Source: a bacterium (GTDB taxonomy: Bacteria; Gemmatimonadota; Gemmatimonadetes; Longimicrobiales; RSA9). Taken from it: a stretch of DNA of 64,000 bases. The translations under genes and the position numbers were made by a program. Location of the stretch: contig QGVH01000016.1 of NCBI GenBank assembly GCA_003242735.1, forward strand, positions 1-64,000, in the 5' to 3' direction. Shown here in pieces: positions 1-64,000 of the stretch. The notes under the pieces were generated by a model that was given only the letters and a program-made list of their open reading frames with translations, had not been told where the DNA came from and did no database searches. Positions within the stretch are counted from its first letter, which is position 1. Each line of letters opens with the position of its first letter.

Positions 1-21
1 TTTCCTTATTGCGGCGGGGGG

Positions 22-996
22 TTAGGTGGTGAAAAGGAGCCACGACCGCCGCCCCCCCCGCCTGTTCGGCCTGGCTGGCGGGCGGGGGGAGTGGCCCGGC
101 GCCGCTCGACGGCGCCTTCGCCGAGCTCGAGCGGCGGCTGGCGCACCCCCGACCGCCGGCCCAGCCGACCCCATCTGACCCCCGGCGCCCGGCGCCGCCG
201 CCAGCACCTCGCGCGCCGCCTCGACGCTCACGGGCCGCTCGAACGAGGCGTGGACCGCCTCGCTGTGGGCGCGGTACACGGGGACGCGCACGCACGTGGC
301 CGACACGGCCAGGTCGGGGAGGCCGAGGATCTTGCGCGACTCGAGGAGCAGCTTGCGCTCCTCGGAGTTGTAGCCGTCTTCGCCCACGGCGCTGTCGTGG
401 CTGAAGACGTTGAACGCGTACGGATGCGGCAGCACCTTCGGCTCGTACGGCTGGCCCGCGAGATAGGCGCGCGTGCTCTCGCGCAGCTCCTCCATCGCCG
501 CCGCGCCCGCGCCCGACGCGGACTGGTACGTCGACAGGATCAGCCTGCGGACCGGGTTCTCGCGATGGATCGGCCACAGCGGCGTGATCGAGATGATCGC
601 CGCGCAGTTCGGGTTCGCGATGATCCCCCGATGCGAGCGGATCGCGTCCGCGTTGATCTCGGGCACGACGAGCGGCACCGTGGGGTCCATGCGAAACGCG
701 GACGAGTTGTCGACGACGACCGCGCCGCGCTCGACGGCGATGGGCGCGAACTTGCGCGACGTGGAACCGCCCGCGGAGAACAGCGCGAGGTTCACGTCGT
801 CGAAGCTTCGCTCCGTCAGCTCCTCGACGGTCAACGTCTCGCCGCGGAACGTCATCGTCTTGCCGGCCGAGCGCGCCGACGCGAACAGCCTGAGCTTCGA
901 CAGCGGGAACTTGCGTTGCTCGAGACAATGGACGATCTCGACGCCGACGGCGCCGGTCGCGCCGACGACCGCGACGACGGGTTCACGGGCATTCAT
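22..996 (-). CDS. asd: Aspartate-semialdehyde dehydrogenase, C-terminus disrupted
   Basis: Asd reduces aspartyl phosphate to aspartate semialdehyde in the lysine/threonine/methionine pathway. Residues 1-270 are clearly this family: GATGAVG nucleotide loop at 12-18, catalytic Cys131 in ANPNC, Gln158 in the STYQSASG stretch, Arg238 and His244 in RVPVYRAHSE. After residue 270 (about position 187) the protein turns into low-complexity Ala/Arg/Pro sequence with no similarity to the usual C-terminal tail (roughly 65 residues expected), although the frame stays open to position 22. The natural end is therefore missing. Start is ATG at 996 with a GGAG about 11 bases upstream. Either a real truncation or a join in the assembly near 185. 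Identity of the N-terminal part is secure; function of the product is doubtful. Confidence 0.85.
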   Translation of the reverse strand: MNAREPVVAVVGATGAVGVEIVHCLEQRKFPLSKLRLFASARSAGKTMTFRGETLTVEELTERSFDDVNLALFSAGGSTSRKFAPIAVERGAVVVDNSSAFRMDPTVPLVVPEINADAIRSHRGIIANPNCAAIISITPLWPIHRENPVRRLILSTYQSASGAGAAAMEELRESTRAYLAGQPYEPKVLPHPYAFNVFSHDSAVGEDGYNSEERKLLLESRKILGLPDLAVSATCVRVPVYRAHSEAVHASFERPVSVEAAREVLAAAPGAGGQMGSAGPAVGGAPAAARARRRRRRAAPGHSPRPPARPNRRGGRRSWLLFTT

Positions 997-1041
997 CGGT
1001 CATTCACTCCACTCGATGCCTAGCGGAAGAGCGCAGGCGCC

Positions 1042-1079
1042 AAAACGAAAAAGGCCCCGCCGGATACCGACGGGGCCTT
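1042..1079 (-). terminator. Rho-independent terminator, minus strand
   Basis: A perfect 9-bp stem (1051-1059 with 1071-1079, AAGGCCCCG arms) has an 11-base loop and, read on the minus strand, is followed by TTTTTCGTTTTG. It would end a minus-strand transcript arriving from above 1080, just before asd begins at 996. No complete gene for that transcript is present; only a short open tail ending in EARAR with stop near 1103 can be seen before the helicase fragment starts. Confidence 0.8.
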
Positions 1080-1132
1080 GGAATCTCGCATGCTGCTGCC
1101 GTTCAGCGCGCACGCGCCTCCGCCGCCCCGAG

Positions 1133-3205
1133 GTGTTCCCCCTTCACGGCCCCCCCGCCGTGCTCGGCGCGCTCCGCGCCGCGTGTGGCGAGATCTCCAT
1201 CGCCGACGACCGCTTCGACCTGAAGCGCATCCTGCGGCGCATCTCGGACTGGAAGAACCGCCGCATCTCGCCGGAACAGGCCATGCGCGAAGTGGCCTCG
1301 GCCCCGACCCGCGGCAACCGCGCCGACGACTACGCCATCCTCGCCGCGCAGGCCTACGGCCGCTACGAGGAGACACTGCGCGCCGCCGGCGCCGTGGACT
1401 TCGACGACCTGCTCCTCCTTCCCGTGCGGCTGCTGGAGGAGGACGAAGAGGTCCGCCACGACCTCTGGCGCCGCTGGCATTACCTCATGATCGACGAGTA
1501 CCAGGACACCAACCCCGTCCAGCTCGACCTCGCACGGCTCCTCGCCGGCCCGAGACGCAACCTCTGCGTCGTGGGCGACGACGACCAGGCCATCTACGCG
1601 TTCCGCGGCGCAGATGTGAACAACATCCTCGAGTTCGAACGACACTTCCCCGGCGCGCGGGTCATCAAACTCGAGCAGAACTACCGCTCCACGCGCCGCA
1701 TCCTCGCCGCGGCCAACGCCGTCATCGCGGGCAACGCACGCCGCCACGCGAAGCAGCTCCACACGGAGAACCCCATCGGCGCGCCGATCGACCTGTGGGA
1801 GCACGAGGACGAGGAAGCGGAGGCCGAGGCGATCGCCAACGAGATCGCCACGCGACGCCTCACCCAGAAGCGGAAGTGGGGCGACTTCGCGATCCTCTAC
1901 CGCACCAACACGCAGTCGCGGCCGCTGGAGGAAGCGCTACGGGCCAGGAACATGCCCTACCGCGTCGTCGGTGGCACCGCGTTCTTCGATCGGAAGGAAG
2001 TGGCCGACGCTCTCGCGTACCTGCGCGCCGTCGCCTTCCCCAAGGACGAGATCGCGATCCGCCGCATCATCAACTATCCGCCGCGAGGGATCGGGCGCGC
2101 CACGGTCCTGAAGATCGCCGAACTCGCGCAGGCGAAAGGCATCGGCTTCGCAGATGCACTACTCGCCGTGGGCCCCGAGGACGTCGGCGCCGCGGCCCAC
2201 CGGGCGATCGTCGGGTTCCTCGAGATGCTCGAAGACGAACGACAGAAACTGAGCGACGCCGAAGCGGAAGCCGCGGCCGGCCCGCCGGGCATCGGGCTCC
2301 CGCCCATCGCGCGCTGGGCCGAAGCGTTCCTCCGCCGCACCGGCATCGAGGAGGAGATCCGCTCCGACCGCAGGAACCAGCGCAGCGCCGACTTCCGCGT
2401 GGACAACATCCGCGACGTCGTCGGCTCCATCGCCCGTTACGAGCGCCGCGTCTGGGGCCAGCTCGGGCGCGTGGACGGTGCGAGCAACGGTGGAGGCGAC
2501 GTCGTCGCCGCCTCATCCAACGGGCGCCGCTCGCTCCGCGAGGCCTTGATGACGCGCGGCGACGGCGAGTTCGCAACGATCGCCCTCGGGCGCGGCGAGA
2601 CGCACACGGTGCCCGATGCAACCGCGCTGAGTTCCGACGGCACCGGGGTCACGCCCGCAGCGATCGCTCCGGGCTCGCTCGACGAGGGCTGGACGCCGCC
2701 GCGCCTCGTGGACGCCCTCGCACGCCTCGCCCTCAGCGACCTCGAGGATCGCGCCGACGACGGCCGTGAGGACGACGCATGCATCGCCCTCATGACCCTG
2801 CACTCCGCCAAGGGGCTGGAGTTCGAGGACGTCTTCATCGTCGGGCTCGAGGAGGAGATCCTCCCGCACGCCCGCTCCATCGAGGCCGCCGGCGACCCCG
2901 AGAACCCCGGCCACGGTGATCCGCTCGCGGAGGAGCGGCGGCTCTTCTACGTCGGCATCACGCGCGCCCGCAGCCGGCTCACCCTCTCGTACTGCCGTGC
3001 GCGTCGCAAGCACGGCGGACTCGTGCCGCGCCTCCCCTCGCGCTACCTGCAGGACATCCCGGCGGACCTCCTCAACGTCAGGTCACCAGGGACGCGTCTC
3101 AGCCCGGAGGAATCCGCGGAGCTGCGGAAGAACTTCTTCGCGCAGATGAAGGCGATGCTCGCTGGCGACGAACAGGACGCGGGCGCGCAGGCTCGCTCCG
3201 GGTAA
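1133..3205 (+). CDS. UvrD/Rep-family DNA helicase, N-terminus missing
   Basis: Superfamily 1 3'-5' DNA helicase of the PcrA/UvrD/Rep type. Recognisable sequence begins around 1133 (an in-frame GTG there could serve as a start) and contains motif II (DEYQDTN, near 1495), motif III (GDDDQAIYAFRGA), motif IV (LEQNYRS), motif V (LMTLHSAKGLEFEDVF) and motif VI (EERRLFYVGITRA). Motif I, the Walker A loop, and motif Ia are absent, so roughly 110-120 N-terminal residues are lost and the protein cannot bind ATP in the normal way. Upstream in-frame sequence (473-1130) is the antisense of asd and not helicase. An insert rich in Gly/Ala/Ser sits at about 2470-2690 between motifs IV and V. The break coincides with the end of a minus-strand segment carrying its own terminator, which suggests a junction at about 1130. 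Confidence 0.85.
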   Translation: MFPLHGPPAVLGALRAACGEISIADDRFDLKRILRRISDWKNRRISPEQAMREVASAPTRGNRADDYAILAAQAYGRYEETLRAAGAVDFDDLLLLPVRLLEEDEEVRHDLWRRWHYLMIDEYQDTNPVQLDLARLLAGPRRNLCVVGDDDQAIYAFRGADVNNILEFERHFPGARVIKLEQNYRSTRRILAAANAVIAGNARRHAKQLHTENPIGAPIDLWEHEDEEAEAEAIANEIATRRLTQKRKWGDFAILYRTNTQSRPLEEALRARNMPYRVVGGTAFFDRKEVADALAYLRAVAFPKDEIAIRRIINYPPRGIGRATVLKIAELAQAKGIGFADALLAVGPEDVGAAAHRAIVGFLEMLEDERQKLSDAEAEAAAGPPGIGLPPIARWAEAFLRRTGIEEEIRSDRRNQRSADFRVDNIRDVVGSIARYERRVWGQLGRVDGASNGGGDVVAASSNGRRSLREALMTRGDGEFATIALGRGETHTVPDATALSSDGTGVTPAAIAPGSLDEGWTPPRLVDALARLALSDLEDRADDGREDDACIALMTLHSAKGLEFEDVFIVGLEEEILPHARSIEAAGDPENPGHGDPLAEERRLFYVGITRARSRLTLSYCRARRKHGGLVPRLPSRYLQDIPADLLNVRSPGTRLSPEESAELRKNFFAQMKAMLAGDEQDAGAQARSG

Positions 3206-3412
3206 GCGGCACGCCGCCGGGCGAGGCGCGCGCCGGCGCACGCCGCCTCGCCCTCGGGCTGTGCCCACGCCACCGCCGCGCCGCCTCGATGATCCACGCG
3301 CCTGCCCGCCGGGGCTCGCGCCCGCCACCGAAAACGTGCGATACGGGCTGCCTGCCATCCTCGGCCCGCCGTGCCCGCAGCACGGCACGGTCCCCGGACG
3401 CCCCGGCGCCAC
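3206..3412. other. Gene-less stretch between helicase and kinase fragments
   Basis: Very GC-rich sequence with several short self-complementary GC stretches and no open frame resembling a protein. It separates two genes that both lack their 5' part, so a second junction may lie within or at the right edge of it. Confidence 0.4.
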
Positions 3413-3835
3413 ATGAGCCCCGAGCCGTCAGCCGTGCGTTTGCGTCAGGTCGTGAGCAACTTGCTGTCGAACGCGATCGAGTACACCGAGCGCGGCGCGG
3501 TGGGCAGTCGTGCGCTCCATGGCGAGCGCCAGGATGGCCCGGCGCCAGGGGAACGGGTGGTGGTGGAGGTCTGGGACACCGGCCCGGGTATCCCCGAAGA
3601 GGCGCGCGAACGGATCTTCGATGAGTTCGTGCGCCTGGACTCCAGAACCGCGGGGTTCGGCCTGGGCCTCACGATGAGCCGCATGCTCGCCCGCGCGCTT
3701 GGGGGCGAGATCACGGTGCGGAGCACGGTGGGCGCGGGGGCGACGTTCACGCTGTGGCTGCCGGCCGGACGAAGGCGAGGCGAAGCGGATGGTGAGTCGG
3801 CCAGCGTCCTGCGTCTCATGCCGGCCGCCGATTGA
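3413..3835 (+). CDS. Histidine kinase ATPase-domain fragment
   Basis: A 140-residue product that corresponds only to the HATPase_c domain of a sensor histidine kinase. It starts exactly at the N box (RLRQVVSNLLSNAIEYT), then shows the G1 box (WDTGPGIPEEARERIF), F box (DEFVRLDS), G2 box (GFGLGLTMSRML) and ends with FTLWLP plus a short tail. There is no sensor, HAMP or phosphoacceptor His domain, and nothing kinase-like is readable in any frame upstream. The ATG at 3413 is probably incidental. It is the 3' remnant of a larger kinase (a hybrid or PAS-type enzyme by the style of the G2 box). No partner response regulator follows. Confidence 0.75.
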   Translation: MSPEPSAVRLRQVVSNLLSNAIEYTERGAVGSRALHGERQDGPAPGERVVVEVWDTGPGIPEEARERIFDEFVRLDSRTAGFGLGLTMSRMLARALGGEITVRSTVGAGATFTLWLPAGRRRGEADGESASVLRLMPAAD

Positions 3836-3874
3836 GCCCGTTCCTCCCCCGACGCGGTTGCCCCCGCCGCACGA

Positions 3875-5209
3875 TCAAACCGACTCCTCAGCGACGACGG
3901 CGGCGGGCGCCGGCGCCGGCTCGGGCGCGCCGTTCTCCGGCGTCAGCTCCCCGCCCTTGCTCAGCGCACGGCGGAAGAGGATCGGGCCGGCGGTCTCGTT
4001 CACCGCGATCAGCGCGAGCAGCAGGCCCTGCAGGTATGCACCGCGCTCGGGGTACGCCTCGGCGAGAATGGCCGAGAGCCCGATCGCCACGCCGGCCTGC
4101 GAGACCAACCCCATCCACGCGTACTTCCGCTCCGGCCCCGTCGCTCCGGCCCACGCGGCGCCGATCCGCGTGCCCATCCAGATGGCGCTGCCGCGGACCA
4201 GCGCGATCGGCAGGACGAGCGGCAGCAGCGGCGCAACGCCTGCAATGTCGATCTTGGCGCCGGAGAGCGCGAAGAACACCACGAAGATCGGCGCGGCCGA
4301 GCGCTCCATCGCGTGCCGCAGCTCCTCTCCCCGCGAGGACGTGCTCTCCGCGACGAAACCGGCGGTGAGCAGCGTGAGGAGCACCTCGACCTGCGCGAGC
4401 CGCGCGATCTCCAGCCCGAAGAACGCGAGCAGCACCGCGAACAGCATCAGCTCGCGGCCGACGTAGCGCAGGTACAGCGCGACGGCTCCGCCGAGCAGCG
4501 CACCCACGATCAGCGCGCCGCCGATCTCCCACACCACCATGCCCACGCTGACGGCCGCGCTCGCGCCCTCCGGCGGCGCGAAGCTCCGGACGATGGCGAG
4601 CGTGCCGCTGAAGAGCAGGACCACGGCGACATCGGCGAGCAGCACCACGCCGAGCGTGGTCCGTGCGACGGGCCCGCGCGCGCGGGTCTCCGTGAGCAGC
4701 GCCATGGTGACCGCGGGCGAGTGCACCACGGCGATGGACGCGAACAGCAGCGCGAACGCCAGCGCCTCGGCCGGCCGCGCGCCCGCCAGCGGCGGGATGA
4801 ATCCGCGGAGCCCGTAGATGAGGCCGACGAGGGCGAGGAACGTGACGGCGAGCTCCGTGCTCATGATCTTGAGCAGGGTCACGCCCCGGTCCCGGACCTC
4901 ACGCCACCGCAGCTCCGCGCCGGCGAGGAACGCGATCAGCGCGACGGCGAGCTGGCTGACCGGCGTGAGCCGCTCGGTCCCGTTGGCGCTGATCGCGCCG
5001 AGCACGTGCGGCCCGAACAGCAACCCGCCGACCAGGTAGCCGACGATCTTCGGCAGCCGCACCGCCGCCACTACCTCGCCCACCGTGTAGGCGGCGAGGA
5101 TGAGGAAGCCGAACGAGAGCAGCGCCTCCGCACCCTGCCCCTCGGCGCCGAGAGGCAGGATCAGCCGCATCGCGGCGAGCAGCAGCAGGAGGATGACCAG
5201 CCGTCTCAC
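3875..5209 (-). CDS. Cation/proton antiporter (CPA2 family), second of a pair
   Basis: Integral membrane protein of 444 residues with about 12 hydrophobic segments, of the Na+/H+ exchanger fold (KefB-like, PF00999). The GxxG-rich first helices (LPKIVGYLVGGLLFGPHVLG), the conserved LAFLAG-like stretch (ALIAFLAGAELRW) and a long amphipathic middle are typical. It lacks the RCK/TrkA-N regulatory domain of full KefB proteins and ends in a Pro/Ala tail. Start is GTG at 5209, which overlaps the stop of the preceding antiporter (GTGA), so the two are translationally coupled. The longer upstream open frame is the shadow of that neighbour. Likely exchanges K+ or Na+ for H+ across the inner membrane; ion specificity cannot be read from the sequence. 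Confidence 0.85.
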   Translation of the reverse strand: MRRLVILLLLLAAMRLILPLGAEGQGAEALLSFGFLILAAYTVGEVVAAVRLPKIVGYLVGGLLFGPHVLGAISANGTERLTPVSQLAVALIAFLAGAELRWREVRDRGVTLLKIMSTELAVTFLALVGLIYGLRGFIPPLAGARPAEALAFALLFASIAVVHSPAVTMALLTETRARGPVARTTLGVVLLADVAVVLLFSGTLAIVRSFAPPEGASAAVSVGMVVWEIGGALIVGALLGGAVALYLRYVGRELMLFAVLLAFFGLEIARLAQVEVLLTLLTAGFVAESTSSRGEELRHAMERSAAPIFVVFFALSGAKIDIAGVAPLLPLVLPIALVRGSAIWMGTRIGAAWAGATGPERKYAWMGLVSQAGVAIGLSAILAEAYPERGAYLQGLLLALIAVNETAGPILFRRALSKGGELTPENGAPEPAPAPAAVVAEESV

Positions 5210-6447
5210 GCGGCCCCCTGTCCGTTCCTCTGCTGCGCGTGCCGTCGCGCAGCACCGGCGACGCGGCCGCCGTACGCGCTCACCAGCGAGCGCACGACCC
5301 TGGCGGAGAAGACGTCGCTCAGGAACACGGAGACGATCGCCGCCGTGAACACCACGTTGCTGAGGGCGGAGCCCTCGTGCAGATGGTAGTTCAGCGCGAT
5401 CGCGATGGCGAGGCCGCCGTGGCCGAGCAGCCCCATGCCCCAGCTCGAGCCCAAGACCGGCAGCACGCCGGTCCAGCGAGCGGCGAACCTCGCCGCGCCC
5501 AGCTTCGCCACCGTCCGCGCCAGCAACAGCACCGCCACCGGCACCAACCAGCCGCGGCTGCTGGGCTGCCATGCAGCGCCCGCGAAGATCAGCAGCACGA
5601 AGTACAGCGGCCGCTCCACCTTCGCCAGCACCTGGCGGATCTCGACGTTGCTGTGGGACGTGTTCACCAGGACCGCGCCCACCAGCATCGCCGGCAACAG
5701 CGGCGAGAGTCGCATGTACGCCGCTGCGCCGCTCGTCAGGATCAGCGCGCCCGCCAGGGCGATGAACAGGCGGTCAACCTTCCGCTCCGGGCCGAGGAAG
5801 AGGTGGAACAGGATCCCGCCCAGGAGCCCGACCGCAATGGAGACCACGACCCACTCGGTCGCCGTCAGCGGACGGACGGTGGATGGCGTGCCGGGGTGCG
5901 TGACTGCGAGCAGCACGCCGAACGTCGTGATCGCGACCACCGCGTCGATCGCCGTCGCCACGGAGAGCTGGCGGATCATCGGCCCCGACTGCCCCATGCT
6001 ACGCGACGTGAGCGCGATGCCCGCCGGCGCGGACGCCACCGCGATGGCGCCCAGCACGATCGCAGGCCGGACCACCTCCCCGCGCGCGAGGCCGAACCAC
6101 CACATCAGCGTCGCCGCCATGATGCCGGCCACCGTGGCGAACGAGAACAGCGCCTCGAGCCACGCGACCCGGTACATCACGCGCGGGATCCGCATCAGCT
6201 CCGGCAGCCGGAACTGGGCGCCGACCAGCGCGCCGATCCAACCGAACGCGAGGGTCATGAACGGCGCGAAGTCGCCGACCGTCGTGGGCCTGATCATGCC
6301 CGACACCTGAGGGCCGAGCAGGACGCCCAGCAGCAGGTACTCGGCGCCCGAGACGATCAGGTACCGCCGCGCCAGCCACTCCGAGGCCAGGTGTGCCGCG
6401 ACATAGGCGCCCACGACCACCAGGATCAGGACCAGCCCCGCGCTCAA
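5206..6447 (-). CDS. Cation/proton antiporter (CPA2 family), first of a pair
   Basis: A 413-residue polytopic membrane protein of the sodium/proton exchanger superfamily, similar in layout to the next gene but clearly diverged from it. The TTG at 6447 is chosen as start because AGGAG lies eight bases upstream and the first transmembrane helix (GLVLILVVVGAYVAAHL) follows at once; the frame upstream of it has no hydrophobic or family sequence. Segments such as SAEYLLLGVLLGPQVSG and FGLARGEVV are antiporter-like. The two antiporters together may form one heteromeric transporter, or two with complementary ion range, since the genes overlap by 4 bases. No regulatory nucleotide-binding domain is attached to either. 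Confidence 0.8.
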   Translation of the reverse strand: MSAGLVLILVVVGAYVAAHLASEWLARRYLIVSGAEYLLLGVLLGPQVSGMIRPTTVGDFAPFMTLAFGWIGALVGAQFRLPELMRIPRVMYRVAWLEALFSFATVAGIMAATLMWWFGLARGEVVRPAIVLGAIAVASAPAGIALTSRSMGQSGPMIRQLSVATAIDAVVAITTFGVLLAVTHPGTPSTVRPLTATEWVVVSIAVGLLGGILFHLFLGPERKVDRLFIALAGALILTSGAAAYMRLSPLLPAMLVGAVLVNTSHSNVEIRQVLAKVERPLYFVLLIFAGAAWQPSSRGWLVPVAVLLLARTVAKLGAARFAARWTGVLPVLGSSWGMGLLGHGGLAIAIALNYHLHEGSALSNVVFTAAIVSVFLSDVFSARVVRSLVSAYGGRVAGAARRHAQQRNGQGAA

Positions 6448-6922
6448 CGGTCGACTCCTGCCGACGGGCGCGGCCGGGGCCGCGCCGCTGGTTCGTGACC
6501 GACGTGGACGCGCACTGCGAAGTCTCGCACGATCCTCCTCCCCGGGCGGGCGGCCGCAGCCGCTCTGCTCCCGATTCGGACCGTACCCCACGCCGTGCCA
6601 TGCGCTCCCGCCCTCCACGACCGTGGCGTCGCGCTCGCCCGCCTGACGATCGCGGGGACGACAACGGCCCGGGGCGCCGGATGCGTGGGCACCGTCATGC
6701 GCTGCCTTCCGGTTTCTGTTCGGTCGGGGTGGATGTCCGGATCATGCGTCGCAGGCCGAGCGGCGCGCAAGGGCGCGCGTCACTCCATGCGGCCTCACGG
6801 GGTCACGCACCAGATGCTCCACTGCTGCCCCGCGCGCGGCCCCACGCGTTGCCGCACAACGCCGAGCAGCCCAACATAAGGGCTGCTCGGCTCACGTCGA
6901 GCCAGAGATTCGGAGCGGATCC
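6448..6922. other. Intergenic region between divergent antiporter and PQQ genes
   Basis: About 475 bases with no convincing gene on either strand; frames that stay open are Arg/Pro/Ala-rich. It must contain the divergent promoters for the antiporter pair and the PQQ dehydrogenase. The only clear structure is the 12-bp hairpin at 6861-6891. Confidence 0.5.
6861..6891 (+). promoter_or_regulatory. 12-bp perfect hairpin in the PQQ dehydrogenase leader
   Basis: Arms GCCGAGCAGCCC (6861-6872) and GGGCTGCTCGGC (6880-6891) pair perfectly around a 7-base A-rich loop. No T-run follows on either strand, so it is a poor intrinsic terminator. It lies 32 bases before the ATG at 6923 and would sit in the leader RNA, or act as a dyad operator in DNA. 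Confidence 0.55.
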
Positions 6923-8929
6923 ATGACCACCCGTGCGCGCAGCAGCCTCCTCATCCTCAGCGCCGCGATGGCGATCCTCGCCCTCGTCGCCGTCGCTGCT
7001 CGAGGCCCGCGCGCCGTCGCGCTCGACTACAGCGGGCCGATCGCCGGCTGGGACGCGTACGGCGGTGATGCCGGCGGCACCCGCTACTCGCCGCTCACGC
7101 AGATCACGCGCGACAACGTGCGCGCGCTCGAAGTCGCGTGGACATACCGGACAGGCGATGTGTCGGACGGTTCCGTCCACGCCCGAAAGAGCGCGTTCCA
7201 GACGACGCCGATCCTGTTCCGTGGCACGCTCTACCTCAGCACCGCGTTCAGCCGCGTCGTCGCCCTCGACCCGGAAACCGGCGCGGAGAAGTGGACGTAC
7301 GACCCCGGCCTCGACCTCACCGTTTTCTACGCCGAGCACCTGACCTCACGCGGCGTGACCGCGTGGACGGATCCGGACTCCGCACCGGACGCGCCGTGCG
7401 CCGCGCGCATCTTCCTGCCCGTGCTGGACGCGCGCATCGTCGCGCTGGACGCCGTGACCGGGCGCCCGTGCGCGGAGTTCGGCGAGAACGGGCAGGTGGA
7501 CCTCAAGATCGATGTCGGCGAGATCGACGAGGGGCAGTACGTGCTCACGTCGCCGCCGGTGGTCGTGGACGCTGTCCTCGTCACCGGCTCCGCGATCGGG
7601 GACAACCGTCGCGTCGACTCCGAGCGCGGCATCGTCCGCGGCTACGACGCGCGCACCGGCGAGCTTCGCTGGAAGTGGGATCCCATCCCACGGACACCCT
7701 CGGCCGATGCGTGGGGCGAGTGGACGCCCGAAGCGGCGGCGAGGACGGGCGGCGGCAATGCGTGGGCGCCGCTCGCGGCCGACCCGGAGCGCGGCCTCGT
7801 CTTCGTGCCGACGGGCAGTGCCTCGCCTGACTTCTACGGCGGCGAGCGGCCGGGCTCGAACCGCCACGCGAACTCTGTCGTCGCGCTGCGCGCGGCGACG
7901 GGCGAGGTGGTCTGGAGCTATCAGGTCGTGCACCACGACCTGTGGGACTACGACGTCGCGTCGCAGCCGTTGCTCGCCGATGTGCCCGTCGGCGGCCGCC
8001 TGGTCCCCGCCGTCATCCAGCCGACGAAGATGGGCCACGTCTTCGTCCTGCACCGCGAGACCGGTGAGCCGCTGTTCCCCATCGAAGAGCGAGCCGTTCC
8101 GGCGAGCGATGTTCCCGGCGAGCGTGCGTCGCCGACGCAGCCGTTCCCCACACATCCCGCGCCACTCTTGCCCGAGCGTTTCACGCCGGACTCCGCGTGG
8201 GGGCTCACGCCGTGGGACCGCAGGGTGTGCCGAGAGAAGCTCGCCGCATTGCGCTATGATGGCCCGTTCACGCCGCCGAGCTTCGAGGGCACACTGATCG
8301 TGCCGTCGTACGTGGGCGGATCGAACTGGGGGAGTGCCGCCTACGACCCGCGCCGCCACCTGCTCGTGCTGAACCTGAACCGCGGCGCCTCCTCTGCCCG
8401 TCTCCTGCCGCGCGACGAGTGGGAGCGCGAGTTGCGCGGTCCACGACGACGGGACGGCGAGTACGGCGCGCAGCTCGGTACACCGTACGGCGTGTACCGC
8501 GAGCACGTGCTGATGGGGCCGCTCGGCGTGCCGTGTACTCCGCCGCCGTGGGGCCTGCTCGTGGCCGTCGACATGGAGACGGGCGAGAAGAAGTGGCAGG
8601 TGCCCCTCGGCACGATCCGAGACGCGGCGCCCCTGCCGCTGCCGATCCGGCTCGGCGTGCCCAACATGGGCGGGCCGCTCGTCACCGCGAGCGGGCTCGT
8701 CTTCATCGCCGCGGCGCTGGACAACTATCTGCGCGCGTTCGACATCGAGACCGGTGAGGAGCTGTGGAAGGGCCGGCTGCCGGCGGGCGGACAGGCCACG
8801 CCGATGACGTACCGGCTGCGCCCTGACGGGAAGCAGTACGTCGTGATCGCGGCTGGCGGGCACGGCGCGTTTCTCAACGACCTCGGCGACCACGTCGTCG
8901 CGTTCGCGCTGAAGGAGCGGAGGCGGTGA
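6923..8929 (+). CDS. PQQ-dependent (glucose-type) dehydrogenase
   Basis: A 668-residue quinoprotein with an eight-bladed propeller. A single hydrophobic segment (residues 8-27) acts as signal peptide or anchor and exports it to the periplasm. The mature part opens with the typical GWDAYGGDAGGTRYSPLTQI and NVRALEVAWTYRTGD blades, and the stretch PIEERAVPASDVPGERASPTQPF is characteristic of membrane-type glucose dehydrogenases (Gcd) and their soluble relatives. It lacks the five-helix membrane domain of E. coli Gcd. It would oxidise an aldose or alcohol and pass electrons to a quinone or cytochrome c. Start at ATG 6923 follows GGAGCGGATCC. No PQQ biosynthesis or cytochrome genes are nearby. Substrate is not deducible. 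Confidence 0.88.
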   Translation: MTTRARSSLLILSAAMAILALVAVAARGPRAVALDYSGPIAGWDAYGGDAGGTRYSPLTQITRDNVRALEVAWTYRTGDVSDGSVHARKSAFQTTPILFRGTLYLSTAFSRVVALDPETGAEKWTYDPGLDLTVFYAEHLTSRGVTAWTDPDSAPDAPCAARIFLPVLDARIVALDAVTGRPCAEFGENGQVDLKIDVGEIDEGQYVLTSPPVVVDAVLVTGSAIGDNRRVDSERGIVRGYDARTGELRWKWDPIPRTPSADAWGEWTPEAAARTGGGNAWAPLAADPERGLVFVPTGSASPDFYGGERPGSNRHANSVVALRAATGEVVWSYQVVHHDLWDYDVASQPLLADVPVGGRLVPAVIQPTKMGHVFVLHRETGEPLFPIEERAVPASDVPGERASPTQPFPTHPAPLLPERFTPDSAWGLTPWDRRVCREKLAALRYDGPFTPPSFEGTLIVPSYVGGSNWGSAAYDPRRHLLVLNLNRGASSARLLPRDEWERELRGPRRRDGEYGAQLGTPYGVYREHVLMGPLGVPCTPPPWGLLVAVDMETGEKKWQVPLGTIRDAAPLPLPIRLGVPNMGGPLVTASGLVFIAAALDNYLRAFDIETGEELWKGRLPAGGQATPMTYRLRPDGKQYVVIAAGGHGAFLNDLGDHVVAFALKERRR

Positions 8930-8982
8930 GCGCCCGCGGCTGAGCGAGCGTCACCAGCACACGTTACCGCGCCTGCTCTGGC

Positions 8983-9005
8983 GGACCGCCGCCGCACGGC
9001 GGTCC
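8983..9005 (+). terminator. GC hairpin after the PQQ dehydrogenase gene
   Basis: Perfect 9-bp stem (GGACCGCCG / CGGCGGTCC) with a 5-base loop, 53 bases past the stop of the dehydrogenase. No T-run follows, so it is only a possible terminator. Confidence 0.4.
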
Positions 9006-9125
9006 ACGGGGGCCGCGGGGCCACGCGCCGGCTCTCCGGCCGAGAGTGGCACCCCTCCGCGCCGGGCGGTGTAGGACCCGACGTCGGCAACAACCACTGG
9101 GATTCTTGCGACAGAGGCGAGCTGT

Positions 9126-10480
<1,355 letters not shown>

Positions 10481-10484
<4 letters not shown>

Positions 10485-12055
10485 AGGTCGCGACGAAGCT
10501 CGGCGGGGCGTTCGGCGTGCAGGGCGCCATCCTCGTCGGCGTCCTCATCTACCACGTCGGCGTGACCCGCGAGGCGGTGTCCACGAGCTACGAGCTGCTG
10601 GCCATCTCATCGCGCGTCTTCGCGGGCACGGCAGAGCAGCTCCAGCTCATCGCCCAGCTCGATGAAAACGCCAGCAAGTACGCGGTCACGCGCGACCGGG
10701 GCTACCTGGAGAAGTTCCGGCAGATCTGCGACGAGTTCGACGCTGCGTTGCATCACCTCGAAACCGTGTCGCTGAGCGAGGAAGAGACCGCGCGCCTCGT
10801 CGCGCTGGTCGAGGCGTGGGACCGGTTCCGCCCGCTGGCGGACGAGCTACCCGCCATCGTCCACGCGCCCTCGTCCGTCGGGAGCGCGAGCCTGCTGGCC
10901 TTGCTTGGCCAACACCTGGACACGCTCCACGCGCTGACCCGGAGTCTGGGAGACGCCTCGCAGGAGGCGATGCTGGCGCGCCTCGAGCGGTCCGCCAGCG
11001 CGGCCCGCGCGGCCGAGCGCCTCTCGTGGATCGCCGCTGCCGCCGCGCTCCTGCTCAGCGTGCTCATTTCGGCGCTCATCATCCGCTCGATCTCCGATTC
11101 CCTCGCCCGGCTCAAGCGCGGAACCCACGAGATCGCCGAGGGGAACTTCCGCTATCGGCTCGACACCAGCCGCAACGACGAATTCGCGCAGGTCGCGCGC
11201 CACTTCAACACGATGACCGAGCGGCTGGCGGAGCTGGATGGGATGAAGCGCGACTTCATCTCCAAGGTCTCCCACGACCTGAAGACGCCCCTCGCCTCGA
11301 TGCAGGAGACCGTCAACATCCTCCTCGACGAGGTGCCTGGCACGTTGACCGAGCAGCAGCGGAACCTGCTCCTGCTCAACAAGCAGGCCGGCGAACGCCT
11401 CTCCGCCATGGTCGCCAAGCTGCTCGAGCTGTCCCGCATCGAGGCGGGCGCGCTCGCTCCCGAGTTCGGACTGCACCGGCTCGATCTGCTCGTCCGCCAC
11501 GCCGTCGAGCAGATCGAGCCGGCCGCGGCGGAGCGAAGGGTCCGCATCACCACCACGTTCGAGGATCCGGCCATCCTCCTGGAATGCGACGCGGAGCGGA
11601 TCCGCCGGGTCCTGGACAACCTCCTCGAGAACGCCATCAAGTTCTCGCCGGAGGGCGGCGGCGTCGCCGTGACGACGCAGTACGCCGCCACCCGGCCAGA
11701 CCGCGTGCCCGAGGAGCGGTGGCGAGCGCTCCGGCGGCCGGACCCGGAATCCGGCGTGGTGCTCATCACGGTCGCGGACCGCGGCCCCGGCGTCCCGGAC
11801 GAGGAGAAGGAGCGGATCTTCGAGAGGTTCTATCAAACGAGAGCCGGCCGCGCAGTGCACGGGCGAGGCGTCGGGCTCGGGCTCACCATCTGCCGGGAGA
11901 ACGTCGCCGCGCACGGCGGCGCCCTCTGGGTGGAAGACCGGCCGGGAGGCGGCAGCATCTTCTGCATGCTGCTGCCGCGCGCGCTCCGGGTGCCGGACGC
12001 CGCGATCCGTGCCGCGCACAACCGGTACGAGGAGGCGTTGAGCCATGCGGGTTGA
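10481..12055 (+). CDS. Sensor histidine kinase (GlrK/QseE-like)
   Basis: 524 residues in the inner membrane. TM1 about 10-28, a helical periplasmic domain of some 150 residues (coiled-coil-like, without cysteines or a known ligand fold), TM2 about 182-203, HAMP to about 255, then HisKA with phosphoacceptor His265 (SKVSHDLKTPLASMQE) and HATPase with N box (NLLENAIKFS), G1 (DRGPGVPDEEKERIFERF) and G2 (GRGVGLGLTICREN). It should phosphorylate the NtrC-type regulator whose stop overlaps its ATG. Two transmembrane helices, a small helical sensor and a neighbouring coiled-coil lipoprotein match the GlrK-QseG arrangement of enterobacteria. Its 3' end overlaps the lipoprotein gene by 11 bases. Confidence 0.9.
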
Positions 12056-12659
12056 CCTGCGCGCGTTCGGGCTCGTCGCGTTCATCCTCGTGCCCGCTTG
12101 CGCGACGACGACCCCGTTCGACGAGCACTTCGAAGCTCACCGCTACGAAGCCGCCGCCCGGGCCTTCCACGCGAGTCCGGAGCTGCACGAGCAGGAACGC
12201 GCCTTGTTCCGCGCCGCGCTCACCTACGGCTCGCCCGAGAGTCCGGTCTTCAACCCCGACTCGGCGCGCGTCTTGATCGAACGCCTCCAGCGGCTCTACC
12301 CGAACACGCGGTACCGCGATGAAGCGCACCGGCTGCTGGCCCTCCTCGCCGAGATCCAGCGCCTCACGGACCGCATCGGGCAGTACGAACGGGAAATCGA
12401 ACGATTGACCCAGGACGTGGCCGAACTCCGCCGCCACATCACCTGGCTCGAGACGCGCATCGACGTCCGGGACGAGATGCTCGATGTTCTCCGCCGGGTC
12501 ATCGAGCGGCTGGAGAACGAGGCCCAGTACAAGGACAGCCGTATCCGCGCGCTCCAGGACGAGCTGGAACGCCTGAAGGAGATCGACCTGGGAAGGACGA
12601 CGGCGCCGCGGGCGCCCCCCGCCAGGCCCGAGGACACCGCGGGGGGCACTCCACGCTGA
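12045..12659 (+). CDS. Coiled-coil lipoprotein, QseG-like partner of the kinase
   Basis: 204 residues. Signal peptide ends in a lipobox (LVPAC, Cys19). The region 30-100 is helical and resembles a tetratricopeptide-like pair (EAAARAFHASPELHEQERALFRAA... RLYPNTRYRDEAHRLL), followed by a long coiled coil at about 103-185 with repeated I/L heptads and a Pro/Arg tail. In enterobacteria QseG is an outer-membrane lipoprotein encoded next to GlrK/QseE and needed for its activity. The gene overlaps the kinase here, which suggests the same kind of role, but sequence identity to QseG has not been shown; the match rests on length, lipobox, coiled coil and position. Confidence 0.75.
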   Translation: MRVDLRAFGLVAFILVPACATTTPFDEHFEAHRYEAAARAFHASPELHEQERALFRAALTYGSPESPVFNPDSARVLIERLQRLYPNTRYRDEAHRLLALLAEIQRLTDRIGQYEREIERLTQDVAELRRHITWLETRIDVRDEMLDVLRRVIERLENEAQYKDSRIRALQDELERLKEIDLGRTTAPRAPPARPEDTAGGTPR

Positions 12660-13067
12660 TCAGTGCAACGTCCCGTCCGGCGGCGTGTCCTCCGGCGCAG
12701 CGACCTTGACCTTGCCCCGGCACTCGCCGTTCTCGCCCTTCAGCGAGATGTTCCACTCGCCGGCCTTCGCCTCGCTGGTGTTCAGCGTCACCCGCACCGC
12801 CAGCGGCTCGGTGGACTCGCGCTCGACCTTCACGACCCGGACGCCGCTCTCCTCCTCGAGCTGCGCCACCAGCTCCTCGCCGATCGGCTCCGAGTAGACC
12901 AACCTCAGCACCACCGAATCGGGCCGCACCGGCACCGACTCCGCCTCCACCGTGATCTCACACTCGCTCAGCGGCGCGACCGGCGCCCGGTCCGTCGTCG
13001 CTGCGTTGGTGGCGAACACCACCGCCACGACCAGCCCGATCCCAGCAGCCTTCGAGACTCCGTGCAT
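12660..13067 (-). CDS. Secreted protein of unknown function
   Basis: 135 residues with an N-terminal signal peptide ([17 protein letters not shown]) and a mature part of about 110 residues rich in beta-strand-forming residues ([49 protein letters not shown]). Two cysteines (SECEI and NGECRG) could form a disulfide. The pattern looks like a small Ig-like/IPT-type beta sandwich, a judgement by eye. AGGAGG stands eight bases before the ATG at 13067. It ends directly against the stop of the QseG-like gene on the other strand. Confidence 0.7.
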
Positions 13068-13264
13068 TGCCGACCTCCTCTGGGGGTTGGTTGTCGAGCC
13101 CCGCCCATGGAGCGGGGCCGCCCAGGGGAGGGCAACCGGCGTGCCGGACCGGGCCTATAGCGCAAGTGATTAAGGCGCAACAAGTTATCGCATACCACAC
13201 AGCTCGCGGTCGGGCGCCGGCGGACGGGAACGGGGAATTCTTCCCTGGCCGCCGGCGGGGCGCC

Positions 13265-13579
13265 TCACCGGTCTCGCAGCCGCCCCAGCGTGCTGTCCAG
13301 CGAACGCTCGAGCTGCCGGGTCGCGCCGTCCACCGCCTGCCAGATGGTCGGCGCCTCGTGGCTCACCGCGATCGGCTTCAACCCGGCGAGGCGCGCCTCG
13401 AGCACGCAGCGCTTGTCGTTGGCACCGCCCTTCGCGCTGTTGTGGTCGCTCAGGTGGACTTCGATCCGTGTGATCCGGTTGCTGAAACGATCCAGTGCCT
13501 CGCGCAGCGTCGCCTCGACGCGCTCGGCCAGCGCGGCACTCCCCTCGATGTTCCGATCCCTGTTGACCTGGACCAGCAT
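13265..13579 (-). CDS. HPF/RaiA-like ribosome-associated protein
   Basis: 104-residue protein of the sigma54-modulation/S30EA type in its short form. The pattern [49 protein letters not shown] is what the short stand-alone HPF-like proteins show. These bind the decoding region of 30S subunits and help ribosomes hibernate in stationary phase. The C-terminal dimerisation domain of long HPF is absent. A TAGGAGCGAAGCAG stretch precedes the ATG at 13579. Confidence 0.85.
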
Positions 13580-13816
13580 CTCTGCTTCGCTCCTATTCCG
13601 GAGAGAAAAGGTCGCGGCTACGCACCTGCCTTGTCGGACCGGCAGTGCTCACGGCCACCTCAATGGTCTATACCCCCCGCCGGGCCGGGGGTCCGTTTGG
13701 GGCCGAACGGCGCGCCGCGCACCTCGGCGCCGCCCCGCCCTTCCCTGCCGGCCGCCGGCGCATTACCGTGCCTGCCGTCCAAGAACCCAACGATCCAGCC
13801 GGGACGAGGTCGCCCC

Positions 13817-15202
<1,386 letters not shown>

Positions 15203-15210
15203 GGGGGCGG

Positions 15211-15603
15211 TCAGACCCGTTTGCGGGACAGGACCGGCTCGAGCGCGGCGGGATCGAAGTACGCACGGAACCGGCGCACTTTGCCATCCCTGAACTCGAC
15301 GACGCTCACGCCGTCGTACTCGAACGCCCTGCCCTCCGCGCCACGGCCGTGGCTGGTCCACTCGAGGACGACGACGTCGTCGCCCGAGACCACGTTGCGG
15401 AACTCCGAGCGCACCTCCTGGAAGGAGTCGCGGTACGCTTCCCAGTACCGCCTAGCGCCCTCGCGGCCATGGTGGGGTGCCGCATCCGTGAGGCTGGACA
15501 GCTCCGCGTCTTCTGCGAAAAGGGTGACCATCGCTTCGACGTCGCCGTGCTCCTCGAGGCGGCGCAGCGCCGCAATGAACGCATCAGCGTGAGAGGCGGC
15601 CAT
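15211..15603 (-). CDS. SnoaL/NTF2-like protein (ketosteroid isomerase fold)
   Basis: 130 residues forming an NTF2-like cone: MAASHADAFIAALRRLEEHGDVEAMVTLFAEDAEL at the N-terminus, central HHGREGARRYWEAYRDSF, and the final beta strands with VVVLEWTSHGRGAEGR and VSVVEFRDGKVRRFRAYFDP. The last motif is typical of SnoaL-like proteins. No catalytic residues can be assigned. ATG at 15603. Confidence 0.85.
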   Translation of the reverse strand: MAASHADAFIAALRRLEEHGDVEAMVTLFAEDAELSSLTDAAPHHGREGARRYWEAYRDSFQEVRSEFRNVVSGDDVVVLEWTSHGRGAEGRAFEYDGVSVVEFRDGKVRRFRAYFDPAALEPVLSRKRV

Positions 15604-15715
15604 GCGAAGCTCCAGGCCGAGTCCGCGAGACGCCCACGGGCCCAAGGCGCGAGAGACGTGCCACCGCTCGCGCCAGGGGACGACGTCGTCTCCTGCGGCG
15701 GGGGCGTATCCCCCG

Positions 15716-16974
15716 GTGCGGCTGACGCCGCCGGAGGGCCGAGCTGCGAACGGAGCGCTGCCGAGGCCCGGGCTCGCGCTGAGCGCAACCGTCGCCGCGC
15801 TCGTGCTGTGGGGCTGCACCGATCCGTCGCAGAGCCAACTGCACCGATCTGAACCGGGCGTCGCCATCGCTCGCAACGACCTCGAACGCCTCGACGCGCT
15901 GCCGGTGTACGGCGTCGAGACGAGCGTGGACCTCGGCAACCCCGAGCGGCTGTACGGCGTCGTCGGCGCAGTGATGCTCGGCGACGAGATCGCGGTGGCG
16001 AACGCCGGCAACCACGAGGTGCTGACCTTCGGAGGGGGGATGGCAAACTGCTCCGGTCGTTGGGCAGGAAAGGCGACGGCCCGGGCGAGTTCCGCCACCT
16101 GACGTGGATCGGCGCCATCGGCGGCGACTCGATCTTCACGTACGACAGCGGCCACGACCGGGTCTCGGTCTTCTCCGCCGACGGCCGGTACCTCGCCTCC
16201 TGGCGGGTCGGCCTCGGGCTCGTCGGCCTCTGGCGGCGCGTGGCCGGACCGGCGCGTGGCGGGGATCTCTACTTCGCCCTCGGGCCGGCCCCCGGCTTCG
16301 GACCCGTCTCACCGGGCAGGGGCTGCGGTTCGATCCGCGTGCTGCGCTTCGACCGGGCGACGGGCGATCTCGACACGATGCGCACCGATCCCGGCCAGGA
16401 CGCGCATTCGTTCGTCCTTTCCGAGCGCCCCCACGAGATCTGGATCCAGCCGGTGCCGTTCTGCCCCGACGGCTCCTTCGCGGCCGGGCCGGACCGGCTC
16501 GCCTTCGGCGACGCGGCATACCCCGGGACCCTGATCACCGACGAGGCGGGCCGCCCCGAACTCGAGATCCACCTCGGACTGGCCGCGCGCCGCCCCACGC
16601 GCCGGGGCTCGGAGCGCATGATCGAGCACATCCGTGCCACCGGCCCCGAGGGCTTCCAGGAACGGCGCGACCGGTTCACCGGCCTCGTCGCCCCGCGCGA
16701 CACGCTGCCGTTCTTCTCGGGCCTGCCTTTCGACCGATCCGGTCTGCTCTGGGTGCGCCTCTACTCGTTCCCGTGGGAGGAGACGACGACGTTGGTCGCG
16801 TTCGACCGCGAGGGGCGCGCGATCCGCACCGTGCGGCTCCCCACGGATGTCGAGCTCCTCGACATCGGCTCCGACCACGCCCTCGCCTTGCGTCGGGATT
16901 CGCTGGGCGTGGAGTCGGTCGTGCTGATGCGGCTGGCTGGGCGGAAAGGCGGCCCGGGCGTCGCTACCCGGTGA
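15716..16974 (+). pseudogene. 6-bladed beta-propeller lipoprotein with a frameshift
   Basis: Extracytoplasmic propeller of about 420 residues. A lipobox (LVLWGC) follows a GTG start at 15716. The frame is interrupted near 16031-16040, where a run of six G occurs: upstream reads ...AGNHEVLTF, and the next frame continues DGKLLRSLGRKGDGPGEFRHLTWIGAIGGDSIFTYDSGHDRVSVFS, a textbook blade of the 6-bladed (NHL-like) family. Blade repeats continue to the stop at 16974. Without a one-base change at the G run the protein cannot be made, so this is a sequencing/assembly error, a true pseudogene or slippage-controlled expression. Its role is unknown. It begins about 110 bases from the divergent SnoaL-like gene. 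Confidence 0.75.
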
Positions 16975-17033
16975 CGGGTGTGGCCGGGGCCGTCGGTGCG
17001 GACTCGGCGGCAGCTCGAGCCGTAGCCGGAGCA

Positions 17034-17992
17034 CTACAATCGTGACTCGCCGCCCACCGTCCCCAACGCCACCTCCAGTGCCCGTGCGGATGGGGAAGCG
17101 ATGACCGGCTCCACGCCCCGCCCCTCGATCCGCTTCCCATCGGGCGTGTAGAAGTCCGCGGTCGGCAGCAGGAGCGTCCAGCCGTCGCCCAAGGGGATCT
17201 CTTCCGACGAGAGCATCGCGCCCGCCGTCCGCTCACCGACCAGCGTGGCGCGGCCGGTCCCCCTTCCCGCCGCTCGCCGGCCCGCAGCAGCGCGAAGTGC
17301 GAGAGCTTCAGCCCGCGGGCTGCATCGTAGACGGCGAAGAGGGCCTCCGGGTCGTCTCGAGCGCGCCGGAGCCGCGAGCCGATCCGCTCCCAGAACGACA
17401 CCCACTCCGATCGCTCCAGGATGGCGGGATCGTAGATGTGCTCTGCCGTCGCCGCCTTCATCCTGGGAACGAGGTCGGCGTAGTCTCGGAGGGGCAGACC
17501 GCCGTCGAACGGAACCGCCTCGATTCGGCCGGGGGGCTCGCCCGCGCGAGTGGTCAGCGTTCCCGTCAGCCGCTGCTCCGTGACGTGCGCGTGCACGCGC
17601 AGCCGGAAGACCGGGCTCACCAGACGACCATCGAGGGAAAGGCTGTCGTTTCGCACCGCCAGCCGGCCCTCGCGGAGGTGGAGCAGCGCGCCCTTCCCCA
17701 GGTCAGCGCCGAAGACCCGCGCGAGCAGCGACCGCCACCTCCCGACGACCACCGGCAGCGCACCCGCCCTGGAGCGCGCCGTCACGTGGGCGATGGCTGC
17801 CCAGTCGAACCACAGGACGGTCTCCACAGCGCCCACGGCTCGCGTATCGAGCGTCGCGCGCCAGCGCTGGGGGAGCGAGGCCGGGGTTGCGGCTCCAACG
17901 GATGGGATCGGTGAGACTGTGGGTTGCGGCCCGCGGGAGGCGCAGGCCGCCTTCAGCATCAGGCCGAGGATCAGGATTCCGCTGCGCGCCAC
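17034..17992 (-). pseudogene. S41-family peptidase lipoprotein with internal deletion
   Basis: The N-terminal 237 residues read as a lipoprotein (lipobox LKAAC) with the N-terminal domain common in S41 (C-terminal-processing) peptidases. After SHFALLR (about 17282) the frame changes and the last roughly 75 residues, TLVGERTAGAMLSSEEIPLGDGWTLLL through YTPDGKRIEGRGVEPV, are the C-terminal part of the S41 catalytic domain. The central catalytic region, including the GNGGG and nucleophile Ser segments, is missing: at least 100 residues are gone and the reading frame shifts. The gene cannot make an active protease. Convergent with the propeller gene, 60 bases apart. Confidence 0.8.
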
Positions 17993-18307
17993 GGATGACG
18001 AGCTGTTGGTCTGCCGGGCTCTGCCACGCGAGCGGCCTGCCCTGGGTCAGCCGGTACGGGATCCCCGCCCTCGCGACGAGACCCTCTGCGCATCCTCCCG
18101 GTCCCGCTCAACGCGGCGGTGCGCCGTACTCCACCTACGCCGCGCGGTTCGCGGGAGTTTCGGTTCCGGCGCCGTGGACGCTGCGCTGCTCGAGACGCAC
18201 CTCTCTCGCCGACGCCGTCGTACTCGAAAACGCGAATGCGGCGAGAGGCCCGAGCTGGAACGCAAAGAGCGGCAGAACCGCGATTCGCGATCCTGCCGCT
18301 CTTCCAG

Positions 18308-18381
<74 letters not shown>

Positions 18382-18394
18382 GCCGAGATGCGAT

Positions 18395-18813
18395 GGGAAG
18401 CGAATAAGCCGAGTTCTGTCTCCTGCCTCGCCAGGCGACGCCGGCTCGCGCCGACGCGTCCAGCGCGGAGGAGGCGGACCATCTATCTGGGACGGCGGTC
18501 TCCCGCCGCCTCAAGCGGCCTACCCGGGACTCCCGCGACCTGGTGGTCGCAGCGGCGCGGGCCACGCCATCGTCCCTGCTTGGCCTTGCTCCGGGTGGGG
18601 TTTACCGTGCCGCCCCCGTTACCGGGAAGCGCGGTGGGCTCTTACCCCACCGTTTCACCCTTGCCTGATCCCCATACGGGGCCATCGGCGGTCTGTTCTC
18701 TGTGGCACTTTCCGTCGCGTTGCCGCGCCCGGGTGTTACCCGGCACCCTGCCCTGTGGAGCTCGGACTTTCCTCAGCCGCCGCACGGACGGCCGCGGTCC
18801 GCACTCGCTTCCC
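18395..18813 (-). ncRNA. rnpB: RNase P RNA (bacterial type A)
   Basis: About 419 nt. P1 is closed by GGGAAGCGA at the 5' end (18805-18813) and TCGCTTCCC at the 3' end (18395-18403). The universal P4 strand GAGGAAAGTCCGAGCTCC lies at 18757-18774 and its partner ACAGAACTCGGC near 18408-18419; the conserved GGTAAACCCCACCC stretch is at about 18595-18608. This RNA is the catalytic subunit that removes 5' leaders from pre-tRNAs. It lies between two tRNA-Arg genes on the same strand with gaps of 86 and 13 bases, so it is probably excised from a common transcript. Long open frames that cross this region are shadows. Confidence 0.95.
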
Positions 18814-18899
18814 ATCTTATCAAACAGCGTTCGGGGCGACGTCGTTCCCGGACCCCTCATCATACCCCGGACCGGACGTCGCGTCCCGTCCCGCTCCAG

Positions 18900-18973
18900 T
18901 GCGCCCGGGAGGAGTCGAACCCCCAACCTTTGGATCCGTAGTCCAACGCTCTATCCAGTTGAGCTACGGGCGC
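18900..18973 (-). tRNA. tRNA-Arg (anticodon ACG)
   Basis: 74 bases: acceptor GCGCCCG/CGGGCGC with discriminator A, D arm GCTCAACTGGATAGAGC, anticodon stem TTGGA/TCCAA around loop CTACGGA (anticodon ACG, normally modified to ICG), T-loop TTCGACT. First gene of the tRNA-rnpB-tRNA row. The acceptor stem is identical to that of the CCG tRNA. Confidence 0.95.
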
Positions 18974-19068
18974 ATCCAGGAGCGTGCGCGCCCGCTGGCG
19001 CGGCGGCGCTGGGGGGCCGCGCACTGCGCCGCACCCGCCGGGTGCACGCTCCTTTTCAGGAGACATTT

Positions 19069-19097
19069 AAACTAACCCCATCGAGACAGGAAGTCAA
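19069..19097 (-). promoter_or_regulatory. Sigma70-type promoter of the tRNA/rnpB transcript
   Basis: On the minus strand TTGACT (19092-19097) and TAGTTT (19069-19074) are separated by exactly 17 bases, in a local dip of GC content. Transcription would begin near 19062, about 90 bases before tRNA-Arg(ACG). Confidence 0.75.
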
Positions 19098-19196
19098 CCG
19101 GGGGCACGGGAAGCGGCACCGTTCCGCCATTTTCGTACACCCGGGCGGGCCGCGGTTCCCGGCACGCTGCCGCCCCGGCGCCCCTGCCCCCACCCC

Positions 19197-19655
19197 CTAC
19201 CGGCGCCGCGAGCCCGGCGTCCCGCCGCTCGGCTCCGAGATCCCCTCGAGCACCTCCCCGAGCCGTTCGAGGCTGGGCGCCTCCTCCCGAGCCAGGTCGG
19301 CTTGGGCGATGATCCCCACCAGGCGGTCGCCGTCCTCGACGACCGGGATCCGCCGGACCTGCTCCCGCTCCATGATCCGGGCCACCTCTTCGACATCGGT
19401 GTCCGGCGTCACGGTGCGGATGTCGCCATCGGTCATGTGATCGCCCACCCGGCACTCCTGCTCGTGACGCTCGGCTACGTGCCGGACCGTGATGTCGCGG
19501 TCGGTGATGACGCCGCGCAGACGCATACTGGAGGCGTCGTCCACGACGGGGATGATGCCGACGTCGGCGTCCCGCATGAGCTGGGCGGCACGGCTCACCG
19601 GGTCGTTGGGCGTGACGACCTCGATGTCCGAGGTCATGATGTCGCGGGCCTTCAT
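19197..19655 (-). CDS. CBS-domain pair protein
   Basis: 152-residue cytoplasmic protein made of two CBS domains: residues 1-65 ([39 protein letters not shown]... VITDRDI) and 68-128 ([26 protein letters not shown]... [20 protein letters not shown]). Such pairs bind adenosine nucleotides and sense energy state, but stand-alone versions have no assigned partner. The C-terminal 25 residues are a Gly/Pro tail. AGGAGG precedes the ATG at 19655. Confidence 0.9.
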
Positions 19656-19683
19656 GTGCGTGCCTCCTCTCCGGGTGGTGGGA

Positions 19684-19714
19684 CGAAAACGGGGGCGGCC
19701 CCGGGCCGCCCCCG
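19684..19714 (-). terminator. Rho-independent terminator of the acyl-CoA dehydrogenase gene
   Basis: Perfect 11-bp stem (19690-19700 with 19704-19714), 3-base loop, followed on the minus strand by TTTTCG. It sits 42 bases past the stop of the acyl-CoA dehydrogenase. Confidence 0.85.
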
Positions 19715-19755
19715 TCGGTGAAGGCTGCGCTCGCTGTCGCCTGTTCCGGCCGCCG

Positions 19756-20937
19756 CTAGAACGCGTTGAAGCCGGTCAGGTCCTGGCCCAGAATGAGTGA
19801 GTGCACGTCGTGTGTGCCCTCGTAGGTGTAGACGGATTCCAGGTTCGCCATGTGGCGCATGGCCTGGTACTCGATGAGGATGCCGTTGGCCCCGAGCAAA
19901 CGCCGTGCCTCGCGCGCGACGTTGCAAGCCATGTCCACGTTGGCGCGCTTCGCCAGCGAGACCTGCTGCGGCCGCAGCACGCCCCGGTCCTTGAGCCGGC
20001 CGAGCTGCAGCGCCAGGAGCTGGCCCTGCGTGATGCCGGTCAGCATGTCCGCCAGCCGGACCTGCTGGATCTGCGTGGCGCCGATCGGCTTGCCGAACAT
20101 GATCCGCTCCTTGGCGTAGCGGAGCGCCTCGTCCAGGCAGGCCATGGCGGCGCCGACGGCACCCCATGCGATGCCGTAGCGCGCCTGGGTCAGGCACATG
20201 AGCGCGCTCTTGAGCCCCGACGTCTTGGGCAGCAGCGCGTCGTCGCCCACGTGCACGTCCTGGAGCACCAGCTCGCTGGTGTCCGAGGCGAGCAGCGAGA
20301 GCTTGCCCTTCTGGTCCCGCGCGCTGAAGCCCGGCGTGTCCGTCGGGACGATGAAGCCGCGGATGGACGAGGGGTCGTCCAGATCACCCGTCTTGGCCCA
20401 GATGATGGCGATGTCCGCCATCGAGCCGTTGGTGATCCACATCTTGGTGCCGTTCAGCACCCAGCCGTCGCTGGTCTTGCGCGCGGTGGTGATCATCCCG
20501 CCCGGATTCGAGCCGTAGTCCGGCTCCGTCAGCCCGAAGCAGCCGATCACCTCGCCCTTGGCCATGCGCGGCAGCCACTTCCGCTTCTGCTCCTCGCTGC
20601 CGAACTCGTAGATCGGGTACATGCACAGCGCGCCCTGGACGGAGGCGAAGGAGCGGACGCCCGAATCGCCGCGCTCGAGCTCCTGCATGATGAGCCCGTA
20701 GGCGACGTTGTTCAGCCCCGCGCACCCGTACTCCTCCGGGAGGTTCGCCCCGAGCATCCCCAGCTCCGCCATGTCCGGGATCAGCTCCCGTGGGAAGCGG
20801 CGCTCGATGTAGGCGTCGTTGATGATCGGCAGCAGCTTCTCGTCCACCCATTCGCGCACGGTGTCCCGCACCATGCGCTCTTCCTCGGTGAGCAGTGAGT
20901 CGATGTCGAAGTAGTCGATGCCCTGGAACCGTGGCAT
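19756..20937 (-). CDS. Acyl-CoA dehydrogenase, glutaryl-CoA dehydrogenase type
   Basis: 393-residue flavoprotein. It carries the acyl-CoA dehydrogenase N-domain (17-128), the middle domain with CFGLTEPDYGSNPGGM and WITNGSMADIAIIWAKT, and the C-terminal helical domain ending YEGTHDVHSLILGQDLTGFNAF, in which Glu373 is the catalytic base of glutaryl-CoA dehydrogenases. Arg95 in GVRSFASVQ matches the substrate-carboxylate-binding arginine of that subfamily. The enzyme would oxidise and decarboxylate glutaryl-CoA to crotonyl-CoA in lysine/tryptophan or aromatic breakdown. No electron-transfer flavoprotein genes are nearby. It is followed by a strong terminator. Confidence 0.9.
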   Translation of the reverse strand: MPRFQGIDYFDIDSLLTEEERMVRDTVREWVDEKLLPIINDAYIERRFPRELIPDMAELGMLGANLPEEYGCAGLNNVAYGLIMQELERGDSGVRSFASVQGALCMYPIYEFGSEEQKRKWLPRMAKGEVIGCFGLTEPDYGSNPGGMITTARKTSDGWVLNGTKMWITNGSMADIAIIWAKTGDLDDPSSIRGFIVPTDTPGFSARDQKGKLSLLASDTSELVLQDVHVGDDALLPKTSGLKSALMCLTQARYGIAWGAVGAAMACLDEALRYAKERIMFGKPIGATQIQQVRLADMLTGITQGQLLALQLGRLKDRGVLRPQQVSLAKRANVDMACNVAREARRLLGANGILIEYQAMRHMANLESVYTYEGTHDVHSLILGQDLTGFNAF

Positions 20938-21020
20938 GGTCTCTCTTTCGGTGATGGTTGCGGCGTCCGGGCAAGATAGCGGGGGAGGCGGGCGGGTGCC
21001 AGGGGCGGGGAGCGCTCCCG

Positions 21021-21560
21021 TCACTCCCCGCCGAGGGCCTTCTCGATCCGCTCCCGGATGGTGGGGTCGCTGGGCTTCAGCATCCCGATCCACCGGCCGG
21101 CGACGCGGCCGTTCCGGCCGATCAGGAACGTCTCCGGGACGCCTGCGCTCCGGAACGCCCGGGTGACCCGGCCGTCGGGGTCGTAAAGGATGGTGAAGCC
21201 AATGCCGTACTCCTCGACGAACTCCCGGATGGCGCTCTCTGCGCCCCGGGCGTCAATGCTCACGCCGATGACCCGGAGGCCTCGCGGGCCGTACTCCTCG
21301 TGCAGCGCCTGGAGCAGGGGCATCTCCTCCCGGCACGGCGGGCACCACGTCGCCCAGATGTTGAGCAGCACGGGCTCGCCCCGCAGCCGTGCGAGGGAGA
21401 CCGTGTCGCCGGCGAGGGTGGCGCCGGCATAGGCGGGCGCCCGGTCCCCCGTGGCGATGGGGCGGTAGTCGCCCGGCGCGCACGCAACCGCGAGCGCCAA
21501 CAGGAGCCCCCCGCACAGGGCGGCGCGCCGCCCGCGGACGTGGGTCGGTACAGGATCCAT
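21021..21560 (-). CDS. TlpA/ResA-type thioredoxin lipoprotein
   Basis: 179 residues. Signal peptide with lipobox (LALAVACAP, Cys27), then a thioredoxin-like fold with active site WCPPC (Cys73/Cys76) in LLNIWATWCPPCREEMPLLQALHEEYG and the cis-Pro region GVPETFLIGRNGRVAGRW. TlpA/ResA proteins reduce disulfides in apo-cytochromes, in copper-delivery proteins such as Sco or in other periplasmic targets. It follows a TonB receptor and a metal-like lipoprotein on the same strand (gap 193 bases), so a role in metal handling is possible but not shown. Confidence 0.88.
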   Translation of the reverse strand: MDPVPTHVRGRRAALCGGLLLALAVACAPGDYRPIATGDRAPAYAGATLAGDTVSLARLRGEPVLLNIWATWCPPCREEMPLLQALHEEYGPRGLRVIGVSIDARGAESAIREFVEEYGIGFTILYDPDGRVTRAFRSAGVPETFLIGRNGRVAGRWIGMLKPSDPTIRERIEKALGGE

Positions 21561-21753
21561 GGAGCGCAGTCCTCGCTTCACCAGCGGCCCTCCCGGTGGG
21601 GCTGTTCTCGTTTCCGAGCCGACGTCGTCGAGTCCGCCCCCGTAGTACCCGCCGGCATCGCGGCGGAGCCCCCGGCGCGGGGGATCCGGCGGCCCGCCGG
21701 TCGTTTGGCGTCGGGGCCCGCCGCCGACGGCGGGAGGCGCCCCCTTCGCGCTC

Positions 21754-23058
21754 TCACCGCGCGTCCGCGTACGCCACCCGCGCCCGCACGGCTTCGCCGT
21801 CCAGCCACGCGACCGCCACCGTGCCCCCGCTGGCGGCGACCGCCGGGGCCTGGCCGGCCAGGTCGTCGGCCAGCACGCGCACGCGGGAGCCGTCCAGCCG
21901 CGCGACGGCAATGCGGTGCTGCTCGTCGCGGCGGTCGTCCCACGCGGCGAGGATCGCGCCATCCGGCAGCGCCGCGAGGCGGACGAGGGAGACCGGCACC
22001 CAGCCGCCGGCCAGCAGCGGCCGCGGCGCGCCGAAGCTCGCGCCTCCGTCCAGTGACGCCGCCACATGGATGCCCTGCCGGTCCTCCCGGCCGGTGTACC
22101 ACGCCGCGTGGAGGCGACCCTCGCCGTCCAGCGCCAGCGACGGGCCGGCGTGCGGGCAGCCGGGGATCACCCAGCCGTCGTCGTGCACGCGCACCGGCGC
22201 GGAGAACGTCCGGCCGCCGTCCGTCGAGCGCGCGACCACGATGTCCCGCACGTCGCCCTCGAACACCCGCCGCCACGCCACGAGCACCGTCCCGTCCGGC
22301 GCGACGGCGAGCGACGTGCGGCAGCAGGGGCAGACATCCCGCGCCACGACGACGCCGGGCTCGAACGTGCGCCCGCCATCCGTCGAGCGCGCGACCCGCA
22401 CGTCCGAGGACGGCATCTCCGGCGCGTCGCCGTCCGCGGCTGTGTGTCCGTCACGCCCGCCGTGCCCGCCTTCGTCGGTGATGCCCAGCGCTGCGCGCAC
22501 GCGGTCGCGCTCCCGCGAGTCGATCCAGGAGACGTAGACCGTGCCGTCCGGGGCGACCGCGATGTCATGGAAGGTGTGCGACGACGGCAGTCCACCCGCG
22601 TCGTCGTTGACCGTCACGGCCGGCTCGAACGTCCGCCCGCCATCCGTCGAGCGAGCGAGGCGCAGGTCGCTGGCCGGGAAGCGGCGGCCCTCGACCGGCG
22701 TGTTGTTCTGCCAGAGGACCAGCACGTCGCCGTTGGGCGCCACGGCCACCTGCGCCGGCGCCTGCTCGTGCGGCGCGGCATCGCCCGCGATGTCGTTGAC
22801 CCGCACCGTCGCCCCCACTTCACCCCGTTCGATCCGCGCGAGGTACACGTCCGCGCTGCCCGGCTGCGCGCCGACCCACGCCACGTACACGGTGCCGGTG
22901 CGCGGGTCCACCGCGACCGTCGGGTTGCTCGCGCCGCCGGCCGCCAGCGTGAGCACGGGCCCGAACTCCGGGCCCGTGCGGCCGCAGCCGGCGAGCAGGA
23001 GGAGCGCGGCCGCGGCGGTTGCCGCGACGCGCGCGTGGACGCGTTTGCGGTGCGTCAT
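21754..23058 (-). CDS. Sialidase-like (BNR-repeat) propeller lipoprotein with CPCC motif
   Basis: 434 residues from ATG 23058 (a TTG at 23079 is possible). Lipobox LLAGC (Cys25). Six or seven repeats of the Asp-box type (ARSTDGGRTFEP three times, SLDGGASFGAP once), separated by VAPDGTVYVSW-like strands, form a sialidase-type propeller. No sialidase catalytic Arg triad or Tyr/Glu pair can be seen, so enzymatic sialidase function is unlikely. A short Cys-rich loop VCPCCRTSLAVAPDG near residues 241-246 and a further CPHAG loop near residue 308 are unusual for the fold and could bind a metal. Directly follows the TonB receptor gene (25-base gap). Confidence 0.8.
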   Translation of the reverse strand: MTHRKRVHARVAATAAAALLLLAGCGRTGPEFGPVLTLAAGGASNPTVAVDPRTGTVYVAWVGAQPGSADVYLARIERGEVGATVRVNDIAGDAAPHEQAPAQVAVAPNGDVLVLWQNNTPVEGRRFPASDLRLARSTDGGRTFEPAVTVNDDAGGLPSSHTFHDIAVAPDGTVYVSWIDSRERDRVRAALGITDEGGHGGRDGHTAADGDAPEMPSSDVRVARSTDGGRTFEPGVVVARDVCPCCRTSLAVAPDGTVLVAWRRVFEGDVRDIVVARSTDGGRTFSAPVRVHDDGWVIPGCPHAGPSLALDGEGRLHAAWYTGREDRQGIHVAASLDGGASFGAPRPLLAGGWVPVSLVRLAALPDGAILAAWDDRRDEQHRIAVARLDGSRVRVLADDLAGQAPAVAASGGTVAVAWLDGEAVRARVAYADAR

Positions 23059-23083
23059 CGCGTCGTCGTCTCCGCTCAACGGT

Positions 23084-25417
23084 TCAACGATACTCGATCC
23101 CTGCGTAGAACGTCCGCCCCAATCCCGGCGCGAACTCCTCGCCCCGCGCCTCGGTGTAGCTCGCGAGCTCGGCGTAGCGCGTGTCGAAGAGGTTGGTCAC
23201 GCGGCCGAAGATCCGGAACCGCTCGCTCACCGGCATCTCGGCCCGCAGGTGCACCAGGTCGTGACCGGGGTAGCGGTGCGTGTTCTCCGCGTCCATCCAG
23301 TAACGGCCGATGCGCACCCATTCGAGCATCGCCTTGCCGCCGCGCAGAGCCGCAGGCGACCAGGCGAGCCGCGCGCTGCCGATCTCGCGGGGCGCGCTGT
23401 CCATCTCGTTGCCGCTGTAGTCCAGCCCCTCGCGCGGCTTCCAGACCTCGTAGGTGTGCCGCGCCACGGAGTACGCCACGTCCACGCGCAGCGAGGGGTA
23501 CAGCTCGGCGCCGATCCCCGCCTCGATCCCGGTGTGCAACGTCTCGCCGGCGTTCACCGTCTCGCGGCTGCCGTCCGGGTTGGTGAGCGTCAGGATGTCG
23601 TCCGTCTTGGTCATGCGGTACGCCGCGAGCTCGTAGTCCAAGCGCCCGGCGATACGGCCGCGAACCCCGGCCTCGATGTTCTCGACCTTGACGGGCTCGA
23701 GCCCGAGCGTGTTCTCCGCCTGCCCCTGGCGGAAGACCTGGCCCTGCGAGGGCGCCCGGAAGCCGTGCTGCCACGCGGTGAAGACGTTGAGCGCATCCGA
23801 GATCGTGTAGGTCGCGCCGAGCTTCGGGCTCACGCGCCGGTAGCTCACCTCCGCGTCCGGCGGCCGGCGGTGCTGGCCGGTCGTGACGACGTCGAGCTTG
23901 TTGTGGTAGTCGTAGCCGAGGTCGTCATAGCGCACGCCCGCGGTCAGGTGCAGGCGCTCGACGGGCGTGGACTCCACGTGCAGGTACGGCGAGACGCCGC
24001 GGAACGTGACATCGTAGTCGTAGATCACGTTCCCGAGCGTGTACGACTCGAAGATGGGGCCGTTGCGCACCGGCACGATCGCGCGTTCGAACTGGCGGCC
24101 CGGGCTGATGTCCACGTCCACGCCCGCCACGACCCGGGCGCGCAGCGGCTCGAAGTCCCGCCGCACGTGGGCGAGCAGCCCGAACGACAGGTTCTCGGTC
24201 TCCTGTACGAGCGGGTCGTAGCTCAGCGACCAGTTCGGGATCATCTCCATCGTGTTCCACCGGAAGTACGGCGTGACGGTGACGAGCGTGCGCTCGCCCG
24301 TCCGCTCGTACGCGGCGGAGAGCCGCAGCGCGCCGACCTCCCGGTACGAGATGGGCGTGTAGTTGATCGTGGGGTTGTTCTCGTAGTCGTCGCGCGAGAT
24401 CGCGGATGAGCCGGCGGTCTGCTGGTCGATGCGCGACGCGGTGGCGACCACCCGCAGCTTCCCCTTCTCGCCGACGGGCCGGTCCCACCGCACGGTCGCG
24501 CTCTGGCGGTCGTACGCGGTGCCCTCACGCCAGCCGTCGGTGCGCGAGAGGTTCAGGTCCACGCGCACGCCGTTCCGCCCGAACGTGTTGGAGGCGGAGC
24601 CGAGCAGCCGCGCCCAGCCGTACGAACCGCCCTCCAGGGTGAGCGAGGCCTGCGGCGTCGCCGACGGCGGCCGCGTGGAGACGTTGATCACGCCGCCGAT
24701 CGCGTCGCTGCCGTAGAGCGCGGTGGCCGGCCCCTTGAGCACCTCGATCCGGTCGGCCTGCGGAAGGTTGATCTCGTAGAGCGCGTTGTGGTTGAAGAAC
24801 CCGGTGGAACGCGTGGGGATGCCGTCCTCCAGGTAGAGGTAGACCGGGTTCGTGGTCTGCGGCTGGCGGATCGCCGCCATGTGGCCCTCGCCGCCGGTCT
24901 GGTTGACCCACACGCCGGGCACCTGGCCCAGCACCTCGGACGGATGCGCGGGCCGCGTCTCCCGCAACGCCTCGCCCGAGACGACGCCGACCGACGCCGC
25001 GATCTCGCTGCGACGCTGGGCCTCGCGGCTCACGCTGACCACGAACTGCTCGAGGCTCAGTGCGTTGATGGCGAGCCGGAAGTCGGCGACGACCTCGGCG
25101 CCGGCGGTCACGGTGACAGTGCGGCGGGCAGGCGCGCGGCCGAGCAGCTCCGTGACCACCGTGTAGCGGCCCGGCGGCACATCGGTGAAGCGGTAGCGGC
25201 CTTCGGCGTCCGTGTACGTGAAGCGGTCCAGCTCCTGGATGCCGACGCGCACGTCGGCCACCGGCTGGTTGGAGTCCGCGTCGGTGACGGTGCCGGCGAT
25301 GGTGCCGGTCGTCTGGGCGGCGACGGGCGCCGGCGTGAAGACACCGAGCGCGGCCGCGCCACATGCAAGGGATGCGATCACCGCGCGCAGGGCGGCGGCG
25401 AGTCGGTTTCGAGGCAT
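23084..25417 (-). CDS. TonB-dependent outer-membrane receptor
   Basis: 777 residues. Signal peptide, then a CarboxypepD_reg-like domain (about 38-115), a plug domain (about 135-235, with LYLEDGIPTRSTGF and ADRIEVLKGPATALYGSDAIGGVINV) and a beta barrel of about 530 residues ending in an aromatic strand (FYAGIEYR). The barrel contains STLTNPDGSRETVNAGETLHTGIEAG and a terminal GRTFYAGI, usual for cobalamin/siderophore/metal receptors. Substrate is not certain; its neighbours (His/Cys-rich peptide upstream, CPCC propeller and TlpA downstream) suggest a transition metal, perhaps copper. ATG at 25417 follows GGGGAGGAAACGGG. Confidence 0.9.
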   Translation of the reverse strand: MPRNRLAAALRAVIASLACGAAALGVFTPAPVAAQTTGTIAGTVTDADSNQPVADVRVGIQELDRFTYTDAEGRYRFTDVPPGRYTVVTELLGRAPARRTVTVTAGAEVVADFRLAINALSLEQFVVSVSREAQRRSEIAASVGVVSGEALRETRPAHPSEVLGQVPGVWVNQTGGEGHMAAIRQPQTTNPVYLYLEDGIPTRSTGFFNHNALYEINLPQADRIEVLKGPATALYGSDAIGGVINVSTRPPSATPQASLTLEGGSYGWARLLGSASNTFGRNGVRVDLNLSRTDGWREGTAYDRQSATVRWDRPVGEKGKLRVVATASRIDQQTAGSSAISRDDYENNPTINYTPISYREVGALRLSAAYERTGERTLVTVTPYFRWNTMEMIPNWSLSYDPLVQETENLSFGLLAHVRRDFEPLRARVVAGVDVDISPGRQFERAIVPVRNGPIFESYTLGNVIYDYDVTFRGVSPYLHVESTPVERLHLTAGVRYDDLGYDYHNKLDVVTTGQHRRPPDAEVSYRRVSPKLGATYTISDALNVFTAWQHGFRAPSQGQVFRQGQAENTLGLEPVKVENIEAGVRGRIAGRLDYELAAYRMTKTDDILTLTNPDGSRETVNAGETLHTGIEAGIGAELYPSLRVDVAYSVARHTYEVWKPREGLDYSGNEMDSAPREIGSARLAWSPAALRGGKAMLEWVRIGRYWMDAENTHRYPGHDLVHLRAEMPVSERFRIFGRVTNLFDTRYAELASYTEARGEEFAPGLGRTFYAGIEYR

Positions 25418-25548
25418 GATCCCGTTTCCTCCCCACATCTGTCGAATGCGCGTTCGTCGGCCCAGGGCGACCGGGCCGCGCGGATGGGTGGCGGCCGGAC
25501 GCACGGGCGCTCCACGGCGTCCGTCAGCGGACGGCTGACGTCAGGCGA

Positions 25549-25977
25549 TCAGGCGATGCGGGGAGGTGCGGTGGCGTAGGGGATGGAGTGTGGCTGTGCC
25601 ACGACCCGCGGGGCCAGCGGTGCATCGAGCAACGGCCGCGAAGGCGCCGGCGGGAGGCGCAGGAACAGGACCGCAACGCTCGGCGTGGGCAGCGAGACCG
25701 CGGTGGCAGTCTGGCACGCGCCCATGCACGTACACGCGCCGTGCCCCCTGTCCTCGCCGTGGCCGGGATGCACCACGCCGACCTCCGTACCGGCCCCCGA
25801 GCCGCCGTGGTGCGACGCATCGTGCCCGGACGACCCATCCACGACCGCCGCTGCGCCGCCCGGCACCACGTCGTGATGCGGGCAGTGGAGCGCCCCGGCG
25901 CCCGCCTCGACGCGCGCCAGGACGAAAGCGACGCCGAGGACGAAGCCGAAGATGGAGCGTACGAGCGAGCGCGTCAT
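25549..25977 (-). CDS. Small exported His/Cys-rich protein (DUF2946-like)
   Basis: 142 residues. Hydrophobic N-terminus (IFGFVLGVAFVLARVEA, 9-25). The middle is a metal-ligand-dense segment: HCPHHD (31-36), GHDASHHGG (51-59), HPGHGEDRGHGACTCMGACQT (70-90), i.e. ten or so His and four Cys. The tail is Pro/Leu-rich. Short exported proteins of this type, including DUF2946 proteins, occur next to copper receptors. First gene of the row ending in TlpA: gap 131 bases to the receptor. Start ATG 25977; the frame upstream of it carries on but without a signal. Function inferred from composition and place. Confidence 0.65.
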   Translation of the reverse strand: MTRSLVRSIFGFVLGVAFVLARVEAGAGALHCPHHDVVPGGAAAVVDGSSGHDASHHGGSGAGTEVGVVHPGHGEDRGHGACTCMGACQTATAVSLPTPSVAVLFLRLPPAPSRPLLDAPLAPRVVAQPHSIPYATAPPRIA

Positions 25978-26735
25978 ACGGCTGGTTGCCGGCCGGCTGG
26001 CCGGGCCCAGGGTGACCTGTATTTCGCCAAAGATGTAACGACGAGCGGCTGAGGGCAATGGGGCAGCCGCCCCCCGGCCGAGCAGGGTGACCACGGCCTG
26101 GCGACCGCGACGCTCCGGCGGCGAGCGCGGTCTTTCTCGGCGCAGCCAGCCTTCGCGTGGCCCTCGTCGGCGCTGTCATCCTCCGCGCGAGGGCAAGGCC
26201 AGCGACACGAGAGGAGCGGTCACGGCGGCGCCGGGGCAGGACCAGCGCCGGCGGCGCGAGGACGGCGGCACAGGGGCGGCGCGAGCGGCAACCGCGGCGG
26301 GAGACGCGCCGTTGCGTTGCTCCCGCACGTCCTCACCGACAGCGACCCCACGTCGCGCAGCCCCGCCTCGTCGGCTCCGGGCTTCCCGCCAGCCGGGCGC
26401 ACGGCCCGGACCGGCGCGGCCAACTTCCATGCTCGCAGAGCCCTACGGCGTCGCTGTCGGGACTTCGCCGCGTCTGGCGCGGCCAACTTCCACGGCCCCG
26501 TCATGGGCGGGCGGTGCGTGGGGGACTTCGCCGCGCCGGACGCGGCCAACATCCAACCCCGCTCGCCCGTGCCGCGGTGTGTGTGGGGGCTTCGCCACGT
26601 CCCGCCCCCGGACCAACCGTGCGCCGCGCACCCGCCCCCGGCGCAACGAGGCCTGTCGCGGCGAGCCCCGGGCCCCGGCGGGCGCCGCGTGACGCCGCCC
26701 GCCGGGACGCGGGCGAGGCGGATGCGGCGCCCGCC
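25978..26735. other. Long gene-less stretch with 63-bp repeats
   Basis: 758 bases without a protein that can be defended. 25978-26395 holds only frames of low-complexity Arg/Pro/Ala/Gly. 26398-26600 holds the imperfect 63-bp tandem repeats. 26600-26735 precedes the stop of the isocitrate dehydrogenase gene. Confidence 0.5.
26398..26603. repeat. Imperfect 63-bp tandem repeat, about three copies plus fragments
   Basis: The core GCGGCCAACWTCCA occurs at 26416, 26479 and 26542, exactly 63 bases apart, each preceded (in the two inner copies) by GACTTCGCCGCGYCNGG at 26461 and 26524. A decayed fourth start (GGCTTCGCCACGTC) is at about 26588. The 63-base period is a multiple of three, but the translations in every frame are Arg/Ala/Pro-rich and carry no start or signal. 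Could be a dispersed genomic repeat or the remains of a repetitive coding gene. Confidence 0.75.
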
Positions 26736-27749
26736 TCAGAGCGCCGCGATCACCGCGTCCGTGAACTCTTTCGTCGTCGCCGTCCCACCGAGGTCGCGTG
26801 TGAGCACGCGGCCCTCCCGGATGGTCGTCTCGAGGGCGCGGCGGATGCGTGCCGCCACGTCGCCCTGGCCGATGTGCTCCAGCATCATGCAGCCGGCCAG
26901 CACCGTGGCGGTGGGGTTGGCGATCCCCTGGCCCGCGATGTCCGGCGCGGAGCCGTGCACGGGCTCGAAGATCGCCGCGTGACGGCCGATGTTGGCGCCG
27001 GGGGCCAGGCCGAGTCCGCCGACGAGGCCGGCCATGAGGTCGCTCAGGATGTCCCCGAACATGTTCTCCATCACCAGCACGTCGAACTGGTGAGGGTTCA
27101 GCACGAGGTGCATCGCGGTCGCGTCGATGATGCGGTCCTCGAACTCGACGCGGCCGGCGTACTCCTCGGCGATCTTGCGGCCGACCTCGAGGAACAGGCC
27201 CTGGGTGAACTTCAGGATGTTGGCCTTGTGGGCCAGCGTCACCTTCCTGCGCCCGTGCTTGAGCGCGTACTCGAAGGCGTAGCGGACGATGCGCTCGGCG
27301 CCGTAGCGGGTCACGATCATCACCGACTCGGCGGCGGCCTTGGGGTCGTCGCCCATGCCGATGTAGTGCTCGACGCCGACGTAGAGCCCTTCCGTGTTCT
27401 CGCGGATCAGGACCAGGTCGATGTCCTCGTAGCGGCCGCCGGGCACCAGGGTGCGCGCGGGGCGGACGTTGGCGTAGAGGTCGAACTCCTTGCGGAGCGC
27501 GACGTTGATCGAGCGGAACCCGGTGCCGACCGGCGTGGTGAGCGGCCCCTTGAGGGCGACGCGGTTCTTCCGGATCGATTCGAGCGTGGCGTCCGGGAGC
27601 GGCGGCAGCGAGGCCTCGATGGCGGTGATCCCGGCGATCTGGCGGTCCCATTCGATCGCGGCGCCGGCCGCATCGATGATGCGGACGGCGGCCTCGGTGA
27701 CGTCCGGGCCGATCCCATCGCCGGGAATCAGCGTGACGGTCTGTTTCAT
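26736..27749 (-). CDS. NAD-type isocitrate dehydrogenase (isocitrate/isopropylmalate family)
   Basis: 337 residues. Isocitrate/isopropylmalate dehydrogenase family: [13 protein letters not shown] at the N-terminus, the substrate-helix Arg residues in [33 protein letters not shown], Lys/Tyr region [17 protein letters not shown], and the C-terminal cofactor loop [24 protein letters not shown]. The SINVALRK...LYANVRPAR sequence is the NAD-type isocitrate dehydrogenase pattern (mitochondrial IDH3-like and archaeal/bacterial IDH), rather than LeuB. The TCA-cycle step isocitrate to 2-oxoglutarate. ATG at 27749 overlaps the stop of the preceding lipoprotein (ATGA). Confidence 0.9.
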
Positions 27750-28270
27750 CGTTGGTGTTCCGGGACGTAGGTCGGGTTGTAGCGATACTCGGTGTGCCGC
27801 TCGCCCCACTCGACCAGGTCTTCCAGCCGCGACGGCCGTCGCGTGCCCTCCTCGAGGGCGAGGCCGAGCAGGTTGATCGAGCGGCGCCACAGGATATCGC
27901 TCAGCGCGTCTCGCTTCAACGTCGCGCGCGCGACCTCGACGTCGCCGGGCGCGAGCGTGATGACGCGGACGGCGGCCACGCCCCCGTACGCCTCGAACAG
28001 GTCGCGGGTTCCCGGTGTGAAGAGATAGACGTAGGGTCCGACGCGGGCCCAGAGAGAGCCGCCGCGGCGGAGCTGGCTTTCGGGCTGGCGGATGCGGACT
28101 TCGACGACGTTCCCGCTCACCTCCACGCCGATCAGGCCGGCCGCGCCCTTGTAGTAAGCGGCGGCCTCCTCGGCCGTGGGGATGGGCGCCTCGCGCCGCA
28201 GGAGGTCGCACGCCGGGGCGAGCGCGGCGACGGCGAGGGCCGCGAGCCAGGCGGAGATCGAGCGACGCAT
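27746..28270 (-). CDS. Lipoprotein of unknown function
   Basis: 174 residues, signal peptide with lipobox (ALAPAC, Cys21), then an alpha/beta domain with YYKGAAGLIGVEVSGNVVEVRI, RVGPYVYLFTPGTRDLFEAYGGVAAVRVITLAPGDVEVARATLKR, and a helical end, DILWRRSINLLGLALEEGTRRPSRLEDLVEWGE. No family recognised. Overlaps the isocitrate dehydrogenase gene by 4 bases; 8-base gap to the lipoprotein upstream, so part of a tight operon. Confidence 0.75.
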   Translation of the reverse strand: MRRSISAWLAALAVAALAPACDLLRREAPIPTAEEAAAYYKGAAGLIGVEVSGNVVEVRIRQPESQLRRGGSLWARVGPYVYLFTPGTRDLFEAYGGVAAVRVITLAPGDVEVARATLKRDALSDILWRRSINLLGLALEEGTRRPSRLEDLVEWGERHTEYRYNPTYVPEHQR

Positions 28271-28278
28271 GGGGCGCC

Positions 28279-28914
28279 TCACGGGAACAGGGCCCGGGCG
28301 AGGGCCTGTGCGGCGCTGGCGGCGGTGGCTTGGGCGCCGGCGGGGCCGGGCTCGCTCGCCACGACGCCGAACCAGTGCACCCGGCCGTCGGTGCAGTCGA
28401 TGACGGTCGCCGCCAGCTCGAGCCGCCCGGGCTGGCCGTCCGGGCCGGGCCGGTACGCCGCCGATGTGGGGATCAGCGCGAAGCGCGCGTCGACCAGCGC
28501 GCCGAGGCGGACCAGGTCGCCGAAGAGCGGGTCGCCGACGCGTTGGACCTGCGCGTAGCGGAACACGGCGACGTCGAGGCTCGAGAGGTCGATGCCCAGA
28601 CCGGGCGAGCGGGCAAGGACCTCCCGGAGCCGCTCCGGCAGGACCCAGCGCACGCCGGCGCCGCGCTCGGGCAGCCAGTAGGCCAGCTCGGCGTCCAGTT
28701 GCTCGCCCGCGGCGCCCCCGTCCACCGTGGGGAGCCGCGCGTAGCCGGCGTCCTGGAGCGGCAGGAGCATGACGGTCGCGCCGGAGAGGAAGGGCGGCGG
28801 CGGCGGTGCATCGGGCGTGGGCGGCGCCTGGCGCCGGCCGCCGCATGCGGCCAGCGCGGCGGCCGCGAGCGCCGCGACGAGCGGGCGAACCCAGCGCCGG
28901 CCCGCGCGCTCCAT
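28279..28914 (-). CDS. Lipoprotein of unknown function
   Basis: 211 residues. Lipobox LAACG (Cys24), then a Pro-rich linker (APPTPDAPPPPP) and a globular domain (VMLLPLQDAGYARLPTVDGG, LDAELAYWLPERGAGVRWVLPERLREVLARSPGLGIDLSSLDVAVFRYAQVQRVGDPLFGDLVRLGALVDARFALIP). The pattern resembles lipoproteins that act on assembly of adhesins/TolB-like N-domains (beta-alpha units with an exposed VLPERLREVL helix). No assignment. Its ATG shares one base with the stop of the enoyl-CoA hydratase gene. Confidence 0.7.
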   Translation of the reverse strand: MERAGRRWVRPLVAALAAAALAACGGRRQAPPTPDAPPPPPFLSGATVMLLPLQDAGYARLPTVDGGAAGEQLDAELAYWLPERGAGVRWVLPERLREVLARSPGLGIDLSSLDVAVFRYAQVQRVGDPLFGDLVRLGALVDARFALIPTSAAYRPGPDGQPGRLELAATVIDCTDGRVHWFGVVASEPGPAGAQATAASAAQALARALFP

Positions 28915-29681
28915 CACCGGTTCCTCCACACCGCCTCCCTGCCTTCGCGGTACGCCCGCAGCCCCTCTTCCGCGTCCTGCAGCTCCATCAGGTCTCTCAG
29001 GTAGAGGTTCTGCACCTTGTACAGCGCCTCCTCGTAGGTCGAGTAGTAGGCCTCGTACTGCGCCCGCTTGGCGAGCTGGAGCACCGGTCCGCTGCTGCGC
29101 GTCAGCTCGGCGAGGAAGCCCTGCAGCCCGGCCTCGAACTCGGCGGGCGGGAACAGCCGGTTGATCAACCCGTACCGCTCCAGCTCCGCGGCGGGAATGT
29201 CGTTGCCCGTGAGAATCCACTCCATCGCGCGCCGTCGCGGCGTCACCCGCGGCAGGATGATGCACGCAATCGGCGGGAAGATGCCGTGCCGGACCTCCGG
29301 CAGCGCGAAACGCGCGTCCGTCGCGGCCACGATGAGGTTGCAGCCGAGCGCCAGCTCGAAACCGCCGCCCACCGCGTTGCCCTCGATCGCCGCGATCGAG
29401 ACGACGTCCATCATCCGCAGCGTCTCGAATACGCGGCTGTAGACCTGGACCAGGCGCTGCAGCCGGTTCTTCACGTGCTCACGGAGGTCCAACCCCTCGC
29501 AGAAGTTGCCCCCTGCTCCTCGCAGCACCAGCACCTCGACGGCCGCGTCGTTGCGGATCCGCAGGAGCGCATCCGCGATCTCCTCGATCATGTCGATGTC
29601 CAGGAGGTTCCGCGGAGGCCGGTGCAACGTCATCGTTGCCACGGGGTGCCGGATCTCGATCTTCAGGTTCCGGTAGTCCAT
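28914..29681 (-). CDS. Enoyl-CoA hydratase/isomerase family protein
   Basis: 255 residues with the crotonase fold: first strand-helix MTLHRPPRNLLDIDMIEEIADAL, oxyanion-hole loop GAGGNFCEGLDLREHV and IEGNAVGGGFELALGCNLIVAA, and the acidic PEVRHGIFPP segment. The phrase FCEGLDLREH and the helix KNRLQRLVQVYSRVFETLRMMDVVSIA resemble cyclohexa-1,5-diene-1-carbonyl-CoA hydratase-type enzymes more than fatty-acid hydratases, though that is a weak judgement. Product would act on an enoyl-CoA in the cytosol. First of a four-gene row with two lipoproteins and an isocitrate dehydrogenase, an odd grouping. Confidence 0.8.
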   Translation of the reverse strand: MDYRNLKIEIRHPVATMTLHRPPRNLLDIDMIEEIADALLRIRNDAAVEVLVLRGAGGNFCEGLDLREHVKNRLQRLVQVYSRVFETLRMMDVVSIAAIEGNAVGGGFELALGCNLIVAATDARFALPEVRHGIFPPIACIILPRVTPRRRAMEWILTGNDIPAAELERYGLINRLFPPAEFEAGLQGFLAELTRSSGPVLQLAKRAQYEAYYSTYEEALYKVQNLYLRDLMELQDAEEGLRAYREGREAVWRNR

Positions 29682-29787
29682 GGGTCCACCACGCGGTCGA
29701 AGGTCGCTGCGATGACGCCGCCGGCCGTGCGCCCCCGCGGCGGCCAGGCCTTCGCGGGCGCGCACGCGGCGTCCGGTTGTCCAACGG

Positions 29788-30687
29788 CTAGAGGAGGTGC
29801 CCCCCGTCGACCGGGATGACGGCGCCGGTGATGTGGCGGGCCATCTCGGAGCAGAGGAAGACCACCACGTGGGCGACGTCCTGGGGGTCGCCGAGGCGAC
29901 CGAGCACGCTCTTCTCGCGGGCGCGGTCCAGCACCTCGGCGGGGACCGCCTCGGTGAGCCGCGTCGTCCGGATGTAGCCCGGCGCGACGGCGTTCACGTT
30001 GATGTTCGATGGCCCCAGCTCCACGGCGGCGGACCGCGTCAGGGCCAGCAGCCCCGCCTTCGAGGCCGAATAATTGGCCAGGCCGAACTCGCTGCGGATG
30101 CCGTGGATGGAGCTGACGTTGACGATCTTGCCGTACTGCTGCGCACGGAACAGTGGCGTGACCGCACGGATCATGTTGAACGCGCCGGTCAGGTTCGTGT
30201 CGATGACCTCGCGCCACTGCTCATCGGTCATCCGCCACAGCGCGCGGTCCCGGGCGATCCCGGCGTTGTTCACCAGGATGTGCAGCGCCCCGAAGCACTC
30301 CCGTGCCTCGCGCACGAACCGTTCCACGGCGCGCGGATCCCGCACGTCACACTCGGCGCAGAGGACCTGGACCTCGAGCTGCCGCAGCTCGTTGGCCGTC
30401 CGCTCCGCCTCTGACGCCATGCGGCCGTCGCCGTCGTCGATGTAGTTGAAGGCGACGTGCACGCCGTTCTGCGCCAGCTCCAGCGCGATGGCGCGGCCGA
30501 TGCCCGACGCCCCACCCGTGACGATCGCGCCCAGACCGCGCAGGTCGCTGTAGACGCCCGCCGGCTGCGGCTGCGTCTCCCCGACGACCTCGACCAGCAG
30601 TTGTTCCAGCGCCTCGTCCACCACCTGGCCCGGTTGCTGCCCGGCGGCGACCGGCGCGTGCGAACCTCGCGGCCAGCGCGCGCTCAC
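29788..30687 (-). CDS. Short-chain dehydrogenase/reductase (FabG-like)
   Basis: 299 residues from GTG 30687. An N-terminal extension of about 45 residues precedes the Rossmann core: TGGASGIG cofactor motif at about 58-65, NNAG at about 141-144, Ser in VNVSSIHG, catalytic Tyr-Lys in ANYSASKAG, and the closing PVDGGHLL. Core resembles 3-oxoacyl-ACP or acetoacetyl-CoA reductases. The first 45 residues (AGQQPGQVVDEALEQLLVEVVGETQPQP) are not part of the fold; if the true start is later, the protein would be about 255 residues. 170 bases separate it from phoU and 106 from the hydratase gene. Confidence 0.85.
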   Translation of the reverse strand: MSARWPRGSHAPVAAGQQPGQVVDEALEQLLVEVVGETQPQPAGVYSDLRGLGAIVTGGASGIGRAIALELAQNGVHVAFNYIDDGDGRMASEAERTANELRQLEVQVLCAECDVRDPRAVERFVREARECFGALHILVNNAGIARDRALWRMTDEQWREVIDTNLTGAFNMIRAVTPLFRAQQYGKIVNVSSIHGIRSEFGLANYSASKAGLLALTRSAAVELGPSNINVNAVAPGYIRTTRLTEAVPAEVLDRAREKSVLGRLGDPQDVAHVVVFLCSEMARHITGAVIPVDGGHLL

Positions 30688-30857
30688 CGACCGCTCGCTG
30701 CAAGCATCAGCGCGTCCCCATCACGGGATGCGTCGCGCCGGCGCCGGGCAATGGATCGAACGGCGGACAATGGGGGCGGCGAGGGGCCGCTGTCAAGCAG
30801 CAGGGCCACGCTCACCGCCGCGTGTCGCCGTCGAAGCAGGGCATCACCGCCCGGCGG

Positions 30858-31538
30858 CTACTCGGCCGCACGCCGCGCCTCCGCGTGATGCTTGATCGTC
30901 CTGCCCTCCACCAGGTACACCACCTCTTCCGCGATGTTGGTCGCGAGATCCGCGATGCGCTCGAGGTTGCCGGACACGATGTAGAGGTCCATGCCGGTGC
31001 TGATGCGACGGGGATCCTCCATCATGTGCGTGAGCAGGATGCGGAAGACGTTCTGGTGCAGCTCGTCCACACGATCGTCGCGGCGCAGGACGTCACGGGC
31101 GAGCACGGCATCGCCGCGGACGAACGCGTCCAGCGCATCCCCCAGCATCCGGTTCGCCACCCGGACCATCTCCTCCATCTCCGGAAGCGGAGGCAGCGGC
31201 GCCGTGCCGAGCATGTATTCGACGGCCTCGGCGATGTTCACGGCGTGGTCGCCGATGCGCTCCAGGTCGGTCGTGATGCTGAGCGCGGTGGTGATCAGCC
31301 GGAGGTCCCGCGCCATGGGCTGCTGGAGGGCCAGGAGCTGGATCGCCGCCTCGTCGAGCTCCAGCTCCCGCTCGTTGATCTCCTCATCCATCTCGATCAC
31401 CCGCTGCGCCTTGGCCCGGTCCCGCTCGAGCAGGGCCTCGACGGCGAGACGGACGGCCTCCTCGACCTGGCCGGCCATCGCGACGAGTCGGGACTTGAGC
31501 TGGTCCAGCTCCTCCTGGAAGTGCCGCTGGGGGCTCAC
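30858..31538 (-). CDS. phoU: PhoU phosphate-transport regulator
   Basis: 226 residues with two PhoU three-helix domains, each bearing the metal-binding E(D)xxxD signature: [17 protein letters not shown] in the first and [21 protein letters not shown] in the second. PhoU couples the Pst transporter to PhoR and keeps the Pho regulon off when phosphate is present. GTG at 31538 overlaps the pstB stop (GTGA). Last gene of the pst operon. Confidence 0.95.
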
Positions 31539-32311
31539 CCGAACCTCCCGGTGATGTACGCCTCGGTGCGCTCCTCGCGCGGGTTGGTGAACAGCTCCTC
31601 CGTCGGCCCGTACTCCACCACCTCACCCATGTAGAGGAACGCCGTGTAGTCCGAGATCCGCGCCGCCTGCTGCATGTTGTGGGTCACGATCACGACGGTG
31701 TAGCGCTGCTTCAGCTCGTAGATCAGGTCCTCGATCTTCTGCGTGGCGATCGGGTCCAGCGCGGAGGCGGGCTCGTCCATGAGCAGGATCTCCGGCTCCA
31801 CGGCCAGCGCCCGGGCAATGCAGAGGCGCTGCTGCTGGCCGCCGGAGAGGGTGAGCGCGCTCTCGTGCAGCCGGTCGGCGACCTCGTCCCACAGCGCGGC
31901 GGCGCGCAGCGATCGCTCCACCAGCTCGTCCAGGTCGCCGCGGAAGCCATTGATGCGCGGGCCGAAGGCCACGTTGTCGTAGATGGACTTGGGGAACGGA
32001 TTCGGCTTCTGGAAGACCATGCCGATGCGGCGCCGGACCTCGACGGGGTCAACGTCCGGCCCGTACAGGTTCACGTCGTGGAACAGCACCTCGCCCTCGA
32101 CCCGCGCCGTGGGCACCAGGTCGTTCATGCGGTTCAGGCAGCGGAGCAGCGTGCTCTTCCCGCATCCGGAGGGGCCGATGAACGCGACGACGCGTCGCGC
32201 CGGGATCCGGATCGAGACGTTCCGCACGGCCTGCGCCTTGCCGTAGAACACGCTCAGCCGCCGCGTCTCGAGCGCGGCCTCGCCGGGCGGGATGATGACC
32301 GAGCCAGCCAT
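31535..32311 (-). CDS. pstB: Phosphate ABC transporter ATPase
   Basis: 258 residues. ABC ATPase with Walker [10 protein letters not shown] (46-54), Q-loop [13 protein letters not shown], signature LSGGQQQR (155-162), Walker B LLMDEP (176-181) and H-loop [22 protein letters not shown] and the MNDLVP... stretch are PstB-specific. It powers phosphate uptake through PstC/PstA. Follows pstA with a two-base gap. Confidence 0.97.
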
Positions 32312-32313
32312 GG

Positions 32314-33195
32314 TCACAGCCTGCGCGCGTACTTGTTGCGGAGCAGGATCGCCACGGCATTGAGAGCGAGCAGCACTGCGAGCAGCACGATGCTGCCGGC
32401 GGCAGCCAGGCGCTGGAACTCGGGCTGCGGCCGTGCGATCCAGTTGAAGACCTGGACGGGGATGACCGTGAAGCCGTCCAGCGGGCTGTTCGGTATGTAC
32501 GGCACGAACGCCAGCGCCCCAATGAGGAGGAGCGGCGCGGCTTCGCCGATGGCGCGCGAGAGGGCGAGGATCGTCCCGGTCAGGATGCCCGGCAGAGCGA
32601 GCGGCAGAACGTGGTGCCACACGGTCTGCCAGCGCGTCGCGCCGAGGGCGTACGAACCCAGCCGGATCGAAGCGGGCACGGCGCGGATCGCCTCCTCGGC
32701 GGCAATGACGATCATCGGGAGGATGAGCAGCGCGAGCGTCAGCGCGGCGGCCAACACGCTGCGGCCCAGCGCCATGGCGCGCACGAACACCGCGAGCCCC
32801 AGGATGCCGTAGACGATGGCGGGCACACCCGCGAGGTTCGCGATGTTCGTCCGGATCAGCGTGGTGATGCGGTTGCGCGGCGCGTACTCCACCAGCCAGA
32901 TCGCGGTGGCGACGCCGAGCGGGAACGAGATCACCGCCGTGAGCACGACCACCCACAGCGAGCCGACCAGCGCCGGCCAGATCCCTGCCCGGGACGCGGA
33001 GCGCGACGGGTAGGAACGGACGAACTCCCAGGTCAGCACACCCGCGCCGTCCCGCCACAGGTCCACGAGCAGGATGGCGAGGAAGACGAGGCCGAGGACG
33101 GTCGCGGCGAAGCACGCCGCGGCGAACAGAGCGCCGAGCACCCGGCGCCGGACGCGACGGAGCTGAAAACGCGGAGCGTGCGGCTCGACGCTCAT
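32314..33195 (-). CDS. pstA: Phosphate ABC transporter permease PstA
   Basis: 293 residues with six transmembrane helices and the binding-protein-dependent permease EAA-type loop ([60 protein letters not shown]). Start ATG 33195. N-terminal 20 residues are Arg-rich cytoplasmic. Confidence 0.95.
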
Positions 33196-33266
33196 GCCAG
33201 CGCTCCCCCGCCACCCAGGCCCGCAACGCCGGTGCCCAACGCGCGCCCAAACGCGCGGCCTCCTCC

Positions 33267-34253
33267 TCATTCGTATCCCTCCCTGAACCGGCGCACCACC
33301 ACCGTGCTCGCGATGTTCATGAGCAGCGTGACCGCGAACAGGGCCAGCCCCACCGCGAAGATGGTGCGGTACTCGATGGTGCCGAACGGCGCCTCGCCCA
33401 GGCCGACCTGTGCGATGTATGCGGTCATGGTCTGAACGCTCTCGAGCGGGTTCAACGTCAGGTTGGGCGTGGCGCCGGCGGCGATGGTCACGATCATGGT
33501 CTCGCCGATCGCTCGGGAGAGCGCGAGGATGAACGCGGCGCTGATCCCGGACAGCGCCGCGGGCACGACGGTGCGCGTCGCGACCTCCAGCCTGGTGGCG
33601 CCCAGGGCGTACGCCGCTTCCCGCAGTGAGTTCGGGACCGCGCTCATGGCGTCCTCGGCGAGCGAGGCGACCGTCGGGATGATCATGATGCCGATGACGA
33701 TGCTCGCGCTCGCGGCGTTGAAAACGTGCGTCTGCGGCCAGACCGCGCGCAGCATCGGCGTGACGAACGTGAGCGCGAAGTAGCCGTAGACGACGGTCGG
33801 GATGCCGGCGAGCACCTCCAGCGACGGCTTGAGGATCCGGCGCACCCGCGGACTGGCGTACTCGCTGAGGTAGATCGCGCTGGCGAGCCCGACCGGCAAC
33901 GCGACCAGCGCGGCGCCGAACGCCACGAGCACGGACCCGGCGAGCAGCGGCAGCACGCCGAAGTGCTGCGGCCGGAACAGCGGCGTCCAGCGCGTGCCGG
34001 TGAGGAACTCCAGGGGCGAGACCTCGGCGAAGAACGCCGCGGCCTCGATCACGAGGACGGCGACGATGCCGACGGTCGTCAGGATCGAGACGACGCTGCA
34101 GAGGAAGAGCGCGGCTCCGATCAGCCGCTCTCGGAGGTCGCGGCGCGCTGGGCCTCGGTGGAGCAGCGCGAGCGCCCCGGATCGGACGCCCCGGACCGGC
34201 GCGACGCCGAGCGCGGCCACCGGCGTCTGCGTCACGTCGTCGTCACGTTCCAC
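33267..34253 (-). CDS. pstC: Phosphate ABC transporter permease PstC
   Basis: 328 residues. Cytoplasmic tail of about 45 residues, then six transmembrane helices; EAA loop [56 protein letters not shown] is typical. The PstC hallmark [25 protein letters not shown] is present. GTG start at 34253 overlaps the end of pstS by 11 bases. Confidence 0.95.
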
Positions 34254-35214
34254 GACCAGACGCCTCCGCGATCCTGCGCGTGTTGGCCTCGTAGTCCGCT
34301 TCGCTCAGCGGCACGTAACCGACCTCGCGGGCCAGCTCCGGCGCGACGTCCATGTAGAAGCGCACGAAGTCGGCGACGGTTCGCCGGGCGAGCGACTCGC
34401 GGTTGACGTAGATGAAGAGCGGACGCGAGAGCGGGTCGTACGTGCCGCGGCGGATCGTCTCCGGCGTGGGCGCGACGCAGCCGCTCCCGCCGTCCACGGC
34501 CACCAGCTTCACGCGGTCCCGGTTCGCCTCGTAGTACGCGTAGCCGAAATAGCCGAGCGCGCCGCGATCACCCGCGACCCCCGTGACGAGGACGTTGTCG
34601 TCCTCGCTCACCGTGTACTCCCACCGGCTGGCGCCCGGCTCGCCCACGACGGCCTCGGTGAAGTCGTCGAACGTGCCGGAGTCCGGACCCGGGCCGTAGA
34701 GACGCAACGGCTCGTCCGGGAAGCCTTCCCGCACCTCTGCCCAGCTCTCCACCGTGCTGCCGGGTTCCCAGATGCGGCGGAGCTCCTCCACCGTCAGGCA
34801 GTCCACCCACGTGTTGTCCGGATGCACGACGATGGAGATGCCGTCGTAGGCGACCGGCAGCTCGAGGAACCGGACGTCGTTGACGATGCACTCGTCGCGC
34901 TCCGCATCCTTGATGGGCCGCGACGCGTTGTTGATGTCCGTCTCACCCGCGCAGAAACGCTCGAAGCCGCCGCCGGTGCCGGACAGGCCGACCGTGACCT
35001 GCACCGCCGCGCCCTGGGCGATCCCGAACTCCTCGGCCACCGCCTCCGTCAGCGGGTACACGGTGCTCGACCCATCGATCAGGACCCTCCCTTCTCCGCC
35101 CCCCGGCCCGCGTTCGCCGCACGCCGCGGCGAACAGGGCGAGGACGAGGATGGCGGCGAGTCCGGAATGAGCCCCCCGTGCGAGGGAGTGTCGCTGGTCG
35201 TCGTCACGCATCAT
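34243..35214 (-). CDS. pstS: Phosphate-binding lipoprotein PstS
   Basis: 323 residues. Lipobox LFAAACG anchors it to the membrane; the phosphate-binding motifs are visible as [40 protein letters not shown] and [12 protein letters not shown]. The form lacks the long domain insertions of E. coli PstS and resembles the Synechococcus/Sphaerobacter type. Two ATGs (35214 and 35211) are adjacent. Delivers phosphate to PstC/PstA. Confidence 0.95.
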
Positions 35215-35266
35215 CGTTCTCGGTCCCGTGCTCGGGCCGCCCGCATCCGCGGGCAGGCCGTTCAGA

Positions 35267-36400
35267 TCAGAAGTAGACCTGCGCCTGCGCGCGCAACGCG
35301 TGCTGCGCGTCGGCGCCGCGCCCACGCGGCACGTAGGCATCCCAGTTGACCGACAGCTTGTTGCGGCGGAAGAGGTAGACGTTGACGCCGGGGGTGACGA
35401 GCCAGCCGTCGTCGTCCGAGACGCTGGACGGGTTTCCGTAGCTGAGACGGAAGATGGGCTCGATGCCCTCGACGCGGCGGCCGTGGAGCTGGAAGAACGA
35501 CGCCAGCCAGACCTGCGCGCCCCAGAGCCGCTCGCCATCCACCAGGTTCTCGCCGAGCACTGCCTCGCCCAGGACGTGCAGGCCGGGCCGGAAGAAGTCG
35601 CCCCACTCGCCGTCCAGCGAGACGGCCACGCCCTCCAGCTCACGGCGCGCGCCGGCGAGCGTTCGACCGCGCGTCTCCCGGTAGCTGCCCGCGAGGCCGA
35701 GGCGCGCAGGCGCGCCGGCGAACCGGTACTGGATGCGGCCGGCCGCCGACGTGCCGTCGTTGTCGTCCAGCGCGTCCTTGCCGCTGCCGTTGAACACGCC
35801 GACCGCGTAGCCCCAACGGCCTCGCTCGCCGTGCAGCGCGACGCCGATCTCCCGGCCGACGTATCCCAGTGCATCCAGCATCTCCTGCTCCTCGCCCAAC
35901 ACCGCGGCGCCGCCGAGCACGGCGAGCGGCACGCCCTCCCGCACCAGCGCGCGATCCAGCCCGCGGATCCGCACGCCCCGCTCGATCGGCAGGATGAGCG
36001 ACGAGCTGGTGAGGAACAGCAGGCTGAACGGCTTCTTGAACTGGCCGACCCGGAGCTGCACGGCCTCGTCGAACTCCAGGTTCAGCCAGGCGTCCGCGAG
36101 GTCCAGCTCGCCCAACGCGAAGTCCGGCTGGATGCGGGCGGTGATCCAGCCCGCGATCGCCGCCTCCACACTCACCCGGACCCGGCGCGTCTCGAACGTG
36201 GACGCGGCGATGTCGTCGTCCGGGTCGATGAGGGGAAAGACGTCCTCCTCATCGACGCTCGTGGTGTTGAACTGGACCTGCGCGTGTCCGCCCATCCGGA
36301 CGCGCACGGGATCCGGCGCTGCCTGCGCGGAGGCCGCAGAGGTGCAGATCGTGAGCGCGAGAGCGAGGGAGCCCAGCAGCCCTCCCGCGAAGCGGTCCAT
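35267..36400 (-). CDS. OprP/OprO-type phosphate-selective porin
   Basis: 377 residues, signal peptide (LLGSLALALTICTSAASAQA), then a 16-strand porin of the OprO/P family: ETRRVRVSVEAAIAGWITARIQPDFALGELDLADAWLNLEFDEAVQLRVGQFKKPFSL, ERGVRIRGLDRALVREG, YAVGVFNGSG, GLAGSYRETRGR and the C-terminal aromatic QAQVYF. Position directly upstream of pstS and the repeat boxes in front suggest it admits phosphate under starvation. Arg-ladder or Lys cluster cannot be confirmed by eye. First gene of the pst operon. Confidence 0.88.
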   Translation of the reverse strand: MDRFAGGLLGSLALALTICTSAASAQAAPDPVRVRMGGHAQVQFNTTSVDEEDVFPLIDPDDDIAASTFETRRVRVSVEAAIAGWITARIQPDFALGELDLADAWLNLEFDEAVQLRVGQFKKPFSLLFLTSSSLILPIERGVRIRGLDRALVREGVPLAVLGGAAVLGEEQEMLDALGYVGREIGVALHGERGRWGYAVGVFNGSGKDALDDNDGTSAAGRIQYRFAGAPARLGLAGSYRETRGRTLAGARRELEGVAVSLDGEWGDFFRPGLHVLGEAVLGENLVDGERLWGAQVWLASFFQLHGRRVEGIEPIFRLSYGNPSSVSDDDGWLVTPGVNVYLFRRNKLSVNWDAYVPRGRGADAQHALRAQAQVYF

Positions 36401-36479
36401 GCGCGACTCCCGTCGTCGGGAACGTGACCCGCAACGTCACGAGGCGCTCGGAGGATCGCACCGGAGCGTCACGGCGGCG

Positions 36480-36508
36480 ATCACGCCGACGTAACGGGTG
36501 TGTAACGG
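36480..36508 (-). promoter_or_regulatory. PHO-box-like repeats upstream of the porin-pst operon
   Basis: On the minus strand CCGTTAC ACAC CCGTTAC is followed by GTCG GCGTGAT: three 7-mers at an 11-base period. On the plus strand the pentamers are gtaac at 36491 and 36502 and atcac at 36480. PHO boxes of other phyla have the same 11-base period. Lies about 80-108 bases before the porin ATG at 36400. Confidence 0.6.
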
Positions 36509-36516
36509 CCGGGACC

Positions 36517-36894
36517 TCAGCGGGCAGCTGGTGGACGGGGCGAGGGCGCGGGTGGTGCGTCCGAGGCAGGTGCAGAGCCGTCGTCCGTGTGGGATGGCGG
36601 TGCCGCCGGCGGTGCACCGTACGGCGCGGCGGCATGGACCGCGGGGAGGAACGCGGGGTCGTCCACGACGACGACGTCGGGCGCTTCGTCGCCGCGTTCG
36701 AAGCGTACCGGCTCGTGCGCGGATGCGCCGCGTGTCTGCCTGAGCTCTTCGAACGGCCAGAAGAGGACGCGACCATCCTCCGTGACGAGTCCGATGCCCG
36801 CCGCGCCGATCATCACCGTGACGGGCTCCCACTTGGCCGTACGGGCGTCGTAGTGCCAGCCGGGCCAGTGCGTGCGCAACGCCTGCGTGCTCAT
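36517..36894 (-). CDS. Small protein resembling the N-terminal beta domain of some M48 peptidases
   Basis: 125 residues. Opens with HWPGWHYDARTAKWEPVTVMIGAAGIGLVTEDGRVLFWPFEELRQTRG, continues HEPVRFERGDEAPDVVVVDDPAFLPAVHAAAPYGAP and ends in a Pro/Ala tail. The YDxRTA..EPVTV...WPFEELRQT pattern is like the beta-rich N-terminal domain (DUF7092) of M48 metalloproteases; no HExxH or membrane helix follows. Either a free-standing copy or a remnant. ATG at 36894. Low certainty on the family. Confidence 0.6.
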   Translation of the reverse strand: MSTQALRTHWPGWHYDARTAKWEPVTVMIGAAGIGLVTEDGRVLFWPFEELRQTRGASAHEPVRFERGDEAPDVVVVDDPAFLPAVHAAAPYGAPPAAPPSHTDDGSAPASDAPPAPSPRPPAAR

Positions 36895-37337
36895 GTGGAC
36901 AGCCTCAGCCGGATGGACTGTGCGTGTGGAAGATCGCGGGTCTGAACGCTGTGTCGACGTCCAGGCGCTGGAACCCGACGCCCGCTGGAACGACTCCGTT
37001 CGGGGGTTCTCCATGCAGGCGTCGTGCGGGGAGAGGGGGAGAGGGCGTGCAGCCCGGGAAGACGGGACTCGATGCTCCAACGATAATCGAGATCGGCCTT
37101 TCACGGCAAGGGCGGCCGCCCCACGTGATGGCCGTGTCGCCGGCAGCGGCCCGCGCAACCTTGCGGTGCTCTCGGAGGCGCTGTAAAATTTGTTTCTTGT
37201 AGCTGTGCGCCCCGCGGCGGCTGCTGGCGACGCCGTACGCGGGGTCCGTTCTCGACTCCCCGGGCCGCCGCAATCGTCGCCGCGGCGTCCGTCGGCCGCG
37301 GTCGTTCCATACCCGATCCCCGTGCGAGGAGAGCACG
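36895..37337. other. Intergenic region between divergent genes
   Basis: About 440 bases without a gene on either strand. It contains the promoter at 37161-37189 for the small outer-membrane protein gene. The open frames here are Arg-rich noise. Confidence 0.5.
37161..37189 (+). promoter_or_regulatory. Sigma70-type promoter before the small outer-membrane gene
   Basis: TTGCGG (37161-37166) and TAAAAT (37184-37189) with a 17-base spacer, in a region where AT content rises sharply (AAAATTTGTTTCTT). Transcription would start near 37196, giving a leader of about 140 bases. Confidence 0.65.
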
Positions 37338-37868
37338 ATGTTGCGACGCGTGTGGCCGTGCTTCTGTGCGTCCGTGGCGTTGCTGGCCATCACGACGGAG
37401 CTCGCCGCTCAGCGTGTGCCCGGCCGGCAGCGGGCTGAGGCCGACGTGCACGCGCGTCTGCTCGCGCTGGGCTCCATCGGCACCGACATCGACCGGCCCC
37501 ACGTCGCGGGCGGTGGTCTCTTCCAGTTCGGATACCGCCGCGCTTCCGTCTTTGCGCTGGGGATGATCGGTACGGGCGGCGACTACGCGTCGCGACTGGC
37601 GGGCGGCGGACTGGCCGTTCGGCTCGCCACGGTCGGCCCGCTCGAGTTGGGCGCCTTCGGCGGCTACGGGCTGTACGCCGAGAAAGGTTGGTCCGGGATC
37701 GAGCGGGATGCCGGGGGAGTCCTGGCGGGCGCAATGGTGTCCGCCCGGCTGGGCAGCTTCACGGTCGCGCTGGCGTTCAGCGATCTGACCGGCGAGTACG
37801 ACGAGGACGACGTCTCCGCGCCGTTCCGCTTCCACGTGCCGCGGCTCTCCCTCGGCGTCGGCTTCTGA
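37338..37868 (+). CDS. Small outer-membrane beta-barrel-like protein
   Basis: 176 residues. Signal peptide (ASVALLAITTELAAQ) then alternating aliphatic/polar strands with Gly turns (GGLFQFGYRRASVFALGMIGTGG, GGGLAVRLATVGPLELGAFGGYGLYAEKGW, GAMVSARLGSFTVALAFSDLTGEY, FHVPRLSLGVGF), consistent with an 8-stranded barrel ending in Phe. No family recognised. ATG at 37338 follows GAGGAGAGCACG. Confidence 0.75.
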   Translation: MLRRVWPCFCASVALLAITTELAAQRVPGRQRAEADVHARLLALGSIGTDIDRPHVAGGGLFQFGYRRASVFALGMIGTGGDYASRLAGGGLAVRLATVGPLELGAFGGYGLYAEKGWSGIERDAGGVLAGAMVSARLGSFTVALAFSDLTGEYDEDDVSAPFRFHVPRLSLGVGF

Positions 37869-37921
37869 ACCGCAGGTCCGCCACACCCATGCTGTCGCGC
37901 GCACACGTTGGAGCGAGCTCC

Positions 37922-40183
37922 ATGATCCGATCCTGCCAGCGGCGGCTCGAACACACCATGGCCGCTCTCGCGCTGCTCGTCCTGGGCGCATGTGGAGAGG
38001 AGTCTTCTCCGTTGAGGGTGGTGCCGGTCGCCCCGGCGGCGAGCCGCGTCGTGGCCGGCGCCGAGCAGGTCGGCACTGTCGCGCAGCGTACGCCGGAAGC
38101 GCTGGCCGTGCTGGTCATGGACCGCTTCGACAACCCGGTGCCCGACGTCGAGGTCACGTTCTCGGTCAGCGAGGGTGGTGGAGCGGTGGAGCCAGCGGTG
38201 ACGCGAACGGGGCGGGACGGCATCGCCCGGGCGAGCTGGACCCTGGGCACCAAGGCCGGCTGGCAAACGGCGACGGCGGAGGCGCCCGGGCTCGCGCCCG
38301 TACGGTTCTCGGCGCGGGCGGAGCCGGGGCCGCCCGTGGGCGCCGTTCCGCAGTCCGGTGATGCGCAAGCGGGGCCGGCGGGCTCGGGACTGGCGGAGCC
38401 GCTCGTCGTGCAGGTCACGGACGCGTACGGCAACGGCGTCGCGGGCGTGACCGTACAATGGGAAGTCACCGCCGGCGGCGGGTCGGTGGATCCGGCCACG
38501 TCCGTCACCGATGCGACGGGCCTGGCCTCGACGCGGCTGACGCTCGGGCCGACGGCCGGGCCCAACGCAGTCGTCGCACGGCCAGGGGGGTTGGCGCCCG
38601 TGGTGTTCACGGCGACGGCGCTGGACCCGTTCGACCTCTCGATCGCCGCCGTGTACCTCGTGCAGAGCGTCCAGACGCCCGCGGGTGACGTGCCCCTCGT
38701 CGCCGGCCGTGATGCCTACCTGCGGGTCTTCGTCGTCGCGACCGAGCCCAATTCGGCCCGGCCCGACGTGTACGTGGAGTTCTTCGACGGCGCGACGCGC
38801 GTCGCGGCCTACACGCTCGAGGCGCCGTCCTCGTCGGTGCCGACCGCCGTGGACGAGGGATCCCTCGGCAGCTCGTGGAACCTCCTGGTGCCCGGCAGCC
38901 TGGTCGTGCCCGGGCTCGGGATCCGCGTCACGGTGGACCCGAACGACAAGTGGGAAGAGTGGAACGAGGACAACAACGTCTTTCCCGCTTCCGGCGGGGT
39001 CTTCCCGGTGGACGTTCGGACGCCGCCGGTGTTCGACATCCGGTTCGTCCCGGTCAGCGTCGCTGGCGTGACCGGCGACGTGAACCCGACCAACATGCAG
39101 CGCTACCTCGAGGATGCGCTGAAGGTCTACCCCCTGCCCGGCGCGAACGCACAGGTGCGCTCCCAACCGCTCGCGAGCAGCGTGAGCACCACCGGTACCG
39201 CGGCGGCCTGGAACACCATCATCAGCGAGGTCCGGGTGCTCCGCATCGCGGAAGGCAGCCAGAGCCACTACTATGGCGTGCTCGCCACCGTGGGCGGCAC
39301 GGCGTACTGCGGGCTCGGCTACGTTGGCTACCCCGTGGCGATCGGACTGGACCGCTGTGGCTCCTGGACCGCGGCACACGAGTGGGGACACAACTTCGGG
39401 CGGCACCACGTTCCGTGCGGCAACCCGTCCAACCCTGACCCCCTCTATCCGTACCCGAACGGCTCGATCGGCGTCTACGGCTTCGATCCCGCGACGGGTC
39501 AGCTCAAGCGGCCGTCCACGCACGTGGATCTGATGTCCTACTGCGAGCCGGAGTGGATCAGCGACTACACGTTCCGCGCCGTGTTGGAGTTCCGCGAAGC
39601 GGAGGCGTCGGGACGCGCTGCCTTCGCCGCGGCGCGGGAGCCCGCGCTCGTCGTCTGGGGCAGGATGAACGGCCGCTCGCTCACCCTCGAGCCCGCGTTC
39701 GAGGTGGAGACCCGGCCCGCGCTGCCCGCCGAGCCCGGCCCCTACACGCTCCAGGGCCTCGACGCCTCGGGCGCCGTCGTCTTCGAGCTCTCCTTCGCGG
39801 GTGAAGCGTTGGGCCACGGCCCGGCCGACGAGCGCCACTTCGCCTACGCCCTCCCGGCCTCGCTCGCCCAACCGCACCGGCTCGAGCGGCTACGTCTCGT
39901 CGGGCCCGGCGTGCCCGCGGCCGAGATCGCGCGCCCGCCGGTCGCCGCGCGGGCCCGGGCGCAGGCCGCTCCCGTGCTGGAGGCGCGAGCTACAGGCGAA
40001 GTCGAGCTGCGCTGGGATGCGGCCGCCTCGCCGCTCGTCGTCGTGCGCGACCCGGGCACGGGCGACGTGCTCGCCTTCGCCCGCGGCGGCGCCGTGCGGC
40101 TCCACACCGATGCGCGACAGCTCGAGCTGATCGTCTCCGACGGGATCCGCAGCACGCGGCAGCGGGCGGCTGTCCGGCGGTGA
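37922..40183 (+). CDS. Ig-like metallopeptidase lipoprotein
   Basis: 753 residues. Lipobox LVLGACG. Two Big_1 (invasin-type) Ig domains, about 60-140 (LAVLVMDRFDNPVPDVEVTFSVSEGGGAVEP) and 155-235 (LVVQVTDAYGNGVAGVTVQWEVTAGGGSVDP), a CARDB-like segment (about 235-370), then a zinc peptidase domain with HEWGHNFGRHHVPCGN (486-501; His486/His490/His496 of HExxHxxxxxH) and a C-terminal beta region. The fold resembles M66/StcE-like reprolysin-family proteases by the active-site spacing and the Cys downstream. Secreted or surface-exposed. Start ATG 37922; ATG at 37958 is an alternative. Confidence 0.82.
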   Translation: MIRSCQRRLEHTMAALALLVLGACGEESSPLRVVPVAPAASRVVAGAEQVGTVAQRTPEALAVLVMDRFDNPVPDVEVTFSVSEGGGAVEPAVTRTGRDGIARASWTLGTKAGWQTATAEAPGLAPVRFSARAEPGPPVGAVPQSGDAQAGPAGSGLAEPLVVQVTDAYGNGVAGVTVQWEVTAGGGSVDPATSVTDATGLASTRLTLGPTAGPNAVVARPGGLAPVVFTATALDPFDLSIAAVYLVQSVQTPAGDVPLVAGRDAYLRVFVVATEPNSARPDVYVEFFDGATRVAAYTLEAPSSSVPTAVDEGSLGSSWNLLVPGSLVVPGLGIRVTVDPNDKWEEWNEDNNVFPASGGVFPVDVRTPPVFDIRFVPVSVAGVTGDVNPTNMQRYLEDALKVYPLPGANAQVRSQPLASSVSTTGTAAAWNTIISEVRVLRIAEGSQSHYYGVLATVGGTAYCGLGYVGYPVAIGLDRCGSWTAAHEWGHNFGRHHVPCGNPSNPDPLYPYPNGSIGVYGFDPATGQLKRPSTHVDLMSYCEPEWISDYTFRAVLEFREAEASGRAAFAAAREPALVVWGRMNGRSLTLEPAFEVETRPALPAEPGPYTLQGLDASGAVVFELSFAGEALGHGPADERHFAYALPASLAQPHRLERLRLVGPGVPAAEIARPPVAARARAQAAPVLEARATGEVELRWDAAASPLVVVRDPGTGDVLAFARGGAVRLHTDARQLELIVSDGIRSTRQRAAVRR

Positions 40184-40243
40184 GGGTTGAGGACGTGCGG
40201 CGGTGAGGCGATGAAGCGGTGAGGGGCCGGCCGGGCGCGTCAC

Positions 40244-40278
40244 GGACCGGGCGGGCGTCAGCGGACCCGCCCCGGTCC
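40244..40278. terminator. GC hairpin between convergent genes
   Basis: Arms GGACCGGGCGGG (40244-40255) and CCCGCCCCGGTCC (40266-40278) pair with one bulged base and a 10-base loop, between the stop of the metallopeptidase (40183) and the DUF2911 gene (40289, opposite strand). No T-run; possibly a bidirectional termination structure. Confidence 0.4.
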
Positions 40279-40288
40279 GCCGCGCCGC

Positions 40289-41383
40289 TCACTGCACGAC
40301 GGTGAACGGCAGGTACGCCTCGGTTCGATCCCACTGGAAGCGGAGCACGCCGCCGTCCCCCGTCTCCTCGGCGAGGATCGTGAACGCCTCGACGACCTCG
40401 GGCAGCTCCCGCACCTGCATCTCGACGCGCACGAGGTCGTGCTCGGGGTCGTACGCCTGCCCGTTGATGTTCGTCCGCTCGTTGACGATCAGCGTCCAGC
40501 CGTCGGGGCGCGGGATGGTGAACAGCGTGTAGGTGCCCGCGGGGATCGTCACGTCGCCGACCCGCAGGTCGCGGGTCGTGGTGATGTGGGTGGCCTCGTT
40601 GGCGCCCGTCCGCCACACCCGGTTCCACGGCACCAGCGCGCCGAAGATCTCGCGGCCCCGCTTGAGCGGCCGGCCCCAATCCAACGTGATCTCCGCCCCG
40701 GCGATCGTCGTCGTGGAGCGACCCCGGCCCGACAGCTCGCCCAGCGGCTTGCCCGCGGCATCGCGCGCGGCGAACTCGCGCGCGAGCCCGGAGATGTCGA
40801 TCGTCGGCTGGCGCGTGACGCGCAGCGCCCGCGTCGTCTTGGAGGCGTCCAGCACGACGAGCCGCCCCTCCCGGTCCACCTCGATGTCCATGACCCCGCG
40901 CGTCGGGTGCCGCGCGGTGTATGCGTTCTCCCCGACCCGGGCCACCACGAACGGCAGCGGGCGTCGCCCGGTGACGAGGTCGAGCGTCACCGAATCCTGG
41001 CCCGAGGCGCGCGCCCGCTCGACCATCAGCTCGAACGGCCAGTGGACGTAGTCAATGAACGGGATGCCGGAGCCCTCGCTCAGGTCCACCTCGCGCGTCT
41101 CCGTGGGCTCGCCCTCCAGCCCCGTGGCAGGGTCGTAGCTGGAGACGGTCATGGCCGTGGGGCGGCCCGCGTCGTCGAAGCGGACTTCGTAGACGCGCAG
41201 CCAGGTCTCCGGCACGCGGACCACGACCTCGGCACGCAACGTCTCCGGCGTGCGCACGATGCGCTCGACGGCGACGGTATCCGTTCCGAGGCGGGTGACG
41301 AACGCGGCCTCCTGGTGCGAGCCCCCCGCGCACGCCGCTGCCGGCAGCGCCGCGAGGATGGCGTAGCGAATCGGGCGTCGCAT
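40289..41383 (-). CDS. DUF2911 lipoprotein
   Basis: 364 residues. Lipobox AAACAG (Cys18). The N-terminal half has beta-rich tracts (VYEVRFDDAGRPTAMTVSSYDPATG); the C-terminal half (about 205-364) is the DUF2911 domain: RSTTTIAGAEITLDWGRPLKRGREIFGALVPWNRVWRTGANEATHITTTRDLRVGDVTIPAGTYTLFTIPRPDGWTLIVNERTNINGQAYDP. Function unknown; the domain is frequent in Bacteroidota and Gemmatimonadota. ATG at 41383. Confidence 0.88.
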   Translation of the reverse strand: MRRPIRYAILAALPAAACAGGSHQEAAFVTRLGTDTVAVERIVRTPETLRAEVVVRVPETWLRVYEVRFDDAGRPTAMTVSSYDPATGLEGEPTETREVDLSEGSGIPFIDYVHWPFELMVERARASGQDSVTLDLVTGRRPLPFVVARVGENAYTARHPTRGVMDIEVDREGRLVVLDASKTTRALRVTRQPTIDISGLAREFAARDAAGKPLGELSGRGRSTTTIAGAEITLDWGRPLKRGREIFGALVPWNRVWRTGANEATHITTTRDLRVGDVTIPAGTYTLFTIPRPDGWTLIVNERTNINGQAYDPEHDLVRVEMQVRELPEVVEAFTILAEETGDGGVLRFQWDRTEAYLPFTVVQ

Positions 41384-41535
41384 GGGCGTCCTTCCCCTCG
41401 GTTGCGGGTCGACGGTGAGCCGCAAAATCTACGGCGCCGCAAGCCGTCTGGCGAGTCGAGCCAGCCTGCCGCCGCTTGCGGGGGCCGGCGCCACGGCTAC
41501 ATTGATGGCCCGGTGGATCGTTGCATCGGACCCGT

Positions 41536-42693
41536 ATGTACCGGCACTGCATCTTCTGCCTCTCGGACCTCGGGAGGAACGAAGCGCTCGAGACGTTTCC
41601 GGTGGGGAGCCGGATCGCGTTCGATGCCTGGAAGGGCCGCCTCTGGGCGGTGTGCCCGAAGTGCATGCGCTGGAACCTGGCGCCGATCGAGGAGCGCTGG
41701 GAGCCCGTCGAGGAAGCGGAGAAGCGCTTCCGCGATGCGCGGCTGCGCGTGCACTCCGAGAACATCGGGCTGGCGAAGCTGCCGGACGGCACCCGCCTGA
41801 TCCGGGTGGGCAAGGCGCTGCCGGGCGAGCTGGCCGCGTGGCGCTACGGCGCGGAGCTGCTGAAGCGCCGGCAGCGCGCGTTGATTGTGGGCGGGGCGCT
41901 CGGACTGGGAATCGTCGCGTACGGCGGGCTGGTCTTCGCGGGGGCGCTCGGCGGCGCGGCCGGGCTGATCAACTTCGTCAACCTCGGCCTGCAGTACCGG
42001 CAGAGCCGCAAGCTGGTGCACCGGCTCTCGGCTGAGGAGTCGCCGACCGGCGCGCCGCTCGAGTTACGGCGCTACCAGCTCACCGACGCACGCGTCGCGC
42101 GTGCTGAAGGAGACGACGACGTCGCGCTCCACCTCCCGCGCGCGTTCGACCCGGCGCCGCAACGCCGCGCCGACGGCCGCGTCGTGTGGACACCGCCGGA
42201 GCCGCTCGTGCTGACCGGCCCCGCGGCACGGAGGGTGCTGGCGCGCGCGATGGTCTACGCCAACGCGATGGGCGCGAGCAAGTCACGGATCGACAAGGCG
42301 CTGCGTATCATGAGCGACGCGGGCGGCGCGGAGCCCTTCCTGCGGAACGTCGCCGGGCGCGGGCCGAGCCTGGGCCTGCCCGACGTCATGGAGTTCCGCG
42401 CGGGCGTGAGCCTGCGCCGCTTCAGGGGCACGCTGCGCGGCGAGCTCGTACCCGCGCTGCCGACGCAAACGCAGGCCGCCCGCGCCGCGCGCGATCCGAA
42501 GGCGCGTCTGTCGCAACCCGAGGCGCTCGCGTTCGAGATGGCGCTGCACGAGGAGGCCGAGCGCCGCGCGCTGGAGGGCGAGCTCGCGCAGCTCGAGGCC
42601 GCCTGGCGCGAGGCGGAGGAGATCGCGGACATCGCGGACCGCCTGCCCAGCGATCCGCTCGACGCGTGGGGTCGGCGCCTGAAGGAGGCCTGA
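41536..42693 (+). CDS. Zinc-ribbon membrane protein of unknown function
   Basis: 385 residues. Two CxxC pairs at the start (Cys5/Cys8 and Cys40/Cys43, with intervening LSDLGRNEALETFPVGSRIAFD) form a probable zinc ribbon. One hydrophobic segment at about 112-140 (ALIVGGALGLGIVAYGGLVFAGALGGAAGL). A C-terminal region from about 170 with DDDVALHLPRAF and charged helices EALAFEMALHEEAERRALEGELAQLEAAWREAEEIADIADRLP. No family recognised. ATG at 41536, with the ribbon starting four residues later. Confidence 0.7.
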   Translation: MYRHCIFCLSDLGRNEALETFPVGSRIAFDAWKGRLWAVCPKCMRWNLAPIEERWEPVEEAEKRFRDARLRVHSENIGLAKLPDGTRLIRVGKALPGELAAWRYGAELLKRRQRALIVGGALGLGIVAYGGLVFAGALGGAAGLINFVNLGLQYRQSRKLVHRLSAEESPTGAPLELRRYQLTDARVARAEGDDDVALHLPRAFDPAPQRRADGRVVWTPPEPLVLTGPAARRVLARAMVYANAMGASKSRIDKALRIMSDAGGAEPFLRNVAGRGPSLGLPDVMEFRAGVSLRRFRGTLRGELVPALPTQTQAARAARDPKARLSQPEALAFEMALHEEAERRALEGELAQLEAAWREAEEIADIADRLPSDPLDAWGRRLKEA

Positions 42694-42860
42694 GGCTGCG
42701 CCTGTGCCGCGGCGGCGGTGCGCGGGCGTGGTCCTCGCCCTGCGCCTCGATCCGGCCCGTCGGGCCGGGACGCGGCTCGCGCTAAGAAAGGAGGCCCGCC
42801 CATGCCCACCTCCCGCCCCCGCGTGCGTGAGGCGTCCCGTGGGGCGCCTCACCGCACGGC

Positions 42861-43607
42861 TCAGAGCCTCTCGAGCAGGAAGTCGGGCGTCAGCCGCGCG
42901 AGGAGGCCGGCCAACACGGTGAACGAGCCGGTGAGCAGCAGGACGCCGACCAGGATGAGCAGGACGCCGCTGGCGCGGCTGACCCAGGGCAGCCACCGCC
43001 GGAAGCGCCTGAAGCCGGCGAGGAAGCGGTCGAGCGCCAGGGTGGCGGCGAGGAACGGGATCGCGAGGCCGGCGGAGTAGGCGCCGAGGAGCGCGACGCC
43101 GTCGCCCACCGACTCGCCCGTCGCCGCGAGCGTGAGGATGCCGCCCAGCACGGGGCCGATGCACGGCGTCCACCCGGCGCCGAAGGCGATCCCCACGAGC
43201 ACCGTCCCGGCGTAGCCAACGGGCTTGCTGGAGAGCTGGATGCGCCAGTCGCGCTCGGCGCCGGGCACGCGCAGCACGCCGAGCAGGAGCAGCCCGAAGA
43301 GCACCAGCAGCACACCGCCCGTGCGTTCGATCCAGTCGCGGTAGACGTGGAAGATCGAACCGATCAACGTGGCGGACGCACCCAGCGCGATGAAGACGAG
43401 GGTGAAGCCGGCAATGAAGAGCAGGCCGTGGGCGAGCAGGGCGCGTCGCACGTGCGCGCGGTCGCGGCCGCCGTCGGCGAGGTCGTCCAGCCCGATCCCC
43501 GTGATGAAGGAGGCGTAGCTGGGGATCAGCGGCAGCACGCAGGGCGAGAGGAAGCTGAGCAGCCCCGCGGTGAAGGCGACGGCGAATCCGAGCGACTGGG
43601 TTTCCAT
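42861..43607 (-). CDS. ccdA: CcdA/DsbD-type transmembrane thiol transporter
   Basis: 248 residues, six transmembrane helices. Conserved cysteines: Cys23 in FLSPCVLPLIPSY and Cys149 in GWTPCIGPVLGGIL, the two redox-active residues of the family, one in each half of the repeat. Moves reducing power from cytosolic thioredoxin across the inner membrane for cytochrome c maturation or TlpA-type oxidoreductases. It follows phoR by 37 bases and may share its transcript. Confidence 0.92.
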   Translation of the reverse strand: METQSLGFAVAFTAGLLSFLSPCVLPLIPSYASFITGIGLDDLADGGRDRAHVRRALLAHGLLFIAGFTLVFIALGASATLIGSIFHVYRDWIERTGGVLLVLFGLLLLGVLRVPGAERDWRIQLSSKPVGYAGTVLVGIAFGAGWTPCIGPVLGGILTLAATGESVGDGVALLGAYSAGLAIPFLAATLALDRFLAGFRRFRRWLPWVSRASGVLLILVGVLLLTGSFTVLAGLLARLTPDFLLERL

Positions 43608-43644
43608 TCCGTCCGTGATCCGAGGGTCACCACACCCGGCGTCT

Positions 43645-45234
43645 TTAACCCCCGCCGGTGGGCGTGGGGTTCCCCGCGGCCGCCGCAGGCGTCGTGGCCG
43701 CGGCATCGCCGTCGGCGCCGCCGGCAGGCGCCGGGACAGGCGCGGCGGGCAGCGTGAACCGGATGGTGGTGCCCTTGCCCAGCGCGCTCTCCGCCGTCAC
43801 GTCGCCACCCATCCGTTCGACCAGGTGTTTGACGATGGAGAGGCCGAGGCCCGTGCCGCCTTCGGCCCGCGAGCGCGCGGGGTCCACGCGGTAGAACCGC
43901 TCGAAGATGCGGGGCAGTGCGTCGCTCGGGATGCCGGCGCCAGTGTCCCTCACCTCGATGGCCACCCGGGCGCTCTCGCCCGCCTGGTGCGGAGCAGCGG
44001 CATCGCTCGCCAGAACGAGCGGGGCATCCTGGTCGGCGGGCGGGGCCGGCACCGCGCGGACCTCGATCCTGCCGCCCGCCGGCGTATAGCGCAGCGCGTT
44101 GTCGAACAGGTTGCTGAAGACCTGGCGCAGCGCGTCCGCGTCGGCGAGGACGCGGACGCCATCGGCCGCCACGTCGAACCGCACCGACTGCGTGCTCGCC
44201 CGCTCCACGAACGGCGCCCACGCGTCATACGCCGCCGCGGCCGCGTCGAGTGGGACGAGCATGGGACGCCAGCCGCCGGACTCGATGCGTGAGAGGTCGA
44301 GCAAGTCGTCCACGATGCGCTGGAGCCGCGCGGCGTTCCGCGCAATGGTCTCGAGGAAGTTCCGCTGCGTCTCGGCAGGCACGTCGTCGGCGAGCAGCGT
44401 TTCCGCGTAGCCGCAGATGGAGGTGAGCGGCGTCTTCAACTCGTGGCTGACGTTGGCGACGAAGTCGCGACGCACCGTCTCCAGCCGCCGCACCTCGGTC
44501 AGGTCCACGAACACGGCCACGGCGCCGCGTTGCGCCTCCGTCGTGGCGGCGCCCTCGTACGCCGCCGGAATACCTCGCGCGATGACGAGGACGCGCCGGC
44601 TGTCGAGGGAGATCTCGGTCGGCTCGCTCGCGCCGCCGGCCAGCGCTTCCGTGAGCATCTCGCGCAGCTCGACGTGCCGGACGAGCGAGCCGATGGGTTT
44701 GCCCTCCGCGTCGGCGGGAAGGCCGAGCAGCCTACGGGCGGCGGGGTTCACGCGCACGATGCGGCCGCCCGCGCCGAGCTGGAGGATGCCGTCGGTGACG
44801 GAGTCCAGGAGGAGGGCGAGGTCATCGCGCTCACGAGCGGCGTGCTGGGCGCGCTGCGCGAGTTCGACGGCCACCCGTGTGGCGGCGGCCGCGACTGGCT
44901 CGAGCTCGCGGAAGCCCTGGGGCGCCGGGGCAGACGCTGTCGGCTCGCGGCCGAGGCGCAGCAGCTCGGCGCGCAGGCGGGCGAGTGCTGCGGCGAGCGT
45001 ACCGGTCAGCCAGGACGCCAGGATCCATGCGAGCACGAGCCCCAGCGCGGCCGCGAGCAGGGTGTTCAACCGGACCGCGTCCACCGTGGCCTCCACGTCC
45101 GCGGCCGGGACGCGGCCCTCGAGCCGGCCGCGGACGACGCCCGGGATGCGCAGGTACAGGACCAGCGCTGCGCCCGCGGTCGAGACGCAGAAACCGGCGA
45201 TGATGAGCCACCGCAGGCGCAGGCGCGCGCTCAT
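43645..45234 (-). CDS. phoR: PhoR-type sensor histidine kinase
   Basis: 529 residues. Two transmembrane helices (8-28, 57-78) with only a short periplasmic loop between them (as in PhoR, which senses phosphate through PstB/PhoU rather than a ligand), PAS domain about 140-245 (LLLDSVTDGILQLGAGGRIVRVNPAARRLLGL), HisKA with His264 (VANVSHELKTPLTSICGYAETLL), N box (NLFDNALRYTPAGG), G1 (DTGAGIPSDALPRIFERFYRV) and G2 (EGGTGLGLSIVKHLVE). Its ATG overlaps the phoB stop. Partner of the PhoB-like regulator. The Pro/Ala tail is unusual but not disruptive. Confidence 0.92.
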   Translation of the reverse strand: MSARLRLRWLIIAGFCVSTAGAALVLYLRIPGVVRGRLEGRVPAADVEATVDAVRLNTLLAAALGLVLAWILASWLTGTLAAALARLRAELLRLGREPTASAPAPQGFRELEPVAAAATRVAVELAQRAQHAARERDDLALLLDSVTDGILQLGAGGRIVRVNPAARRLLGLPADAEGKPIGSLVRHVELREMLTEALAGGASEPTEISLDSRRVLVIARGIPAAYEGAATTEAQRGAVAVFVDLTEVRRLETVRRDFVANVSHELKTPLTSICGYAETLLADDVPAETQRNFLETIARNAARLQRIVDDLLDLSRIESGGWRPMLVPLDAAAAAYDAWAPFVERASTQSVRFDVAADGVRVLADADALRQVFSNLFDNALRYTPAGGRIEVRAVPAPPADQDAPLVLASDAAAPHQAGESARVAIEVRDTGAGIPSDALPRIFERFYRVDPARSRAEGGTGLGLSIVKHLVERMGGDVTAESALGKGTTIRFTLPAAPVPAPAGGADGDAAATTPAAAAGNPTPTGGG

Positions 45235-45956
45235 GCCTCGGCGTCCCGCCCCCTGAACCGATAGCCGAAGCCGCGCACCGTCTCGATCCACTTCCCCGCC
45301 TCGCCCAGCTTGGCGCGCAGCCGCTGCACGTGCATGTCCACGGTCCGCGTCTCGATGCGCACGTGGATGTCCCACACGCTCTCGAGCAACTGCTGCCGGC
45401 TCTGTACCCTGCCTCGCCGCTCCATCAGCGTCACCAGCAAGCGGTACTCGGTGGGTGTGAGCGCGACGGGCCTCCCGTGCACCGTGACGTGGAGCCCATC
45501 CAGGTCCACGGCGATCGGGCCGCCGGTGAGCATGCGTCCGCCGCTGGTGACCGGGGGAGCCTGCACGCGGCGCAACACAGCGGCGACCCGCAGCACCAGC
45601 TCCCTGGGGCTGAACGGCTTGGTGACGTAGTCATCGGCGCCGAGCTCGAGGCCCTTCACCCGGTCCTCTTCATCGCGGCGCGCCGTCAGCACGATGACCG
45701 GCACATCCGCGGTCGTGTCCCGGCGCCGCAGCTCGGCGAGAACGTCGTAGCCGGAGAAGCCCGGCAGCATGAGGTCGAGGATGACGAGGTCGGGGCGCTC
45801 GCGGGAAACGGCCTGGAGGGCCTCGGCGCCGCCGTCGGCGGTGCGGACGCGGTAGCCTTCCCGGGTGAGGTGGTAGGCGACGAGGGCTGCGATGTCGCGC
45901 TCGTCCTCGACCACCAGGATCCGGGCCGGCCCCGTCTTCTGTGGGATGCTGTTCAT
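45231..45956 (-). CDS. phoB: PhoB-type response regulator
   Basis: 241 residues. Receiver domain with Glu17/Asp18, Asp61 phosphorylation site and Lys113; OmpR-type winged helix (about 148-235: GRPVALTPTEYRLLVTLMERRGRVQSRQQLLESVW and VDMHVQRLRAKLGEAGKWIETVRGFGYRF). Activates or represses phosphate-starvation genes by binding PHO boxes. Preceded by 11-base-spaced repeats and a sigma70-type promoter (46032-46071). ATGA overlap with phoR. Confidence 0.93.
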   Translation of the reverse strand: MNSIPQKTGPARILVVEDERDIAALVAYHLTREGYRVRTADGGAEALQAVSRERPDLVILDLMLPGFSGYDVLAELRRRDTTADVPVIVLTARRDEEDRVKGLELGADDYVTKPFSPRELVLRVAAVLRRVQAPPVTSGGRMLTGGPIAVDLDGLHVTVHGRPVALTPTEYRLLVTLMERRGRVQSRQQLLESVWDIHVRIETRTVDMHVQRLRAKLGEAGKWIETVRGFGYRFRGRDAEA

Positions 45957-46031
45957 TCCTGCCCCGGGTCCTGTCCCGGTGGCGCGAGCCGCGCCGGCCG
46001 GGAGCCGTGTCTCATGGTCACGGCCCACGAG

Positions 46032-46071
46032 ATACTGAGCCCGGGTCAAGGGGGCGTCAAGCGCGTGTAAC
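46032..46071 (-). promoter_or_regulatory. PHO-box-like repeats and promoter upstream of phoB
   Basis: On the minus strand GTTAC ACGCGC TTGAC GCCCCC TTGAC repeats every 11 bases (plus-strand gtaac at 46067, gtcaa at 46056 and 46045). The middle copy doubles as a -35 (TTGACG, 46055-46060) with CAGTAT (46032-46037) 17 bases away as a -10. Expected for autoregulation of phoB. Confidence 0.65.
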
Positions 46072-46229
46072 GATTGCATCACGCTCGATACCCCACGCGC
46101 CCGGGTCCGTTGCGGCCGCAACGGCTGGCGGCCGGGCTCCCACTGCTCCGTCGCGCGCGGGTCACAGCGGTCGAGGGAGCGCCGGGCCGCCGGAGACGTG
46201 GGCTCCGGCCCCAGCGAGCCGGATGCCCC

Positions 46230-46832
46230 TCAGAAGTCGTTGTCGTAGCTCAGGATCGCGAACCTGCCGTCGCGTTCGAGGACCGCGCCGAAGATCCGGA
46301 CGGCGGCAGGTTCTCCGCCCGGGCGTGCGAGCTCGACGCGACAGCCGATCCAGATCCGGTTCCCGCCTTCCACCGTCGGCTCCGGATCGCAACGGTAGCC
46401 GCGGTACTGGAGTGGAACACCGCCGAATTCGGCGAGCGCACGGAAGACCCCGCGCCGGCTCCGCTGCTGCATCTGGAACCATGCGAGCGCCGGGGGCAGC
46501 TCGTAGGGCGGCTGTGCGACGCGCGTCGTGGGAAAGTACAGCCACGCGAACTCGGCCCGGTTCACGGCCAGCCGTTCGAACACCAGTGTGTCGTTCCGCA
46601 CGAGCGCGTCCACCACGCGCCGGACGAGGGTCTCCATGTCGCTCGCGCCGCTCTCGAGGCGCTCCGGTTCCGGGAGACCGCTGCGGAACCGTTCGAGCGC
46701 GACCTCCATGGGCAGCACGCTGTCCACCACCGCCGCTGGCGCCGGTGCTTGCTCCGGCGCCGCTCCCGTGCACGCGACCCATGCGATGGAGCACGCCACG
46801 AGCACGGTGTGCCCCCGCATCGTCCGCTCCAT
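46230..46832 (-). CDS. Lipoprotein of unknown function
   Basis: 200 residues. Lipobox AWVACTG (Cys21). The rest is a single domain containing DALVRNDTLVFERLAVNRAEFAWLYFPTTRVAQPPYELPPALAWFQMQQRSRRGVFRALAEFGG and PTVEGGNRIWIGCRVELARPGGEPAAVRIFGAVLERDGRFAILSYDNDF. Two Cys (RCDPEP, IGCRV) could pair. No family recognised. Lies 20 bases past the stop of the 482-residue lipoprotein and upstream of phoB, so may share the transcript of the receptor/lipoprotein genes. Confidence 0.75.
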   Translation of the reverse strand: MERTMRGHTVLVACSIAWVACTGAAPEQAPAPAAVVDSVLPMEVALERFRSGLPEPERLESGASDMETLVRRVVDALVRNDTLVFERLAVNRAEFAWLYFPTTRVAQPPYELPPALAWFQMQQRSRRGVFRALAEFGGVPLQYRGYRCDPEPTVEGGNRIWIGCRVELARPGGEPAAVRIFGAVLERDGRFAILSYDNDF

Positions 46833-46851
46833 GCTTCCGCCACCTGCCGGA

Positions 46852-48300
46852 TCAGTTGCGGTACCAGCGGGTCCAGCCCCGGTACCAGGGCGGCCCGTCC
46901 GGGCTCACTGCACCCACGTACGGCGTCGCCGGCATCGGTCCGCCGAAGAAGTTCTCCACGCGCGCCGCGATCGGCGTACCGGCGAACGAAGTCAGCCCGC
47001 CGGTCGCCGCCGGGCTCCCCGGCCTGGGCTGCACGCCTAGGTTCGCATCCGTGATCTCGGTCGAACCCGTGGGGAGCCGACCCACGAACACGTCGGCCAG
47101 CCGGGCCTCGCTGATGTTCCACGCCGCAGCGTTGGTCCTGAGTCGGTCACCGAACCGGCCCGGGGCCGGCGCCTCGAAGTTGCTGCCGTTCTCCGCCAGG
47201 ATGATGTTGCGGAAGAGCAGCGAGTCGACGTCCATGAGCGCGCCGCTCGCCTCGTCCCGAACGCTGAAGCCGACGCCGGGCCAGCGCGCGACGATGCCGT
47301 TCACGAAGGTGCCGCCCGAGCCCCGTCGGATCACCGCGCCGTTCCCATCGTTCGTCGCATAGACGTCGGGGCCCGGTCCGATGAGCGTGAAGTTCGCGAA
47401 CACCGGCATGGAGTACGGCGCGTTGGCGTAGGTGCAGCCCGCCTTGTCCACCTCACAGCCGTCACCCTCGAAGCCACGCGGGTCGCCGGAGACGACGCCT
47501 GTCCCCGGCCGGGGCGTAGGGACGCTCGTCTGTACGGCGAGCGCGAACTGGACACGGCCCTGGAACCCTTCCGTCCAGTCGAAGTGGTCGTCGCCCGATT
47601 CGAACGAGACCAGATAACGGGCATCGGCCGCGCCGCCGAACCACTCGAAGCTGTCATCCAGACCCTGGACAGTTTGGATGTACTCGAGCGTCGTGCCGCG
47701 ACCCACCGCGTACAGCGAGATCCCGTTCAGCTCCTGCCCCGCGCCGTTCGACACGTCGTAGCCGGCGAACTCGATCCGCACGTAGCGGAGCGAGCCGGAA
47801 TCATCGTCGATGTCGTTGCCGCCGGCGTAGTTCTCCGCCGCACCCGCCGGCCCTTCCGTGAAGATCGGGTTCGCGGTCCGGTTGATCGGCGCGTTGCCCA
47901 CGATCACGATACCCCCCCAGTCGCCGGGCGCGCGATGCCCTTCCGCCCGCGCGGACGTGAACACGATCGGGTTCTCGGCCGTCCCCTCCGCGATCAACTT
48001 CGAGCCGCGCAGGATCCAGAGGGAGCTCCCGGGGACCAGCGTGTCGCCGACGATCTTCGTGCCGGGCTGGATGGTCAGGGTCGCGCCGTTGCTCACCTTG
48101 ACGAAGCCGCTCAGCACGTACGTCGTGTCGGCGTACAACGTGCGGTCCTGCGTCACGCTCGTCAGCACGGCGAGCTTGTGCCCCTCCTCCGGCAGCGTAC
48201 GATCCGGGCCGGTGGCATCGTTCTCGTCGTTGCATGCGGCGAACGCCGCCACCGCCGCGGTGGTCGCGAGCAAGCGATACACCCGTGATGCGACTCGCAT
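46852..48300 (-). CDS. Surface lipoprotein partner of the TonB receptor (beta-helix-like)
   Basis: 482 residues. Lipobox AAFAAC (Cys23). Mature part begins DENDATGPDRTLPEEG and contains ANGATL-type beta turns typical of right-handed beta helices: VSNGATLTIQPGTKIVGD, GDWGGIVIVGNAPINR, SLRYVRIEFAGYD, TLEYIQTVQGLDDSFEWFGGAADARYLVSFESGDDHFDWTEGF. Families with this WGGIVIVG / LDDSFEWFGG pattern are recurrently encoded next to TonB receptors; biological role is unknown. 140 bases follow the receptor gene. ATG at 48300. Confidence 0.8.
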   Translation of the reverse strand: MRVASRVYRLLATTAAVAAFAACNDENDATGPDRTLPEEGHKLAVLTSVTQDRTLYADTTYVLSGFVKVSNGATLTIQPGTKIVGDTLVPGSSLWILRGSKLIAEGTAENPIVFTSARAEGHRAPGDWGGIVIVGNAPINRTANPIFTEGPAGAAENYAGGNDIDDDSGSLRYVRIEFAGYDVSNGAGQELNGISLYAVGRGTTLEYIQTVQGLDDSFEWFGGAADARYLVSFESGDDHFDWTEGFQGRVQFALAVQTSVPTPRPGTGVVSGDPRGFEGDGCEVDKAGCTYANAPYSMPVFANFTLIGPGPDVYATNDGNGAVIRRGSGGTFVNGIVARWPGVGFSVRDEASGALMDVDSLLFRNIILAENGSNFEAPAPGRFGDRLRTNAAAWNISEARLADVFVGRLPTGSTEITDANLGVQPRPGSPAATGGLTSFAGTPIAARVENFFGGPMPATPYVGAVSPDGPPWYRGWTRWYRN

Positions 48301-48440
48301 GTCTGGCGATCTCCGTTGGGGGTGAGCACTGTTTTCCTCGCAATACACAGACTGGCGGCGGCGTGTATGCGCCCGATCATCCCGCGGCAACGATGCCGTC
48401 ACATTTCGCGATGGATGGCGGCGACGCGGCCCGCTGCCCG

Positions 48441-51254
48441 TCACCGGAGCCCCCACCGGAGACCCAGCGCGAGCGTCCGCCCCGTCCGGTAGCGGTAGCG
48501 GATCACGTCCCCCTGCCGCTCTTCGTGCACCGAGTCCAGCAGGTTCGTCACATCGAGCTTCCCGCTCAGCCCGCGGCCGATCGGGAAACGCACCGAGACG
48601 TCGAGCTGGTGCCGGGGGCGCTCGTATGTGTCCACGCGCACGGGCGCGACGGCCGCGGACACCAGACGCGGTCCGACGACGTTGTAGAGCATCGTCGCGC
48701 TCGCCGCGACCTCGTCGCCTGCCCAGGTGAGTCCCGCGTTCACCACGTACGGCGCATGGCCGACCATCGGCCGCTCACGCTTCGTGAGCGCCGACAGGGT
48801 GCTGTTCCCCGTGTCGATCCGGCTCTCCGTGATCGTGACGTTCGCGAACAGCGTCACATTCCTGAGCGATTCGGTGACGAAACCCGCATTCTTGCGGACA
48901 TCGACCTCGATGCCGTAGTTGAACGCGGACCTGGCGTTGATGAAGCTGAGCTGCGAGGCGCCGGACGTCGCGACGTCGATCGGCTCGATGGGCTTGTCGA
49001 AGTGCTTGGCGAACGCCGCGGCGCTGATCACCTCGTCGTGGCCAGGGTACCACTCCCACCGCACGTCGCCGTTCCTGACCAGCGTGCGGACGAGACTCGA
49101 GTCGCCGAACACCTCCCGGCTACCGAGCATATCCCGGTAGCTCACCGGCGCCAGCTCCCGGTACTCGGGCCTCGCCAGGGTCTGTGAGGCCGAGAGCCTC
49201 AGCATCTGGTCGCGAGAGAGCCGGATGTTCAGCGCCAACGAGGGCAGGACGTCCGTGTTCCTCCGTTCGATGCGGATCACACCGCGGCTCGTGGGCTCGA
49301 CCTCCATGTCGAGGGCCCACCGCTCGACCCGCGCCCCGGCCACCAGACGCAGCCGACTGCCCACCGCGAGATCGCCGAGCACGAAGCCGGCCGCGACCCG
49401 GTCCGTGGCCGAGTACGTCCCACCGGCCGAGTTCGGCTCGAGGGTGATCCGCGCGGCGTCGCCCTCCGTGTGAGAGCCGTAGAACAGCTCCTCGGGCGGC
49501 GCGGCGCGCTGCGACGGGCCCAACCCGCCCAGCGCGCGCAGGGTGTACGAGACGGTCCGCGCGTCCCTCCGGGTGCGTCGGAACGCGGCCCCCACCTTGA
49601 CGCCCGACTCGCGCTCCACGGGCCCGAAGGCGAGCCGGTACGCGCCGTTCAGCTCGATCGCATCCTCCGCGAGACGGGAGGTCGTCCGCTTCGCCGATTC
49701 CGCAATGAAGCCGAGCCACGCGAGGGGCAGACGCTCGCCGTCCGGGGCGAACTCGTAGCCGTAGGCGAGGTCCGCACGGTCCGGCTCCACCCGCCGGACG
49801 GACGAAGACGCCACGGACCATTCTGCCCGGCCCCTGGAGCCGAGCCGGTGCTCGCCACCGAGCTGGTTCGAGCGGACGGTGTGCTCGACGTAACGCAGCA
49901 TCGTCCGTCGGACGCTGTCCACCTGTTGGTACTCCTCGAGGGTGCCCCAGTCCTCGCGGGCCTCGTTCTCCGCAGCCCGGCTGTAGGTGTTGCGGAAGTA
50001 CAACTTGGTGTCCCTGTCGAGCTCCACGCCGAGGTCGAGCAGCCCGCCCCACAGCACGCTCGTCACGCCGGTCGAGCCACGGAAGACGTTGTACGGGGCC
50101 GGGGTGCCGAACGTGTCCGCGGGAACTGCGCGCGCGCTCACTTCGTCCTCTCGCAGTCCATGGCTGCGGGAATACGTGAGCGAGCCCGTGTAGCCCAGCC
50201 GCCGTCCGGCGATGGCCTCCTCGCCGCCGAAAGACAGGCTGCCCGAAACCCCGGGGAAGCCCGTCGAACGGCGGAACCGCCAATTCCGAGGCAGCTTGCG
50301 GATCAGGTCGTTGATCTCCGCCTGGGTGAGCCGGCTGAAGTCCTCGATGGCCATGAGCTCCGCTGGCAACGCGCGGCGGGCCGCGGCCAGCGCGAGCGAT
50401 TCACCGCCGGACGTGAACGGGACGGGCACGTCGCGCCCGATGACGAGCGCGTTCAAGCTCGTCGAGAGCGAGACCTGGACCGTGCGTCGCCCGGGGAACG
50501 ACCGCGTCCGCAGATCCACCTGCGCGCCGCTGAAGTCGCCGGGCTGATCGGGCGTGAACGTCTTCGAGGTGGTGATCGTCTCCAGGAGACCCGAAGGAAA
50601 GAGGTCGAGGGGCACGACCTTCTTCTCCGGATCCGGGCTGGGCACGCGGACCCCGTTCAGTGCCGTCGTCGTGTAGCGCTCGCCCACGCCCCGCACGATG
50701 ACGTACCTGCCGTCTCTCACCGTGACGCCGCTCATGCGCTTGACGGCCTGCGCGGCGTCGCCATCAGGACTCCGGGCGATCTGCTCCGACGTCGTCACGT
50801 CGATCACGGCCGCGGCGGTGCGTTGCTGCTCGAGCGCAGCAGTGACCGATCCCCGGTCCCGGGCCACGGACACCGTGATCCGATCCAGATCGAGGACGGC
50901 CGGCGTCAGCGCGACGTCTTGCTGCACCACTCGACCTGCTACCACTCGGATGCCACCGACCGTCTCCGTGGCGTAACCGAGGAACGTGACCGTGACCGCG
51001 TGCGTGCCCTCCGGGACGCGGACCAGCGTATAACGGCCGTCTGCGCCGGAATACGCGCGGATCTCGGAGCCGACGACCTCGATCCGCGCGCCCGGGATCG
51101 GCTGCCCCGTCGCCGCGTCCACGATCCGCCCCACGATCCGTCCGCCGGCATCCGTCGGATCCCGCCGCATCTGCGCCGTGACCGAACGCGCTGCCGGGAG
51201 CGTTGCGGCCAGAACGACGGCGCCGACGACGAGCAACCGTGCGAATCGTCTCAT
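48441..51254 (-). CDS. Large TonB-dependent receptor of the CarboxypepD_reg type, possible Pho-regulon member
   Basis: 937 residues. Signal peptide, CarboxypepD_reg domain (about 42-118: GRIVGRIVDAATGQPIPGARIEVVG), plug (about 135-245: TAAAVIDVTTSEQIARSPDGDAAQAVKRMSGVTVRDGRYVIVRGVGERYTTTALNGVRVPSPDPEKKVVPLDLFPSGLLETITTSKTFTPDQPGDFSGAQVDLRTR) and a barrel with FYGSHTEGDAARI and an aromatic C-terminus (LGLRWGLR). This plug sequence is the SusC-less outer-membrane receptor type seen in Caulobacter/Bacteroidota relatives. 11-base repeats 130 bases upstream suggest control by PhoB. ATG at 51254. Confidence 0.88.
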   Translation of the reverse strand: MRRFARLLVVGAVVLAATLPAARSVTAQMRRDPTDAGGRIVGRIVDAATGQPIPGARIEVVGSEIRAYSGADGRYTLVRVPEGTHAVTVTFLGYATETVGGIRVVAGRVVQQDVALTPAVLDLDRITVSVARDRGSVTAALEQQRTAAAVIDVTTSEQIARSPDGDAAQAVKRMSGVTVRDGRYVIVRGVGERYTTTALNGVRVPSPDPEKKVVPLDLFPSGLLETITTSKTFTPDQPGDFSGAQVDLRTRSFPGRRTVQVSLSTSLNALVIGRDVPVPFTSGGESLALAAARRALPAELMAIEDFSRLTQAEINDLIRKLPRNWRFRRSTGFPGVSGSLSFGGEEAIAGRRLGYTGSLTYSRSHGLREDEVSARAVPADTFGTPAPYNVFRGSTGVTSVLWGGLLDLGVELDRDTKLYFRNTYSRAAENEAREDWGTLEEYQQVDSVRRTMLRYVEHTVRSNQLGGEHRLGSRGRAEWSVASSSVRRVEPDRADLAYGYEFAPDGERLPLAWLGFIAESAKRTTSRLAEDAIELNGAYRLAFGPVERESGVKVGAAFRRTRRDARTVSYTLRALGGLGPSQRAAPPEELFYGSHTEGDAARITLEPNSAGGTYSATDRVAAGFVLGDLAVGSRLRLVAGARVERWALDMEVEPTSRGVIRIERRNTDVLPSLALNIRLSRDQMLRLSASQTLARPEYRELAPVSYRDMLGSREVFGDSSLVRTLVRNGDVRWEWYPGHDEVISAAAFAKHFDKPIEPIDVATSGASQLSFINARSAFNYGIEVDVRKNAGFVTESLRNVTLFANVTITESRIDTGNSTLSALTKRERPMVGHAPYVVNAGLTWAGDEVAASATMLYNVVGPRLVSAAVAPVRVDTYERPRHQLDVSVRFPIGRGLSGKLDVTNLLDSVHEERQGDVIRYRYRTGRTLALGLRWGLR

Positions 51255-51382
51255 GCTCCGTTCGCCTCCGTGCATCGGACGGCCCTGTGCCGAGCGCCGT
51301 CCGTGTTGTCCTCGAGCACTGCCGCATCGCGCTGTCCGGCGGGGAACGTAGGGCTGTCGTGTTGCGAGGCGTCGTCCGCGTC

Positions 51383-51398
51383 GTCACGAACGGGTCAC
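51383..51398 (-). promoter_or_regulatory. PHO-box-like direct repeat upstream of the large TonB receptor
   Basis: On the minus strand GTGAC CCGTTC GTGAC: two GTGAC pentamers exactly 11 bases apart (plus-strand gtcac at 51383 and 51394), the same spacing as at the porin and phoB sites. 129 bases before the ATG at 51254. Confidence 0.45.
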
Positions 51399-51476
51399 AC
51401 GACGCGGGAGAGGACTGCGATCCGCGGCCGAGAGGCGAAGGAGGTTGGGGAACGAGAGCGCGAAGGGGTCGAAGGC

Positions 51477-51543
51477 AGACGGCACACGCCGGGGCCGGCC
51501 CGTTTCCGCTCCGGCCGGCCCCGGCATCGAACGTGTGCCGTCT
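51477..51543. repeat. Compound inverted repeat, 12-bp outer and 11-bp inner stems
   Basis: Outer arms AGACGGCACACG (51477-51488) and CGTGTGCCGTCT (51532-51543) and inner arms GCCGGGGCCGG (51488-51498) and CCGGCCCCGGC (51515-51525) are each perfect; a 6-base bulge (51526-51531) sits on one side. Lies 66 bases after the stop of the oxidoreductase gene in its direction of transcription, so it may end that transcript; there is no T-run. Confidence 0.7.
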
Positions 51544-51608
51544 CGGCAGGGTCTGGATGGGTCGAACGGCCTGTGCCAGACGGGGCCGCCTCCGCGGCCC
51601 CGTGGCTC

Positions 51609-52586
51609 TCACGACGGAACGACTTCCAGCAGCACCTTTCCCGAGGTCTGCCGACCCTCGAGCAGCCGGTGCGCCTCGGCCGCTTCCTCGAGCGGGAGCT
51701 TGCGGTCGATACGCACCTTCAACTCGCCCGCGCTGATCCACGAGAACAGGTCACGCGCGCGGCCCAGCAGCTCGTCGCGCGTGGCGATGTAGTCGTTGAG
51801 CGAGGCGCGGGTGAGGAACAGCGAGCCCCGGCGCGCCAGCACTCCGATGTCGAACGGCGGCACAGAGCCGCTGGACTGGCCGAACATGACGAGCATGCCG
51901 CGCCGCTTGAGCGAGTTGAGGCTCCCTTCGAACGTCGCCTTGCCCACGGAGTCGTACACCACGTCCACGCCGTGGCCGCCGCCGAAGTGCCGCGCGGCCG
52001 TGACGAAGTCCTGGTGCGTGTAGAGGACGACCTCGTCTGCGCCGGCCTCGCGGGCGAGCTGCGCCTTCTCCTCGGTGGACGTCGTGCCGATCACGCGCGC
52101 GCCCCGCCGCTTCGCCATCTGGACGAGCAGCAGGCCGACGCCGCCGGCGGCCGCGTGCACCAGCGCGGAATGCCCTTCCCGGAGCGGGAACGTGCTGTGG
52201 GTGAGGTAGTGCGCGGTCATGCCCTGGAGCATGACGGCCGCTGCGGTGTCGAGCCCGATGCCCTCGGGCACGTGCACCAGCTTCCATGCCGGCACGATCG
52301 CGTACTCCGCGTACGCGCCGCGCTCCATGGCGTAGGCCACGCGGTCGCCCGGCCTGAACTCGGAGACGCCCGGCCCCACCGCATCCACCTCGCCCGCGGC
52401 TTCGCTGCCCGGCGTGAACGGCCCCTCGAGGGCGTACAGCCCCGTGCGGTGGTAGACGTCAATGAAGTTGAGACCCGCGTAATGGACCCGGACGCGCACC
52501 TGTCCGGGACCCGGTTCGGGGACCGGCACGTCCTCGAGGCGCAGCGTCTCGGGCCCGCCGGTCTCATGGACGACGATCGCTCGCAT
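51609..52586 (-). CDS. Zinc-free quinone oxidoreductase (MDR superfamily)
   Basis: 325 residues. Medium-chain dehydrogenase/reductase of the quinone reductase (Qor) type: GroES-like domain 28-120 ([41 protein letters not shown]), Rossmann core with [30 protein letters not shown] and [33 protein letters not shown]. No zinc-binding cysteines. NADPH:quinone reduction, detoxification. ATG at 52586 follows GGAGGGGTACA. Followed, in its own direction, by the compound inverted repeat. Confidence 0.92.
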
Positions 52587-52610
52587 TGTACCCCTCCACC
52601 CTTGGCCCCG

Positions 52611-52633
52611 CCCCGCCCCGGTCCGGGGCGGGG
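52611..52633. terminator. GC hairpin downstream of the DUF885 gene
   Basis: CCCCGCCCC (52611-52619) and GGGGCGGGG (52625-52633) pair perfectly around a 5-base loop. Between the DUF885 gene stop (52883) and the oxidoreductase start, both read leftward. No T-run. Confidence 0.4.
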
Positions 52634-52679
52634 ACACCACCCACCCCGGCTGCCCCACCCGGGCGCGGGCGGGGAGATC

Positions 52680-52735
52680 CAAACTTCGAATTCGAGTTCG
52701 GAGCCTTCGAATCCTCGCTCGTTCGAGGTTCCACC
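52680..52735. promoter_or_regulatory. TTCGA-rich, AT-enriched patch with TCGAATTCGA palindrome
   Basis: A short AT-rich island inside a very GC-rich intergenic region (52587-52882). TTCGA occurs four times within 45 bases and TCGAATTCGA (52686-52695) is a perfect 10-bp palindrome. It could be a protein-binding site. No promoter motif with good spacing seen. Confidence 0.3.
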
Positions 52736-52882
52736 TGCTCGCGCGCCAGGACGCGCGCATGGGAACAGTACCCCCACCCCCGCCCTTCGTTGTCCCCGCC
52801 GTTGCGCCGCCCGCGTGGGCCGAGAGGGGCAGCGGGGCCGCCCCCGCCTCGGGGACGAGAGGGGAGGGGCGGTCAGGCCCTC

Positions 52883-54499
52883 CTACTCCAACCCCATCAC
52901 CCGCGCGATCAGCGACGGCGGGATCGTGCCCCACTCGAGCAGCCGGTCGTGGAATACGCCGAGGCGGAATCCGGTTCCCGCTCGCGCCCGGTACAGGTCG
53001 CGCAGCCGCAGGATCTCCCGCTTGCCGACCGCGTAACTCATCGGGTACGTCGCATCGGCGCAGTAACGCCGCACCTCGATCTCGGCACTCTGCCGGTCCA
53101 GCGCGGCCTCGCGGACCAGGTAATCCACCGCCTGCTCGGGCCGCCAGCCACCCGCGTGCAGGCCGACATCCACGATGACTCGGCACGCGCGCCAGAGCAG
53201 GTCGCGGAGCTGGAACAGCCGCTCCCGCGGGTCCGTGTAGAAGCCCTGCTCCCACATCAGCTCCTCGCAGTACAATGCCCACCCCTCGGCCAGCACCGGC
53301 GTCCAGAACACGCGACGCGGCTCCGAGTCCGCTCGGTTGGCACGGGAGAGCTGGAGGTGGTGGCCCGGGTAGGCCTCGTGCAGCGCCGTGATCGTGATGC
53401 CGTAGACGCTGTGCTCGCGCAGGACCTCCTCCGCCTCCGGCGCGGGAACCGTGACGAAGAACAGGCCGCGCTGCTCCGTCTCGTGCGGCGCGGGCGGCTG
53501 GTAGGCGGCGTAGGGAATCAGCGGCCGCAGGTGCTCCGGCGTCGCCACGACGGACAGCTCTTCGCCAGGCGGCGGCGTGGCCAGTTCGCGCTCCACCACG
53601 AAATCACGCGCCCGCGCCACCGCGTCGGCATACGCGTCGAGCAGCGCATCCGCCCGGGGGTGGTCCGCGCGCAACCGGTCGTACGCGCCACGCCAGCCAC
53701 GGCCGTCGCCCCCGAGCGTGGCCGCGACGTCCTCCAGCGCCCGCTCCGTCTCACGCTTCAACGCCTCGCCGTACCCGGCGAGGGAGTCTACGGTGTCCGT
53801 GAGACCGTGCGCGTAGCGCAGCCGTGCCTCGAACGAGGCGCGGCCCAGCGCAAAGTCGCCGGCGGCACGCGGCGCCAGATCCTCTTCCAGCCACCTCGCG
53901 TAGTCGGCGAGCGCTGATTCCGCGGCGCGCCGCGCGTTTTCCCACACGGCGAACTCGTGCTCGTCGTCCTCCAGGGCCCGGCCGAGGTACAACGGCAACA
54001 CCCGACCCAGGAGATCGAGCCCGCTGCGCGCGACCTGCGCGCCCATCTCGACCAGCACGGGCGCCGCGTTACGCAGGTTCTCGCGGGACTCATCCAGCAG
54101 CCGAGGCAGCTCGCGCAACCGTTCGGCCACGCGCCGCGCGCGCTCGGCCGCCGGAGCATACTCCCGCACCGCGGCGAGGTAGAGCGCGTTGAGCGGGCCC
54201 TCGAGGTAGGGCAGCGGGCTACGCTCCAGCAGCCGGACCTCCTCCAGATCGTGCAGCTCCCACGCGATGCGGGAGCGCACGAGCTCCACGTCCAGCGCCT
54301 CGACCGGGCTGCTCGGCACGTAGCGCTGGAACACGTCACGGTACTGGCGAAGATGCCGCGCCTTCTCATCGAGAGACGCGGCATCGTAGCGCTCCAGTTC
54401 GCCGTCGTATTCGTGGTGGCCCGCCGCCGTGGCTTCCGTCGGGTGAGTCCGCCACCAGAAGGCGAAGAACTCGTCCAGCAGCCGATCGAGGTCGGCCAT
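52883..54499 (-). CDS. DUF885 protein, possible zinc-dependent carboxypeptidase-like enzyme
   Basis: 538 residues, no signal peptide, mostly helical. The DUF885 signature HEAYPGHH is at 374-381 (the two His of HExxxxxH), followed by [23 protein letters not shown], as in the family distantly related to M2/M32-type metallopeptidases. The C-terminus [33 protein letters not shown] is conserved in the family. Substrate unknown. Starts at ATG 54499, 7 bases from the stop of the LeuA-like gene upstream, so probably co-transcribed. Confidence 0.9.
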
Positions 54500-54506
54500 G
54501 GATGGC

Positions 54507-55766
54507 TCAGCTGGTGGCGCGGGCCTGCGCCGCGCCGTACTCGCGACAGCACGCGTGCAGCTCCTCGTCCGTCAACACGCGTGCGGCCTGCTTCGCCAGT
54601 GCGAAGACCCGCTGGCAAAGGCCATCGTCGTTGTGGTCGTACCCGTTCTCGGCAAGCCAGTACTTGACGTTCGACATGCCGCTCACGTGGCTGATCTCGA
54701 TGACTTGCCGCTTGCCGAACAACCCTGCGGGCACGCCCGAATACACACGGTCCGCCAACCAGTCGTCCCCCTTCGCCCGCGCCTTGATGATCGCCGCCGC
54801 GTGCACGCCGGTACCCGTACGGAACGCGTCCGCGCCGAAGACCGGGTAGTTCGGCGGGATGGGCACGCCCGTGGCGCGCGAAGCCAGCTCGCAATACTCC
54901 GCAAGCCGGGACAGGTCGCCGTCGTGCAGGCCCAGGAGCTTCAGGTTCACGAGCAGCAAGTCCATCTCCGTGTTGCCGACCCGCTCACCGATGCCCAGCG
55001 CCGTTCCGTGCACACGGTGCACCCCGGCCTCGATCGCGGCCAGCGTGTTCGCGATGGCGAGCCCGCGGTCCCGGTGGCCGTGCCAGTCCACCTTCACGTC
55101 CTCACCGCTCGGCCGCACGATCTCGTCCAGGACGAAGCGAACCAGACTCCGCACGCCGGCGGGCGTCGCGTGGCCGACCGTGTCCGCCAGACAGATGCGG
55201 CGGGCGCCACACTCGATCGCTGTCGTGTACAGCCGCTTCAGCACCTCCGGCCGTGCGCGGGTGGTGTCCTCCGTCACGAACATGACGGGGAGCCCTTCCT
55301 TCACGGCGAAGGTCACCGCCTCCTCCGTCGCCCGCAGCATGCGGTCCAGCGTCCAGTCCTCCGCGTACTGGCGGATCGGCGAGGAACCGATGAACGTGCA
55401 CGCTTCGATCGGAATGCCCGCCTCCTGCGAGATGCGCGCGATCGGCTCCACGTCCGCGATCACGGTGCGGGCAGCGCAGTTCGCGCCGATCGGCAGGCGC
55501 TCGCGCGCGATCTCGAGGGCCAGCGCGCGCACATCCGCCACCGCGCGTGGCCCCGCGCCGGGCAACCCGATGTCCGCCGTGTGGATGCCCAGCGCGGCCA
55601 TGAGGTGCAACAGCTCGATCTTCTGTTCGATGGGGGGGTCCTGGACCGATGGCGACTGCAAGCCGTCCCGCAGGGTCTCGTCATCCAGCTCCACCACGTG
55701 CCCCGCGGGCGCAACGGGCGCACCGTCCACCCGGTTCCAGTCGTAGATCAGGTCCTCTTCCTTCAT
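54507..55766 (-). CDS. LeuA-like (isopropylmalate/homocitrate/citramalate-type) synthase
   Basis: 419 residues of the HMG-CoA lyase-like TIM-barrel family. DETLRDGLQSPS near the N-terminus (metal-binding Asp and catalytic Arg), AARTVIADVEPI, VTFAVKEGLPVMFVTEDTTRARPE, HGHRDRGLAIANTLAAIEAG (metal-binding His pair), and GERVGNTEMDLLLVNLKL. The C-terminal leucine-binding regulatory domain of classical LeuA is absent, but a C-terminal helical tail with YPVFGADAFRTGTGVHAAAIIKAR is present. Could make 2-isopropylmalate, homocitrate or citramalate. ATG 55766, divergent from the M20 peptidase. Confidence 0.85.
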   Translation of the reverse strand: MKEEDLIYDWNRVDGAPVAPAGHVVELDDETLRDGLQSPSVQDPPIEQKIELLHLMAALGIHTADIGLPGAGPRAVADVRALALEIARERLPIGANCAARTVIADVEPIARISQEAGIPIEACTFIGSSPIRQYAEDWTLDRMLRATEEAVTFAVKEGLPVMFVTEDTTRARPEVLKRLYTTAIECGARRICLADTVGHATPAGVRSLVRFVLDEIVRPSGEDVKVDWHGHRDRGLAIANTLAAIEAGVHRVHGTALGIGERVGNTEMDLLLVNLKLLGLHDGDLSRLAEYCELASRATGVPIPPNYPVFGADAFRTGTGVHAAAIIKARAKGDDWLADRVYSGVPAGLFGKRQVIEISHVSGMSNVKYWLAENGYDHNDDGLCQRVFALAKQAARVLTDEELHACCREYGAAQARATS

Positions 55767-55797
55767 GCCTGCCCTCACGAGAGGCGAGCCCACTGGC

Positions 55798-55827
55798 AAG
55801 ATGCCGGGGCCGTGCTTTTATTGTCAA
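55798..55827 (-). promoter_or_regulatory. Possible promoter of the LeuA-like gene
   Basis: TTGACA on the minus strand (55822-55827) is a perfect -35, within an A/T-rich patch; CATCTT (55798-55803) after 18 bases is a weak -10. About 32-60 bases before the ATG at 55766. Confidence 0.4.
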
Positions 55828-55901
55828 CCGAAGTCCGACGGCGCGGACGACGTCGTCGCCCGCCCCGCCGGCGACGCCGCGTCACCCACGAGAGACGGGC
55901 C

Positions 55902-57116
55902 ATGGCCGACCCCACAGCCGAGATCGAACGCATCGCGAAGCTTCCCGAGATCGCCCGCGCGAGGCAACTCCTGCGCCAGACGGACGATGAGACGCTGGCC
56001 GACCAGGCGGAGCTGGCCGCGATCCCCGCGCCGCCGTTCGGCGAGACGCCGCGCGCGCAACGGGTGCTGGAGCGCTTCCGTGAGATCGGCCTGGAGGACG
56101 CCGCGATCGATGACGTCGGCAACGTCCTCGCCCGGCTGCCCGGCTCGGCGCGTGGCGACGCGGCGCCCGTCATCCTCTCCGCGCACCTCGACACCGTGTT
56201 CCCGGAAGGCACCGACCTCACGGTCCGCAGGAACGGGCAGAAGATCCACGCCCCCGGCATCGCCGATGACGCCCGCGGCCTCGCCGCGATCCTCGCCATC
56301 GCCCGCGTGCTCGTGCAGGCCGGCGTCCGCACCGGCGCGCCCGTCGTCTTCGTCGCGACCGTGGGCGAAGAGGGCGCCGGCGACCTGCGGGGCGTGAAGC
56401 ACCTGTTCCGCCAGGGCTCGCCATGGCGCAGCGCCGCCGGCTTCGTCTCGCTGGACGGCACCGGCTGCCGCCGGATCGTGCACCGCGCCGTGGGCTCACG
56501 GCGCCTGCGGGTCACGTTCACCGGCCCCGGCGGCCACTCCTGGGCCGATTGGGGCTGCGCCAACCCCGTCCACGCCCTCGGCCTCGCCATCGCCCGTCTC
56601 GCGCGGATCGAGATCCCGTCACAGCCCCGTAGCGCGCTGACCGTCGCCCGCGTCGGCGGCGGCACCGGCGTCAACGTCATCCCTGATCGCGCCTGGTGCG
56701 AGCTGGACATCCGCAGCGAGGATGGCGCCGCCCTGCGGCGACTGGGAGCGGAGGCGGAGGAGGCGTTGCGGGCGGCCGTCGCCGAGGTCAACGGCCAGCG
56801 CCGCCGCGGCACCCGCGCCCTGGCACTCGACATCGAAGTGATCGGCGACCGGCCCACGGGCGTGACGCCGCCCGGCTCACCGCTCGTCCGCGCGGCCAGG
56901 GCAGCCACCCGCTTCGTCGGCTACGCGCCCGAGCTCGTGGCGTCCTCCACCGACGCCAACGTCCCCATCGCCCTCGGCATCCCCGCCATCGCGATGGGTG
57001 CGGGCGGTGAGTCCGGCGGGACGCACACGCTGGACGAATGGTACGCGAACGACGGCGGCGTCGAGGGTCTGGAACGCGCGCTGCTGACCGTGCTGGCCGT
57101 CGCGGGTGTGGCCTGA
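55902..57116 (+). CDS. M20-family metallopeptidase (dipeptidase/aminoacylase type)
   Basis: 404 residues. Zinc ligands: His95/Asp97 in SAHLDTVFP, Asp in GIADDARGL, catalytic Glu156 with Glu157 in GEEGAGDL, Asp in LDGTGC. Inserted dimerisation domain about 200-310 (VTFTGPGGHSWADWGCANPVHALG, the GGHSW motif). Cytoplasmic; close to PepT/aminoacylase-like enzymes. Start ATG 55902; first 20 residues (TAEIERIAKLPEIARARQLLR) form a helix before the catalytic core. Confidence 0.9.
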   Translation: MADPTAEIERIAKLPEIARARQLLRQTDDETLADQAELAAIPAPPFGETPRAQRVLERFREIGLEDAAIDDVGNVLARLPGSARGDAAPVILSAHLDTVFPEGTDLTVRRNGQKIHAPGIADDARGLAAILAIARVLVQAGVRTGAPVVFVATVGEEGAGDLRGVKHLFRQGSPWRSAAGFVSLDGTGCRRIVHRAVGSRRLRVTFTGPGGHSWADWGCANPVHALGLAIARLARIEIPSQPRSALTVARVGGGTGVNVIPDRAWCELDIRSEDGAALRRLGAEAEEALRAAVAEVNGQRRRGTRALALDIEVIGDRPTGVTPPGSPLVRAARAATRFVGYAPELVASSTDANVPIALGIPAIAMGAGGESGGTHTLDEWYANDGGVEGLERALLTVLAVAGVA

Positions 57117-57123
57117 AAGCGCC

Positions 57124-57166
57124 GGCGCCCCGACGCCGCCGTCACCGGCACGCGGCTCGGGGCGCC
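57124..57166. terminator. 10-bp inverted repeat between convergent genes
   Basis: GGCGCCCCGA (57124-57133) and TCGGGGCGCC (57157-57166) pair perfectly around a 23-base spacer in the short gap between the M20 peptidase stop (57116) and the convergent nucleotidyltransferase stop (57196). Confidence 0.45.
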
Positions 57167-57195
57167 CCGCAGATCCCGACCCCCTCGGGGCGCGG

Positions 57196-58185
57196 CTACG
57201 CGCGCACCACGGAATCGTCACACACGCTGACCGACCCGTTCACTCCCCGGATCACCACCCGGTCCCCGATCAGCGAGTCGTGCAGCCGCGCGTCCTCGAT
57301 CGTCGCACCGGCGCCGATGATCGAGTCACGCACCGCACAGCGACGCAACGTCGTGCCCGCACCGACCGTCACGTTGGGCCCCAGCTCCACCTCCTCCAGC
57401 ACCACCCCCTCCTCGACCCGTACGGGCGGGTGGATGCGCACGTTCGTCCCGCCCTCCGGCATGCGGGCGCGTCCCGCTTCCAGCACGTGCCGGTTGGTCT
57501 CCAGCAGCGTCCCGACCTCGCCGCAGTCGTACCAGCCGGCGACCTCCGCCGTGCGGATCTTCGCGCCCTTGTCGATCATGTACTGGAACGCATCCGTGAT
57601 GTAGTACTCGCCCTTCGGCCCGGGCGGCCCCGCCAGCGTGTGGTCCACGCCCTCGTAGAAGAGCTCCCAGTCCCGGATGTAGTACAGCCCGATGTTGGCG
57701 AGCTTGGAGATGGGCTCCTTCGGCTTCTCGACGATCCGCTGCATGAAGCCCTGCTCGTCCGCGACGATCACGCCGAAGCGCTGGTAGTCCTCGACCTCCT
57801 TCGCCCAGATGATCCCCGCGACGTCCGGCGCTTCCCGCCGGATGAGGCCGAGGTCCGCATCGAACAGCGTGTCGACGAAGATGATCAGCACCTCCTCGTC
57901 GATGAACGGCTGCGCCAGCTTCACCGCTCCCGCCGTGCCGTTCAGCGCCGTCTGCTCGACGTAGTGCGCCCGGAACCGGGGGTAACTCGCCGCCATGTAC
58001 TCCCGGACCTTTTCGCCCAGGTAACCCGTGATGAACACGATCTCCTGCACGCCCAGATCCTCGAGGTCGTCCAGGATGTAGCTCATTACGGGCTTGCCGC
58101 CCACCTCCAGCAGCGGCTTGGGTCGGACGTACGTGTGCGGCCTGAGCCGCGTGCCCATGCCGGCCAGCGGGATGACGACTTTCAC
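57196..58185 (-). CDS. NDP-sugar nucleotidyltransferase (RmlA/GlmU-like)
   Basis: 329 residues. N-terminal nucleotidyltransferase with IPLAGMGTRLRP... RPKPLLEVGGKPVM (the GxGTRLxPxTxxxPKxLxxxxxKP signature), catalytic Asp regions TALNGTAGAVKLA and FVDTLFD, then EDYQRFGVIV and EKPKEP. C-terminal part of about 100 residues has left-handed beta-helix hexapeptide style turns (IHPPVRVEEGVVLEEVELGPNVTVGAGTTLRRCAVRDSIIGAGATIEDARLHDSLIGD). Sugar phosphate and NTP specificity (G1P or GlcNAc-1P) cannot be decided. GTG start at 58185 overlaps the stop of the DUF296 gene (GTGA). Confidence 0.9.
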   Translation of the reverse strand: MKVVIPLAGMGTRLRPHTYVRPKPLLEVGGKPVMSYILDDLEDLGVQEIVFITGYLGEKVREYMAASYPRFRAHYVEQTALNGTAGAVKLAQPFIDEEVLIIFVDTLFDADLGLIRREAPDVAGIIWAKEVEDYQRFGVIVADEQGFMQRIVEKPKEPISKLANIGLYYIRDWELFYEGVDHTLAGPPGPKGEYYITDAFQYMIDKGAKIRTAEVAGWYDCGEVGTLLETNRHVLEAGRARMPEGGTNVRIHPPVRVEEGVVLEEVELGPNVTVGAGTTLRRCAVRDSIIGAGATIEDARLHDSLIGDRVVIRGVNGSVSVCDDSVVRA

Positions 58186-58613
58186 GGACGGTCCTCCAGT
58201 CGCAGAAGCTTCAGGTTGCAGTAGTCCACAGGGCCACGGACCAGCGCCCCTTCGGTCCTGTATACGGCGATCTCGAGCGTGACCGCGCAGACGGCCTCGA
58301 AGACGTGGCCGCCGATCGTCGTGCAGTCCGGGCGGCTGAACACGCCGTGGACGTGGGGGAACGGCTCGCCGTCCAGCAACGCGATGTTGCCGGTGAGCGA
58401 GCACGCCTCGAGCGGCTCGTCGAAGCGGTGGCGCTCGTACTCTTGCCGCGCGAGATGATAGAAGCCCAGCTCGGTGCCCTTCACCGACCCCAGGCCCGCG
58501 AGGACGGCCGCGTCCACCTCCCGGTGGCGCGCGAACTCGATGAGGCTGCGGATCAGCTCGTCGCCGGGCTCGAGTGCAAGAACGTGGCCGAAAGACGTCT
58601 CCTGTATGTGCAC
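58182..58613 (-). CDS. PPC/DUF296 domain protein
   Basis: 143 residues of the plant and prokaryote conserved (PPC, DUF296) domain: FGHVLALEPGDELIRSLIEFARHREVDAAVLAGLGSVKGTELGFYHLARQEY, LTGNIALLDGEPFPHVHGVFSRPDCTTIGGHVFEAVCAVTLEIAVY. The His/Cys pattern HVHG and GGH are the conserved core. Start is GTG at 58613 with GAGGAGCGTCGC before it; an upstream in-frame ATG at 58736 lacks family sequence. Overlaps the nucleotidyltransferase start, so the two are translationally coupled. Function of the domain in bacteria is unknown. Confidence 0.85.
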   Translation of the reverse strand: MHIQETSFGHVLALEPGDELIRSLIEFARHREVDAAVLAGLGSVKGTELGFYHLARQEYERHRFDEPLEACSLTGNIALLDGEPFPHVHGVFSRPDCTTIGGHVFEAVCAVTLEIAVYRTEGALVRGPVDYCNLKLLRLEDRP

Positions 58614-58771
58614 GCGACGCTCCTCGGCGCGTGGGAAGCGCGAAGATAGAGGCTGCCACGCCGCGGCGTCAAATGCCGCCGCAGACGGCGCCCCCGCCCG
58701 CGGCTCGCGCGCGAGCAGGAGATCGTCTATGTTCAACAGACCGATCCGGCACCGCCGGAGGAGGAGGCACC

Positions 58772-59569
58772 ATGAGGATGCGAGAGGACAGGATGCGGCC
58801 GCTCTGGCGTCGGGCGCCCGCGCTGATCGCCGTTCCGGCGTTGGTCGCCGGCGTGCTGCTGCCCGCGTGCGCCGCCAGGGCCCAGGAGCCCGGCGAGCCG
58901 CCCCGGCCCACGCGCGACCGCACCATCACGGTCACGGGCACGGGCGTGGTGGAGCGCGAGCCGGACCAGGCCGTCATCATGCTGGCCGTCGAGAACCGGG
59001 CGGAGACGGCCGAGGCCGCCGCCCGGGCGAACGCGGAGACCATGGACCGGGTGATCGCCGCCGTGCGCCGGCTCGGCATCGAGCGGGACCGGATCCGCAC
59101 GGCGTCTTACCAGTTGCACCCGGAGTACGCCCGGGACGAGCCGCGGCCCGGGCAGACGTCCGAGCCCCGCGTCGTCGGCTACCGCGCCATGAACATGGTG
59201 CGGGTCACTGTGGACGACATCGCCCGCGTCGGCGAGGTCATTGACGCCGCCCTCGGCGCGGGCGCCAACCGGGTGACCGGCCTCAGCTTCCAATTGCGCG
59301 ACCCCGAGCGTGCGCGCTTGGACGCGCTGGCGCTCGCCGTCCAGAACGCGCGCGCCGAGGCACAGGCGCTGGCCAGCGCGCTGGGCGAGACCCTGGGCCC
59401 TGCGCTCGACGTCAGCACCACGGGACGGCTTCCGCAGCCGGTGCCGTACCTGGCGGATGCGGTGCTGGCGAGGACCGCCGAATTCGCCACGGCACCCACG
59501 CCGATCGAGCCCGGCACGCTGCGCGTGGAGGCGACCGTCACCATCGTGTACCGGCTACAGCCGCGATGA
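58772..59569 (+). CDS. SIMPL-domain (DUF541) periplasmic protein
   Basis: 265 residues. Signal peptide (LIAVPALVAGVLLPACAARAQ), then the SIMPL domain: RTITVTGTGVVEREPDQAVIMLAVENRAETAEAAARANAETMDRVIAAVRRLGIERDRIRTASYQLHPEY, YRAMNMVRVTVDDIARVGEVIDAALGAGANRVTGLSFQLRD. Ring-forming periplasmic family (BP26/OMP28-like). Excellent GGAGGAGGAGG before ATG 58772. First gene of a five-gene plus-strand row. Confidence 0.92.
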   Translation: MRMREDRMRPLWRRAPALIAVPALVAGVLLPACAARAQEPGEPPRPTRDRTITVTGTGVVEREPDQAVIMLAVENRAETAEAAARANAETMDRVIAAVRRLGIERDRIRTASYQLHPEYARDEPRPGQTSEPRVVGYRAMNMVRVTVDDIARVGEVIDAALGAGANRVTGLSFQLRDPERARLDALALAVQNARAEAQALASALGETLGPALDVSTTGRLPQPVPYLADAVLARTAEFATAPTPIEPGTLRVEATVTIVYRLQPR

Positions 59570-60039
59570 GCGACTGGCGTCAACGTGTGCGCGACGGCCT
59601 CACGCGCAACATGGCCGTGACCTCGCCGTCCGCCGAGGACCCGGGCCTGCGCGGACGGACGTACGCCATCCCGTACGAGCAGGTCTGGCGCGCTGCGCGG
59701 CGCCTGGCCGACGGCGGGCTGCGGGGCTGGCGGCTCGTGGACGCCGACGACTACGACGGCCTGATTCGCGCCGAGGCACGGTCGGGCCTGCTCCGCAGGG
59801 TGGACGAGATCGTCATCCGCATCACCCTGGACGCCAACGCGCAGACGCGGGTGGACGCACGCTCGTCCTCCCGCGGCGGGCGCGGCGACCTGGGCTCGAA
59901 CGCGCGGCGGCTGCGCAGCTTCTTCGCCGCGCTGGACCAGGAACTGGGCGTGCCGCCGGGCGCCGAGCCGCCGCGGCTCCCGGTGCCGCCAGCGCCCGCG
60001 AAACCGCCCGCCACCGCTCGCTCCGATGCGGGTCATTGA
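59566..60039 (+). CDS. DUF1499 protein
   Basis: 157 residues. NMAVTSPSAEDPGLRGRTYAIPYEQVWRAARRLADGGLRGWRLVDADDYDGLIRAEARSGLLRRVDEIVIRITLDANAQTRVDARSSSRGGRGDLGSNARRLRSFFAALDQELG is the whole DUF1499 domain; the Pro-rich tail is not. Overlaps the SIMPL gene by 4 bases (ATGA) and the following amidohydrolase gene by 14 bases. Function unknown. Confidence 0.88.
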   Translation: MSDWRQRVRDGLTRNMAVTSPSAEDPGLRGRTYAIPYEQVWRAARRLADGGLRGWRLVDADDYDGLIRAEARSGLLRRVDEIVIRITLDANAQTRVDARSSSRGGRGDLGSNARRLRSFFAALDQELGVPPGAEPPRLPVPPAPAKPPATARSDAGH

Positions 60040-60883
60040 CTTCCACACCCACCCGTGGCGGCCCCAGGACTTCACTCCCGCCAACCGGGAGTACATCGAG
60101 CGGATCTCGCCGGCGGTCCGGGAACACGGGGACCGGCTCTCGGACGTGCGCTTCGCCGCGGAGCTGCTCCGGGCCGAGGGCGTCGAGCACGCCGTCATGC
60201 TCCCGGAGCACTGCCCCGCCACGTCGGGAATGGTGAGGACCGAGACGGTGATCGAGCTGTGCGCGGAGTCGGACGGCTTCTTCCTCCCGTTCGCGTGCGT
60301 GAACCCCAACACGGACCCGGCGCCCGCCCGTCTGCTCCGGAGCTGGCTGGCCAGCGCGCCGATCCGGGGGCTGAAGCTCTACCCGTCGTACCAGTTCTTC
60401 TATCCGGACGACCGGCGGCTCTACCCCGTCTACGAGGTCTGCCAGGAGCACCGCATCCCCGTGCTCTTCCACGTGGGCACGTCCATCCTGCCGGGCACGC
60501 GGCTCAGGTACTGCGATCCGTTGCGCCTGGATGACGTGGCCGTGGACTTCCCGGACCTGCCCATCGTCATGGCGCACGGCGGCCGCGGCTTCTGGTACGA
60601 GGCGTGCGCCACCCTGGCGACCGTCCACGCCAACGTCTACATCGACGTGGCGGGCCTCGTCCCGGGGCGGCTGCTCGAGCACTTCCCGCGGCTCCAGCGG
60701 CTCGCCGACAAGTTCGTGTTCGGTAGCGATTGGCCGGCCATGCCCAAGACCGTCTCGCACAACGTCCGCGCCATCGCGGCGCTGGGCCTGGCGCCCGATG
60801 CGCTGGACCGCATCCTCTACCGCAACGCCGCACGGCTGCTCGGACTCGACGCCGCCGGCGGACAGAGCGGAGGCGGCCGTTGA
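60026..60883 (+). CDS. Amidohydrolase-2 family hydrolase
   Basis: 285 residues, TIM-barrel of PF04909. Metal-binding HTHPW at 7-11 (His7, His9), RGLKLYPSYQFFYPDDRRLYPVYEVCQEHRIPVLFHVGTSILPG (third His), VMAHGGRGFWYEA (fourth His) and FGSDWPAMPKTVSHNV (catalytic Asp). Acts on a carboxylate-bearing or carbamoyl substrate; substrate unknown. Stop overlaps the TTG start of the next gene by one base pattern (TTGA). Confidence 0.88.
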   Translation: MRVIDFHTHPWRPQDFTPANREYIERISPAVREHGDRLSDVRFAAELLRAEGVEHAVMLPEHCPATSGMVRTETVIELCAESDGFFLPFACVNPNTDPAPARLLRSWLASAPIRGLKLYPSYQFFYPDDRRLYPVYEVCQEHRIPVLFHVGTSILPGTRLRYCDPLRLDDVAVDFPDLPIVMAHGGRGFWYEACATLATVHANVYIDVAGLVPGRLLEHFPRLQRLADKFVFGSDWPAMPKTVSHNVRAIAALGLAPDALDRILYRNAARLLGLDAAGGQSGGGR

Positions 60884-62217
60884 CGGCGACACGGGCGGCC
60901 GGTGCGCCCGGCTCCGCCGCTCCCGGACGGCCGCTGCTCCTCGAAGGCGCCCTGGTCCTCACCCTCGATGACGAGGGGACGGCCGGCGATCTCTCGGTCG
61001 CCGTCGAGGCCGGCCGCATTGCGGCGGTGGGGCCGAAGGAGGAACTCCGGCGCCGATTCCCGCGCGCCGAGCGCAAGGACTGCTCCGGCCACATCCTGTT
61101 GCCCGGCCTGGTCAACGCCCACCTGCACCCCGAGTTGCACGTGCTCAAGGGCGCGGTCGAGGAGCTCAACCTGCACGACTGGGACGACGCCGAGCACTTC
61201 GACGACGCGCTCGCGCTCCTCTCCTCACCCGAGGGCGCCTGGATCCAGCGCGCCGGCATCCGGGCCGCACTGGCAGACTGCCTGCTGACCGGCACCACGT
61301 GCGTGGCCGCCTACGGCGTCACCGTCGGCGCCGACGAGGTGACCGCCCGGGAGATGGTGGAGCTCGGACTGCGCGGCGTCGTCACGGTCCGCGATGTCCA
61401 CTTCGCACCCGTGGACACCCCGCCCGGCATGCCGTCGCGCATCTACCGGCTGCACGCGGAGGAGGCGCTGACCACCGCCGAGCTGGAGGCCGCGGCCCGG
61501 GCGCACGAGCGCGGCGAGCGCATCATCATGCACGCCGCCGAGACGCAGTACCGCATCCGGCTCGTCCGCGAGAGGTTCGGCACCACGACGATCCGCCTCC
61601 TCGAGCGCTACGGCCTGCTCTCCCCGCGGATGCTGCTCTCGCACGCGCTGTACGTCGACGAGGAGGAGCAAGCGCTCGTGGCGGAGCGCGGCGCCGCCGT
61701 GATCAGCTCACCCGCCGCCGAGATGAAGCTCTCGGACGGCATCGCGCCCATCGCCGAATACCTCGCCCGCGGCGTCACCGTCGCCCTCGGCACGGACACC
61801 GCCGTCTGCAACAACTCGAACGACCTGTTCCTCGAGATGCGCCAGCTCGGCCTCGTCCAGAAGCTGCGTTACGGCGCGGATGCGGTGCCCGCCGACCAGA
61901 TCCTGCGCGCGGCCACCCGCGGCGGCGCGCGGGCGCTCGGGGCGGAGGGCGAGTTCGGCGTGATCGTCGAGGGCGCATCCGCGGACCTGATCCTCGTGGA
62001 CACGGCGAATCCACGCCTGCAGCCGCTCGTGCACCGGGACGGCTACTCGAACGTCGTCGCCAATCTGGTGTACGCGGCCACGGGGCAGGACGTGACGGAC
62101 GTGATGATCGCCGGCCGCTGGGTCGTCCAGGACCGCCGGCTCCTCACGGCGGATGCCCCCGCGATCTGGCAGGAGCTGGAGCGCGCCGCCGTCCATCTCT
62201 ACGACCGGATCCTCTGA
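60880..62217 (+). CDS. Amidohydrolase of the chlorohydrolase/deaminase (TRZ/ATZ, SsnA-like) type
   Basis: 445 residues. TTG at 60880 preceded by GGAGGCGGCCG is chosen. Beta-sandwich N-region followed by NAHLHPELHVL (His81, His83), RIIMHAAETQ (metal His), LLSHALYVDEEEQALV (His) and LGTDTAVCNNSNDLFLEMRQLGLVQKL (Asp). This DTAxCNNSNDLF sequence is characteristic of the TRZ/ATZ-SsnA-guanine deaminase group. Likely hydrolyses an aminohydro group from a heterocycle. Coupled to the amidohydrolase-2 gene. Confidence 0.88.
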   Translation: MTATRAAGAPGSAAPGRPLLLEGALVLTLDDEGTAGDLSVAVEAGRIAAVGPKEELRRRFPRAERKDCSGHILLPGLVNAHLHPELHVLKGAVEELNLHDWDDAEHFDDALALLSSPEGAWIQRAGIRAALADCLLTGTTCVAAYGVTVGADEVTAREMVELGLRGVVTVRDVHFAPVDTPPGMPSRIYRLHAEEALTTAELEAAARAHERGERIIMHAAETQYRIRLVRERFGTTTIRLLERYGLLSPRMLLSHALYVDEEEQALVAERGAAVISSPAAEMKLSDGIAPIAEYLARGVTVALGTDTAVCNNSNDLFLEMRQLGLVQKLRYGADAVPADQILRAATRGGARALGAEGEFGVIVEGASADLILVDTANPRLQPLVHRDGYSNVVANLVYAATGQDVTDVMIAGRWVVQDRRLLTADAPAIWQELERAAVHLYDRIL

Positions 62218-62221
62218 GCCC

Positions 62222-64000
62222 ATGACCGCCAACGCTGCCGGACCCGCGCTCCCCGACCGTCTCCCCGTCATGCCGATGCGGAGCACCATCGTCTTCCCGC
62301 TCGGCGTGCTGGGCGTGCAGATCGGCATGCGTCCCACCCTCGAGATGCTGGCGGAGAACCCCGCCGAGAGCCTGATCGTCGCTGCGGTGATCGCGCCCGG
62401 CGGGCCGGACGATCCGATCGACCCGCGAGCGCTCGAGAAGATCGGCGTCGCCGCCCGCCTCTCCGACCGCCTGAACCTGCCCGGCGGGACGGTCCAGGCC
62501 ACGCTCCAGGGGCTGCACCGCATTCGCCTCGTCTCCGTCGAGGAGGCGCACGGCTTCGTCGCGCGCGTCGAGCCGGTGGTGGAGACGCCGGTCCCGGAGG
62601 ACGTGGCGGACGACTTGATCGCCCGCATCCTCACCGCGCTCGAGGCGCTGGCCGCGGAGGTGGACCGCATCTCGCCCGAGGTCCCGCGCATCCTGCGCAT
62701 GAACGTGGCGGACCCCGGCCGCTTCGCGGACCTCGTCGCGACGCTCGCCAACTTCAGCGCCGCCAGCAAGGACCGCATCCTCCAGCACCTGGACGTCCGC
62801 GAGCGCCTGGAGTACGTCCTGGAGGAGCTGGAAGGCCAGCTCCGACGCGTGCGCGAGGTCGAGCAGGCCAGGGATGAGGCCGCCGCACGGGAGGAGGCGC
62901 AGAAGCCGATGACGCCGGCGGATCGCGCGGCCGCGCTCCGCCACCGCATCAACATGCTGCGCGCCGAGCTGGGCGAGGTGGATCCTGTCGAGCGCGAGGT
63001 GATCGAGCTGCTGCGCCGCATCGACGCCGCGCGTCTGCCCGCACGTGCGGCGGCCGAGGCCCGCGCCGAGGTCGAGCGCCTGCGCAGCGTCAACCCCACC
63101 TCCACCGAGGCGAGCGACATCCGCAGCTACGTGGACTGGCTGCTCCACATGCCGTGGACCCAGCGGGCGACGTCCGGCACCGACGCCATCGACCTCGCCG
63201 CGGTGCGCAAGGCGCTGGACGAAGAGCTGCTCGGCCTCGACGACCCCAAGGACCGACTGCTCGACTACCTGGCCGTCGCCAAGCTCCGCGGCGACCTGCG
63301 CGGCCCGATCCCCTGCATCGTCGGCCCGCCCGACGTCGGCAAGACCGCGCTCGTCGCCGCCCTCGCCCGCGGTCTCGGCCGGCCACTCGCCAGTCTCGAC
63401 CTCGGCGGCCGCGGCGAGTCCGCGCTCATCGGTACACGCCGCACCCGCTCCGGCGCGCAGCCCGGCAAGATCGCCGGCGCGCTGCGCGACGTGGGTGTGC
63501 GGGACCCCGTGTTCCTGCTCGAGGAGATGGACCAGGTCGGGCTGGGCAAGGTGGACGGCGACCCGGTCGAGGCGCTCGAGGAGATCCTGGAGTGGGATGG
63601 CCGCAGGCAGTTCGTGGACCGCTACCTCGACGTGCCCTTCGACCTCACCGACGTGCTCTTCATCGCGACGGCCCACGACTTCTACCGTGTGCCGAGCGAC
63701 CTGCGCGACCTGCTCGTCGAGATCCGGATCGCCGGCTACACGCCCGAGGAGAAGGTCGACATCGCGCTCGAGCGCATGCTGCCCCGCCTGATCCGGGAGC
63801 ACGGGCTCGAGCCCGACGACGTCGCCTTCGACCGCGACACGCTCTTCTTCCTGGCCCGCGGCTACGCCCGCGACTCCGGCCTCGGCCTCCTGCACCGCGC
63901 GCTGGGAACGCTGCTGCGCACCCGCGCCCGCGCGAAGGCCCAGGGCGACACCGAATGCTGGACGTTCACGCCCGAGAAGATCGAGAGCATCCTCGGCCTG
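62222..64000 (+). CDS. Lon-type protease with degenerate ATPase motifs (runs off the window)
   Basis: 593 codons are present; the gene continues past the window. N-terminal Lon substrate-binding domain (PVMPMRSTIVFPLGVLGVQIG at the start), coiled linker to about 300, then the AAA+ domain. Key motifs depart from Lon: Walker A reads GPPDVGKT (Gly to Asp), Walker B reads FLLEEMDQVG (normally LDEID), the Arg-finger region is LRDLLVEI (normally LRDRMEVI), and the sensor-2 region is ARDSGLGLLHRAL (normally TREAGVRNLER). Four separate canonical ATPase residues are altered. The C-terminal Ser-Lys protease domain lies outside the window. ATG at 62222, 4 bases past the preceding stop. Confidence 0.85.
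   Translation, partial: MTANAAGPALPDRLPVMPMRSTIVFPLGVLGVQIGMRPTLEMLAENPAESLIVAAVIAPGGPDDPIDPRALEKIGVAARLSDRLNLPGGTVQATLQGLHRIRLVSVEEAHGFVARVEPVVETPVPEDVADDLIARILTALEALAAEVDRISPEVPRILRMNVADPGRFADLVATLANFSAASKDRILQHLDVRERLEYVLEELEGQLRRVREVEQARDEAAAREEAQKPMTPADRAAALRHRINMLRAELGEVDPVEREVIELLRRIDAARLPARAAAEARAEVERLRSVNPTSTEASDIRSYVDWLLHMPWTQRATSGTDAIDLAAVRKALDEELLGLDDPKDRLLDYLAVAKLRGDLRGPIPCIVGPPDVGKTALVAALARGLGRPLASLDLGGRGESALIGTRRTRSGAQPGKIAGALRDVGVRDPVFLLEEMDQVGLGKVDGDPVEALEEILEWDGRRQFVDRYLDVPFDLTDVLFIATAHDFYRVPSDLRDLLVEIRIAGYTPEEKVDIALERMLPRLIREHGLEPDDVAFDRDTLFFLARGYARDSGLGLLHRALGTLLRTRARAKAQGDTECWTFTPEKIESILGL

Follow-up and report, generated by a model that had tools for sequence, protein, structure and literature searches.

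What does a Lon-type protein do once most of the residues that hydrolyze ATP, sense it and grip the substrate have changed? The question is raised by a gene at the end of the stretch of DNA analyzed here (the window, 64,000 bases), which comprises bases 1-64000 of contig C16 (90,636 bases) in a genome of 3.71 Mb that is assembled in 56 contigs and is 99.6% complete. An ATG at 62222 on the plus strand opens the reading frame, four bases past the stop of the amidohydrolase ORF in front of it, and the frame stays open up to the window end; the stretch 62222..64000 encodes residues 1-593 of a protein whose full frame on the contig ends with a stop at 64747 and has 841 amino acids. We call this protein LonW, and LonW plus its orthologs clade W. 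Pfam finds the LON_substr_bdg, AAA, Lon_lid and Lon_C domains, arranged as in LonA. The N-terminal substrate-binding domain (PF02190, E 1.4e-25) covers residues 14-204 (62261..62833, plus strand). A PDB sequence search gave 63 distinct matches headed by E. coli Lon (6u5z, E 1.1e-154). With TIGR00763, the equivalog model for lon, LonW scores 602.1 bits, slightly short of the cut-off of 608.05, and the canonical Lon encoded elsewhere in its genome 898.8 bits. Automatic annotation would probably label the gene as an ATP-dependent protease; its motifs suggest a LonA-type protein with a degenerate AAA+ motor.

The E. coli Lon site numbers used for the Walker motifs, sensors and arginine finger are those of section 2.7 of PMC9569914. 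The original prediction had singled out four strings as altered motor sites, and all are present: GPPDVGKT (residues 368-375), LLEEMDQ (432-438), LRDLLVEI (494-501) and ARDSGLGLLHR (549-559). In the Walker B motif VFLLEE (residues 430-435, 63509..63526) Asp423 of E. coli Lon is replaced by Glu434, the neighboring Glu424 being retained in the alignment as E435; at the arginine-finger position (63710..63712) Arg484 is replaced by Leu497, and at the sensor-2 position (63884..63886) Arg542 by Gly555. In Walker A (63323..63346) the fourth residue has changed from Gly to Asp and the G-K-T is kept, with Lys362 and Thr363 corresponding to K374 and T375. At sensor-1 (63674..63676) Asn473 has become His485. 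One further change, which the prediction did not list, is in pore loop 1, GTRRTRSGAQPGK (residues 404-416, 63431..63469), where Tyr398, which we take to be the gripping residue of this loop in E. coli Lon, has become Arg409. All of these sites are on the plus strand. The protease dyad, which lies just outside the window, is intact on the contig: Ser679 and Lys722 of E. coli Lon correspond to S691 and K734, S691 is preceded by P690, and K734 follows 43 positions on, matching the E. coli spacing and the LonA pattern of a Ser and a Lys 42 residues apart. The alignment shows that Pro678, Asp676, Glu614, His665 and His667 are retained as well.

How widely is this protein distributed? A search of 61 genomes (the window's own and 60 relatives) recovered 25 W loci, the window's included, from families f1 and f3 of one order, the window's own, along with more distant Lons. 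Over their best segments the other 24 loci share 57-76% identity with LonW, and some are cut by contig ends. Among 154 genomes of the order, 24 gave a W match to a profile built on the AAA+ domain of W (E 1e-85 or better), all of them f1 or f3; genome G005, in which W is split across two contigs, is outside these 24. At the same threshold, a sample of 200 genomes from the phylum had W only in f1/f3 (5 genomes) and the third LonA paralog of family f7, here termed A3, only in f7 (62 genomes). Presence of W is patchy within both of its families, and it was not found in G008 and G009, two genomes that belong to the same family as the window and are fairly complete, so the gene is evidently dispensable. 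Fourteen W loci named in databases are metagenome assemblies, 13 of them labeled as gemmatimonads (one Longimicrobium sp., one Gemmatimonas sp.); 12 of the 14 share BLAST score and length with loci already found, and only L076 and L089 are new. L076 (QGUN01000106.1) is the closest W relative, 78% identical to LonW; it is titled Proteobacteria bacterium ZC4RG40, a label that may be misassigned. These two are outside the counts of 21 W proteins given below. Also left out of those counts (motor residues, conserved columns, fixed residues) and of the trees are four of the 25 W loci, L027-L030, which are cut by contig ends and show the same kinds of motor change where they can be read. L055, which has a long branch, was left out of the same three counts and of the tree built without the AAA+ domain.

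Is the loss confined to the motor? When eight motor residues were scored, the 21 full-length W proteins were found to lack between four and seven each, as against none in 17 A3, 23 A1 (canonical LonA) and 22 f2 Lons. The motor losses extend across the whole of clade W. Asp423, Arg484, Arg542 and Tyr398 are lost in all 21, LonW included, which rules out sequencing error; an assembly oddity can likewise be dismissed, since the gene is internal to its 90,636-base contig, the genome is 99.6% complete and many assemblies carry the gene. The Tyr398 position is Arg in 20 proteins and Gln in one. Sensor-1 Asn is changed in 19/21 and kept in two. Loss of the Walker A Thr is restricted to part of the clade: this position is Arg, Lys or Ala in 15/21 and Thr or Ser in the other six. 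Residues G373 and K374 of Walker A are invariant (21/21) and Glu424 is kept in 19/21. As to the protease, the catalytic Ser and Lys are present in every W locus that reaches them (22/22), with Pro before the Ser in 21/21. The same division appears in columns whose conservation across 73 canonical Lons is 97% or more, the reference set being same-phylum Lons plus E. coli. Such columns lost in most W proteins number 21 of 79 in the AAA+ domain and 2 of 12 in the linker; none of the 6 N-domain columns and none of the 46 protease columns is lost in this way (AAA+ versus protease, Fisher p 2.9e-5, with columns that are only partly independent). With the other groups as foreground, AAA+ losses were 6/76 for A3, 3/79 for A1 and 0/72 for f2, and protease losses 0/46, 5/51 and 0/47, respectively. 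Mean identity to A1 is 0.412 for W versus 0.529 for A3 in the AAA+ domain, and 0.508 versus 0.517 in the protease.

Besides losing residues, the clade has acquired its own. Defining W-specific fixed residues as those shared by 20 or all 21 of the W proteins and present in less than 5% of canonical Lons, we counted 22, of which 17 are in the AAA+ domain, among them R409 in pore loop 1, V444, E450, E453, R461 (21/21), D486-F487, E500 and D551. In E. coli LonA, according to PMC9569914, pore loop 1 spans residues 393-404, pore loop 2 residues 428-434 and the RKH loop residues 445-466; the pore-loop-2 and RKH-loop ranges are affected as well in W (V444, R461). With 17 such residues in it, the AAA+ domain looks rebuilt, not abandoned. 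An AlphaFold2 model of L076, made from 15 alignment rows, has a mean pLDDT of 75.1 and a pTM of 0.47; its AAA+ blocks are mostly at pLDDT 81-93, and the arrangement of the domains is uncertain. Its best structural matches are Lon proteases: Yersinia Lon (6on2) with Z 34.5 and an rmsd of 6.5 over 518 residues, the E. coli Lon AAA+ structure 6n2i with Z 34.3 and an rmsd of 2.3 over 336, and the E. coli protease structure 3wu6 with Z 27.7 and an rmsd of 1.5 over 180. No LonC chain is among the 50 structure matches listed for it, which is uninformative as to fold. The model, which speaks to fold and not to activity, thus predicts a motor that has retained its fold while apparently losing its chemistry.

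Is LonW the only Lon of its genome? It is not: a canonical LonA (A1) of 939 residues with intact motifs is encoded on another contig (C10). Nor are the relatives of LonW known to have ATPase activity, so the case that would have refuted the original prediction (a sole lon gene, with relatives of proven ATPase activity) did not arise. The canonical gene product (L005:5055-7874) has an Ala/Glu/Gly-rich insert of about 110 residues directly before Walker A, and several related Lons of the canonical type have BLAST matches that are interrupted where L005 carries this insert. A third Lon-type gene (L123:1360-3312, minus strand, contig C22) has AAA_32, LonB_AAA-LID and Lon_C domains and is LonC-like; its product contains a Cys-x3-Gly-Leu stretch resembling a LonC insert. 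We considered whether LonC replaces W in some genomes and rejected the idea, as AAA_32 proteins, present in 18 of the 154 genomes examined from the order, show no clear pattern; just two of those 18 (the window's own and G001) also carry W.

Do the neighboring genes give a hint of function? LonW closes a tight same-strand string whose members overlap or almost touch at their ends: a SIMPL (DUF541) protein (58574..59569, PF04402, start codon provisional), a DUF1499 protein (59566..60039, PF07386) overlapping it by four bases, an amidohydrolase of the Amidohydro_2 type (60026..60883, PF04909) overlapping DUF1499, and one of the Amidohydro_1 type (60730..62217, PF01979, start probably further in) that ends four bases before LonW, all on the plus strand. 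The row noted in the original prediction is real by Pfam, but it yields no functional clue. In ten W loci compared, the window's included, SIMPL, DUF1499 or an amidohydrolase is upstream in only part, a divergent gene of the NTP_transferase cluster is upstream in nine, and the neighbors hold no hint of a substrate or partner. Nor were neighbors common to W and A3 found in 13 loci, a weak comparison in which only L148, L149, L150 and L154 had flanks of 2-3.5 kb, the remaining loci had little flank and the SIMPL query was in the wrong frame; the W neighbors searched for were not found beside the A3 loci, whose flanks are short.

What, then, might LonW do? The original prediction had offered an inhibitor, a passive chaperone or an ATP-independent protease. 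The third is favored because the Ser and Lys are kept, no conserved protease column is lost and the genome has a canonical lon; the first two are disfavored, as neither an inhibitor nor a pure chaperone would be expected to need a preserved active site. A precedent is found in LonC. As described in PMC3391209, MtaLonC (TTC1975) forms a hexamer without Mg or nucleotide and has no ATPase activity, although six nucleotides are bound per hexamer. It has a Walker-A-like sequence, GPPSLGKHE, and has lost the Walker B Glu, the sensors and the Arg finger. It cuts unfolded proteins without ATP and spares folded ones, and it cleaves a Lon peptide at similar rates with and without nucleotide (PMC3391209). 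Since LonW has a like pattern of losses and likewise keeps the Gly-Lys, we infer a passive gate above an active chamber. Our main reading, to which we give a probability of roughly two in three, is that LonW is a soluble, LonA-derived, self-compartmentalizing Ser-Lys protease whose AAA+ ring would no longer be an ATP-driven motor, and that it would cut unfolded chains without ATP hydrolysis. Six subunits are assumed to form the usual chamber. The N-domain would capture unfolded or disordered chains, which would enter by diffusion through an AAA+ layer that serves as a fixed gate, its pore loop bearing an Arg in place of the Tyr pump, and would be cut inside the chamber without ATP being hydrolyzed. 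As a guess, the pore-loop-1 Arg might favor acidic or disordered chains. ATP-powered unfolding would be left to the cell's canonical LonA. Since the Gly-Lys of Walker A is invariant, LonW may still bind nucleotide in the role of a static or regulatory ligand, as reported for MtaLonC.

Could LonW simply be a decaying paralog or a pseudogene? Patchy presence in f1 and f3 would fit decay, as would the W gene of G010 (L029; G010:C227:6912-7865), which is divided between two contigs, one of the pieces containing an in-frame stop, and is either a broken copy or an assembly error. Against this, all 21 W loci that are uncut by contig ends have open frames of 805-859 amino acids. About nine W matches list one internal stop, yet their frames span the full Lon length, and in L007 the stop is at the extreme end of the match, in a variable tail. 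Moreover, dN/dS estimates (NG86, which is crude at high GC) are below 1 in every domain of all six W pairs examined. For the three closest pairs the values are 0.058-0.163 (AAA+ domain), 0.034-0.175 (protease) and 0.097-0.335 (N part). In the AAA+ domain, three pairs that are further apart gave 0.209-0.457, and control pairs 0.033-0.070 (A3) and 0.264 and 0.362 (A1). The AAA+ domain of W thus looks to be under purifying selection, and a pseudogene or frameshift was rejected on the open frames together with this selection. The unbroken set of conserved protease columns and the new fixed AAA+ residues also speak against decay, which we regard as very improbable.

Two other explanations keep LonW as a functional protein but give nucleotide or partners a larger part. 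In one, LonW joins the canonical LonA1 in mixed rings and tunes it, silencing neighboring ATP sites through its missing Arg finger and sensor-2 while its own protease sites still contribute. All 25 W genomes do have another Lon match (canonical in the 13 where motifs were read), the trans-acting Arg finger is the loss most expected to affect a neighboring subunit, and a heteromeric '5+1' Lon ring can be built, to go by the record of PDB 8k3y. But the LonW and LonA1 genes are on different contigs in their own genome, W and A1 are only about 41% identical in the AAA+ domain, and rings made only of LonW are the simpler explanation for a protease that is intact and unaccelerated; mixed rings therefore strike us as decidedly unlikely. 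In the other, LonW is still ATP-gated by an unusual chemistry in which nucleotide binding opens the protease and hydrolysis is slow or absent. This would account for the invariance of G373 and K374 and the near-invariance of Glu424 in the clade, and it has a parallel in MtaLonC, which binds nucleotide without hydrolyzing it (PMC3391209). LonW itself may hydrolyze ATP slowly, given that its Walker A Lys and Thr and its Glu424 equivalent are kept and that Asp-to-Glu is a mild change. The Walker A Thr, although kept in LonW, is nonetheless replaced in most of the clade, loss of the pore-loop Tyr throughout W makes canonical translocation unexpected, and MtaLonC cleaves its peptide about as fast with nucleotide as without. 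ATP gating appears to us unlikely, and the ATP-independent protease remains the reading we prefer.

From where did such a protein arise? In a tree of 65 of 95 alignment rows, rooted on E. coli Lon and containing no LonB or LonC rows, W forms one clade (SH-aLRT 100) whose sister is A3 (SH-aLRT 99). The W + A3 group keeps a support of 99 with the AAA+ columns removed (54 of 95 rows, again without LonB or LonC). The A3 proteins (L104-L119 and L142, family f7) share 47-53% identity with LonW over their best BLAST segments and, unlike LonW, keep all eight scored motor residues (17/17). Most simply, the four losses common to all W proteins would fall on the W stem. Two f10 proteins branch next outside W + A3, one of them with Ser at sensor-1. 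This Lon (L140, G128:C13) also has a changed pore loop, possibly an early or a separate step of motor change. Putting these observations together, a motor-less Lon may have been invented a second time: a LonA paralog would have lost its hydrolysis and pulling residues on a single stem, and its AAA+ domain would have been rebuilt with new fixed residues and an Arg pore loop into a gate, passive yet selective, above a protease chamber left unchanged, where nucleotide would at most be a static ligand. Independence from LonC is suggested by the protease type, the N-domain features and the nearness to A3. We put forward this full evolutionary account tentatively, at slightly less than even odds. 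A LonA with a lost motor did not appear among the literature matches listed, judged by titles and the beginnings of abstracts, in a search whose scope excluded subscription journals and preprints. Likewise, no Lon protease literature on Longimicrobi* or Gemmatimonadota was found, the matches for Gemmatimonadetes being unrelated by title and abstract.

Where does LonW stand among known Lons? Domain order, length, N-domain, lid and a LonA-type protease active site are shared with canonical LonA as represented by E. coli Lon, whereas most of the residues for hydrolysis, sensing and gripping differ. According to PMC9569914, LonA is marked by its N-terminal substrate-binding domain and by Pro before the catalytic Ser, a position that is Asp in the LonB/LonC active site. 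LonC has two inserts, near the helix of the catalytic Lys and in helix alpha5; its protease domain is active, and LonC genes occur beside LonA genes (PMC3391209). With MtaLonC, LonW has in common its similar motor-residue losses and the preserved Gly-Lys. It differs in having the LonA N-domain, in the Pro that stands where LonC has Asp in front of the catalytic Ser, and in being without the LonC inserts, its alignment with E. coli Lon running ungapped from residue 620 to 787; on these grounds membership of LonC was rejected. Moreover, its AAA+ domain is clearly LonA-like, the Walker B residue lost is the Asp in LonW and the Glu in MtaLonC, and its nearest relatives in the set searched are LonA paralogs of the same class. 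From its N-domain, the Pro before the Ser, the dyad spacing and its best relatives, we file LonW as a LonA-derived, LonC-like variant outside LonC. The motor-less Lon already known, LonC, is distant from LonA; W adjoins a canonical sister at about 50% identity that has the same domains and active site, and W and A3 form a testable pair in which the residues for AAA+ fold, gate and protease activation could be told from those needed only for ATP-driven pulling. If confirmed, this suggests that some genomes hold a fuel-free protease alongside a fuel-burning one, and that Lon gave up ATP at least twice.
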